Part shown: positions 1-41,509 of the stretch, in pieces | Layout of the letters: each line of letters opens with the position of its first letter | How positions within the stretch are numbered: the first letter of the stretch is position 1 | Origin: Betaproteobacteria bacterium | Lineage (GTDB): Bacteria; Pseudomonadota; Gammaproteobacteria; Burkholderiales; SHXO01 | Direction: 5' to 3' | Assembly (NCBI GenBank): GCA_009693245.1 | Contig: SHXO01000015.1 | Location: 1-41,509, forward strand | Length of the DNA: 41,509 nt | Program-made: the position numbers and the translations under genes | Notes under the pieces: model-generated | The model's input: only the letters and a program-made list of their open reading frames with translations | Told to the model about the DNA's origin: nothing | The model's database searches: none

Positions 1-312
1 GCATTTCTTCGGGACAACCCCCGTCGGCGGCATGACCGCGAACTCCGGCTTGCGTCACCCCAGCGATGAACGAAGCCCAAACCCGATGCGCACCAGCAAG
101 ACAACGAGGGCGGCGCCGGTGCCGCCGTGACGCAAACGGATCGTGCCCGCGCACTCGGCAGGCGATTCATTAGCCACCGCTGCCAGCACACCACGATGCT
201 CATCTTTGCGGAGCCCAACTACAAGTAGACCTCAAATGACGCAAAACAAAGCCTCACTTGACGGATAAAAATGTAAGCGGGCGCCACCACCCGCGCTGGC
301 ACTTCTGGACAC
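1..312. other. Leading stretch without a recognisable gene
   Basis: I see no convincing coding region here. The longest plausible reading is a 33-codon frame starting at the ATG at 32, which has no recognisable similarity and no good ribosome binding site. The end of dsbD on the minus strand abuts this stretch at 313. It may be the edge of a decayed gene that continues outside the window. Confidence 0.4.
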
Positions 313-2556
313 TCATCTCGCGGCCGCATTGAGTACCTCCAGGAATTTCTCCGCCGGTTGATAGCCTACCACCCGGTAACCCGTCTCTTGCCCGCCCCGC
401 CGGAAGAAGATGATGCCCGGAGGGCCGAAGAGGCCGAAGCGTTTTAGGATGGCACTGTCTTCCGCTGTGTTATGTGTGACGTCCGCTTGCAACAGAACGA
501 ATTGCTTGAGAGCCTGCTCCACCTTGGGGTCGCTGAAGGTGAAGAGTTCCATCTCCTTGCACGACACGCACCAATCGGCGTAGAAATCCAGCATGACGGG
601 GCGGCCGTTGGCGGTGGCGATGCGCTGATCGAGATCGGCGGTGCTACGGACGCGCTCGAAGGCAACAGCGTGGCTCGGCGGAGCAGCGCCCTCGCGGAAA
701 CCTGATAGCGGTTGCAACGGGTCGCGACCGCCGGCTAGCGCGCCAACCAGCAACGCTACGCCAATGAGCAACATAATGACGCCCACACCTTTCCATAATT
801 TACGGAAGCCGGAAGTGTGTGCGGGCAAGGGATCGATGGCGTGCAGGTAGATGGCGCTGACGATGAGGAGCGCGGCCCACAGCAGCATGTGAATGACGGC
901 TGGGATGACAGGTGAGATCAACCAGATGGCCACTGCCAGCAGCAGCACGCCGAAGAAGTTCTTGACCGATTGCATCCACGCGCCTGCTTTCGGTAACAGC
1001 GCGCCAGCGGACCACCCCACCAACAGCAATGGCGCGCCCATTCCTAGGGCCATGGCGAAGAGGGCGGAACCGCCCAGCACCACGTCCCGGGATTGCCCGA
1101 TGTAAACCAGCGCGCCCGCCAGGGGTGCGGCGACGCAAGGCCCCACGATGAGAGCGGAGAGCACTCCCATGATGAACACACTGCCAACGGTGCCGCCCTT
1201 TTGCTTACTGCTGGCGGCGGCGAACTTGGTTTGTAGGGACGAGGGCACCTGCAATTCGTAGAATCCGAACATGGAAAGTGCCAGTGCGACGAAAATCAAC
1301 GCGAAGGCGCCCAGCACCCAGGCATTCTGCAAGGTGGCGGAAAGCATCGACCCGGACAGCCCGGCCGCCACGCCGGCCAGCGCGTAGGTAATGGCCATGC
1401 CGAGCACGTACACCGCCGAGAGGGTCACGGCTTTCGTTCGCGTGAGATGCGCGCCCTGGCCGGCGATGATTCCCGAAAGTATCGGGATCATGGGAAAGAC
1501 GCACGGCGTAAGGGCCAGCAATAAGCCGAAACCGAAGAAGCTTGCGATAAGCGCCCAGAAGCTTGTGCCGCGAAAAAGTCTTGCGACCTGCGTTGTTTCG
1601 TCGAGTGGTTGCGCCTCCACTCGCGCGGTGGCCGGTGGCGCCACGGACGCCGGCTCTTCGGCGGGTTTGGCTAGGTCAATCGGAAGCGCGGCAGTGGTGG
1701 CTAGTGCCGCAAGGGTCAGTTGTACGCTCTTGGTCGTGGGGGGGTAGCACAGGCCCTTTTCGCTGCATCCTTGGAATTTGAGATCGACGGCGATTTCCTG
1801 CTTCGCAGCATCGGTACGCTTGAGGGATGCGATGGCCTGGAAGGGCCGGTGAAATACTTCCGTATCGCCAAAGTTGGGGTCCGATTTCTTCTCCCCGCGC
1901 GGCAGGGTGAACTTGTCGATTGATACACCGCTTCCCTTCGCGATGCTGGCGGAGGTTTTGTCGCGGTAGAGGTAGTAACCCTCCGCGGGTTTGAATTCGG
2001 CCACCAGGGTGTGGGCGTCCTTCGCGGTGAGGTTCACCTTGAAGGCTTGCTCGACGGGAAGAAATTCTTCCTCTTTCTCGGTGCTGGCGAAGTTCTTGAG
2101 TCTGGACAGCAAGCCGCCTTCGCTCGCCGGGGCGCTCTGCGCCATGGCGAGCTTGAGGGTGGTCCAGCGCGTTTGCGGCGTGTAGCAAATACCAACATCG
2201 GCGCAACCTTGAAATTGCGACTTCAACTTCATTTCGTCCACGCCTTCCGCACCCGACATGGGCACGCGGATGACGACATCGCCGCGATAAGTTTCCACCT
2301 TGCCGAAGAATTCGTCTTCCTTCAACTTCCCGGGCGGCAACTCGGGCGCGCCGAAGGTAACGCCGTTGGTGCCGGAGGCGAACTGGAACTTATCGCGGTA
2401 GAGGTAGTACCCTTCCGCGATGGCGTAGCGATACTCCACCATGTCGGTAGCGGCCAGCCGCACGGAGAAGCGGAAGGCTTGCTCCGGCGGCAGCACCTCC
2501 TCGCCGGCCTGGGCCAGACGGACGAAGCAGGCGAGCAACAGGAGTAATTTCCTCAT
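313..2556 (-). CDS. dsbD: Thiol:disulfide interchange protein DsbD with two N-terminal alpha domains
   Basis: DsbD is an inner-membrane protein that carries electrons from cytoplasmic thioredoxin to periplasmic disulfide isomerases and cytochrome c maturation factors. The 747-residue product starts at MRKLLLLLACF, a signal peptide; the longer open frame upstream has no typical start and would run through cutA. Two periplasmic DsbD-alpha domains follow in tandem (about 20-137 with C118/C124, and about 165-283 with C264/C270; both contain EGYYLYRDK). The membrane domain (about 335-605) has its two key cysteines at C352 (LTPCVFP) and C474 (VGPCVAAP). The thioredoxin-like gamma domain at the C-terminus has the CVSC motif (C663, C666). 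E. coli DsbD is about 565 residues with a single alpha domain, so the extra length here is the duplicated domain. The start overlaps the cutA stop in an ATGA, so the two genes are probably translationally coupled. Confidence 0.96.
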   Translation of the reverse strand: MRKLLLLLACFVRLAQAGEEVLPPEQAFRFSVRLAATDMVEYRYAIAEGYYLYRDKFQFASGTNGVTFGAPELPPGKLKEDEFFGKVETYRGDVVIRVPMSGAEGVDEMKLKSQFQGCADVGICYTPQTRWTTLKLAMAQSAPASEGGLLSRLKNFASTEKEEEFLPVEQAFKVNLTAKDAHTLVAEFKPAEGYYLYRDKTSASIAKGSGVSIDKFTLPRGEKKSDPNFGDTEVFHRPFQAIASLKRTDAAKQEIAVDLKFQGCSEKGLCYPPTTKSVQLTLAALATTAALPIDLAKPAEEPASVAPPATARVEAQPLDETTQVARLFRGTSFWALIASFFGFGLLLALTPCVFPMIPILSGIIAGQGAHLTRTKAVTLSAVYVLGMAITYALAGVAAGLSGSMLSATLQNAWVLGAFALIFVALALSMFGFYELQVPSSLQTKFAAASSKQKGGTVGSVFIMGVLSALIVGPCVAAPLAGALVYIGQSRDVVLGGSALFAMALGMGAPLLLVGWSAGALLPKAGAWMQSVKNFFGVLLLAVAIWLISPVIPAVIHMLLWAALLIVSAIYLHAIDPLPAHTSGFRKLWKGVGVIMLLIGVALLVGALAGGRDPLQPLSGFREGAAPPSHAVAFERVRSTADLDQRIATANGRPVMLDFYADWCVSCKEMELFTFSDPKVEQALKQFVLLQADVTHNTAEDSAILKRFGLFGPPGIIFFRRGGQETGYRVVGYQPAEKFLEVLNAAAR

Positions 2557-2870
2557 GCGACTTCCGCGCGGATCCAGTTCATGTACGACGCCGATCCCGC
2601 CTCGATGGGGAGCGCGACGATCTCCGGGATTTCGTAGGGATGATGCGCACGGATCGCCTGCTCCAGCTCGGCGTAGCGGTCTCGCGTGGTTTTGATAAGC
2701 AGGGGTACTTCTTCGGCACGCTCGATCTGCCCTTTCCAGCGGTAGACCGAGCGGCAGGGCGCCAGGATGTTGACGCACGCCGCCTGCCGCGCTTCCACCA
2801 GAAGGGTCGCGAGGGTTTCGGCGGATGCTTGGTCGGGTAGGTTGGTGAGAACCACGATGGCTTCGTTCAT
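2553..2870 (-). CDS. cutA: Divalent-cation tolerance protein CutA
   Basis: The 105-residue product matches the small trimeric CutA family. Characteristic parts are the N-terminal strand EAIVVLTNLPDQASAETLA, the conserved RQAACVNI, then YRWKGQIERAEEVPLLIKTT and the HPYEIPEIVALPI stretch near the C-terminus. The start MNEAIV at 2870 is chosen because the family begins there; an upstream in-frame ATG would add 25 residues without similarity. CutA has been linked to copper and divalent-metal tolerance, though its biochemical role is not settled. In many proteobacteria cutA lies next to dsbD, as here, and the ATGA overlap suggests one operon with cutA first. Confidence 0.95.
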   Translation of the reverse strand: MNEAIVVLTNLPDQASAETLATLLVEARQAACVNILAPCRSVYRWKGQIERAEEVPLLIKTTRDRYAELEQAIRAHHPYEIPEIVALPIEAGSASYMNWIRAEVA

Positions 2871-2883
2871 GGGCAGGAGTGCA

Positions 2884-3780
2884 TCATACGGTTTGGAGTC
2901 CGGTTCGGTTTCTCGCCGCCACTTCCGCCAGCGCGGCCGCGACATTGGGATAGCGAAACACCATTTTCAGTTCATCGATCGCCCGGCGGTTACTCAACCG
3001 GCGGGACTCTTGAAGAAAAGACAATGCATTGGCCGGAATGGTTTCCGTTGCTTGGCCCATGCTCACGCGTGGCGGCCGCGCAAATCCTAGGGCATCCGCC
3101 ACCGCGTCGAAGTAGTCCCCCGCCTTGATCCACGCGCCATCGCTGGCGTGATAGACGCGGCCCCCTTGCCCCCGGTTCAAGGCCAAGAGCACGAGCCGCG
3201 CCAAATCCGAGGCGTGGACGTGGTTGGTGTAACTGTCTTCCTCCGCGCTAATGCTGGGCGTGCCGCGCTTCAAGCGCTCCACGGGCAAGCGGTCATGGGC
3301 ATAGATACCAGGCACCCGCAGCACGCTCACGCGCACCTTGGAGCGTTTGCTCCAGTCTCGCAGTTGGCCCTCGGCGTGGGCGCGGCGGCTCGCGCGCTCG
3401 GTATTGGGCGCGATGCGATCCCACTCGTTCACCACCTCGCCTTGGCGGTCGCCGTAGACGCCGCTGGTGCTCAGATAAATAAACCGCTGTGGTAGAGTAC
3501 GGCGCCTCGCGAGCGCGCGAACCAAGTTCACGGTGCGAGAATCCTGGGTGCCGGAGCTTGGCGGCGGCGCGAAGTGAAGAATGTCCTGCGCAATGCCCGC
3601 CAACCGGCGCAGGGATTCCGGCCGGTCCAGATCGCCCATGACGGGCGTAACGCCCGCCGCCCGCATCTGCGCGGCCCGCCCCGCCGAGCGCGCCAGCCCG
3701 TAAAGACGGTACCGGCCGCGAAGCAGGGGAAGCATTCTGGAGCCCATGTCTCCATATCCCACAATGAGAAGTCTGCGCAT
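2884..3780 (-). CDS. NAD-dependent epimerase/dehydratase family protein (YeeZ-like)
   Basis: The 298-residue product begins MRRLLIVGYGDMGSRML, a Rossmann nucleotide-binding motif of the atypical short-chain dehydrogenase type. It continues with FIYLSTSGVYGDRQGE, where STSGVYGD is the usual active-site region of extended SDR proteins, and VLRVPGIYAHDRLPVERL, which resembles the substrate-binding part of YeeZ-type proteins. The family is thought to act on nucleotide sugars or similar NAD(P)-linked substrates, but the substrate is unknown. An alternative start three codons upstream (MRTMRRLL) is possible. It lies 13 bases upstream of cutA on the same strand and so may lead the cutA-dsbD operon. 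It diverges from the ferredoxin reductase gene with only 28 bases between the two starts. Confidence 0.85.
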   Translation of the reverse strand: MRRLLIVGYGDMGSRMLPLLRGRYRLYGLARSAGRAAQMRAAGVTPVMGDLDRPESLRRLAGIAQDILHFAPPPSSGTQDSRTVNLVRALARRRTLPQRFIYLSTSGVYGDRQGEVVNEWDRIAPNTERASRRAHAEGQLRDWSKRSKVRVSVLRVPGIYAHDRLPVERLKRGTPSISAEEDSYTNHVHASDLARLVLLALNRGQGGRVYHASDGAWIKAGDYFDAVADALGFARPPRVSMGQATETIPANALSFLQESRRLSNRRAIDELKMVFRYPNVAAALAEVAARNRTGLQTV

Positions 3781-3808
3781 CGTGCGCATATTAGAACGCG
3801 AGGACGTA

Positions 3809-4834
3809 ATGAAGTACCAGGTCACTATTCGGCCAACTAACCAAATCATTGAAGCCAATGACGATGAAACGGTGCTGGCCGCCGCCATGCGCCAGGGCAT
3901 TACCATTCCCTACGGGTGCCGCAACGGCGCCTGCGGCTCTTGCAAGGGAAAGCTCGTGGAAGGCGAGATCGACTACGGCACTTACGCCGCCCACATTCTT
4001 CCCGATTACGAAAAGCGCGCAGGCTTCGCGTTGTTTTGCCAGGCCAAACCCCATTCCGACTTGGTGATCGAGGCGCGCGTGATCAACGTCCCCGGCCAGC
4101 CGGAGATGAATAAGCTGCCGTGCCGCGTGCAGAAGATCGAGCGTCCCACGGAAGATGTGGCCATTCTCACCTTGAGCTTGCCGGCCGCCGAACGACTCAA
4201 TTTTTTCGCCGGGCAGTACCTGGAAATCATCATGCGCGACGGTAAACGGCGCGCTTACTCCATGGCCAACCCGCCCCATGGCGAGAATGTGGTGGAGTTG
4301 CATATCCGTGCCATGCCAGGCGGGGCCTTCACCGACTACGCCTTCAACCGCATCAAGGAGAAGGACATCTTGCGCTTCGAAGGGCCCATGGGCACTTTCT
4401 TCCTGCGCGAGGACAGCGACAAGCCCATCATCCTGCTCGCCAGCGGCACGGGCTTCGCGCCCATCAAGAGCTTGATCGAGGAAGCTTTCCACAACGGCAT
4501 TCAGCGCCAGATGGTGCTCTACTGGGGCGGGCGCAAGCGCGCGGACATCTATCGCATGGAGCTGGCCCGGCAATGGCAAGCGAAGCACGAGAACTTTAGC
4601 TTCATCCCAGTGCTGTCCGAATCCCCGGAATCGGACGGATGGACTGGGCGTACCGGCTTCGTGCACCGCGCGGTGATGCGGGATTTCCCCGATCTATCGG
4701 GCTACCAAGTGTATGCCTGCGGCGTACCGGTGATGGTGGATGCCGCCAAGAAGGATTTCAGCGAGCAATGCAAGTTGCCGGAGGAGGAGTTCTTTTGTGA
4801 TTCCTTTACGCCAGCCGCGGTGGCTGCCTCCTAG
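3809..4834 (+). CDS. 2Fe-2S ferredoxin/flavin reductase (CDP-6-deoxy-glucoseen reductase-like)
   Basis: The 341-residue protein joins a plant-type 2Fe-2S ferredoxin domain to a ferredoxin-NADP reductase module. Cluster ligands are C37, C42, C45 (CRNGACGSC) and C77 (FALFCQAKP). The FAD-binding motif is RAYSMANPP, the phosphate/NAD site is ASGTGFAPIKSL, and the C-terminal YACGVPVMVDAAKK is the usual pyridine nucleotide end. Such proteins pass electrons from NAD(P)H through FAD to the iron-sulfur cluster and on to an oxygenase, deoxygenase or other acceptor. In betaproteobacteria this type is often annotated as CDP-6-deoxy-delta-3,4-glucoseen reductase without proof. The start at MKYQVTI follows a GAGGA-like site; the longer upstream frame would overlap the divergent gene. 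No partner oxygenase lies nearby, so the electron acceptor is unknown. Confidence 0.9.
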   Translation: MKYQVTIRPTNQIIEANDDETVLAAAMRQGITIPYGCRNGACGSCKGKLVEGEIDYGTYAAHILPDYEKRAGFALFCQAKPHSDLVIEARVINVPGQPEMNKLPCRVQKIERPTEDVAILTLSLPAAERLNFFAGQYLEIIMRDGKRRAYSMANPPHGENVVELHIRAMPGGAFTDYAFNRIKEKDILRFEGPMGTFFLREDSDKPIILLASGTGFAPIKSLIEEAFHNGIQRQMVLYWGGRKRADIYRMELARQWQAKHENFSFIPVLSESPESDGWTGRTGFVHRAVMRDFPDLSGYQVYACGVPVMVDAAKKDFSEQCKLPEEEFFCDSFTPAAVAAS

Positions 4835-4852
4835 CGCACAAAAAGCACGTCT

Positions 4853-4985
4853 ACCACAGAGGCACGGAGGCACGGAGAAAGGCTTTTCATTCACGACCCC
4901 ATGTTCTTGCTCGCGAGATAGGCACTCTTTCAACCGCAAATCAAAAATGACTTCGCCTTTCTCCGTGCCTCTGTGCCTCTGTGGT
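4853..4985. repeat. Near-perfect 31-bp inverted repeat with 71-bp spacer
   Basis: The left arm is 4853-4883 (ACCACAGAGGCACGGAGG, then CACGGAGAAAGGC) and the right arm 4955-4985 is its reverse complement with one mismatch in 31 positions. Each arm carries tandem AGAGGCACGG-type units. The element fills most of the 163-base gap between the ferredoxin reductase stop and the hemY stop, so it lies between convergent genes. It could form a long stem and act as a bidirectional terminator, but it lacks a T-run, and its sequence resembles dispersed intergenic repeats seen in environmental proteobacteria (from memory, not searched). Confidence 0.9.
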
Positions 4986-4997
4986 GAGGTTCAAGCT

Positions 4998-6203
4998 TTA
5001 AGCATTCCCGGCCCACTCATTCTGGCGTGATTCGCGGTTTTGCGAGATGGCGAGTTTGAGGGCTCGTTCCAAGTGTTCCCGCACCCGGCTCGATTCACCC
5101 AAGTAATCCAGCAACCGGGCAAGTTCCAAGCGGGCGGCGAAGCTTTCTTCGATGGCAAGGCTCGCCTCCAGATAACTTCTGGCCTTTCCCCACAGGGCGG
5201 CGCGCGCGCAAATTTTTCCCAGGGCCAGGAGCAGCGCCCCATCCTTGGGGTGATCCCTCAACCAGGATTCGGCGTATTCCAACTGGCGCCGCGGATCGTC
5301 GCCGGTGCATTGGGCGTAGGTGTCCAGCAACGCCGGCTCCCATTGTTGCTGGAGAGATTTTTCGAGGAAGGCGGACGCCTCCTCCTTCTCGCCCACGGCC
5401 AGGAAAGCCTTGGCGCCTGCGTTCGCCGTGGCACTCTCCAATCGGTCTTCTGCCGCTATGCGGCTCCAGTACTCCCTCAGCGCGCGCGCACCGGGGCCCA
5501 TGGCCCGCAGATTTTCTCTGTGGCAATGGCCCCGCAACCTGGCAAGCACCGCGGGTTCGAAGACTTTTCTGCGCTCCAGTTGGGGTAGCAGTGCGAGTAC
5601 CTGGTCCCAATTGTGAGCCAGTTGCTGGGCGCGCAGTTCGAGATTGAGCGCGGCGGAGTGTTTTTCGGGTAAGCGCGACAACGCGCTCAAAGCGTCGTGA
5701 TAACGCCGCTCGTCCAGCAGCAATTCGGCTTGCGTGATCAACCTCAGGTAGGCGCGGGCGGGTGCGTGATGTTCCATGGCGGCCAGATAATCGTCGCGCC
5801 CCTGAAAATTGCGCAGTTCATGGGAGCTACGCGCGGCGATCACGCCCGCTAGCGCGCGATGCTCCGGGCTCGCCGCGGAAGCGGCGGCGCGCTCGGCCTT
5901 TCCGTAGTGCGATTCGAAATAGGCATTGAGCGCTTCTTCCAGCGCCCGGCGCGATTGCTCGAACCTGGTATCCGCGCGAAACGCGCGCGCCTTCTCCGGC
6001 AGGGCGCGCATGAGCTGCGCACCGCGCACCAGCGCATAAAAGGCGACACAAGCAAGCAACAGCAATAGCACCGCTAAATTCAGCGATAGTTCGATGCGAT
6101 GGGCCTGGAGGGCTATCAGCACGTAACCAGAGTTGTAATGTGCCGCCAGGGTGAGCACCACGGCGAGTGCAAATAACCCGGTTCCCAGGATGAGCGCGCG
6201 CAT
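4998..6203 (-). CDS. hemY: HemY protein, tetratricopeptide membrane protein of the heme operon
   Basis: The 401-residue product has the HemY pattern: two N-terminal membrane helices (about residues 3-22 and 40-60), a short charged segment, then a long alpha-helical periplasmic part of TPR-like repeats. HemY here is the proteobacterial protein of unknown exact function, not the Bacillus protoporphyrinogen oxidase of the same name. It is associated with heme synthesis through its place behind hemX. The start ATG directly follows the hemX TAG without a gap, which points to coupled translation. The C-terminus ends just before the 31-bp inverted repeat. Confidence 0.92.
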   Translation of the reverse strand: MRALILGTGLFALAVVLTLAAHYNSGYVLIALQAHRIELSLNLAVLLLLLACVAFYALVRGAQLMRALPEKARAFRADTRFEQSRRALEEALNAYFESHYGKAERAAASAASPEHRALAGVIAARSSHELRNFQGRDDYLAAMEHHAPARAYLRLITQAELLLDERRYHDALSALSRLPEKHSAALNLELRAQQLAHNWDQVLALLPQLERRKVFEPAVLARLRGHCHRENLRAMGPGARALREYWSRIAAEDRLESATANAGAKAFLAVGEKEEASAFLEKSLQQQWEPALLDTYAQCTGDDPRRQLEYAESWLRDHPKDGALLLALGKICARAALWGKARSYLEASLAIEESFAARLELARLLDYLGESSRVREHLERALKLAISQNRESRQNEWAGNA

Positions 6204-7250
6204 CTACCGGATACCCCTTTCGCGCGCGAGTTTGTCTTGATGCACGGCATCGAGGCTGGCGTGGATTCCGGGCAACTCGATGGACACATCGCTGGCATTG
6301 AGTCGCCCCAGGGTAGACAAGGCCAGGGCCACCTTCTTGTCGCTCGTGTCGAAATAACGCTGGATCCACTGGCTGGCCGCGCGCAAATCGGACTTGTAGT
6401 TGGCTTCATCCTGGCTCGACAGGCTCACTCGCGCGCTCAACAGCCGAATCTTCAAGTTCTCGCGCAGGAAAAAGCTTTGCGCCGGTGCGAGCAGCGGTAC
6501 TTCTGGCCGCGACACCATTTCGATGCGCACCAGATTGCGTACGTCTTGCCAAAATTCCCGAAGAAAGCGCGTGAACGCACTGTCATTGGGATTGGCCGCG
6601 GGTGCTGGATGCACGGCGGGCCGTTCGTGCATCGCGAGCGGCCACAATTCCACCTGGTTGGCGATGTTTTCGATGCGCAGGGCCATTCCCACGATGTCGG
6701 CGGACGGCGCGCTCTTGAGCCGTTCTAGATCGCCTTGAATGGCGCGCCGGACCTGGGTGAACTGCGTGCTATCGGCGCGCTGCAAGCGGCTGTCGGCATT
6801 CTCCAGCGCCACCAACGCCGCCTTGAGATTTCTGGCCAGCTTCAATTGCTGGCTGGCGATCACCAGCATTTGCTCCACTTCGGCCAGCACGCGCTCATCC
6901 CGGCTGCGCGACAGTTCCATGTACAAGGACTCCAACGCCAGGCGCTGGTTTTGGGTTTCCGCGAAGCGGCTCTCCAAGGTATTGACCTTGAGGTCGAGCA
7001 CGCGAACGGCCTCGCGCGTTTGGTCGGCGAGCAGCCGGCTGTCTTTGTTGAACTGTTCCGCCGCCGCGAGCTTCTGCACCAATTCCCTCTGCAAATCGCC
7101 GATCTGGCCGCGCGTGTCCAGCCAAATTCCGGCCACCAAGAGCAAGACTAGAACGACCGCGGCGATGAGTAGGGCAGGGCCATGCCCGCGGCCTGGCAAG
7201 GGTGCGGGTTGTGGCACTGGCGGGGGGGCGTTAGGTGTTGGGTCAGTCAC
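6204..7250 (-). CDS. hemX: HemX family protein (uroporphyrinogen-III C-methyltransferase-like)
   Basis: The 348-residue product has a proline-rich cytoplasmic N-terminus, one membrane anchor (about residues 29-47, ALLIAAVVLVLLLVAGI), a coiled-coil stretch (about 50-130) and a helical HemX domain ending in IELPGIHASLDAV. HemX is often annotated as a methyltransferase, but the family lacks the catalytic SUMT fold; its role in tetrapyrrole synthesis is structural or unknown. The start is a GTG (VTDPTPNAPP). It lies between hemD and hemY, a conserved proteobacterial order. Confidence 0.92.
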   Translation of the reverse strand: MTDPTPNAPPPVPQPAPLPGRGHGPALLIAAVVLVLLLVAGIWLDTRGQIGDLQRELVQKLAAAEQFNKDSRLLADQTREAVRVLDLKVNTLESRFAETQNQRLALESLYMELSRSRDERVLAEVEQMLVIASQQLKLARNLKAALVALENADSRLQRADSTQFTQVRRAIQGDLERLKSAPSADIVGMALRIENIANQVELWPLAMHERPAVHPAPAANPNDSAFTRFLREFWQDVRNLVRIEMVSRPEVPLLAPAQSFFLRENLKIRLLSARVSLSSQDEANYKSDLRAASQWIQRYFDTSDKKVALALSTLGRLNASDVSIELPGIHASLDAVHQDKLARERGIR

Positions 7251-7286
7251 AGATGCAAGATCTGGTTTCAGGATGGCGGCGCATTC

Positions 7287-8048
7287 TCACGGCGCAGCCG
7301 CGAAGTGAGTGATCAACCCGCGGGCGAGCGCCTCGTCGCCGGGCGGGGTAACGATCACTTGTTTCACCCCTTTTTCACGTGCGCGCGCGGCGATTTTCGG
7401 GTGCATGACGAACATGACCGCGGCGCACAGGTAAGCATACCCGCCCTCTCCGAGCAAAGTGAAGAGGTTCTCCAACCCTTCGGCGCTATTGATCACGACC
7501 GCCTGTATGTTTCCCTGGGCAAAGCGTTGCAGGACGGGCGCGGGATCGCTGGCGGGTAATAAGCGCCGGTAGCATTCCAAATAATCCACGCGGGCGCCGC
7601 GCTCGCGCAGGGTACCAGCAAGCAATTCTCGGCCGCCCAGGCCTCGCACGACCAGCAGGTTCTTGTCCTGGACGTTTTGCAACGCCTGGATGCGCAAGAG
7701 CGATTCGCTATCCGAGCCCTCGGTTGGCGCCAGGACGCGGGAAAGCCCTTGTTCTCGCAACGCCTGGGCCGTCGCGTCCCCCACGGCCAGAGCGGTCAAA
7801 TTCGCGGGCCATGATCCATGGGCACGCACCGCGGCCATACCGTAGCGCGCCGCGTTGGCGCTGACAAAAATGGCGTATTCATACTGGTCCATCCGCCGCA
7901 AGATGGCGAGCGGCCCGGCGTGAAGCTCGATGGGTTCTATCTCGATGGTAGGAAAAAGGACCGGTACCGCGCCTGCTTCCTCGATCATCCGCGCGAGCCC
8001 CGCGGCTTGGGCTCCGGGGCGGGTGATGAGGATTTCAATCGCGCTCAA
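7287..8048 (-). CDS. hemD: Uroporphyrinogen-III synthase
   Basis: HemD closes and inverts ring D of hydroxymethylbilane to give uroporphyrinogen III. The 253-residue product has the low-conservation two-lobe HemD layout: N-terminal [18 protein letters not shown], the FVSANAAR turn, the inter-lobe [14 protein letters not shown] and the second-lobe [12 protein letters not shown], with [12 protein letters not shown] near the end. These positions match the family well. The start appears to be TTG at 8048, overlapping the hemC stop in a TTGA, which suggests coupled translation with hemC. An internal start would remove the conserved first strand. Confidence 0.93.
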
Positions 8049-8995
8049 CTTGGGGGAAAGGTCTTCAGCGCATCGAGAATAGGCGCCGCGCCTTGCATGC
8101 GGAGTTTGTCCGCCAATTCGAATCCGATTTGCCGCGCGCTATGCATGGACACTTCGCGCGTGAGTTCAGCGCGCACATATTGCGAGCCGTCGGGGCTCGC
8201 CACCACTCCGGTCACATGGGCAAACCGGCCTTCCATGCGTGCGTGCACGCCCAAGGGCAAGATGCAGCTTCCTCCCAGCGCCAGGCTCACAGCACGCTCG
8301 ATCTGAACGCAAACGGCGCTCTCATGATCGTGCAACACGCCCACGAGATCCATGACGCTGGCACTACGCGCCAGGCACTCTATGCCCAAGGCACCTTGGC
8401 CCACGGCGGGAATGCTGTCCTCGAGCGGCAAGGGCGCGGTGATTCGGTGCGCAAGATCCAAGCGCTTGAGGCCCGCCACGGCCAGTATGATGGCGGCGAA
8501 ACGGCCTTCGTCCAAGCGCCGCAGACGCGTTTGCACGTTACCTCGCAGCGGCTCGATCTTGAGCGCGGGATAACGCGCGCGAATCTGGCTCTCACGCCGC
8601 AGGCTCGAGGTTCCCACCACGCTGCCCGCCGGCAAGTCGCTCAACACAGCATAATCGTTCGATACGAAAGCATCGCGCGCGTCCTCGCGCGCACAGATGG
8701 CCGCCAGCGTGAACCCTTCGGGGAGTTGCACCGGCACATCCTTCATGGAATGCACGGCGATGTCCGCGCGGCCATCCGCCAGGGCTTGTTCCAGCTCTTT
8801 AATGAAGAGGCCCTTGCCACCAATCTTGGCAAGCGAGGTGGCGAGATTTTGGTCGCCCTCCGTGGTCATGCCCAACAGCTCGATCTCCACGGATGGGTAA
8901 GCCGCGCAAAGCCGCTCGCGCACATGGCGGGCTTGCCATAGAGCCAGCGCGCTTTCGCGGGTGGCGATAACCAGATTAGCGGGGAGTTGCGTCAA
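8045..8995 (-). CDS. hemC: Hydroxymethylbilane synthase (porphobilinogen deaminase)
   Basis: HemC polymerises four porphobilinogen units to hydroxymethylbilane in the cytoplasm. The 316-residue product begins with the conserved [13 protein letters not shown] and contains [14 protein letters not shown], the HSMKDVP motif with catalytic D86, [12 protein letters not shown] and [12 protein letters not shown] for substrate and cofactor phosphates, [11 protein letters not shown], and C244 in [11 protein letters not shown], which carries the dipyrromethane cofactor. All key residues are present. The start is TTG (8993-8995), in the right place for the family, with only a weak ribosome binding site. 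Confidence 0.97.
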
Positions 8996-9063
8996 GAAGG
9001 GTACTCAAGTGAAGCCACGGGCTTTGTGGCCTCTGGGGATTCTATCAGCCCCGCCTTCGTGCC

Positions 9064-9819
9064 CTAGGACGCCAGTTGTTTGATGACGTGCTGCTGGCGC
9101 CGGCTCACCGGCAGGCGCTCAGTGGTTCCGCGCAGCTCCACCTGCCATTGCCCTTCGCCATCGTCTCCACCGCGTTCGAAACCGGCGATATGGGCACGGC
9201 TGACCAGGCAACTGCGGTGTATGCGCACGAAGCTATCGCAGAACTCTTGCTCCAGGCGTGAAAGGGAATCCTCGAGCAAATATTCGTGCTCATGGGTTTT
9301 GAGGGAAACGTACTTCTGGTCCGCGCGCATGTAGAGGATCTTGTTCACCGGCACCAAGGTGACTTTTCCGCGCTCGGTGACCGGTATGTGGGAGCGCGCG
9401 TCCGCCGCCAAGGCTTCGAGGGTGCTGGGCGTGAGCGGAGTTTCGCGCTTGATGCGTTTCAACGCATCGTGCAGGCGTTGGAGACGGATGGGTTTGAGCA
9501 AATAGTCCACGGCGTGCATTTCGAAGGCCTTGACCGCATAGACGTCGAAGGCCGTGGTGAAGATCACCGCGGGGGGCTTTTCCATGGCTAACAAGTGCTG
9601 GGCGGCTTCGATGCCATCCATGCCAGGCATGCGGATGTCTAGCAAAACGAGGTCCGCGTGAACCGTCTCGAGAAGTTCGATCAATTCATCTCCACTCGCC
9701 ACTTCGCCAACGACCTGCGCAGGCACGCTCTCCGAGCAATCTTCCAATAAGTCCTTGAGCCGGTACCGGGCAGGACTTTCGTCGTCCGCGATCACAACGC
9801 GCAAAGCGGGGAGGGTCAT
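9064..9819 (-). CDS. algR: LytTR-family response regulator (AlgR type)
   Basis: The 251-residue protein has an N-terminal receiver domain (about 7-125) with acidic pocket ADDE and phospho-acceptor D61 in LVLLDIRMPGMDG, and a C-terminal LytTR DNA-binding domain (about 145-250) with MRADQKYVSLKTHEHEYL and FVRIHRSCLVSRAHI. AlgR-type regulators control surface traits and virulence functions in Pseudomonas; the targets here are unknown. Its start overlaps the stop of the kinase gene (ATGA). The order kinase, regulator, hemC, hemD with divergent argH matches the algZ-algR locus of Pseudomonas, which supports the call by synteny. The symbol is given by analogy. Confidence 0.92.
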   Translation of the reverse strand: MTLPALRVVIADDESPARYRLKDLLEDCSESVPAQVVGEVASGDELIELLETVHADLVLLDIRMPGMDGIEAAQHLLAMEKPPAVIFTTAFDVYAVKAFEMHAVDYLLKPIRLQRLHDALKRIKRETPLTPSTLEALAADARSHIPVTERGKVTLVPVNKILYMRADQKYVSLKTHEHEYLLEDSLSRLEQEFCDSFVRIHRSCLVSRAHIAGFERGGDDGEGQWQVELRGTTERLPVSRRQQHVIKQLAS

Positions 9820-10841
9820 GCCGCCTCCTTGAGATAGGGCATTCGAATATGAACGTGATACTCATTGTCGATGACTGTCGTACTCATGCTTGCCTCCGCG
9901 TCGAAGTGCAAGGACAAGCGCTCCCGAATGTTTCCCACCGCCATTTTGTTGCCGCCGTGGTGAGCGCCATTCTTACGATAGAGGTTCTTGAGCACGACGT
10001 GCACTTCGTCTCGCACGGAATAGGCATTGATGTGGATCACTCCGGTGCTCATGGACGGCTCTATCCCGTGATAGACGGCGTTCTCGACCAAGGGTTGCAA
10101 CACCATGGGAGGCACGCGCGCATCCCCCGGCATCTTATCGATATGCCACTCCACCTTGAGACGGCCGCCTAGGCGGAGCTGTTCGAGATTGAGGTATTGG
10201 CGGGTGAGTTCCACCTCGGATTTCAGCGTGGACAACTCCCGGTTGTCCGCCATCAATACGCGAAATAAACCGGCCATGTCCTCCAAGGCGGCCTCGGCAC
10301 GCTTGGGTTGCGCGCGCATCAGGCTCAACACGGCATTGATGCTGTTGAAGAGGAAATGCGGCCGAATGCGCGCTTGCAAGGCTTGTAGGCGGGCTTCCGA
10401 AAGGGCGGGCGAGAGCGCACGGCTGCGCAAGTGGAAGTAATAAAGCAAGGAGGCACTTGCCAGCGCGGTGACGAGCCAAGCACGCTCCAAGCGAAAGGGC
10501 GGGCTACCGCCACTCGCTTCGAGCAAGATGGGGTACACGATCGTGACGATAAGCAGCTCCAGAGCGGCCACGATCACCAAACCTGTGCGGTAGGTCATCC
10601 CGTGCAACCAGTCACCCAGGGCGAAGAGCGCTAGGACGCTCATGATCAGCACGGGCTGCACGAGTGCCGCCCCGTCCAGCAAGGAGCCCCAAATTCCCGC
10701 CCAAGAGTCGCCCCGCAGTACGGCCTCCAGCAGGCAAAACAGGTTGACCGAGCCCACGATGCGCAGAATGACACCCAGATTGCGGAAGTTCGGGAGCGCG
10801 TCCCGGTGGAGGGGCTGATTTATACTTACCGTCGCGCTCAC
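9816..10841 (-). CDS. algZ: LytS/AlgZ-type sensor histidine kinase
   Basis: The 341-residue membrane kinase has about four hydrophobic segments (roughly 25-43, 60-78, 87-105 and 122-138) and a His_kinase domain of the LytS family. The phospho-acceptor is H162 in RIRPHFLFNSINAVLSLM. The ATPase part has VPPMVLQPLVENAVYHGI (N-box). The G-box is atypical, ending KMAVGNIRERL where the usual form is GIGLxNxRERL. The start is GTG at 10841 with an AGGAGG site six bases upstream; the nearby ATG at that site is out of frame. It partners the response regulator just downstream. It diverges from argH with 93 bases between. Confidence 0.9.
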   Translation of the reverse strand: MSATVSINQPLHRDALPNFRNLGVILRIVGSVNLFCLLEAVLRGDSWAGIWGSLLDGAALVQPVLIMSVLALFALGDWLHGMTYRTGLVIVAALELLIVTIVYPILLEASGGSPPFRLERAWLVTALASASLLYYFHLRSRALSPALSEARLQALQARIRPHFLFNSINAVLSLMRAQPKRAEAALEDMAGLFRVLMADNRELSTLKSEVELTRQYLNLEQLRLGGRLKVEWHIDKMPGDARVPPMVLQPLVENAVYHGIEPSMSTGVIHINAYSVRDEVHVVLKNLYRKNGAHHGGNKMAVGNIRERLSLHFDAEASMSTTVIDNEYHVHIRMPYLKEAA

Positions 10842-10934
10842 ACATGCCTCCTGGGTTATCCGTCACGGCGGCCGTGAGATTCATGCCGCAACCGCCACTC
10901 GCCGTCATCACCTCAACCGCCGAATCCGCCCTCC

Positions 10935-12323
10935 ATGCAAGAAAAGAACCCAAATACCTGGTCAGGCCGCTTTAGCGAACCCGTGGACGATCTGGTGAAG
11001 CGCTACACGGCATCGGTGGGCTTCGACCGGCAGCTTGCCGAGTTCGATATTCAAGGGTCGCTCGCCCACGCGCGCATGCTGTGCGCCGTCAAAGTGCTGT
11101 CCACCCGGGATTTATCGGACATCGAGCGCGGCATGGCGCGGATACGAGACGAGATTCGCGGCGGGCGCTTTCAATGGTCCGTGGATCTCGAGGATGTGCA
11201 TCTCAATATCGAGAAACGCCTCACGGATTTGGTGGGCGATGCCGGCAAGCGGCTGCATACCGCGCGTTCGCGCAACGACCAGGTGGCCACTGGCATCCGG
11301 CTCTATCTGCGGGATGCCATCGACCAGATCGATGCGCTGGCGCGTGCACTACAGACGAAGTGGGTGGACTTAGCGGCACAGCATACCGATACCCTCATGC
11401 CCGGCTTCACCCACCTGCAAGTAGCGCAGCCCGTGAGCTTCGGCCACCATTTGATGGCCTATTACGAAATGGTGAAGCGCGACCGCGGACGTTTCGCGGA
11501 CTGCCGCGCACGAGCCAACCAACTGCCCCTGGGCGCCGGCGCCCTGGCGGGAACCACCTACCCAATCGACCGGGCCATGGTGGCGAAGGAGCTGGGGTTC
11601 GATGGCGTGTGCGAGAACTCCCTGGACGCCGTATCGGACCGCGATTTCGCCATCGAATTTTGTTCGGCGGCGGCGCTGTCGATGGTGCATCTGTCGCGCT
11701 TGTCCGAGGAACTCATATTGTGGATGAGCCCACGGTTCGGATTCATTCGCCTGGCGGACCGCTATTGCACCGGTTCTTCCATGATGCCGCAGAAAAAAAA
11801 TCCCGACGTGCCCGAGCTGGTGCGCGGCAAGACGGGCCGGGTGAACGGTCACCTGGTGGCGCTGCTTACCCTGATGAAGGGCCAGGCCCTGGCCTACAAC
11901 AAGGACAACCAGGAAGACAAGGAACCCTTATTCGATACCGCCCGTACACTGATCGATACCTTGCGGGTGTTCGCGGGCATGATGGACGGCCTCACCGTGA
12001 ATAAGCAGGCGATGCGTAACGCCGCGCGCGAAGGATTTTCCACCGCCACGGATTTGGCGGATTACCTCGTGCGCAAAGGCTTGCCTTTCCGCGAGGCGCA
12101 CGAGATCGTGGCCTTGGCCGTGCGCAAGGCGGCTGGGCAAGAAAAGGACTTAAGCGATCTCACCCTCGCCGAATTAAAGGAGTTCTCCGCGTTAGTCGAA
12201 GCGGATGTTCATCAAGCGCTCACCTTGGAAGGATCGCTGGCCGCACGTAATCACATAGGTGGCACGGCACCCCAGCAGGTGCGCGCGGCCATTGAACGAG
12301 CGCGCAAGGAGCTCGCCCCATGA
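10935..12323 (+). CDS. argH: Argininosuccinate lyase
   Basis: ArgH splits argininosuccinate into arginine and fumarate, the last step of arginine synthesis, in the cytoplasm. The 462-residue product begins with the typical [20 protein letters not shown] and has [20 protein letters not shown], the substrate loop [19 protein letters not shown], and the fumarase/aspartase superfamily signature [20 protein letters not shown] containing the catalytic serine loop. The length is normal. It overlaps the next gene by four bases (ATGA). Confidence 0.98.
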
Positions 12324-13093
12324 CAACCCTGTTGGAAGAACTTTTTTCCCTGAAGGGAAAAGTGGCTCTAGTCACGGGAGCAAGCTCCGGCATCGGAGAG
12401 GACATCGCGCGGACGCTCTCCGGCGCGGGCGCGGCGGTCGTGCTGGTCGCGCGCAACCAAGGCAAACTCGAAGCCTTGGCGACGCGTATCGAGCAGGAAG
12501 GCGGGCGCGCCGCTGTACTGGCCTGCGATCTCTCCCAGCGCAAGGAGACCTATCGTTGCGCGGGGGAAGCCCCGGGTCTATTAGGCGATATCGGCATCCT
12601 CGTGCATTGCGCGGGAATCAACCTGCGCCCGCCCGTGGATGAGATCAGCGAGAAAATCTGGGATGAGACCATGGCGATCAATCTCGATGCGCCGTTCTTC
12701 TTGACGCAAAAACTGGTTCCCGCCATGCGCCGCAAGAAGTGGGGACGCATCATTCACATCGCATCGCAACAATCGGTGCGTGCTTTCGGCAACAGCGGCG
12801 CCTATGGTGTTTCCAAAGGCGGCATCGCCTCGATGACGCGCGGCTTCGCCGAAGCCTGGTCCGCCGATGGCGTCACCTGCAACGCCATCGCGCCGGCCTA
12901 TGTCAACACTCCCATGGCGGCGCCCGTGTTCAACGATCCGCAAAAATCCGCCTGGGGGGCTAGCCGGACCATGATCGGCCGCAACAGCGAGGTGAGCGAT
13001 CTGCGCGGCGTAGCGGTGTTTCTTGCGAGCCAGGCTTCGGCCTACATGACGGGGCAGATCGTGTTCGTGGACGGGGGCTTCTCGGCGAAGTAG
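12320..13093 (+). CDS. Short-chain dehydrogenase/reductase (SDR) family oxidoreductase
   Basis: The 257-residue product is a classical SDR: cofactor motif TGASSGIG (about 19-26), strand [10 protein letters not shown] in place of the common NNAG, then N121, S149 (HIASQQS), Y162 and K166 (YGVSKGG) as the catalytic set, and a C-terminal [15 protein letters not shown]. The Asp at the end of strand 2 is replaced by ARN, which suggests NADP(H) preference. The substrate cannot be told; gluconate or 3-oxoacyl reductase-like roles are common in this group. Its start overlaps the argH stop, so it is co-translated with argH although no link to arginine is evident. Confidence 0.9.
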
Positions 13094-13196
13094 ACGGCCC
13101 ACCCTGGCGGAAGTGGCTCGCGAGGCTCGAATGCTTTACTTTAGCGCCTGCGGAAACATCTACCGCTAGGAAACCAACATATAAGGGAGGAGACTC

Positions 13197-14291
13197 ATGA
13201 AACGCAGGTCATTTCTAAAGCAGGCGGCCACGGGCATGGCCGCGGGTGCGGTGGCGGCGCCCGCCATCGCCCAATCGGCGCCGAGCATTCATTGGCGCAT
13301 GGCCACCAGTTGGCCCAAGAGTCTAGACACGCTCTACGGCGGCGCCGAGTTGATATGCCGCCGTGTGGGCGAAATCACCGACGGCAAATTCCAGATCCGC
13401 CCTTTCGCGGCGGGGGAGATCGTGCCCGCGACCCAGGTATTGGATGCCATCCAGGCCGGCACCGTGGAAGTGGGGCACACGCCAACCTATTACTACTTCG
13501 GGAAAGATCCTGCCTTCTCCTTTGGAACCGCTGCCCCGTTCGGCATGAACCAGCGGCAGAATTTCGCCTGGTGGTACTTCGGGGGCGGGGCCGAGGCCAT
13601 GGCGCCCTTGCTCAAGGAATATGGATGCGTGGGATTTCCCGGCGGCGGAACGGGCTGCCAGATGGGCGGTTGGTTCCGCAAGGAGATCAAGACGATCGAT
13701 GATCTCAAAGGGCTCAAATTCCGCGTAGGCGGGATGGCTGGCTTGGCGCTCACCAAGTTAGGTGTGGTGCCGCAGATGATTGCCGGCTCCGACGTCTATC
13801 CCGCCTTGGAGAAAGGCACCATCGATGCCGCCGAATGGGTAGGGCCCTACGACGATGAGAAGCTCGGCTTCAACAAAGTGGCGAAGTATTACTACTACCC
13901 AGGTTGGTGGGAAGCGGGGCCCATGGGCATGACGCTCATCAACGATAAGAAATGGGCCGAACTGCCCAAGGCCTATCAATCCGCGCTCATGACTGCTAGC
14001 GCGGAAGCGTGCCATTGGATGGTGGCCAAGTACGACGCGCAAAACCCGCCGGCGCTACGCCGTCTCGTGGGGTCGGGTACCATTTTGAAACCTTTTCCAA
14101 AGTCCGTGATGGAAGCGTGCGAGAGAGCCGTCTTCGAGCTCTACGACGAATTGATGGTGAAGAGCGCACACTGGAAGCGCATCTATCCAGGCTGGAAGAA
14201 ATTCCGCGACGACCAGTTCCTATGGTTCCGGGTCGCGGAGACCACCTACGACAATTATGCCTTCACTTCAAAAATCGGAATGGGAAAGTAA
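13197..14291 (+). CDS. TRAP transporter substrate-binding protein, DctP family (copy 1)
   Basis: The 364-residue protein has a Tat signal peptide (MKRRSFLKQA, twin arginine at 3-4, cleavage near AIAQS at about 27) and a DctP/TakP-type periplasmic binding domain: WRMATSWPKSLDTLY, the IRPFAAGEIVPATQVLDAIQ segment, GKDPAFSFGTAAPFGMN and EKGTIDAAEWVGPYDDEKLGF. TakP relatives bind alpha-keto or other organic acids; the ligand here is not known. A GGGAGGAG site precedes the ATG. A close paralog follows 139 bases later. The matching membrane genes dctQ and dctM converge on this pair from the other strand. Confidence 0.94.
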   Translation: MKRRSFLKQAATGMAAGAVAAPAIAQSAPSIHWRMATSWPKSLDTLYGGAELICRRVGEITDGKFQIRPFAAGEIVPATQVLDAIQAGTVEVGHTPTYYYFGKDPAFSFGTAAPFGMNQRQNFAWWYFGGGAEAMAPLLKEYGCVGFPGGGTGCQMGGWFRKEIKTIDDLKGLKFRVGGMAGLALTKLGVVPQMIAGSDVYPALEKGTIDAAEWVGPYDDEKLGFNKVAKYYYYPGWWEAGPMGMTLINDKKWAELPKAYQSALMTASAEACHWMVAKYDAQNPPALRRLVGSGTILKPFPKSVMEACERAVFELYDELMVKSAHWKRIYPGWKKFRDDQFLWFRVAETTYDNYAFTSKIGMGK

Positions 14292-14327
14292 GCGGATTGC
14301 GAGCGTGCAGCGTTAGCTTCCGCCAAG

Positions 14328-14353
14328 CCGCCCCGGCATGAAAACCGGGGCGG
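14328..14353 (+). terminator. Hairpin between the two dctP copies
   Basis: CCGCCCCGG and CCGGGGCGG form a perfect 9-bp stem around CATGAAAA. There is no T-run, so it is more likely an RNA-stability or attenuation hairpin between the two binding-protein genes than a full terminator. Confidence 0.45.
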
Positions 14354-14430
14354 GTATGAGCATCTCAAAACAACCGGCCGCGCGTTCCGTGCGCATCGCC
14401 GTACCATAGACGTTCAACAAAAGGAAAACC

Positions 14431-15525
14431 ATGAAACGCAGATCGTTTTTGAAGCAGGCCGCGGTGGGTGTCGCGGCCGGTGCCGTTGCGGCACCGGCCA
14501 GCGCGCAATCCAATCCAAGCATCAACTGGCGCATGGCCACGAGCTGGCCGAAGAGCTTGGACACCATGTATGGTACCGCCGACCACCTGTGCAAGAGAGT
14601 CGCCGAGTTAACCGACGGCAAGTTCCAGATCCGTCCCTTCGCCGCCGGCGAAATCGTGCCAGCGGCCCAGGTGCTCGACGCGATTCAAGCGGGCACCGTC
14701 GAGATCGGCCACACGGCGCCGACCTATTACTTCGGCAAGGACCCGGCCTTTGCCTTTGGCACCACAGTGCCCTTCGGCATGAATGCACGCCAGAACTATG
14801 CTTGGTGGCACTACGGCGGAGGCGCGGAAGCCATGGCACCCTTGTTCAAGGAGTATGGCGTCATCGCCATTCCCGCCGGCAATACGGGCGCTCAAATGGG
14901 GGGCTGGTTCCGCAAGGAGATCAAAACCCTTGAAGACTTCAAGGGACTCAAATTCCGCATCGCCGGAATTGCCGGGCTGATCATTGCCAAGATCGGCGGT
15001 GTGCCGCAGATGATCGGCGGACCGGACATCTATCCCGCGCTGGAGAAAGGCACCATCGATGCCGCCGAATGGGTGGGGCCCTACGACGACGAGAAACTCG
15101 GATTCAACAAAGTCGCCAAGCACTATTACTACCCAGGTTGGTGGGAGGGCGGTCCCATGCTCGCGGCCTTGATCAACGAAAAGAAATGGAATGAATTGCC
15201 CAAGGCATACCAGGCCGCCATCACCGTGTCCTGCGCCGAAGGCTATGCATCGATGCCGGCCAGGTACGACGCGTTGAATCCGGGTGCTCTGCGCAGGCTG
15301 GTGGCCAGTGGCACCAAGTTGAGCGCCTTCCCCAAGCCCGTTATCGAGGCTTGCGAAAAGGCCGCTTACGAGGTCTACGAGGAACTAGGTGCCAAGAGCG
15401 CCCATTGGAAACGCATCTATCCCGCGTGGAAAAAATTCCGCGACGACGAGTTCCTCTGGTACCGGGTTGCGGACTACGCTTACGACAACTACGCCTTCAA
15501 CTCCAAGATCGGCGCGGGTAAGTAG
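14431..15525 (+). CDS. TRAP transporter substrate-binding protein, DctP family (copy 2)
   Basis: This 364-residue paralog of the preceding gene has the same Tat leader (MKRRSFLKQAAVG, cleavage near ASAQS) and the same DctP/TakP layout; by eye well over two thirds of positions are identical, with equal length and no gaps except around GHTAPTYYFGK. Differences cluster in ligand-lobe segments (for example AIPAGNTGAQM versus GFPGGGTGCQM, and IAGIAGLIIAKIGGVPQ versus VGGMAGLALTKLGVVPQ), so the two may bind different acids. An AAAGGAAA-like site precedes the ATG. A strong hairpin ends the transcript. Confidence 0.94.
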   Translation: MKRRSFLKQAAVGVAAGAVAAPASAQSNPSINWRMATSWPKSLDTMYGTADHLCKRVAELTDGKFQIRPFAAGEIVPAAQVLDAIQAGTVEIGHTAPTYYFGKDPAFAFGTTVPFGMNARQNYAWWHYGGGAEAMAPLFKEYGVIAIPAGNTGAQMGGWFRKEIKTLEDFKGLKFRIAGIAGLIIAKIGGVPQMIGGPDIYPALEKGTIDAAEWVGPYDDEKLGFNKVAKHYYYPGWWEGGPMLAALINEKKWNELPKAYQAAITVSCAEGYASMPARYDALNPGALRRLVASGTKLSAFPKPVIEACEKAAYEVYEELGAKSAHWKRIYPAWKKFRDDEFLWYRVADYAYDNYAFNSKIGAGK

Positions 15526-15536
15526 TCTTTAGAGAA

Positions 15537-15575
15537 AGCAAACGGCCCGTCCATGACATGGACGGGCCGTTTGCT
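15537..15575. terminator. Strong hairpin between convergent dctP2 and dctM
   Basis: A long, nearly uninterrupted palindrome runs AGCAAACGGCCCGTCCATG, a central A, then its complement. With a minimal loop the stem is about 17 bp. It lies 12 bases after the dctP2 stop and about 34 bases before the dctM stop, so it can serve both directions; the T-rich flank is short. Confidence 0.85.
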
Positions 15576-15608
15576 CTTGCGGATTAGTTGTTGCGCGCGC
15601 CGCCAGAT

Positions 15609-17111
15609 CTATTTCGGGGCCGCGGGTGCGTCCTTACTGGGTCCCCCAAAGTCTGGGGCTGCCTCTTCTTGTCCTGGGGAGGCGTTACCGGAATCCGAGT
15701 CCGGAATCACGATCTCGACTTTGGAGGCATCCACCTTGGTGCGGTCCAAGTTAGCGGTCACCAATTGCGGGAAAACGATGACGATGGTGACCATGATAAT
15801 TTGGATGATCACGAAGGGGACGGCGCCCCAATAGATCTGTCCCGTTGTGATGGGCGCCATTCGCAAGTTCGTGATCTTGTCGATGTATTCCTTGGCGGGC
15901 GCCACGCTGCGCAGATAGAACAACGCAAAGCCGAAGGGCGGATGCATGAAGGAGGTCTGCATGTTGACTCCGAGCAACACGCCAAACCAGATCAGATCGA
16001 TTCCCAACTTGTCCGCAACGGGGGCTAGCAGCGGCACGATGATGAAGGCCAGCTCGAAGAAATCCAAGAAGAAGGCGAGCAGGAATACCATGACATTGAC
16101 GACGATCAGGAAACCCAATTGGCCGCCTGGGAGACCCGTCAGCAAATGCTCTACCCATAGATCGCCGCTGACCCCACGAAAGGTCAGACCGAAGACCGTG
16201 GCCCCCACCAGAATGAAAATCACGAAGGAGGAAAGCTTAGCGGTGGTGTTCAACGCTTGCTTCAGTAGCGACCAGCTCAAGCGCCGGTTCATCATGGCAA
16301 GTATGACGGCGCCCGTGGCGCCCATGGCACCGCCTTCCGTGGGCGTGGCAACCCCGAGGAAGATGGTGCCCAGCACCAGGAAAATGAGTCCCAAGGGTGG
16401 AACCAGCACCACCAGCACGCGGGTTAGCAGCTTGGTCCCGCGAAGCGTGCGTGCCTCGGGGGGAAGTGCCGGCCCGGACTTGGGGTCGAGCATGGTCTTG
16501 CCGAACACGTACAGCGTGTAGAGTCCCGTCAGTACCAAACCGGGCAATATGGCCCCTGCGTACATATCGCCCACGGAACGTCCCAACTGGTCCGCCAAGA
16601 CAATCAACACCAGGGAGGGCGGAATGATTTGCGCGAGGGTGCCCGAAGCCGCGATCACGCCACTAGCCAGACGCCGGTCGTAGCCGTAGCGCAACATGAT
16701 GGGCAGCGAAATGAGGCCCATGGATATGACCGAGGCCGCCACCACACCGGTGGTTGCCGCTAGAAGTGCGCCCACGAAAATCACCGCGTAGGCCAATCCG
16801 CCGCGTACTGGACCGAACAACTGCCCGATGGTGTCGAGCAGATCCTCCGCCATGCCGCTGCGTTCGAGAATCAATCCCATGAAAGTGAAGAAGGGAATGG
16901 CGAGCAAGGTATCGTTCGCCATGATGCCGAAGATGCGTTCGGGCAAAGCCTGGTATAGCTCGGCGCTTAAGAGCCTCAATTCGATGCCCACTAGCCCGAA
17001 GGTCAAGCCGAGCGCGCCCAAGGCGAAGGCCACGGGGTATCCCAGTAGCAGAAATACCACCAACACCATGAACATCAGCGGCGCCAGATTGTTGGTGATG
17101 AATTGGATCAT
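15609..17111 (-). CDS. dctM: TRAP transporter large permease, DctM family
   Basis: The 500-residue protein has about 12 to 13 membrane helices and typical DctM sequence: FLLLGYPVAFALGALGL, LAIPFFTFMGLILERSGMAEDLLD, the ASGTLAQIIPPSLVLIVLADQ motif and GGAMGATGAVILA. It forms the sodium-driven transport subunit that takes ligand from a DctP binding protein. The C-terminus carries a hydrophilic tail of about 45 residues beyond the last helix, rich in Asp, Ser, Pro and Ala, which is unusual for DctM. The start overlaps the dctQ stop (ATGA), so the genes are coupled with dctQ first. Confidence 0.95.
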   Translation of the reverse strand: MIQFITNNLAPLMFMVLVVFLLLGYPVAFALGALGLTFGLVGIELRLLSAELYQALPERIFGIMANDTLLAIPFFTFMGLILERSGMAEDLLDTIGQLFGPVRGGLAYAVIFVGALLAATTGVVAASVISMGLISLPIMLRYGYDRRLASGVIAASGTLAQIIPPSLVLIVLADQLGRSVGDMYAGAILPGLVLTGLYTLYVFGKTMLDPKSGPALPPEARTLRGTKLLTRVLVVLVPPLGLIFLVLGTIFLGVATPTEGGAMGATGAVILAMMNRRLSWSLLKQALNTTAKLSSFVIFILVGATVFGLTFRGVSGDLWVEHLLTGLPGGQLGFLIVVNVMVFLLAFFLDFFELAFIIVPLLAPVADKLGIDLIWFGVLLGVNMQTSFMHPPFGFALFYLRSVAPAKEYIDKITNLRMAPITTGQIYWGAVPFVIIQIIMVTIVIVFPQLVTANLDRTKVDASKVEIVIPDSDSGNASPGQEEAAPDFGGPSKDAPAAPK

Positions 17112-17674
17112 TTCGCATCCCCTTCCAGGACCGGGGCGCCGTGAAAGGAGTGCTTCTCCGAAGGATCCGGAATCAGCCCCTGGAGGAAGGCGATGCGCTT
17201 GATAAGTTCGGAAAGCGCTTGCAGAGTCAGCAAGAAGAATCCGGCGGGAATCATGAGCCGCGCTGGCCAGCGTATGAGCCCGCCCGCGTTCGCTGACGTC
17301 TCGCCGCTATTCCAGGCGTTCATGAAGAGCGGCCAGGAGGACCACATGAGATACAAGGTCACGGGCAACAGAAACACCACCGTGCCGAAAATATCGATCC
17401 AGGTCTGGGTGCTCCGCGAGAAACGGCTGGCCACGACATCGATGCGAATGTGCTCGTTATGCAAAAGCGTGTAGCCCGAGCATAACAGGAACACCATGGC
17501 GAACAAGTACCACTGCAACTCCAGCCAAGCATTGGAACTGATGTTCAACGCGTAACGCGACATGGCATTGAAAGAGCTCACCAGCACGCAAGCCAGTACC
17601 AGCCACATTATGGTGCGGCCAACCTTTTCGTTGAGCGCGTCGATGGCGCGCGATATGAATAACAGCATGTTCAT
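17108..17674 (-). CDS. dctQ: TRAP transporter small permease, DctQ family
   Basis: The 188-residue product has four membrane helices and the DctQ features NAWLELQWYLFAMVFLLCSGYTL and EHIRIDVVASRFS. It pairs with DctM to make the membrane part of a TRAP importer. The start is taken at MNMLLFISR (17674); MLLFISR two codons later is also possible. About 128 bases separate it from the divergently oriented frame of the LuxR/cNMP regulator, and the two genes probably share a control region. Confidence 0.92.
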   Translation of the reverse strand: MNMLLFISRAIDALNEKVGRTIMWLVLACVLVSSFNAMSRYALNISSNAWLELQWYLFAMVFLLCSGYTLLHNEHIRIDVVASRFSRSTQTWIDIFGTVVFLLPVTLYLMWSSWPLFMNAWNSGETSANAGGLIRWPARLMIPAGFFLLTLQALSELIKRIAFLQGLIPDPSEKHSFHGAPVLEGDAK

Positions 17675-17883
17675 GTTGGGTCCCTAGTTATCGTTCTAAG
17701 ATCGCTAGCCATCCCTTGGCCAGCGCCGGGCTGGGATTGTTCTGCCTGCGCCCGTGAAGACTCCCCATGGCGCGGCGGCGGATTGTCGCATGATCCGCCG
17801 CCTTGTATACCATTGGGTGTATTTTCTTCCGGTCCCGTGAAGTTATGGTAACGGTATTGTTCACCCGGCAACGGAGAAGCACC

Positions 17884-18627
17884 ATGGGAAATCTTGACCA
17901 GCGAAGCGGCGGGCGAGCCCCAGCCACGGCTGCCAAGGCATCCGTCCTCGCGCGCGGACCAGCAATGGTAGCGAAATCCCGCCGCCATGATAGGATGCCC
18001 CCGGCTCAACTCGAACAACAATCGATGCCCTCGCCCATAACGGCCGTGGAGGAGTACGGCCTGACCGCCTCCGAGAAAGGGGTACTGGACTTGGCAGCCC
18101 GCGGCTACCAAAACTCCGAGATCGCCCAGCGCCGCCACGTGAGCGTCGGTACGGTGAAAGCGCAGATGCACAGCATCTTCGAGAAGCTGGGTACGCGCAA
18201 CCGCTTCGAAGCGTCTCTGCTGTACCGCATCGCGCTGAGCGTGGATCTGGACGAGCAACGCCGCGCCGAGGAAGGCGAGTTCGATTTCAGCTGGCTCAAC
18301 CAGGTAGCGCTCACCATGGAGCGCTGGCCCAAGTGGCATGTGCTGTTTCAGCAGGGCGAACCAGGCGAGAAGCTCTACTACATCACCCAAGGGAACATTC
18401 GCCTGAAGGAAAAAAAGAACGTCATCATGGGGCCGCGCGATCTGTTCGGCGAGATCGCGGTGTTCACCCCTGGGCACCGCCTAACCTTCACCGCCATTTG
18501 CGAGACCGATGTGAGAGTGCTCACCATGACTCGCGAACAAGTGCGCCGCTGCTACCTGGTATATCCGCAGTTCGCCATCTACATCCTGTTCAGCATCATT
18601 CGGCGGCTCATGGCGGACCGCACCTGA
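17884..18627 (+). CDS. Regulator with LuxR-type HTH followed by a cyclic-nucleotide-binding domain
   Basis: The 247-residue protein has a low-complexity basic N-terminus (1-55), a LuxR/GerE-type helix-turn-helix (about 58-112: LTASEKGVLDLAARGYQNSE, then VGTVKAQMHSIFEKLGTRNR), a linker, and a cyclic-nucleotide-binding-like domain (about 145-240: FQQGEPGEKLYYITQGNIRL and GPRDLFGEIAVFTPG). The beta-barrel has the usual FGEIA but lacks the Arg-Ser pair of cAMP-binding CRP, so its ligand may not be cAMP. CRP/FNR proteins have the sensor first and a winged HTH last; here the order and the HTH class differ. The start ATG at 17884 follows GGAGAAG; the frame is open upstream to 17803. It diverges from the TRAP dctQ gene, which it may control. 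Confidence 0.82.
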   Translation: MGNLDQRSGGRAPATAAKASVLARGPAMVAKSRRHDRMPPAQLEQQSMPSPITAVEEYGLTASEKGVLDLAARGYQNSEIAQRRHVSVGTVKAQMHSIFEKLGTRNRFEASLLYRIALSVDLDEQRRAEEGEFDFSWLNQVALTMERWPKWHVLFQQGEPGEKLYYITQGNIRLKEKKNVIMGPRDLFGEIAVFTPGHRLTFTAICETDVRVLTMTREQVRRCYLVYPQFAIYILFSIIRRLMADRT

Positions 18628-18675
18628 AAAGTTGAGTACACTTCCTTCCCCTCGATTTCCGCGAAGGAAGTGACC

Positions 18676-19134
18676 ATGACGGCTACCACTGCGAAGCGCT
18701 CGGCATCCGGATACGATCTCAGCCCGGTCAGCGGCAGGGAGCGCGACGAGCTTGCGCGCAAACTCACGCCCGAGGAACGCTACATCTTGCTGGATCACGG
18801 TACCGAGCGGCCCTTCTGCGGAATCTTGCTCAACCAAAAGCAAGACGGCGTCTATGCCTGCAAACTGTGCGGGCTACCTTTGTTCCAATCGGGATCCAAG
18901 TTCGAGTCCCACTCGGGGTGGCCCAGCTTCTACGAACCTTTCGATGCGGAGCATATCCGCGAGATCCGCGATACCAGCCATGGCATGGTCCGCACCGAAA
19001 TTCGGTGCGCGCGCTGCGACGGGCATCTCGGCCACGTATTCCCCGATGGTCCTCCGACGACCCACCAGCGCTACTGTTTGAATTCCGCGTCCATGGACTT
19101 CTTTGTCGAAGGCACGCAACCCGCCGCCGGCTAA
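18676..19134 (+). CDS. msrB: Peptide-methionine (R)-S-oxide reductase
   Basis: MsrB reduces the R form of methionine sulfoxide in proteins. The 152-residue product has both zinc-binding CxxC pairs (C62/C65 in CKLC, C111/C114 in CARC), the signature SHSGWPSFYEPF, GHLGHVFPDGPPTTHQRYC with catalytic C134, and LNSASMDF. All expected residues are present. A resolving cysteine may be C48. The ATG at 18676 with GAAGGAAG upstream is preferred to the GTG two codons earlier. The gene ends nine bases before the degraded putA. Confidence 0.96.
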   Translation: MTATTAKRSASGYDLSPVSGRERDELARKLTPEERYILLDHGTERPFCGILLNQKQDGVYACKLCGLPLFQSGSKFESHSGWPSFYEPFDAEHIREIRDTSHGMVRTEIRCARCDGHLGHVFPDGPPTTHQRYCLNSASMDFFVEGTQPAAG

Positions 19135-19143
19135 CCTCAAAAC

Positions 19144-22114
19144 ATGGCTGGCCCGCTATCGCGCCTTCCCTACCCATACCGGAACGAGCACGCCGTCGTC
19201 ACCGGCTTACTGGCCGGCCTTGGCGGCTACATTGATTGGACTTCGGTGGCATCCCAGGCGAAGCCCTGGGTGCAAGGGGTGCGGGAGCACCCGGCGCCGT
19301 TCTGGGTGTTGGAGTCCCTGCTAAAGGAATACCCCATCTCCAGCGCGGAAGGGCTGGCGTTGATGCGCTTGTCCGAAGCGCTGCTACGAGTGCCCGACGC
19401 GGAAACCGCCATGTTGCTTACAGCGGACCAATTGCGCGGCGCGGATTTCAAGGATGGATCGCAAAGCGTGCTGGCCAGCCTATCTTCGGCCGCCATCGCG
19501 TTATCGAATACCCTACTTCCAGATGCTGAACACCCCGGCATGCTGCAACGCCTGGGCGCCCAGACTGTTGTGGCCGCCGCCGTGCGCGGCATTCAACTGC
19601 TAGGCAGACAATTCGTATTGGGCCGCGATATGAGCGAAGCGTTGGCCCACGCGGATGCGCAGCGCGGCCGGTTTCCCCCGCCGCTATTCAGTTTCGACAT
19701 GCTGGGCGAGGGGGCTCGCACGGAGCAAGATGCGCGGTGCTACTTTGCGTCTTATCGGTCGGCGATCGCGGCCATAGCCGCGCACGGCACCCACGGCGTG
19801 CTGGACGAAAATGACGGCATCTCCATCAAACTTTCCGCCTTATTCTCGCGTTACGAGGCCGCCCATCATGGCCGTGTGATGGCAGAACTGCTGCCTAGCG
19901 TGGTGGTGCTGGCGGATGCGGCGGCCGCCGCGAACATCAATCTCACCATGGATGCCGAAGAGAGCGACCGGCTAGAGCTCTCCCTGGATGTGCTGGAGGC
20001 CGTGGCGCGTCATGCCGCGCAAGAACATCCCCATTGGCGCGGCCTGGGCCTGGCCGTGCAAGCCTATCAAACACGCGCGCTGGACGTCGTGGAGGAGGTG
20101 GCACGGCTAGCGCGCAAACACGCGCCTGGTGAAGGGCGCCTATTGGGACGGCGAAGTCAAACGCGCCCAGGAACTTGGGCTGGAGAGCTATCCCGTCTTT
20201 ACGCATAAGCACCACACCGATGTGGCTTATCTTGCGTGCGCACGTGCGTTGATGCTGGAAAAAGACGGCATCTATCCGCAGTTCGCCACGCATAACGCGG
20301 GAACCATCGCCGCCATTCTGCAAATCTCCCGCACGCTGAAAGCCCCTTTCGAGATGCAACGCCTGCACGGCATGGGCGAAGGAATCTATCGCGAAGTGCT
20401 GCATCACGAACCCGGTCTGCCGCTTCGCATCTATGCGCCCGTGGGCGAGCACCGCGATCTGCTCGCTTATTTGGTGCGCCGCTTGTTGGAGAACGACGCC
20501 AACTCGTCCTTCGTGCACCAGCTCGCGGACGATGCGCTTGACGCCGGGGCACTGCTCGCCTCCCCGCTACGCGCCGCCACCACGCCAGGGCAAATTCTGC
20601 CGCGCCATCTATATTCGGACCGCGCAAACTCCAGGGGATTCGACTTGACCTGTATGGAGCACCGCCAGCCGTTGCTCGATGCGCTGTCCGCGGTAGAGGT
20701 ACCCCGTATAGCGATGAGCACGCCCGAAGACGCGCTTACCGCCATGCACTCGTTGCATGCCGCATGGGCGCCATGGAACGCCACCGCGCTGTAGGTTCGC
20801 ACCGGTGTACTAAACCGGGCGGCGGATGAGCTCGAAAAGAGATTCGACCGCTTCGCGGCACTGCTGGTTAAGGAAGGGCGCAAGACCTTACCCGACGCCC
20901 TCTCCGAAGTACGCGAGGCGGTGGACTTTTGCCGCTATTACGCAGGTCTTGCCCTGCGGCAACTCAAGCCCGTGGCACTGCCAGGTCCCACGGGAGAGAG
21001 CAACGAATTGCGGTTGCGTGGCCGAGGGGTTTTCGTGTGCATTTCGCCGTGGAATTTTCCACTAGCCATCTTCGCCGGACAGGTGGTGGCAGCGCTGGTG
21101 GCGGGGAACACCGTGGCGGCCAAGCCAGCGGAGCAAACGCCCGCGGTCGCGAGCGCCTTTGTCGCGCTCCTGCACGAAGTAGGTATCCCGCAAGATGCGT
21201 TGATCTTGGTGCACGGCGCGGGCGATGTCGTGGGCGCCGTGTTGGTCGCCCATGAGCACTGCGCGGGCGTGTGATTCACGGGATCGGTGCAAGTGGCCAG
21301 ACAGATTCAGCGCGCGCTGGCCGCCAAGACTGGTCCCATCGTTCCACTCATCGCCGAAACGGGGGGCCTCAACGCCATGATCGTGGATTCCACCGCGTTG
21401 CCCGAGCAGGTGGTGGACGCGGTGCTGCAATCGGCCTTCCGTTCCGCCGGCCAGCGCTGCTCGGCGCTGCGCTTGCTGTGCCTGCACGAAAGCGTTGCGG
21501 ATGCGATGACCACCATGCTCGCCGGTGCCATGCAACAACTCGTGGTGGGCGATCCGCGCGAATGGTCCACGGACGTGGGCCCGGTCATCGATGGCGAGGC
21601 ACACGCGAATTTGCGAGGCCATGTAGAGCGCCTGCAACGCGAATCCCGTTTAGCGGGCAGCACACCCATGGCGGAAGCCCTCGGCACCACCCATATCATG
21701 CCCGTGGCCTTCGAAATCGCGCGAGTGGCGGATTTGAAGGAGGAGATTTTCGGCCCCGTGCTGCATATCGTTCGCTGGCGCGGTGCCATCGATGAATTGA
21801 TCGATGAAATCAATGAACTGGGATATGGGCTCACGCTGGGCATCCAAACCCGAATCGATAGCCGCGCCCGGTACATCGCACGCAGAATCCGCGCGGGAAA
21901 CGTCTACGTCAACCGCAACATGACCGGCGCGGTGGTGGGCGTGCAACCCTTCGGCGGCGAGGGCTTGAGCGGCACCGGCCCCAAGGGCGGCGGGCCGCAC
22001 TATCTACCGCGCTTTTGCGCCGAGCAAACGCTCACCATCAATACCGCGGCGGCCGGGGGCAACGTGGCGCTGCTGGCCGGAACGGCAGCGCCCCCTAAAT
22101 CCGCTTGGCGATGA
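19144..22114 (+). pseudogene. putA: Broken putA (proline dehydrogenase / P5C dehydrogenase)
   Basis: PutA oxidises proline to glutamate in two steps. The stretch encodes a nearly complete short-type PutA without the N-terminal ribbon-helix-helix DNA-binding region. The first part (19144-~20118) covers the N-terminal domain and half of the FAD barrel. Near 20119 the frame shifts: after LARKH the conserved RLVKGAYWDGEVKRA resumes in another frame, and about six conserved residues are missing, so roughly 17 bases were probably lost. The rest is in one frame but has TAG at 20792-20794 (WNATAL-stop-VRTGVLNRAA) and TGA at 21272-21274 (CAGV-stop-FTGS). The aldehyde dehydrogenase part still has IAETGGLNAMIVD and the catalytic cysteine in SAGQRCSALR. 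Sequence between lesions is well conserved, so inactivation looks recent. The end overlaps the EVE gene on the other strand by 20 bases. Confidence 0.9.
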
Positions 22115-22550
22115 TCTTCCATTCGGCGCTAGTCACCGGTGTGATGGATAGGCGGTTTCCTCGTTGCAATACGCGCATGCCCGCGAGCGCACCGAGGGTG
22201 CGCATCTCGGCGAGGCTGAGAAGGCGGGTCTTGCGCAGGAAGGTGACGTCCACGTGCACCCAGCGCGGATGGTCTCGCGTGGATTTTGGATCGTAGTATT
22301 TGCTTTCGGGATCGAACTGCGTCGCGTCGGGATAGGCGAGGCGGCTCACCTTCATGATGCCCGCGATGCCGGGTTCCGGGCAACTGGAGTTATAGAAGAA
22401 GGCTTCATCGCCCGCGCGCATCTCGCCGCGCATGAAGTTACGCGCCTGGTAGTTGCGTATTCCGGTCCAAGGCGAGGTTTTTTTCGGTGCCGCCGCCAGG
22501 TCCTCGATGCTGAATTCATCGGGCTCCGACTTCATGAGCCAGTAGTTCAT
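22095..22550 (-). CDS. EVE-domain protein
   Basis: The 151-residue product is a full EVE domain: MNYWLMKSEPDEFSIEDL at the start, TGIRNYQARNFMRGEMRAGD, FFYNSSCPEPGIAGIMKVSR and DVTFLRKTRLLSLAEMR. EVE domains are PUA-like folds that bind modified bases in nucleic acids; the cellular role of stand-alone bacterial members is poorly known. The gene is on the same strand as, and downstream of, zapB-zapA-6S RNA. It is tail-to-tail with the broken putA. Confidence 0.95.
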   Translation of the reverse strand: MNYWLMKSEPDEFSIEDLAAAPKKTSPWTGIRNYQARNFMRGEMRAGDEAFFYNSSCPEPGIAGIMKVSRLAYPDATQFDPESKYYDPKSTRDHPRWVHVDVTFLRKTRLLSLAEMRTLGALAGMRVLQRGNRLSITPVTSAEWKIIAKRI

Positions 22551-22587
22551 AGGCGGATGTTAATAGGCAAATGCCCGCGATAGTGGA

Positions 22588-22765
22588 GCCCCCCCGCGAA
22601 TGCCGTCAGACCGTGACTCTTGAACCTGCGGTTCAAGATCGGCCGCTTTCCGAGCACCTAAGGCACATCCGGCGAGGGACGCGCACACTGGCACTACATT
22701 GGGCCGCGGCCTAGTTTCCTACTTGGTTCGAAGAATTTACGGCCTATACAAACACCGCAGGGAGC
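22588..22765 (-). ncRNA. ssrS: 6S RNA
   Basis: On the minus strand the 3' part contains CTTGAACCGCAGGTTCAAG followed by AGTCACGGTCTGACGGCAT, which closely follows the 3' half of known 6S RNAs. The ends can pair: GCTCCCTGCGG near the 5' end with TCGCGGGGGGGC near the 3' end, with one bulged G. The span of about 178 bases is normal for 6S. It lies directly downstream of zapA, as in many proteobacteria. 6S RNA binds the sigma70 RNA polymerase and mimics an open promoter. The exact ends are estimated from the closing stem. Confidence 0.8.
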
Positions 22766-22818
22766 AAGTCGTGAAGCTGGATGGCGCCGCCCGTTGTTCG
22801 GGCACGAACTGCCTTGAA

Positions 22819-23112
22819 TTACTCGAACAACTCTTCCTGCGGCGCCACGGCGGAGTCGATATTAGCCGCCATCGAAATCATTCTACGTCGAAACTCGCCG
22901 ATGTCAAAACCCGCGTCGATGCGGGTGGAAAGATACTCGTGCGCGATGTTGAGCGCGGCCATGATGGCGATGCGCTCGTTGCCGATCACCTTGCCCTCGG
23001 CGCGGATTGCCTGCATCTTCGCATCGAGGTAATCCACCGCCTTGAGCAGGCCTTCCTTTTCCTCGTCCTTGCAATTGACGCGAAAAGACCGTCCCAATAT
23101 GCTGACGTCCAT
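22819..23112 (-). CDS. zapA: Cell division protein ZapA
   Basis: ZapA bundles FtsZ filaments at the division site. The 97-residue product starts MDVSILGRSFRVNCKDEEK, the family's N-terminal strand pair, continues with LLKAVDYLDAKMQAIRAEGK and NERIAIMAALNIAHEYL, and ends in a short coiled-coil tail. A longer upstream frame (to 23271) overlaps the zapB-like gene and lacks similarity. It follows the zapB-like gene by 14 bases and precedes 6S RNA. Confidence 0.95.
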   Translation of the reverse strand: MDVSILGRSFRVNCKDEEKEGLLKAVDYLDAKMQAIRAEGKVIGNERIAIMAALNIAHEYLSTRIDAGFDIGEFRRRMISMAANIDSAVAPQEELFE

Positions 23113-23126
23113 TCCCGGCTGGGGCG

Positions 23127-23324
23127 CTACTCGTCCTCGGGAATTCGGCTGAGGATCGTCTCCAGGCGCTCCTTGGCGTTGGAAATCTTCTCGGAGAGCT
23201 GCTTGTTGTCGCTTTGGCTCGCCGCTAGTTGCTGGCGTAGATCGTTGTTGTCGTGGCGTAGACGTTGGCATAGTTGGACCAGTTGGTTGATTTTGCCTTC
23301 GAGGTTGGTGATCTCACTTTCCAT
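23127..23324 (-). CDS. ZapB-like small coiled-coil protein (TIGR02449 type)
   Basis: The 65-residue product is a single predicted coiled coil: MESEITNLEGKINQLVQLCQ, then RLRHDNNDLRQQLA and a C-terminal ERLETILSRIPEDE. This matches the small protein family found directly upstream of zapA in beta- and gammaproteobacteria, thought to act with ZapA at the septum. A good promoter lies so close that the ATG may be the first base of the message. Confidence 0.88.
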   Translation of the reverse strand: MESEITNLEGKINQLVQLCQRLRHDNNDLRQQLAASQSDNKQLSEKISNAKERLETILSRIPEDE

Positions 23325-23330
23325 GGCCGC

Positions 23331-23359
23331 ACTATAGTGAGAGCCGGCCGTAAAATCAA
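23331..23359 (-). promoter_or_regulatory. Predicted sigma70 promoter for zapB-like/zapA/6S
   Basis: On the minus strand TTGATT (23354-23359) and TATAGT (23331-23336) are separated by 17 bases. The expected start site is about 23324-23325, at the A of the zapB-like ATG, so the transcript would be leaderless. Confidence 0.55.
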
Positions 23360-23402
23360 CCGCTAGCTCTGACCCTGGCGCTACGGCGTGATTTCCGCTC
23401 TT

Positions 23403-23430
23403 TTGTACGTATTCGTTCCTAGGCTAAAAT
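23403..23430 (+). promoter_or_regulatory. Possible promoter of the cobalamin-riboswitch transcript
   Basis: TTGTAC (23403-23408), a 16-base spacer and TAAAAT (23425-23430). The -10 is good, the -35 only fair. The predicted start lies just before the first conserved riboswitch bases. Confidence 0.45.
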
Positions 23431-23440
23431 GCCTGCCGCG

Positions 23441-23660
23441 ATGAGGTGCTCGGTCCGAATCCATCGGGCCAGAGTGAAACGGGAATCAGGTGCGGAAATT
23501 ATCCAAAGCCTGTACTGCCCCCGCAACGGTAAGTAGTTAGAAACCGCTTCCATCCTTGACCACTGTGGAGGTCTTCAAGAATCCATGGGAAGGTAAGGCG
23601 GTTTGAAGAGAGCGATCTCTTCAACCTACCAGTCCGGAGACCGGCCTCCTCGCCAACCCT
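23441..23660 (+). promoter_or_regulatory. Cobalamin (adenosylcobalamin) riboswitch
   Basis: The leader contains the conserved cobalamin elements in order: GAGGTGCTCGGT (from 23443), GAAACGGGAATCAGGTGCGG (23476-23495), GCCTGTACTGCCCCCGCAAC (23508-23526), and the B12 box AGTCCGGAGACCGGCCT (23631-23647). An AAGCGGTTT-type paired element lies between the last two. The long peripheral stem (about 23541-23605) is well formed. Cobalamin binding normally reduces expression of the downstream uptake gene. About 147 bases separate it from the receptor start, enough for an expression platform, though I could not identify a clear terminator there. Confidence 0.95.
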
Positions 23661-23807
23661 GAACGCCGCGGTGGGCAGCGGGGGCTTTCGATCATTCGTT
23701 TCGAAGTCCTCTCATGCCCTCGAAAACCTATCCAGATAGGGATAGCGCCGCGTTCTTTTCATAATCGTTTGGCGCGTGCGGCGGGCACGCTTACGCAGGA
23801 GAGTGCC

Positions 23808-25781
23808 GTGCGAGTGAAATACTTAATCCCCCTATTTTTTTCCCATGCTGGCGTAGCGCAAGACAATACGCCTGCCGAGCCTGTCACTGACGAAGTGGTC
23901 ATTACAGCGACGCGATTCGAGGAGCATAATCCTTCCGTGCCCATGCTGCAGGTGATCGGGAAAAAGGAAATCGAGGCAAGCGGCCAGCGCTTCTTGCCGG
24001 ACTTGCTTCAATTACAAAGTGGCATTTCCGTGCGGGACAACACGGGCAGCCCAGACAAGCAGGTGGACATGCGCGGATTCGGCGTCACGGGAGACCAGAA
24101 TACCGTGATCCTCATCGATGGCCAGCGTTTGACGGAGAATGAACTGGCCTCGGCGAACTGGTCGGCTATTCCCATCAGTAGTGTGGAGCGCATCGAAATC
24201 ATTCGCGGCGGCGCGGCTGTGCTTTACGGTTCGGGCGCCACGGGCGGGGTCATTAACGTGATCACCAAGAAGCCCGCGCCCGGCGCGCGCGCGGCCCAAG
24301 TGTCGGCCGGATTAGGCAACCATGCCACCACGGATGTACGGGCCAATGGCACCATCGCGAGCGACGTTCTAGGGATGACGCTGGCCTTGAACCGCTACGA
24401 TAGCGACAACTTCCGTGTAAACAACGAAATCTCTCAAACAGGGCTTAACGTCGGTTTCGATTCGCTAAATGCCGGCCCCCTGGTTTCCGTGCGGTTCGCC
24501 GCTGAAGAGCAGGATCTTCGCTTGCCCGGCGCGAGAAGCCGGGCGCAGTTGATCACGGACCGGCGCGGTACGGCTACACCCGATGACTTCTCCAGGCGCG
24601 ACAGCAAGCGCGTGGGTTTGACGGGAATCGTACCCGTGGCTGGCGGCGAGTTCCGCGCCGATTTGAGTTACCGGAATCGCGACACGTCGTCTTTTCAGAT
24701 TGGAACCAACGTGGAGGCGAAATCCGAGGCCTTTGCCGTGTCGCCTCGCGTCCGGCTACCCTTTCATCTCGGCGCGGTGGAATATGCATTCACCGCAGGT
24801 GTGGATTGGGACCGGTGGGATTACCAAAGCAACCGGGTTTCAACCTTCTCCACCACGGATCTTGCCTCCACACAGGAGAACCGTGCCGTGTATGCGCAAA
24901 ACACCTTCAGCTTCCCCAGCCTCACCACCCTCATCTTGGGCGGGAGAGCGCAGAAGGTGGAGTACGAAGCGCGCGACGCAGCCAGCGCCCAGCCATACGC
25001 CGCGGGTAGCCAATCGCGCAACCTGCAAGCCTATGAAGTCCAAGTGAAGCAAGCGTTCGGCGAGAGTTGGGTAGCCTATGGAAAGCTGGGCCAGAGTTTT
25101 CGCCTGGCCACGGTGGATGAGGTGTATGCCCCCTTTGGAGGACCTAGCTTCGACGCCATCGTAACTTTCCTGGGGCCACAGAAGTCCCACGACCGTGAAG
25201 TTGGGTTGCAAATGAAGCGGCGGCGTGTGCAGGGCAGGTGGGTGGCTTACCACATGAATCTCACCAACGAGATTCACTTCGATCCGGTCACTTTTTCCAA
25301 CACCAATTATCCGCCCTCGCAGCGCTACGGGTCCGAGTTCGATGTGGCCTGGCGGCTATCCGATCGATTCGTGATTCCCGGTAACGCCACTTATACGCGA
25401 GCGAAATTTCGCTCGGGTAGCGTTGGCGGCACGGATGTATCAGGCAAGGAGTTGCCGCTGGTGCCGCGCTACAAGGCCAACATCGGCTTATTGTGGAACG
25501 CGGCGGACACGGTCTCCGGCGGCGTGAGTTTGAACTGGGTGGGCGAGCAGCGCTTCGATAACGATGAATCCAACACCTTCGCGGACAAGATACCGGCCTT
25601 CGCCACGGTGGATACACGCCTTGGCGCGCGCTTCGGCCCCTGTCTTCTCTCCGGAGAGATTCGCAACCTGCTCAATGAGAAGTACTACACCTATGGGGTG
25701 AGGTCCCTCTCCTCCTTGAACTTCAACGCCTATCCGGCCGCGGAAAGATCTTTTCTTGTGACGGGGCAATGCCGGTTCTGA
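23808..25781 (+). CDS. btuB: TonB-dependent outer-membrane receptor, BtuB-like
   Basis: The 657-residue protein has a short signal peptide (about 1-17), a TonB box DEVVITATR, a plug domain (SGQRFLPDLLQLQSGISVRD, MRGFG, VILIDGQRL, IPISSVERIEIIRGGAAVLY, GSGATGGVINVITKKP) and a 22-strand barrel ending in the C-terminal aromatic SFLVTGQCRF. Vitamin B12 uptake is inferred from the cobalamin riboswitch in its leader; sequence alone would allow another TonB ligand. The start is uncertain: GTG at 23808 has an AGGAG site seven bases upstream and gives a leader peptide; a TTG 13 codons earlier is less likely. No cobalamin transport or synthesis genes follow. Confidence 0.9.
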   Translation: MRVKYLIPLFFSHAGVAQDNTPAEPVTDEVVITATRFEEHNPSVPMLQVIGKKEIEASGQRFLPDLLQLQSGISVRDNTGSPDKQVDMRGFGVTGDQNTVILIDGQRLTENELASANWSAIPISSVERIEIIRGGAAVLYGSGATGGVINVITKKPAPGARAAQVSAGLGNHATTDVRANGTIASDVLGMTLALNRYDSDNFRVNNEISQTGLNVGFDSLNAGPLVSVRFAAEEQDLRLPGARSRAQLITDRRGTATPDDFSRRDSKRVGLTGIVPVAGGEFRADLSYRNRDTSSFQIGTNVEAKSEAFAVSPRVRLPFHLGAVEYAFTAGVDWDRWDYQSNRVSTFSTTDLASTQENRAVYAQNTFSFPSLTTLILGGRAQKVEYEARDAASAQPYAAGSQSRNLQAYEVQVKQAFGESWVAYGKLGQSFRLATVDEVYAPFGGPSFDAIVTFLGPQKSHDREVGLQMKRRRVQGRWVAYHMNLTNEIHFDPVTFSNTNYPPSQRYGSEFDVAWRLSDRFVIPGNATYTRAKFRSGSVGGTDVSGKELPLVPRYKANIGLLWNAADTVSGGVSLNWVGEQRFDNDESNTFADKIPAFATVDTRLGARFGPCLLSGEIRNLLNEKYYTYGVRSLSSLNFNAYPAAERSFLVTGQCRF

Positions 25782-25847
25782 CAGACAACGCGCCGGACCC
25801 TTCCACCGAACCGTTGACCGGCGCGATGGCGCGTTCTATATCAGGCA

Positions 25848-25869
25848 CCGGATGCCAGCAAGCATCCGG
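25848..25869 (+). terminator. Hairpin after the BtuB-like gene
   Basis: CCGGATGC, loop CAGCAA, GCATCCGG: a perfect 8-bp stem 66 bases after the receptor stop. No T-run follows, so it is a weak terminator candidate. Confidence 0.4.
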
Positions 25870-25939
25870 CAATTGAATAACAAGCCGGGTCCGCCGGACC
25901 TGGATGTGCTCGAGCCGCAAGCAAATAATGGAGGAGTCC

Positions 25940-27100
25940 ATGATTTTCCGTAATCGTCTGGCATTCATCGCATCTGGCCTGGCCGCCGCGGCATTCGCCT
26001 AGGCACCAGCCTTTTCGCAAGTCCAAAAACTAGGCAAGGGCGAAGGCGTCGTGGACATCGTCGCCTGGCCCGGCTATATCGAGCGCGGCGAGACCGACAA
26101 GAATTTCGACTGGGTTACCGATTTCGAGAAGAAGACCAGCTGCAAGGTGCGCGTGAAAACCGCGAATACCTCCGATGAGATGGTGGCCTTGATGAACGAA
26201 GGCGGGTTCGATCTGGTCACGGCCTCGGGCGATGCCTCCATGCGCTTGGTCGTGGGAAAGCGCGTGCAGGAGGTCAACACCAAGCTCATCCCCAGCTACA
26301 AGAACGTCGATCCGCGCCTGCAAGACGCACCGTGGCATACGGTAGGGAGCAAGCACTACGGCGTACCTTACCAATGGGGTTACAACGTACTGGCCTACAA
26401 CACCAAGGTCTTCTCCTCGCCGCCCAAGAGCTGGGAAGTGGTATTCAAGGAGATGGATCTGCCGGACGGCAAATCCAACAAAGGCCGGGTGCAAGCCTTC
26501 GACGGCCCCATCTACATCGCCGATGCGGCGCTCTACTTGATGAAGACCAAACCCGAGTTGGGGATCAAGAATCCCTACGAGTTGGATGACAAGCAGTACA
26601 AGGAGGCGCTCGGTCTTTTGCGCGCGCAGCGCAAACTGGTCTCGCGCTATTGGCACGATGCCTTCGTCCAGGTGGACGACTTCAAGAACGAAGGGGTAGT
26701 GGCCTCTTCTTCATGGGGCTTCCAGGTGAATCTGCTGCAAGGCGAGAAGCAGCCCATCGCCAGCGTTGTTCCCGTGGAAGGCGCCACGGGCTGGGCGGAC
26801 ACCACCATGATGCACGCCAACGCCGAACACCCGAATTGCGCCTATATGTGGATGGAGCACTCGCTCAATAACAAACTGCAGGGTGACTTGTCGGCTTGGT
26901 TCGGTTCCGTGCCCGCGGTTCCCGCAGCCTGCAAGGGCAACAAGCTGTTGACCGACGAGGGCTGCGCCACCAACGGTTATAACGAATTCGACCGCATCTG
27001 GTTCTGGCGCACGCCGGTGGCCAACTGCGGCGGCGGGCGTACCTGCGTGCCCTACTACCGCTGGGTCACCGACTACATCGCCATTCTGGGCGGCCGCTAG
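25940..27100 (+). pseudogene. Polyamine-type ABC transporter substrate-binding protein with an amber codon in the signal peptide
   Basis: From ATG 25940 (GGAGGAG upstream) the frame reads MIFRNRLAFIASGLAAAAFA, then TAG (26000-26002), then APAFSQVQKL and a complete PotD/YdcS-like binding protein in the same frame, 386 residues if the TAG is read. Family features are VDIVAWPGYIERG, GGFDLVTASGDASMRLV, KHYGVPYQWGYNVLAYN and KNEGVVASSSWGFQVNLLQG. The stop falls at the signal-peptide cleavage region; a CAG-to-TAG change would explain it (AFA/QAPAFSQ). Restart inside the gene would give an unexported protein, so as written the gene is probably inactive, or made only by readthrough. The rest of the frame is intact and followed by intact ATPase and permease genes, which argues for a very recent mutation or a sequence error. 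Confidence 0.82.
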
Positions 27101-27114
27101 ATTTCGCATACGAT

Positions 27115-27144
27115 CAAGGCCGGTGAGAGCACTCACCGGCCTTG
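27115..27144 (+). terminator. Perfect hairpin between binding-protein and ATPase genes
   Basis: CAAGGCCGGTGAG, loop AGCA, CTCACCGGCCTTG: a 13-bp perfect stem 15 bases after the binding-protein stop and 18 bases before the ATPase start. No T-run follows. Such hairpins commonly stabilise the binding-protein message and reduce downstream expression within ABC operons. Confidence 0.65.
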
Positions 27145-27162
27145 TGGTATTTAGTCCAGACC

Positions 27163-28203
27163 ATGGCCGAGACTTCAGCCCCCGCGGTACGCTTCACGGG
27201 CGTGTCCCGCTATTTCGGCGAGGTACGAGCCATCGACCAGATCTCCATGCAGATCGCCGATGGAGAGTTCTTTTCCTTGCTGGGTCCATCGGGTTCGGGT
27301 AAGACTACCTGCCTGAGACTCATCGCGGGCTTCGAGCAGCCCGACGCCGGCGAAATCGAAATCCATGGCCAAGCCGTGGCGGGTGTGCCTCCCTACGAAC
27401 GCGACGTCAACACGGTGTTTCAAGACTACGCGCTGTTTCCCCACATGAGCGTGGGAGAGAACGTGGAGTACGGGTTGATGATCCGCAAGGTAGCGCCCGC
27501 GGAGCGCCGCCGCCGCGCCGCCGAGATGCTCGAACTGGTGAAGTTGAGCGGTTCGTCGGGCCGAAAACCCAGCCAGCTTTCGGGCGGCCAGCGCCAGAGA
27601 GTGGCCTTGGCACGCGCGCTGGTGAACCGGCCCCGCGTGTTGTTGCTGGACGAGCCCCTGGGTGCCCTGGATCTCAAACTGCGCGAGCAAATGCAGGTGG
27701 AGTTAAAGGCGCTGCAACGGCAGGTGGGCATCACTTTCATCTATGTCACCCACGACCAGGGCGAAGCACTGGCCATGAGCGACCGCGTGGCGGTGTTCAA
27801 CCACGGGTGCATCGAACAAGTGGGTGCGCCCGGCGATATTTACGAGCGCCCGGCCACCAGTTTCGTGGCGGGCTTCGTGGGCATCTCCAATGTGTGCGAA
27901 GGAGAACTCGCCCTGCGGCTCAGCGGCGGCACCCAGCCCTTCATCATCCGCCCCGAGAAGATTCGTCTGGCCGATCCGCTGGCTCTTGCGCTGGATTCCT
28001 GGCGCTCCGCGACCGGTGTGGTCGAGTCCCTCGTCTATCTGGGCGCGGCCACGCGCTACAACGTCGTGCTCGAAGGTGGCGGCCGCCTGAGCGCCCTGCG
28101 CCAGAATTCCAATGAACCCTGCGAGGGACCCAAGCAAGGCGAGCGCACGCGGTTGACCTGGCAACCCAAGCACGAACATCCGCTGCGTGGCACGGCGCCA
28201 TGA
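27163..28203 (+). CDS. ABC transporter ATP-binding protein, spermidine/putrescine type (PotA/YdcT-like)
   Basis: The 346-residue ATPase has Walker A GPSGSGKT, Q-loop QDYALFPHMS, signature [15 protein letters not shown], Walker B VLLLDEPLGALD and H-loop VTHDQGEAL, and a C-terminal TOBE-like domain (about 275-340: FIIRPEKIRL, VVESLVYLGAATRYNV). It energises the import system encoded by the flanking genes. The start ATG at 27163 is preferred to a TTG seven codons earlier that lies inside the preceding hairpin. It overlaps the first permease gene by four bases (ATGA). Confidence 0.95.
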   Translation: MAETSAPAVRFTGVSRYFGEVRAIDQISMQIADGEFFSLLGPSGSGKTTCLRLIAGFEQPDAGEIEIHGQAVAGVPPYERDVNTVFQDYALFPHMSVGENVEYGLMIRKVAPAERRRRAAEMLELVKLSGSSGRKPSQLSGGQRQRVALARALVNRPRVLLLDEPLGALDLKLREQMQVELKALQRQVGITFIYVTHDQGEALAMSDRVAVFNHGCIEQVGAPGDIYERPATSFVAGFVGISNVCEGELALRLSGGTQPFIIRPEKIRLADPLALALDSWRSATGVVESLVYLGAATRYNVVLEGGGRLSALRQNSNEPCEGPKQGERTRLTWQPKHEHPLRGTAP

Positions 28204-29135
28204 GCGCTGCGAACGCGGCGCCCCCAGGCATGTGGCATCGCGCCTCCAATGCTTTGTATTTGCATCCGCGAGCGCTTCTATTTTTGCTGCTCACCCCGCC
28301 ATTGCTCTGGCTGGGAATCATCTATCTGGGGTCGTTGTTCGCGCTCCTTGCACAGAGCTTTTTTTATATCGACGAGTTTTCCGGGTTGGTGGTACGCGAG
28401 TTTTCCATCATCACGTGGGGGCAGCTCGTCACGCTGTCCAATTTCGACATCATCCTGCGAACCACCGCCATGGCCGCGGTGGTTACGGTGGCCGCGGCCC
28501 TGCTCGCTTTTCCCCTGGCTTTCTACATGGTGCGCCACGCCAGCACTCGCATGAAGGCGTTGCTCTACGTCGGCGTGATGCTGCCCCTGTGGTCGAGTTA
28601 TCTGGTGCGTGTGTACTCCTGGAAGTTGATCTTGGCTAAGGAAGGCATCATTACATGGCTGGCGGAGAACCTCGGCCTGCTGTGGCTGCTGGAAGGAATA
28701 CTCGCGATCCCTGTAATCGGCGGACCGTCTCTCTCCACTTCCGACATCGGTACCTTTCTCGTATTTCTCTACGTGTGGCTGCCCTTCATGGTGCTGCCCA
28801 TCGTGGCCGCGCTAGAGCGTGTTCCGCCTTCTTATATCGAGGCCTCCGCGGACCTCGGCGCCAATCCTCGCCAGACCTTTCGCCGCGTGATATTTCCGCT
28901 AACGCTTCCCGGCGTGATCGCGGGTTCCATCTTTACCTTCTCCTTGACCCTGGGCGATTACATCATCCCAGGGATCATCGGGACCTCCCATCCTTTCATC
29001 GGCCAAGCGGTCTACGCGCACCAAGGAACGGCGGGAAACATCCCCATGGCCGCCGCGCTCACTATCGTGCCCATCGCCATCATGGCGGTCTACTTGGCCC
29101 TCGCCAAACGCATGGGAGCCTTCGATGCGCTCTGA
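28200..29135 (+). CDS. ABC transporter permease, PotB/YdcU-like
   Basis: The 311-residue inner-membrane protein has six predicted helices. The EAA loop that contacts the ATPase is [20 protein letters not shown] followed by PLTLPG. The segment [20 protein letters not shown] is typical of polyamine permeases. It overlaps the ATPase gene by four bases and the second permease gene by eleven, so the genes are co-translated. Confidence 0.95.
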
Positions 29136-29967
29136 GGCGGGTGCCACGCGGGGAAAGGCGGGGCGTGGCACCGGGGCAGGCTGGGCGTTGAAGCTGGGCG
29201 CTTTGCTCACTGTATTGTTCTTGCACATCCCCTTGTTTTTCATTTTTCTCTACGCCTTCAGCTCGGACGCGAAGACCTTCAGCTTCCCACCGCCGGGCTT
29301 CACCACCAAATGGTTCGCCATCGCCTGGGAGCGGCAAGACATTCGCGACGCCCTCGCGCTCTCCGTTCAAGTGGGCGCGGCGGCCACGGGTATCGCGCTG
29401 ATTCTGGGAACATGCGCGGCGGCGGCGGTTTGGCGCTCGAAGTTCTTCGGGCGAGAGAGCATTTCCCTGCTGCTCATCCTGCCCATCGCGCTGCCCGGCA
29501 TCATCACCGGCATCAGCTTGCGCAGCGCATTGGGATTGATGGAGATTTCCTTCAGCTTCTGGACCATCGTGGTGGGGCACGCCACCTTTTGCGTGGTGGT
29601 GGTGTACAACAACGTGCTCGCGCGCTTCCGGCGAACTTCCCACGCGCTCATCGAAGCTTCCATGGATCTGGGCGCCAATGGCTTGCAGACCTTCCGCCAT
29701 GTAGTCTTGCCCAATATCGCCACGGCGTTGCTCGCCGGAGGAATGCTAGCCTTCGCCCTGTCCTTCGACGAGGTGATCGTGACGACCTTTACCGCGGGCC
29801 AGCAGTCCACCTTGCCCATCTGTATGCTGAGCGAATTGGTGCGCCCGCGCCAGCGGCCTGTCACCAACGTGGTTGCGGTATTCGTAATCGCCATCACCTT
29901 CATCCCCATCTTGCTCGCGTTCTACCTCACGCGCGATACGCATGAGGTGGCGGGAGCGGGGAAGTGA
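29125..29967 (+). CDS. ABC transporter permease, PotC/YdcV-like
   Basis: The 280-residue protein has six helices and the PotC-type features [36 protein letters not shown] and the EAA loop [20 protein letters not shown]. It pairs with the preceding permease. The start ATG lies inside the upstream gene; no later start fits the family length. It ends 32 bases before the decarboxylase-family gene. Confidence 0.95.
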
Positions 29968-29999
29968 GGCCTTAATAATTTTCTTAAAGGAGCCACAAA

Positions 30000-30389
30000 A
30001 TGAGCAAGGAAGTATTCAATCGCGGTCTCGAAATTCGCAAATCGGTGTTAGGAAAAGAGTACGTGGAGAAGTCTATTGCATCCGCCGACGACTTCAATAT
30101 GCCGCTGCAGGAATTGGTCACCGAGTATTGCTGGGGCGCCATCTGGGGCCGGGAAGAACTCCCCAAGAAGACCCGCAGCATGCTGAACCTCGCCATGCTC
30201 TCCGCGCTCAACCGCCCGCACGAACTGAAAATGCACCTCGCCGGCGCGCTGAGAAATGGCGTGACCAAGACCGAGATCCGCGAGATTCTGCTGCAGGTTG
30301 CCATTTATTGTGGCGTGCCGGCGGGCGTGGATGCATTCCGTGTGGCACGCGAGACCTTCGCGGAATTGGACGCAGCGGCGAAGAAGTAG
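30000..30389 (+). CDS. Carboxymuconolactone decarboxylase family protein (PcaC-like)
   Basis: The 129-residue protein is an all-helical CMD-family member: LQELVTEYCWGAIWGREEL, TRSMLNLAMLSALNRPHEL, KMHLAGALRNGVTKTEIREI and QVAIYCGVPAGVDAFRVA. The layout agrees with 4-carboxymuconolactone decarboxylase, which removes CO2 in the protocatechuate branch of aromatic breakdown; it lacks the CxxC of the AhpD peroxidase branch. No other protocatechuate genes are near, so the substrate is open. An AAAGGAG site precedes the ATG. It probably belongs to the same transcript as the ABC genes. Confidence 0.9.
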   Translation: MSKEVFNRGLEIRKSVLGKEYVEKSIASADDFNMPLQELVTEYCWGAIWGREELPKKTRSMLNLAMLSALNRPHELKMHLAGALRNGVTKTEIREILLQVAIYCGVPAGVDAFRVARETFAELDAAAKK

Positions 30390-30429
30390 ACCGAGTGCCC
30401 CGATCGCGAAACAACAAGGAGGATTACTC

Positions 30430-30840
30430 ATGATGCACAAGAGCATGGCAATAGCGGCGTTATCTGGAATGGCGGCGGCATTCGCCATCGGCATCGCGGT
30501 CGGGCAGGGTACGCCGCCAACAGAAAACAGGGGCCTAAAGGCGAGTGACCCGGTATTCATCGACCTCACGGACGAAATCGAAATCGTGAAGGGCCGGCAA
30601 CTGCGCTTGCGTGTCATCACTCTAGAGCCGGGTGGAGTGGCCGCCCTGCACAGCCACAACGGGCGCCCGGCCGTGGCTTATATCTTGGAAGGCACGCTAA
30701 CGGAGCACATCGAGAACGGCGGCACCCACGAGCGCCGAAAGGGTGAGGCCTGGTCCGAAGGCAAGACCGTCACTCATTGGTCGGAGAACAAAGGCGGCAC
30801 GCCGGTGAAGCTGGTGGCTGTCGACGTGTTCAAGCCCTGA
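30430..30840 (+). CDS. Exported cupin-domain protein
   Basis: The 136-residue product has an N-terminal hydrophobic leader (about 5-27, ending AVGQGTPP), probably a signal peptide or anchor, and one cupin domain. Motif 1 is [20 protein letters not shown], with His-Ser-His and Glu as metal ligands and GTLTEH after; motif 2 is less clear. A perfect AGGAGG lies upstream. Single-domain cupins of this type are metal-binding proteins of varied or unknown function. It is likely co-transcribed with the decarboxylase-family gene, 40 bases upstream. Confidence 0.85.
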
Positions 30841-30903
30841 CCGATTGGCGTGGCCGTTGGAGGGACGCTGGGGCGATCAAGATAAGAAAGCGCCGTAACC
30901 TAA

Positions 30904-31128
30904 GCGGCCGGAGAGGCTCGCTTCTCGATTTTCGGAATCGAGCTGTCCATACATGCCCAACTCGGGGCTCGCGATACCCAGATCTTGGCTACCAATTTCC
31001 GGGTCATCAAGTGTGCCGGCGCGAACAAAACATTCAAGGTATCTTTACGGGCCGCCGTCGGCTCCTGGTACGAGTGCACATCGGAAGGGCGGCGCACCGT
31101 CCGCAAACAGGAAGGTCTATGGAAATAG
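30904..31128 (+). other. Open frame without a start codon, possible gene remnant
   Basis: Between TAA (30901) and TAG (31126) a 74-codon frame reads with balanced composition (for example [20 protein letters not shown] and [20 protein letters not shown]) but has no ATG, GTG or TTG suited to start it and no ribosome binding site. I do not recognise it. It may be a truncated relic next to the ABC-exporter fragment, or chance. Confidence 0.3.
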
Positions 31129-31283
31129 AGAGAGTACTTAGCGGCGATCGCCGCATGGAAATGTGGGCCTTTGAGTGGGATATGACCCATACTACGGGAC
31201 GGAAGGCCAACCGAAAGTTTATCGGCTACGAACAGCCCGTGCGCTCCGCACAGGATCAGGCGGCAGTCGTGCAGGAGGCTGGC

Positions 31284-31607
31284 GACGAGGAGGTCATATC
31301 CGCTGCTCGTGCGGCCTACTGCGACGAGTTTCTGAGAGCGCTGCCGGAGGGCTACAACACCTTTCTCGGCGAGCGCGGCGTGCGCCTCTCGGGAGGGCAG
31401 CGCCAGCGCATCGTGCAAGCCGCATTGGAAGCGGCCATGCGAGACCGCACGACCCTCGTCATCGCCCACCGCCTCGCCACGGTGCAAAGGGCGGATCGCA
31501 TTGTGGTGCTAGACCATGGCATGATCGTGGAGGAGGGGACGCACGCTTCCCTGGTGGCCTCGAACTGGATGTATGCGCGGCTGGCCGCTTTGCAATTCAA
31601 CGACTGA
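31284..31607 (+). pseudogene. C-terminal fragment of an ABC exporter ATPase with internal deletion
   Basis: The frame encodes the end of an MsbA-like ABC transporter: [40 protein letters not shown], then directly [20 protein letters not shown] and [20 protein letters not shown]. The stretch of about 29 residues normally between QRQRI and VQAALE, containing Walker B and the D-loop, is missing in frame. The membrane domain and Walker A are absent upstream. The fragment cannot hydrolyse ATP. No intact copy is in the window. Confidence 0.85.
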
Positions 31608-31994
31608 AGCCGTTCAATAACTGGCGCGAGGGGCGAGGCGATGAACCAGAATGCCGTTGTCCGCGTGTGTGGCCTGTGTCTTGGCGGCGGCAAGCAACTG
31701 GTCTTCGGCACAGGGGCAAGAGCCCCCACCGGCCCAGCGTGGTAGCGGTAGACCGGCATCCGCACCTGCTAAGTCACAACGAGAGGGTGGATCCAACGAG
31801 CGGTTAAGAAGTTCTTGTCCATGGCCGATATCAAGCGCGCATCACTTACGCCGCCGCTTTCCTGGGGCGAAAGCGATGGCCGAGTTGGCGTGTTATCCTT
31901 TTTTCATAGAGGCTATGCCACTAGCGCCTAGAGCGGAGAATTTTCGCAGGTTTTACCGAGGAATCGCAGGGTACGTGGATGGAGGGAGAGGGCG
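31608..31994. other. Gap after the ABC fragment with no supported gene
   Basis: A 115-codon frame (31651-31998) begins MPLSACVACVLAAASNWSSA, which looks like a signal peptide, and its stop overlaps the next ATG in an ATGA. Its latter half, however, is arginine-rich, low in conservation signals and covers the ribosome binding site of the next gene; I do not count it as a gene. It may be the decayed end of an exported protein. Confidence 0.3.
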
Positions 31995-32360
31995 ATGAGT
32001 AGACAGTTGATGATTACCTACTACGCTGACCGCGAGCTGTTGGGCTTGGTGTCCGATGAGGATTACGAAGCCTTCAAGGACCTTCTGCTGGGGGCCCTGC
32101 ACAACGAGTGGCCCAAAGCCGGTGTGAACGTGGACGACGCCGAGCACGCTTACGTCGAGGTTGAACTTGCTCCCGGTGCCAAAGGGGAAGCCCCTCTGGA
32201 CGAACAAGCTCGCGCGGACGTCGAAGCGCGTGTGATCGAGATCGCCAACGACGTGATCGACACGCGGGAGTGGGCGACGGAAGACACCGAGAGCTACGAC
32301 GAGGAATACGAAGAGGAGATCGAGGAGCGCCGCTTAGGCGAGGACCGCGAGGACTACTAA
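31995..32360 (+). CDS. Acidic protein of unknown function
   Basis: The 121-residue product starts MSRQLMITYYADRELLGLVS after a good GGAGGGAGAG site. The first 90 residues look globular with mixed helix and strand (EDYEAFKDLLLGALHNEWPK, EHAYVEVELAP), and the C-terminus is a strongly acidic tail (YDEEYEEEIEERRLGEDRED). I do not recognise a family. A cytosolic location is likely since there is no leader or membrane segment. Start, codon use and composition agree with a real gene. Confidence 0.65.
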   Translation: MSRQLMITYYADRELLGLVSDEDYEAFKDLLLGALHNEWPKAGVNVDDAEHAYVEVELAPGAKGEAPLDEQARADVEARVIEIANDVIDTREWATEDTESYDEEYEEEIEERRLGEDREDY

Positions 32361-32450
32361 ACGGGCTTGGCCCGCGGGCCCTGCCGTCAAGAATTCCGCC
32401 TCCGTGCCGAAATAATACCCTGTCATAACGGCGCGCAGATAGGGGGTAAG

Positions 32451-33158
32451 ATGATTCCGGGCAGCGAATTGGATTTTCTGCGCGGTGCCGCTGGGCAGTA
32501 CCCGGCGGCCCAATTTCTTCAAGGTCCCTTAAACCTTTCCGCTCTCGCTAATGGCGGGAGCGAACTCCAGGCACCCCCTCCGGGCGACTCCTCCGAGGTC
32601 AACCTGTCCGATGCTTCCAAGTTGCTTGGCCTTATGGATTCCGATGGCGGCGGCTCGGCGTCTTTGCTGAGTGCTTTCAGCGCTCTCGTGGAGAAGCTGG
32701 CGGGCCAGAAGGTTTTCAGCCTAACCGTGGACTCCCAAAAACTCGAAACGAGTTACTTCACCCTGGATACGGTCAAGGAGCGCTTACGAGTGGGTGCCGG
32801 CGCCTCGCCCCTGGACTACCGGTACAGCGCGTTTCATGCCGAGGCGCAGACTTTGTCTTATTCCGCGCAAGGAACGCTTACGCTGGAGGATGGTACGAAG
32901 CTTCAATTCAGCTTTCAACTGGAGGCCGCCCAAGTCTATGTGGAGGAGACCCAGGCACGGGTACGAATAGACGGCTCGTGGTTGCCCGCCGCCCAGAATG
33001 CGGCCAGCCCGGGTATGTCGGTCCGCTCTCGCGACAATGGGGCCGACATCGCTCTCGATCATCATGGTGTAAGACAGCTCCTGGACGGCTTGGCGCTCCC
33101 AGGGCACCGGCACGCCTATGGCCATGACAAGCGAGACGCTGTGCTACAAGACGGCTAG
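32451..33158 (+). CDS. Protein of unknown function
   Basis: The 235-residue product from ATG 32451 (GGGGTAAG upstream) has a Pro/Gly/Ser-rich first third, a helix with LLSAFSALVEKLAGQKVF (about 78-95), and a beta-rich segment (YSAQGTLTLEDGTKLQFSFQ, then EAAQVYVEETQARVRIDG). There is no signal peptide or membrane helix. The layout recalls flagellar or secreted structural proteins, but I cannot name a family. It ends tail-to-tail with the TPR gene, the two TAG stops sharing the palindrome CTAG at 33155-33158. Confidence 0.6.
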   Translation: MIPGSELDFLRGAAGQYPAAQFLQGPLNLSALANGGSELQAPPPGDSSEVNLSDASKLLGLMDSDGGGSASLLSAFSALVEKLAGQKVFSLTVDSQKLETSYFTLDTVKERLRVGAGASPLDYRYSAFHAEAQTLSYSAQGTLTLEDGTKLQFSFQLEAAQVYVEETQARVRIDGSWLPAAQNAASPGMSVRSRDNGADIALDHHGVRQLLDGLALPGHRHAYGHDKRDAVLQDG

Positions 33159-33469
33159 TTCTTTCGCAGCCGCCGCGCGAACACTTCCATTTCCTTGGCG
33201 GCCTGTTTATCGCCCTTGGCCTGCGCGACGCCGATGCCTTGCTCATAGGCCGATAAAGCTTCTTCCTTGCGGCCACAATCGGTGAGCGCGCGCCCTAGCA
33301 GCTTCCATGCGGCCGAGTATCCAGGGTCGAGTGCCACGGCACGTTGCAAATGACTCACCGCCTGGCTTGGTTGCTCCAGCTTGAGATACTCGCTCCCGAT
33401 GCCAAAGCGCAGCAGCGCGTTGTCCTTGCCATTCTCTAGCATCTTGAGAAAGTTGGCGAGGGCGGACAT
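33155..33469 (-). CDS. Small tetratricopeptide-repeat protein
   Basis: The 104-residue product holds about two TPR units: ALLRFGIGSEYLKLEQPSQA with VSHLQRAVALDPGYS, and AAWKLLGRALTDCGRKEEAL with SAYEQGIGVAQAKGD. The end is a basic helix (EMEVFARRLRKN). TPRs bind partner proteins; the partner is unknown. Its ATG overlaps the kup TAA by one base, so it is probably co-translated with kup. Confidence 0.85.
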   Translation of the reverse strand: MSALANFLKMLENGKDNALLRFGIGSEYLKLEQPSQAVSHLQRAVALDPGYSAAWKLLGRALTDCGRKEEALSAYEQGIGVAQAKGDKQAAKEMEVFARRLRKN

Positions 33470-35364
33470 TACAACTCAACGCGGCTGCCCAGTTCGACCA
33501 CGCGGTTGGTGGGAATCTTGAAGAATTCCGTGGCGTCCGCCGCATTGCGCGACATCACGGCGAAGAGCTTCTCGCGCCATAGCGCCATGCCGGGTTCGTG
33601 GTGAGTGGGCACCAGGGTCTGGCGGCTCAAGAAGAATGAGGTTTCCATCACGCCGAATTCGAGACCCTTGGGCTTGCACAGTTCCAGCGCCCTGGGCAAA
33701 TCTGGCTCATCCTTGAAGCCGTAGTGCACGATCAGCTTGTAGAACTCGTGACCAATGGGGATGATATCCACGCGCTGGGCATCGGGCACGTGCGGTATGT
33801 CCTCGCTCACCACCGTCAGCAAAACGATGCTCTCGTGCAGCACTTTGTTGTGATTCAGGTTGTGCAGCAGCGCGTGTGGCACGCCTTCCTGCGTGGCGGT
33901 GAGGAATACGGCGGTGCCCGCCACGCGCTGCGGGGGATGCAGCATCAGGCTCTTGATGAAGGGCTCCAGCGCGATAGACCCCGGATGTAGGCGCTCGAAC
34001 AAGAGCGCACGCCCGCGCTTCCAAGTGGCCATGAGGGTAAAGGCCACGAGACCCACGACAAGGGGAAACCAGCCCCCATCGAGTATTTTCGTGGCGTTGG
34101 CGGCGAGATAGGGGATATCGATGCACAAGAACAAGCCGGCGACGAGCGCGGCTCGCCATCGCGCCCATTTCCATAGTTTGCGCATGATGAAGTAAGCCAG
34201 TATGGAATCCACCGTCATCGTGGCGGTGACCGCGATGCCGTAGGCCCCCGCCAATGCACTGGAAGACCCGAAGCCCAGCACCAGGCCGATCACTGCGACG
34301 TATAGTCCCCAGTTGATCCAGGGCAGGTATACCTGTCCGATGGCTTCCTCCGACGTGTGCCGGATCAACATCCTCGGGCAATAACCCAATTGGATCGCCT
34401 GCCTTGTGAGCGAATAGGCGCCGGAGATGGTGGCTTGCGAAGCGATGACGGTGGCCAGCGTGGCCAGGACCACCATCGGGTAGAGTGCCCAATCTGGGAC
34501 GAGATGGAAAAACGGATGCTGCAAGGCTTGGCTATCGTGCAACAGCAAGGCGCCTTGGCCGAAATAATTGAGCAAGAGCGCGGGAAACACGAAGAAGAGC
34601 CAGGCCATGCGTATGGGCCGCCGGCCAAAGTGCCCCATGTCGGCATACAGGGCTTCCGCTCCTGTGACGCACAGCACCACCGCACCCAACGTCAAGAAAG
34701 CTGCGTAACCGTTGGCAAGGAAGAACCGCCAGGCGTGGAGCGGGTTTATCGCGGCAAGGACGCCTGGCTCCAGCGCGATGTTGATGACACCCAGGATGCT
34801 TAGCACCGTAAACCAGAGCACCATGACGGGGCCGAACAAGGCGGCAACCTTGGCTGTCCCCAATTGCTGGAAGGTGAACAGCCCCGTGATAACCAATAAG
34901 GTAAGCGGGATTACGTAAGGTTTTAGCAGGGGTGTGGCGACTTCCAGCCCTTCCATGGCGGATAGCACCGAGATGGCCGGAGTAATCATCCCGTCGCCAT
35001 AGAACAGCGCCGCACCGAAAATCCCCAGCGCCATGAGCTTGGCGCGGCCGCCTTTTTCGCTACTGGCGCCGCGCAACACCAGCGCCATCAGCGCCATGAT
35101 GCCGCCTTCGCCGCGGTTGTCCGCCCTCATCATGAAGGCCACGTACTTGATGGTGACGATGGCCACCAAGGACCAGAACATTAGCGAGAGAACCCCCAGG
35201 ACATTGCCGTGATCGAGGGCCAAACCGTGCGCGGGACTGAAGGCTTCCTTGAGGGCGTAGAGCGGGCTGGTCCCGATATCGCCAAACACAACGCCCACCG
35301 CACCCACCGCCAGCGTGAGAGCGCTGGCCTTGTGGCCATTGGAGCCGTGGGCGGAAGAGGTCAT
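33469..35364 (-). CDS. kup: Low-affinity potassium transport system protein Kup
   Basis: The 631-residue protein is a KUP/HAK/KT-family potassium-proton symporter. It has about 12 membrane helices and the signature GVVFGDIGTSPLYALKEAF near the start, NRGEGGIMALMALV, GDGMITPAISVLSAMEGLEV and GAEALYADMGHFGRRPIRMA. A hydrophilic C-terminal domain of about 180 residues follows. The start MTSSAHGSNG at 35364 is chosen by family alignment; the frame is open for 77 more codons without similarity. It diverges from recG with 193 bases between. Confidence 0.96.
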   Translation of the reverse strand: MTSSAHGSNGHKASALTLAVGAVGVVFGDIGTSPLYALKEAFSPAHGLALDHGNVLGVLSLMFWSLVAIVTIKYVAFMMRADNRGEGGIMALMALVLRGASSEKGGRAKLMALGIFGAALFYGDGMITPAISVLSAMEGLEVATPLLKPYVIPLTLLVITGLFTFQQLGTAKVAALFGPVMVLWFTVLSILGVINIALEPGVLAAINPLHAWRFFLANGYAAFLTLGAVVLCVTGAEALYADMGHFGRRPIRMAWLFFVFPALLLNYFGQGALLLHDSQALQHPFFHLVPDWALYPMVVLATLATVIASQATISGAYSLTRQAIQLGYCPRMLIRHTSEEAIGQVYLPWINWGLYVAVIGLVLGFGSSSALAGAYGIAVTATMTVDSILAYFIMRKLWKWARWRAALVAGLFLCIDIPYLAANATKILDGGWFPLVVGLVAFTLMATWKRGRALLFERLHPGSIALEPFIKSLMLHPPQRVAGTAVFLTATQEGVPHALLHNLNHNKVLHESIVLLTVVSEDIPHVPDAQRVDIIPIGHEFYKLIVHYGFKDEPDLPRALELCKPKGLEFGVMETSFFLSRQTLVPTHHEPGMALWREKLFAVMSRNAADATEFFKIPTNRVVELGSRVEL

Positions 35365-35557
35365 GAAGAGAGTTTTTGGGAGATGGAATTTCCGCGGCGG
35401 CGCATCATAGCATTGAACCCGCGACCCACGGGGCTTTGCGAGCAGCGCCTTTGTCCTTACCATTGCCGGACAGCAACCGTCTCGAACTTGCGCCTGAGGC
35501 CGCGGGGAAAGCCGTACCTCAACGCGAAGCGCCCCGGCCCTTAATCCAACGAATGCA

Positions 35558-37630
35558 GTGAAAATCGCTCCCGCCAACCCTGGCCACGACCTCACGCCGC
35601 TCCATTGGGTGGCTGAGTCCGTTCGAGAAAAACTCGAACGGATGGGTATTCATACAGAGCAGGATCTCCTCTTGCACCTGCCGCTGCGATATGAGGATGA
35701 AACCCAACTCCACGGGCTTAGCGATGCACCGGTAGGCGTCGCGGTGCAAGTGGAAGGTGTCGTGGTCGGCCAAAAAATTCAACCGCGTCCGAGGCGCATG
35801 CTGTTATGTACCCTGGAAGTGGATGGCGAACCCTTGCAACTCCGCTTCTTTCATTTCTATCCGAGCCAGATCAAGCAACTCGCCACGGGAAATCGCTTGC
35901 GCGTCATGGGCGAGGTGCGAAGGGGATTCTTCGGCGCCGAGATGGCCCATCCGCGCTACCGGATCGTGCGGCAGGGCGAGGCGTTGCCCGCCGGTCTAAC
36001 GCCGGTGTATCCCACAACCGCCGGGTTGTCGCAACGCATCTTGCGCCAGCTCATCGAGCGCGCGTGGGATGACGTGGATGTGAGCGACACTCTCCCGCCA
36101 AATCTCGCGGATGATTTGGGGCTCCCACCGCTGGAAAGCAGCCTGCGCCTGCTGCATTCTCCCGATCCCAAGGTGCCCGCCATGGCGCTGGCGACGCGCA
36201 CTCATCCGGCGTGGCGGCGCATCAAGTTCGAGGAGCTGCTTGCCTTGCAAATTTCCATGCGCAAGCATCGCCAACGCCGCCAGCGGGCTCGCGCGCAGCC
36301 GCTCGCGAGTAACGAATTGCTCGGCGCCCGCCTGCTGGAGAATCTGCCCTTTCAACTCACCGTGGCCCAGCAAGGCGCGCTCGGGGAAATTCGCGCGGAT
36401 CTCGCGAAACCCCATCCCATGCAACGCATCTTGCAAGGCGATGTGGGAAGCGGCAAGACCATCGTCGCGGCACTCGCGGCGCTGCAAGCCATCGAAAGCG
36501 GTGCGCAGGTGGCCGTCATGGCGCCCACGGAAATACTCGCCGAGCAGAACTTCAATAAGTTTCGCGGTTGGTTGAGCAAGCTCGGGCTGGAGGTCATCTG
36601 GCTCGCGGGGACCCAGGGCAAGAAGCAACGCCGCGAGGTGCTCGCGCGCGTGGCCTCGGGCGAAGCGCACGTCGCCGTGGGAACCCACGCGCTATTTCAA
36701 GAGCAGGTGGAGTTCTCCCGCCTGGGTCTTTGCATCGTGGACGAGCAGCACCGCTTCGGTGTGCAGCAACGCTTGGCGTTGCGGCGTAAAGGTACGGATG
36801 GCGTATCGCAGCCGCACCAGCTCATGATGAGCGCCACGCCTATTCCGCGCACCTTGGCCATGAGCTTCTATGCCGATTTGGACGTGTCCGTCATCGGCGA
36901 ACTGCCTCCCGGCCGAACGCCCATCGTTACCAAGTTGCTGGCCGATACGCGCCGCGAGGAGGTCGAGCACAGAATCCGCGATGCCTGCGTGCAAGGAGGA
37001 CAAGCCTACTGGGTGTGCCCATTGATCGAGGAGTCGGAGGCCTTGCAGCTCAAGACCGCGCTAGAGACCTTCGAGCGCATTCAGACCACCTTCCCCGAGT
37101 TGCGCGTGGGGCTCGTGCACGGCCGCCTCAAGGGCGAGGAGAAAGCAGCCGTCATGGAAGCCTTCAAACAAGGCGCTATCCAGCTCTTGGTCGCCACCAC
37201 GGTCATCGAAGTCGGCGTGGACGTGCCTAACGCTTCCATGATGGTGATCGAACACGCCGAGCGCATGGGCCTCGCCCAATTACACCAGCTTCGCGGGCGC
37301 GTGGGGCGGGGCACGCGGGCGAGCGTTTGCGTGCTGCTCTACCAACAACCCTTGGGCGGGCTGGCACGGGAGCGCTTGCGCATTATTTTCGAGAACACCG
37401 ATGGTTTCGAGATCGCGCGCGAAGACCTTCGCCTACGGGGCCCGGGCGAACTTCTAGGCGCGCGCCAGAGCGGCATGCCCATGCTGCGCTTCGCCGATTT
37501 GAATACAGACGCGGATCTGCTGGAAGCGGCGCGCGAGGCTGCCGCGAGCATGCTTAAAGAGCATCCGGATTTGGCGCGGGCGCACTTACAGCGCTGGTTG
37601 GGCGGCAGGCAGGATTACTTGCGCGTTTGA
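35558..37630 (+). CDS. recG: ATP-dependent DNA helicase RecG
   Basis: RecG remodels stalled replication forks and Holliday junctions. The 690-residue product has the N-terminal wedge/OB region (LLLHLPLRYEDET to about 180), helicase domain 1 with Walker A LQGDVGSGKTIVAALAAL and motif II DEQHRFGVQQR, motif III MSATPIPRTLAMSFYADL, and domain 2 with VHGRLKGEEK, TTVIEVGVDVPNASMMVIEH and QLRGRVGRG, then the C-terminal TRG region. Length and order are normal. The start is GTG at 35558 (VKIAPANPGHD); no ATG is suitably placed. Confidence 0.97.
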   Translation: MKIAPANPGHDLTPLHWVAESVREKLERMGIHTEQDLLLHLPLRYEDETQLHGLSDAPVGVAVQVEGVVVGQKIQPRPRRMLLCTLEVDGEPLQLRFFHFYPSQIKQLATGNRLRVMGEVRRGFFGAEMAHPRYRIVRQGEALPAGLTPVYPTTAGLSQRILRQLIERAWDDVDVSDTLPPNLADDLGLPPLESSLRLLHSPDPKVPAMALATRTHPAWRRIKFEELLALQISMRKHRQRRQRARAQPLASNELLGARLLENLPFQLTVAQQGALGEIRADLAKPHPMQRILQGDVGSGKTIVAALAALQAIESGAQVAVMAPTEILAEQNFNKFRGWLSKLGLEVIWLAGTQGKKQRREVLARVASGEAHVAVGTHALFQEQVEFSRLGLCIVDEQHRFGVQQRLALRRKGTDGVSQPHQLMMSATPIPRTLAMSFYADLDVSVIGELPPGRTPIVTKLLADTRREEVEHRIRDACVQGGQAYWVCPLIEESEALQLKTALETFERIQTTFPELRVGLVHGRLKGEEKAAVMEAFKQGAIQLLVATTVIEVGVDVPNASMMVIEHAERMGLAQLHQLRGRVGRGTRASVCVLLYQQPLGGLARERLRIIFENTDGFEIAREDLRLRGPGELLGARQSGMPMLRFADLNTDADLLEAAREAAASMLKEHPDLARAHLQRWLGGRQDYLRV

Positions 37631-37669
37631 AGGTGCCCGGGAGCCTCTCGAAGCATCCGCTCGCATACA

Positions 37670-38551
37670 ATGAAAAGCATGGACACGACTATGTTCGCGC
37701 GCATCAGCGACCGGCTCTATGCTTACGAGAAGCTGATTCGCCTCGACAAGCCTATTGGGACGCTCTTATTGCTATGGCCCACGCTGTGGGCGCTGTGGTT
37801 ATCCTCCGGCGGGCGGCCGGATTGGGCGGTGGTCTGGATTTTCGTCCTGGGTACCGTGTTGATGCGTTCGGCGGGATGCGCAATGAACGACTTCGCCGAC
37901 CGGAATTTCGATGGGCGCGTGAAACGTACCCAGGACCGGCCGCTGGCTAGCGGGCGTGTGAGTCCGAAGGAAGCATTGATTGTGGCTGCCGTGCTGGCTT
38001 TATTCGCTTTCGCGCTGGTGTGGCAACTAAGGCCGCTGGTAATCAAACTGTCCTTTGCCGCCTTGTCGGTTGCGATGACCTATCCATTCGCGAAGCGATT
38101 TATCTCGCTACCGCAAGCCTACCTGGGCGTGGCCTTTGGTTTTGGTATTCCGATGGCGTATGCCGCTCACCAAGATTTATTACCGGCTATGGCCTGGTTA
38201 CTCCTTGCCGCCAATATTTTTTGGGCCATGGCCTATGACACAGAATATGCCATGGTGGACCGCGACGATGACCTCAAGATCGGCATCAAATCCTCCGCCA
38301 TTTTGCTGGGCCGGTTCGACGTGGCGGGCGTGATGATGTCTCACGCCCTGTTTTTCGCCCTGTTGGGCTTTGCCGGTTGGTGGCAGCAATATCGCTGGCC
38401 TTACTTCGCCGGTTTGGCGTTGGCCGCGGTGCTCGCGGCCATGCAGTATCCGATGATCAGGCAGCGCGGTCGCGACAGGTGCTTCAAGGCCTTTCGCTTC
38501 AACAACTGGGTGGGCGGCGCGATTTTCCTGGGCTGCCTGTTCGCATACTGA
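37670..38551 (+). CDS. ubiA: 4-hydroxybenzoate octaprenyltransferase
   Basis: UbiA attaches the polyprenyl chain to 4-hydroxybenzoate in ubiquinone synthesis at the inner membrane. The 293-residue protein has about eight helices and both Asp-rich motifs: NDFADRNFDGRVKRTQDRPL and DTEYAMVDRDDDLKIGIKSS. LDKPIGTLLLLWPTLWALWL at the N-terminus is characteristic. The start is uncertain between 37670, 37679 and 37691 (MFARISDRL); the last best fits family length, none has a strong ribosome binding site. A -10-like TACAAT overlaps the first ATG. ubiD follows after nine bases. Confidence 0.96.
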   Translation: MKSMDTTMFARISDRLYAYEKLIRLDKPIGTLLLLWPTLWALWLSSGGRPDWAVVWIFVLGTVLMRSAGCAMNDFADRNFDGRVKRTQDRPLASGRVSPKEALIVAAVLALFAFALVWQLRPLVIKLSFAALSVAMTYPFAKRFISLPQAYLGVAFGFGIPMAYAAHQDLLPAMAWLLLAANIFWAMAYDTEYAMVDRDDDLKIGIKSSAILLGRFDVAGVMMSHALFFALLGFAGWWQQYRWPYFAGLALAAVLAAMQYPMIRQRGRDRCFKAFRFNNWVGGAIFLGCLFAY

Positions 38552-38560
38552 AAATAAAAC

Positions 38561-40051
38561 GTGCGCTACAAGGATTTGCGCGACTTCATGGCGCGATTGG
38601 AAGAACAAGGCGAGTTGAAGCGCATCGGCGCGGAGGTCTCTCCGAATCTGGAGATGACCGAGATATGCGATCGCGTACTCAAGAAAGGGGGGCCGGCTCT
38701 GTTGTTCGAGAAACCCAAGGGACACAGCATCCCGGTGTTGGGTAACCTCTTTGGAACCGCGCGCCGTGTGGCCTTGGGTATGGGGGAGGATTCGGTGGAG
38801 GCTCTGCGTGAAGTCGGCAAGTTGCTGGCCTTTCTCAAGGAACCCGAGCCTCCCAAGGGTTTGAAGGATGCCTGGGAGAGAATGCCGGTCTACAAGAAGG
38901 TGCTGGACATGGCGCCCAAGGAAGTGCGCGGCGCACCGTGCCAAGACGTTGTGTGGGAAGGTAACGATGTGGATCTCGCGCGTTTACCCATTCAGACGTG
39001 CTGGCCCGGCGATGTTGGACCGCTCATCACGTGGGGCCTGACGGTCACCAAGGGCCCGCGCAAAACCCGGCAAAATCTGGGGATCTACCGCCAGCAGGTG
39101 ATCGCGCGCAACAAGGTCATCATGCGCTGGCTTGCGCACCGGGGCGGGGCGCTGGATTTTCGCGATCACCGCGAGGCCAATCCTGGCGAGAAATTTCCGG
39201 TGGCCGTTGCGCTGGGCGCGGACCCCGCCACCATTCTCGCCGCCGTCACACCAGTGCCAGATTAGCTCTCGGAATACCAATTCGCGGGACTACTGCGCGG
39301 AGGGAAAACCGAACTCACCCAATGCATGGGTTCTGAGTTGCGCGTGCCAGCCAGCGCCGAGATCGTGCTGGAAGGCCACATCGCCGCTGGCGAAACGGCG
39401 CTGGAAGGTCCCTTCGGTGACCGCACCGGTTACTACAACGAGCAAGAAGTTTTTCCCGTTTTCACCATCGATCGCATCACCATGCGCCGCGATCCCATCT
39501 ATCACAGCACCTACACCGGCAAGCCCCCCGACGAACCGTCCGTGCTGGGCGTGGCGCTGAACGAAGTATTCGTGCCGCTGCTCACCAAGCAGTTTCCCGA
39601 GATCACCGACTTCTATTTGCCACCGGAGGGGTGCTCCTACCGCTTGGCCGTGGTGAGCATGCGTAAGCAGTACGCCGGCCACGCCAAGCGCGTCATGTTC
39701 GGCATCTGGTCTTTCTTGCGCCAGTTCATGTACACCAAGTTCATCGTCGTTGTGGACGAGGACATCGATGTGCGAGATTGGAAGGAAGTCATATGGGCCA
39801 TTACCACGCGCACCGATCCCGCGCGCGATACCTTGATCGCGGAGAACACGCCCATCGACTATCTGGATTTCGCGAGCCCTGTTTCTGGCCTGGGATCCAA
39901 GATGGTAATCGATGCCACCAACAAATGGCCAGGAGAAACTACGCGTGCGTGGGGGAAACCTATCGCGATGGATGCGGGCGTCCTGGCGCGGATCGACGAC
40001 CTTTGGGAGCGCTTAGGGTTGCAACTGCGTATCGCGCCGTTAGAACCTTAG
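38561..40051 (+). pseudogene. ubiD: 3-octaprenyl-4-hydroxybenzoate carboxy-lyase with one in-frame TAG
   Basis: UbiD uses prenylated FMN to decarboxylate the ubiquinone precursor made by UbiA. From GTG 38561 ([20 protein letters not shown]) the frame is full length, about 496 residues, but TAG at 39263-39265 interrupts the conserved PVPD[16 protein letters not shown]. In E. coli UbiD this position is Thr, in PVPDTLSEYAFAGLL. Before it are [20 protein letters not shown] and [16 protein letters not shown]; after it [36 protein letters not shown] and [20 protein letters not shown], all in the same frame. No other damage is seen. A TCG-to-TAG change would suffice. As written the enzyme is cut to about 234 residues, without its C-terminal half. 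Whether this is inactivation, readthrough or a sequence error cannot be decided here. The end overlaps the outer-membrane gene by 12 bases. Confidence 0.88.
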
Positions 40052-40609
40052 CACCAAGCTGGCCGATACCAGCGAGACATCCGATTCCCCCACGGTAAAT
40101 TCATCTCCCAGATTGGGGGAAAATTCGGCGTCCACTCTCAGGGCGAGGTTTCGCTCTAGGCCGATTTCGGTACCCACCCCAAAAACCAGCGACGTGCCGG
40201 TAGCATTGGTCTTGGCGCCGTTCACGGTGGTATCGATGTCCCAGAAGAATGCACCGATCTTGGGTTGTACGACGACTTGGTCGTTCAGGCGCAGCTGCAC
40301 CACACCTTGCAGCGCCACGCCAATGGGTTCGAACTTGAAACTGTTCCCGCCGGGATTGGCGCGCGTCTCGCCGAGTCCGTAATAACCAGCTTCCACGCTG
40401 AAATGTTCGGAGAGGTCAAAGCCCACGAAAGCCTTGGTGCCCGCGGAGTTGGTATCGCAACTGGTGGCCACGACCGTGCCGAAGTCGCACTCGCTCCCGT
40501 GATTGGCCCAGCCCACGCCACCGCCGATGTATAGCCCCGTGCCGTGCTCGGCGCGGGCGAGAGGAATGAAACACAGGAAAGCGAGTAGTGCAGTCTTGGT
40601 GAATCGCAT
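40040..40609 (-). CDS. Small outer-membrane beta-barrel protein
   Basis: The 189-residue product has a signal peptide ([20 protein letters not shown], cleavage about residue 20) and alternating-hydrophobicity strands typical of an eight-stranded OmpA-like/OmpW-like barrel: [67 protein letters not shown]. It ends with SLVLRF, the C-terminal Phe used for outer-membrane assembly. The first loop has a cysteine pair ([15 protein letters not shown]). Function is unknown. It overlaps the end of ubiD on the other strand. Confidence 0.88.
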
Positions 40610-40898
40610 GCTGTTCCTCCATGGATGTGATGGATCGTGATCCCATAACGGAAGGGGCAGGCAAACAGTGTGGACAGGCCGCTATACTGCCCATCTGCTT
40701 AGGGCACGAAACGAGTCCGGTGCCTGGCTGTCAACGCCCGGATTTGCCAGGGCGTTATGCAACTCACGCCGGCTGCCGACCAAGGTTTATTGTTCCTAGT
40801 CCCGGACGGCGTGGATTAGCCTAAGCATGGAAACGGGTTTCTTCCGGCCGGCAAAGTCATTAGAATCGCGCGGCTTTTTAATCATTGGAGAAGGTATC
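40610..40898. other. Divergent intergenic region between the beta-barrel and cytochrome c genes
   Basis: These 289 bases hold no supported gene. They must carry both promoters; TAGAAT at 40861-40866 is a possible -10 for the cytochrome c gene, with only a poor -35 match (TTTCTT, 40838-40843). Confidence 0.4.
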
Positions 40899-41210
40899 AT
40901 GAAGAAGATCATCGCCACCGTCGCTATCGCGTCTGGGTTGGTATTAGCGGGACAAGCCAGTGCGGATATTAAGCTGGCGCAAAAACATATGTGCATGGCC
41001 TGCCACGCCGTGGCCCATAAATTGGTCGGGCCATCCTACAAGGATGTGGCCGCCAAATACAAAGGCGATGCCGGTGCGGCGGCCAAGTTGGAAGCCAAGG
41101 TGAAGGCAGGTGGAAGCGGTGTCTGGGGAGCCATTCCCATGCCGCCCAACAACAATGTACCCGATGCGGACATCAAGGCTCTGGTGAAGTGGGTGCTATC
41201 GGCGCAATAA
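40899..41210 (+). CDS. Class I cytochrome c (c551/c552-like)
   Basis: The 103-residue product has a signal peptide (1-22, LVLAGQASA), the heme-binding motif CMACH (C32, C35, H36), VGPSYKDVAAKYKGDAGAAA, and the sixth ligand M81 in WGAIPMPPNNNV, closing with IKALVKWVLS. The mature form is about 81 residues, as in c551-type electron carriers that shuttle in the periplasm between the bc1 complex and oxidases or reductases. GGAGAAGG lies just upstream of the ATG. A clear terminator follows at 41228. Confidence 0.95.
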   Translation: MKKIIATVAIASGLVLAGQASADIKLAQKHMCMACHAVAHKLVGPSYKDVAAKYKGDAGAAAKLEAKVKAGGSGVWGAIPMPPNNNVPDADIKALVKWVLSAQ

Positions 41211-41227
41211 TCGCGGCGGCCTAAGGA

Positions 41228-41257
41228 AAAAAAGCCGGTCCTTGTACCGGCTTTTTT
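41228..41257 (+). terminator. Rho-independent terminator after cytochrome c
   Basis: AAAAAAGCCGGT, loop CCTTGT, ACCGGCTTTTTT: a 12-bp stem with a T-run, 17 bases after the stop. Confidence 0.93.
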
Positions 41258-41324
41258 GTTCCCTACGCGAGCGCGTCCCTGCATGCAGGTGCCCGCCCCA
41301 ACTCAATGAATTGAAGGGATTTGT

Positions 41325-41353
41325 TTGACATCTGTATGACGTCGGAGAATAAT
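41325..41353 (+). promoter_or_regulatory. Predicted sigma70 promoter of the lipoprotein gene
   Basis: TTGACA (41325-41330), a 17-base spacer and AATAAT (41348-41353), 40 bases before the start codon of the next gene. The -35 is a perfect consensus. Confidence 0.75.
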
Positions 41354-41393
41354 CCGCGCAGTTTTTGCCATCATCCTTCCAATGAGGAGTCCC

Positions 41394-41509
41394 ATGAATT
41401 CTCGCAATCCATTGCCCGGATTTGCCAAGACCGTCCTAACGGCCACACTCGCTATCGCCCTGGTTGCCTGCGGAAAGAAAGAGCAAGCGCCCCCGCCCGC
41501 CGCGCAAGC
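41394..41509 (+). CDS. Lipoprotein, N-terminal part only (gene runs off the window)
   Basis: The first 38 codons read MNSRNPLPGFAKTVLTATLA, then IALVACGKKEQAPPPAA. LVAC is a lipobox, so the cysteine at residue 26 would be lipidated, and the KKEQAPPPAA linker is typical of RND membrane-fusion proteins and of many other envelope lipoproteins. TGAGGAG precedes the ATG. The function cannot be told from this part. Confidence 0.8.
   Translation, partial: MNSRNPLPGFAKTVLTATLAIALVACGKKEQAPPPAAQ

Follow-up and report, generated by a model that had tools for sequence, protein, structure and literature searches.

A derived orphan member of the cyclase-linked GerE-cNMP regulator family, encoded divergently from TRAP transporter genes

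CRP/FNR regulators such as CRP and GlxR contain a cNMP barrel and a helix that follows it, and in CRP the sensor comes first and a winged helix last. NarL/FixJ regulators bind DNA through a GerE helix-turn-helix (HTH), and in quorum-sensing LuxR proteins the GerE domain is preceded by an autoinducer-binding domain. Two further systems are also close. Clusters of a CHASE2-adenylate cyclase with FecR and TPR proteins are known in Campylobacterota, according to the available part of PMC9239204, and the Burkholderia BiofilmReg operon consists, in the available part of PMC5192318, of a response regulator, a FecR/LysM protein and a CHASE2 histidine kinase. In this study, a regulator gene at 17884-18627 (+) of a 41,509-nucleotide stretch of DNA, analysed as a whole and called the window below, was compared with these systems. 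Its 247-residue product shares the cNMP barrel and the following helix with CRP/FNR proteins, GlxR being the best match among solved structures, but the GerE domain stands first and nothing of HTH type follows the barrel. It also differs from the cAMP-binding members of that family in having no cassette arginine, the position being held by Leu200 with R199 adjacent. With NarL/FixJ regulators it shares the GerE HTH, and most of its relatives have a receiver-like stretch before GerE as well; what sets the family apart is its C-terminal cNMP barrel, and in the window copy the receiver is missing. Unlike in quorum-sensing LuxR proteins, no autoinducer-binding domain precedes its GerE domain.

The reading frame is intact, and its ATG is preceded by GGAG (17873-17876) as ribosome-binding site; read from stop to stop, the frame begins at 17794. 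A preliminary description made from the sequence alone had placed a GerE-type HTH first and a cNMP-like barrel last, and a Pfam search found both domains in that order. The GerE (LuxR-type) HTH covers residues 60-110 (18061-18213, +; PF00196, E 1.1e-10, 41.4 bits against a cut-off of 23.5) and the cNMP_binding barrel residues 147-224 (18322-18555, +; PF00027, E 2.1e-14, 53.7 bits against 27.5), so that both exceed the curated cut-offs. Neither Pfam nor an AlphaFold2 model places an HTH after the barrel. The HTH and the barrel are confident in this model, with block-mean pLDDT of 79-94 over residues 61-110 and 81-92 over residues 141-220, whereas the linker (residues 111-140) is middling at 56-68 and residues 1-53 are poor at below 50; the whole model has a mean pLDDT of 70.6 and a pTM of 0.47. 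The top Foldseek matches are cAMP-bound GlxR and mycobacterial CRP, over 126-133 aligned columns of 247, and by sequence GlxR aligns to residues 145-243. Ahead of GerE stand 59 residues, nearly all of them in the poorly modelled part. Pfam found no receiver domain before GerE, and an autoinducer-binding domain was not among the four Pfam matches down to E 1.

The same architecture occurs in other genomes. A GerE-cNMP profile, built from six rows with the window protein among them, matched this protein over both domains (E 3.3e-89, model positions 2-193). A search of 399 genomes of the order yielded at least 21 other full-length GerE-cNMP proteins in 14 other genomes, belonging to four families within the order; since at most eight candidates per genome were scored, this number is a lower bound. 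Two incomplete members add to these, a copy in G003 that a contig end truncates and a copy divided between two frames on contig C27 of the window's own genome. In an alignment scan, 10 of the best 80 among 162 relatives (L087-L096, from uncultured Betaproteobacteria, Burkholderiales and one Pseudomonadota MAG) matched over both GerE and barrel halves. A scan of genome contigs with a single protein gave 30 stretches that matched a pattern, with no relative among them. In samples of the class (369 genomes) and of the phylum (398 genomes), the matches at E 1e-22 or better that lie outside the own genome, in three and 18 genomes, respectively, are confined to the cNMP half; sampling at both levels is sparse, so members may exist elsewhere. 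Another 22 loci from the alignment scan were read by eye and set aside; several look like a cNMP barrel behind membrane helices, several like CRP-like proteins of the ordinary kind, and L135 like a GerE protein that has no barrel. The helix-barrel type is represented by short proteins at L097-L126, in which three membrane helices (by eye) precede a barrel similar to the one in GerE-cNMP proteins (for example L099 7776-8408 and L109 7776-8402); their hosts include Rhodospirillaceae, Bradyrhizobium and Rhodoferax.

Searches of openly licensed papers gave no description of the GerE-cNMP architecture, and none was found in the available parts of PMC4618731, PMC1858693, PMC2447327, PMC5498481, PMC9239204 and PMC5192318. 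The architecture, held to be unusual in the preliminary description, is unusual but not unique, as a family of uncultured Betaproteobacteria and Burkholderiales has it. As to the possibility raised there that it might be a known widespread family, a family does exist within the order, but a published description of it did not turn up.

Most relatives are longer than the window protein. In 19 of the 21, between 139 and 438 residues lie ahead of the core, although most of these N-termini were taken from stop to stop, so that some residues may precede the true start. A profile built from 18 of them, leaving out G253C10_7491, matched solved response regulators with a best E of 3.5e-8 and NarL at 2.1e-6. 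Taken singly, eight of the 18 matched PF00072 at E 0.1 or better; the N-terminus of one relative (L176 12929-13507) aligned poorly. The window protein, G002C32 and G253C10_8693 have no receiver-like stretch, the latter two having short N-termini of 32 and 74 residues. Because of the profile and the single PF00072 matches, the family looks like NarL-type regulators to which a cNMP barrel has been added at the end.

The neighbourhoods of the family were compared with those of two control sets. The 21 relatives occupy 17 loci; the fragment at a contig end (L039), the broken copy (L040), which has no cyclase, and the window, which has none either, were set aside before counting. With cyclase models that were built partly from the very loci counted, a class III cyclase was found in nine loci (L035, L036, L038, L167, L172, L174, L175, L176 and L178), a GGDEF gene in five (L037, L168, L169, L171 and L173) and neither type in three (L170, L177 and L179). 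Pfam confirmed 11 of these 14 cyclase loci, eight of class III (L035, L036, L038, L172, L174, L175, L176 and L178) and three of GGDEF type (L037, L168 and L171), and L167, as a class III locus, and L169 and L173, as GGDEF loci, were assigned by the models and by similarity. Because the five GGDEF loci form one clade and L035 and L167 are close, the counts do not represent independent events. The same models found neither cyclase type in 14 loci of dctM, the TRAP large permease gene (13 from related genomes and one from the own genome), in stretches of 7.9-12 kb as against 4.5-19 kb for the family. The second control comprised other cNMP proteins at 35 loci (L097-L128, L132, L180 and L181). Six of these loci had a cyclase gene, of class III in L099, L110 and L180 and of GGDEF type in L101, L102 and L126, so the background of cyclase neighbours is not nil. 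The usual neighbours of GerE-cNMP genes are cyclase genes, not TRAP genes. Two loci carry tandem GerE-cNMP gene pairs beside a class III cyclase (L036 5694-8103 and L172 7491-9505).

At five of the 17 loci (L035, L036, L167, L174 and L175), the regulator gene runs up to, or close to, the beginning of a CHASE2-cyclase frame, after which comes a FecR-TPR gene. This combination of a CHASE2-class III cyclase with FecR-TPR resembles the Campylobacterota clusters, for which the available part of PMC9239204 describes a phosphodiesterase and does not mention a GerE-cNMP regulator. FecR and a CHASE2 sensor beside a receiver-type regulator are likewise shared with BiofilmReg. There, however, CHASE2 is part of a histidine kinase, the regulator combines a receiver with trans_reg_C, and neither a cyclase nor a cNMP barrel is described in the available part of PMC5192318. 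Compared with 14 of the 17 other loci, the window has no cyclase gene by either of two cyclase models. Its genome contains eight PF00211 matches, none of them on the window's contig, so cAMP may be present in the cell.

The preliminary description had also reported that the usual Arg-Ser contact to cyclic AMP is absent, and the alignment with the relatives agrees, yet there is an arginine nearby. In the window regulator the phosphate-binding cassette reads FGEIAVFTPGHRLTFTA (FGEIAVFTPGHRLT at residues 188-201; 18445-18486, +), with Gly189-Glu190 and Thr201 kept. Leu200 (codon 18481-18483) stands in a column, read by eye, in which all 21 other full-length relatives have Arg. The next residue is Thr in 20 relatives and Ala in one; pairs of the Arg-Thr and Arg-Ala type are usual in the cassettes of HCN channels and of protein kinase A. 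The broken paralogue on C27 also has Arg-Thr, and Leu occurs in the window protein only. R199, one residue before Leu200, raises the question whether the protein is a working cAMP effector after all, in which this arginine, placed in a shifted loop, would bind a cyclic nucleotide supplied by cyclases that are encoded elsewhere. Such an arrangement would fit the retained Gly-Glu and Thr, the PF00211 matches and the sequence alignment with GlxR, whose Arg sits nine residues after Glu, at the spacing of R199. On the other hand, the Leu200 position is Arg throughout the relatives and several of these have both arginines (HRRT), so R199 corresponds to the non-conserved one, and we regard a working effector of this kind as rather improbable. 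Judged from the alignment, the barrel has likely lost cyclic-nucleotide binding, which the adjacent R199 and the spacing of the GlxR arginine keep from being certain.

The regulator gene is divergent from dctQ (TRAP small permease, 17108-17674, −; PF04290) and dctM (15609-17111, −; PF06808), as gene coordinates and Pfam confirm, with 209 bases between dctQ and the regulator (17675-17883). Control of the TRAP uptake system by an unusual sensor had been proposed on the ground of this position. The divergent placement stands, but conservation does not support the proposal, as none of the 14 other dctM stretches fetched (7.9-12 kb; one in the own genome) contains a GerE-cNMP gene. This holds also for the closest dctM relatives (78% and 80% identity), found in G026 (C28) and G019; the L205 and L211 stretches are shortened by contig ends, and the one from G026 C31 ends short of the GerE-cNMP gene of that contig. 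The latter gene lies ~11 kb from one of the two dctM genes of G026 and beside a CHASE2-cyclase. Another type of GerE protein, with a receiver visible by eye, occurs in four of the 14 stretches (L201, L203, L205 and L207), which makes GerE-type control of such transporters plausible. In three of them the gene is upstream of dctQ on the same strand (L203 4525-5751, L201 7652-8461 and L205 3546-4367, with gaps of ~0.1, 0.4 and 1.5 kb, respectively). A dedicated regulator of the divergent operon, whose barrel would sense the transported substrate or a metabolite of it, could draw on these cases, on the G026 C31 gene and on the 209-base gap with the perfect inverted repeat described below. It is nevertheless unlikely in view of the dctM stretches, of the genes upstream of dctQ in L198, L199, L200 and L202, which differ from the window's, and of the cyclases that neighbour the family elsewhere. 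The link of the window regulator to TRAP is one of position only, and regulation of dctQM by it is possible. Farther along, two tandem dctP genes (13197-15525, 75.5% identical) are convergent with dctM, and a long perfect, terminator-like inverted repeat (15537-15575) lies between the dctP pair and dctM.

A candidate operator within the intergenic region is a perfect inverted repeat at 17774-17802, with 10-nt arms and a 9-nt spacer. Reduced to the inner 7 nt of each arm and the 9-nt spacer, its pattern occurs at one place in the genome, and an equally good perfect repeat (gap of 3-20) arose in 7 of 2000 dinucleotide shuffles of the region; similar perfect repeats, some of them terminator-like, are present elsewhere in the window. 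A search for inverted repeats with 8-nt arms in the upstream regions of seven further family genes, at six loci, gave one unrelated repeat, at L037, and none like that of the window. No sigma-70-like site came out of a promoter scan of 17600-18000, which showed two terminator-like sites that overlap at 17715-17735, against an expectation of 0.4. Downstream of the regulator follows msrB, encoding methionine-R-sulfoxide reductase (18670-19134, +; PF01641 and TIGR00357, both on 18676-19131), at a distance of 42 bases from its GTG start or 48 from an ATG at 18676, and the two genes are possibly co-transcribed. At 18639-18672 lies a perfect inverted repeat of 10 nt; the likely msrB ribosome-binding site falls in its second arm, and the RNA fold z-score is only -1.2. 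Beyond msrB, putA (proline dehydrogenase/aldehyde dehydrogenase, 19144-22114) is split over four frames, two of which have Pfam matches, and looks like a pseudogene or carries assembly errors.

At L040 5704-6551 and 6589-8097 (contig C27) lie the second GerE-cNMP copy of the genome, the one split over two frames, and after it a CHASE2 gene that has no cyclase domain. Upstream of the C27 copy, on the other strand, is an msrA-like gene (by eye); the window copy is followed by msrB. A tree of the HTH half groups the window protein and the C27 copy as sisters (support 95/87), the former on a branch of 1.14 as against 0.34. A tree of the full core, without the C27 paralogue, places the window protein at an open fork, and in a tree of the cNMP half, where the bootstrap had not settled, the two copies are not paired. 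One tree in three thus supports a shared duplication, which the two copies probably have in common. The long branch, the broken paralogue with its cyclase-less CHASE2 gene and the split putA nearby could suggest that the window copy is a decaying, functionless duplicate at a locus losing its cyclic-nucleotide module. Decay of this sort is quite improbable, however, for a gene whose frame is intact over 247 codons and has a ribosome-binding site, whose GC3 of 0.76 is in line with the neighbouring genes and whose HTH residues L68, G74, N77, A81, V91, L102, R107 and A110 agree with all 12 aligned relatives.

The window protein is a derived orphan paralogue of the cyclase-linked GerE-cNMP family, with no cyclase found in the window. 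We favour, by a modest degree, the reading that it is a DNA-binding regulator derived from this effector family whose barrel has lost the usual mode of cAMP binding. The domains, the family, its neighbourhoods and the Arg-to-Leu difference are seen in the sequences; what we infer beyond them concerns the ligand and the response to it, the DNA target, the direction of regulation and any part in TRAP control. The relatives, built as GerE-cNMP proteins mostly with a receiver-like stretch ahead, would be cyclic-nucleotide effector regulators. A neighbouring cyclase, either of class III, often CHASE2-linked and beside FecR-TPR, or of GGDEF type, would make the nucleotide, and its binding to the C-terminal barrel would alter DNA binding by the GerE dimer. 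The window copy, lacking the receiver-like domain, the cassette arginine and a cyclase beside it, probably retains DNA binding by way of GerE. It would not respond to cAMP in the canonical manner and may be ligand-independent or use another ligand. Its action would most likely be local, on its own promoter region with the repeat at 17774-17802 and perhaps on dctQM or msrB.

For the family, the evidence leans towards a new group of second-messenger regulators, in which a NarL-type protein with a C-terminal cNMP barrel would be the direct output of adjacent cyclases, that is CHASE2- or AAA-linked class III enzymes or diguanylate cyclases, and the window copy would be a standalone variant that has lost ligand binding. 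The family suggests that CHASE2-cyclase/FecR modules have an output of their own; their downstream effector is unnamed in the available parts of the cited descriptions. It also offers the testable idea that cAMP, or c-di-GMP, gates a GerE DNA-binding domain from its C-terminal side, for which the window copy provides a natural loss-of-Arg comparison.
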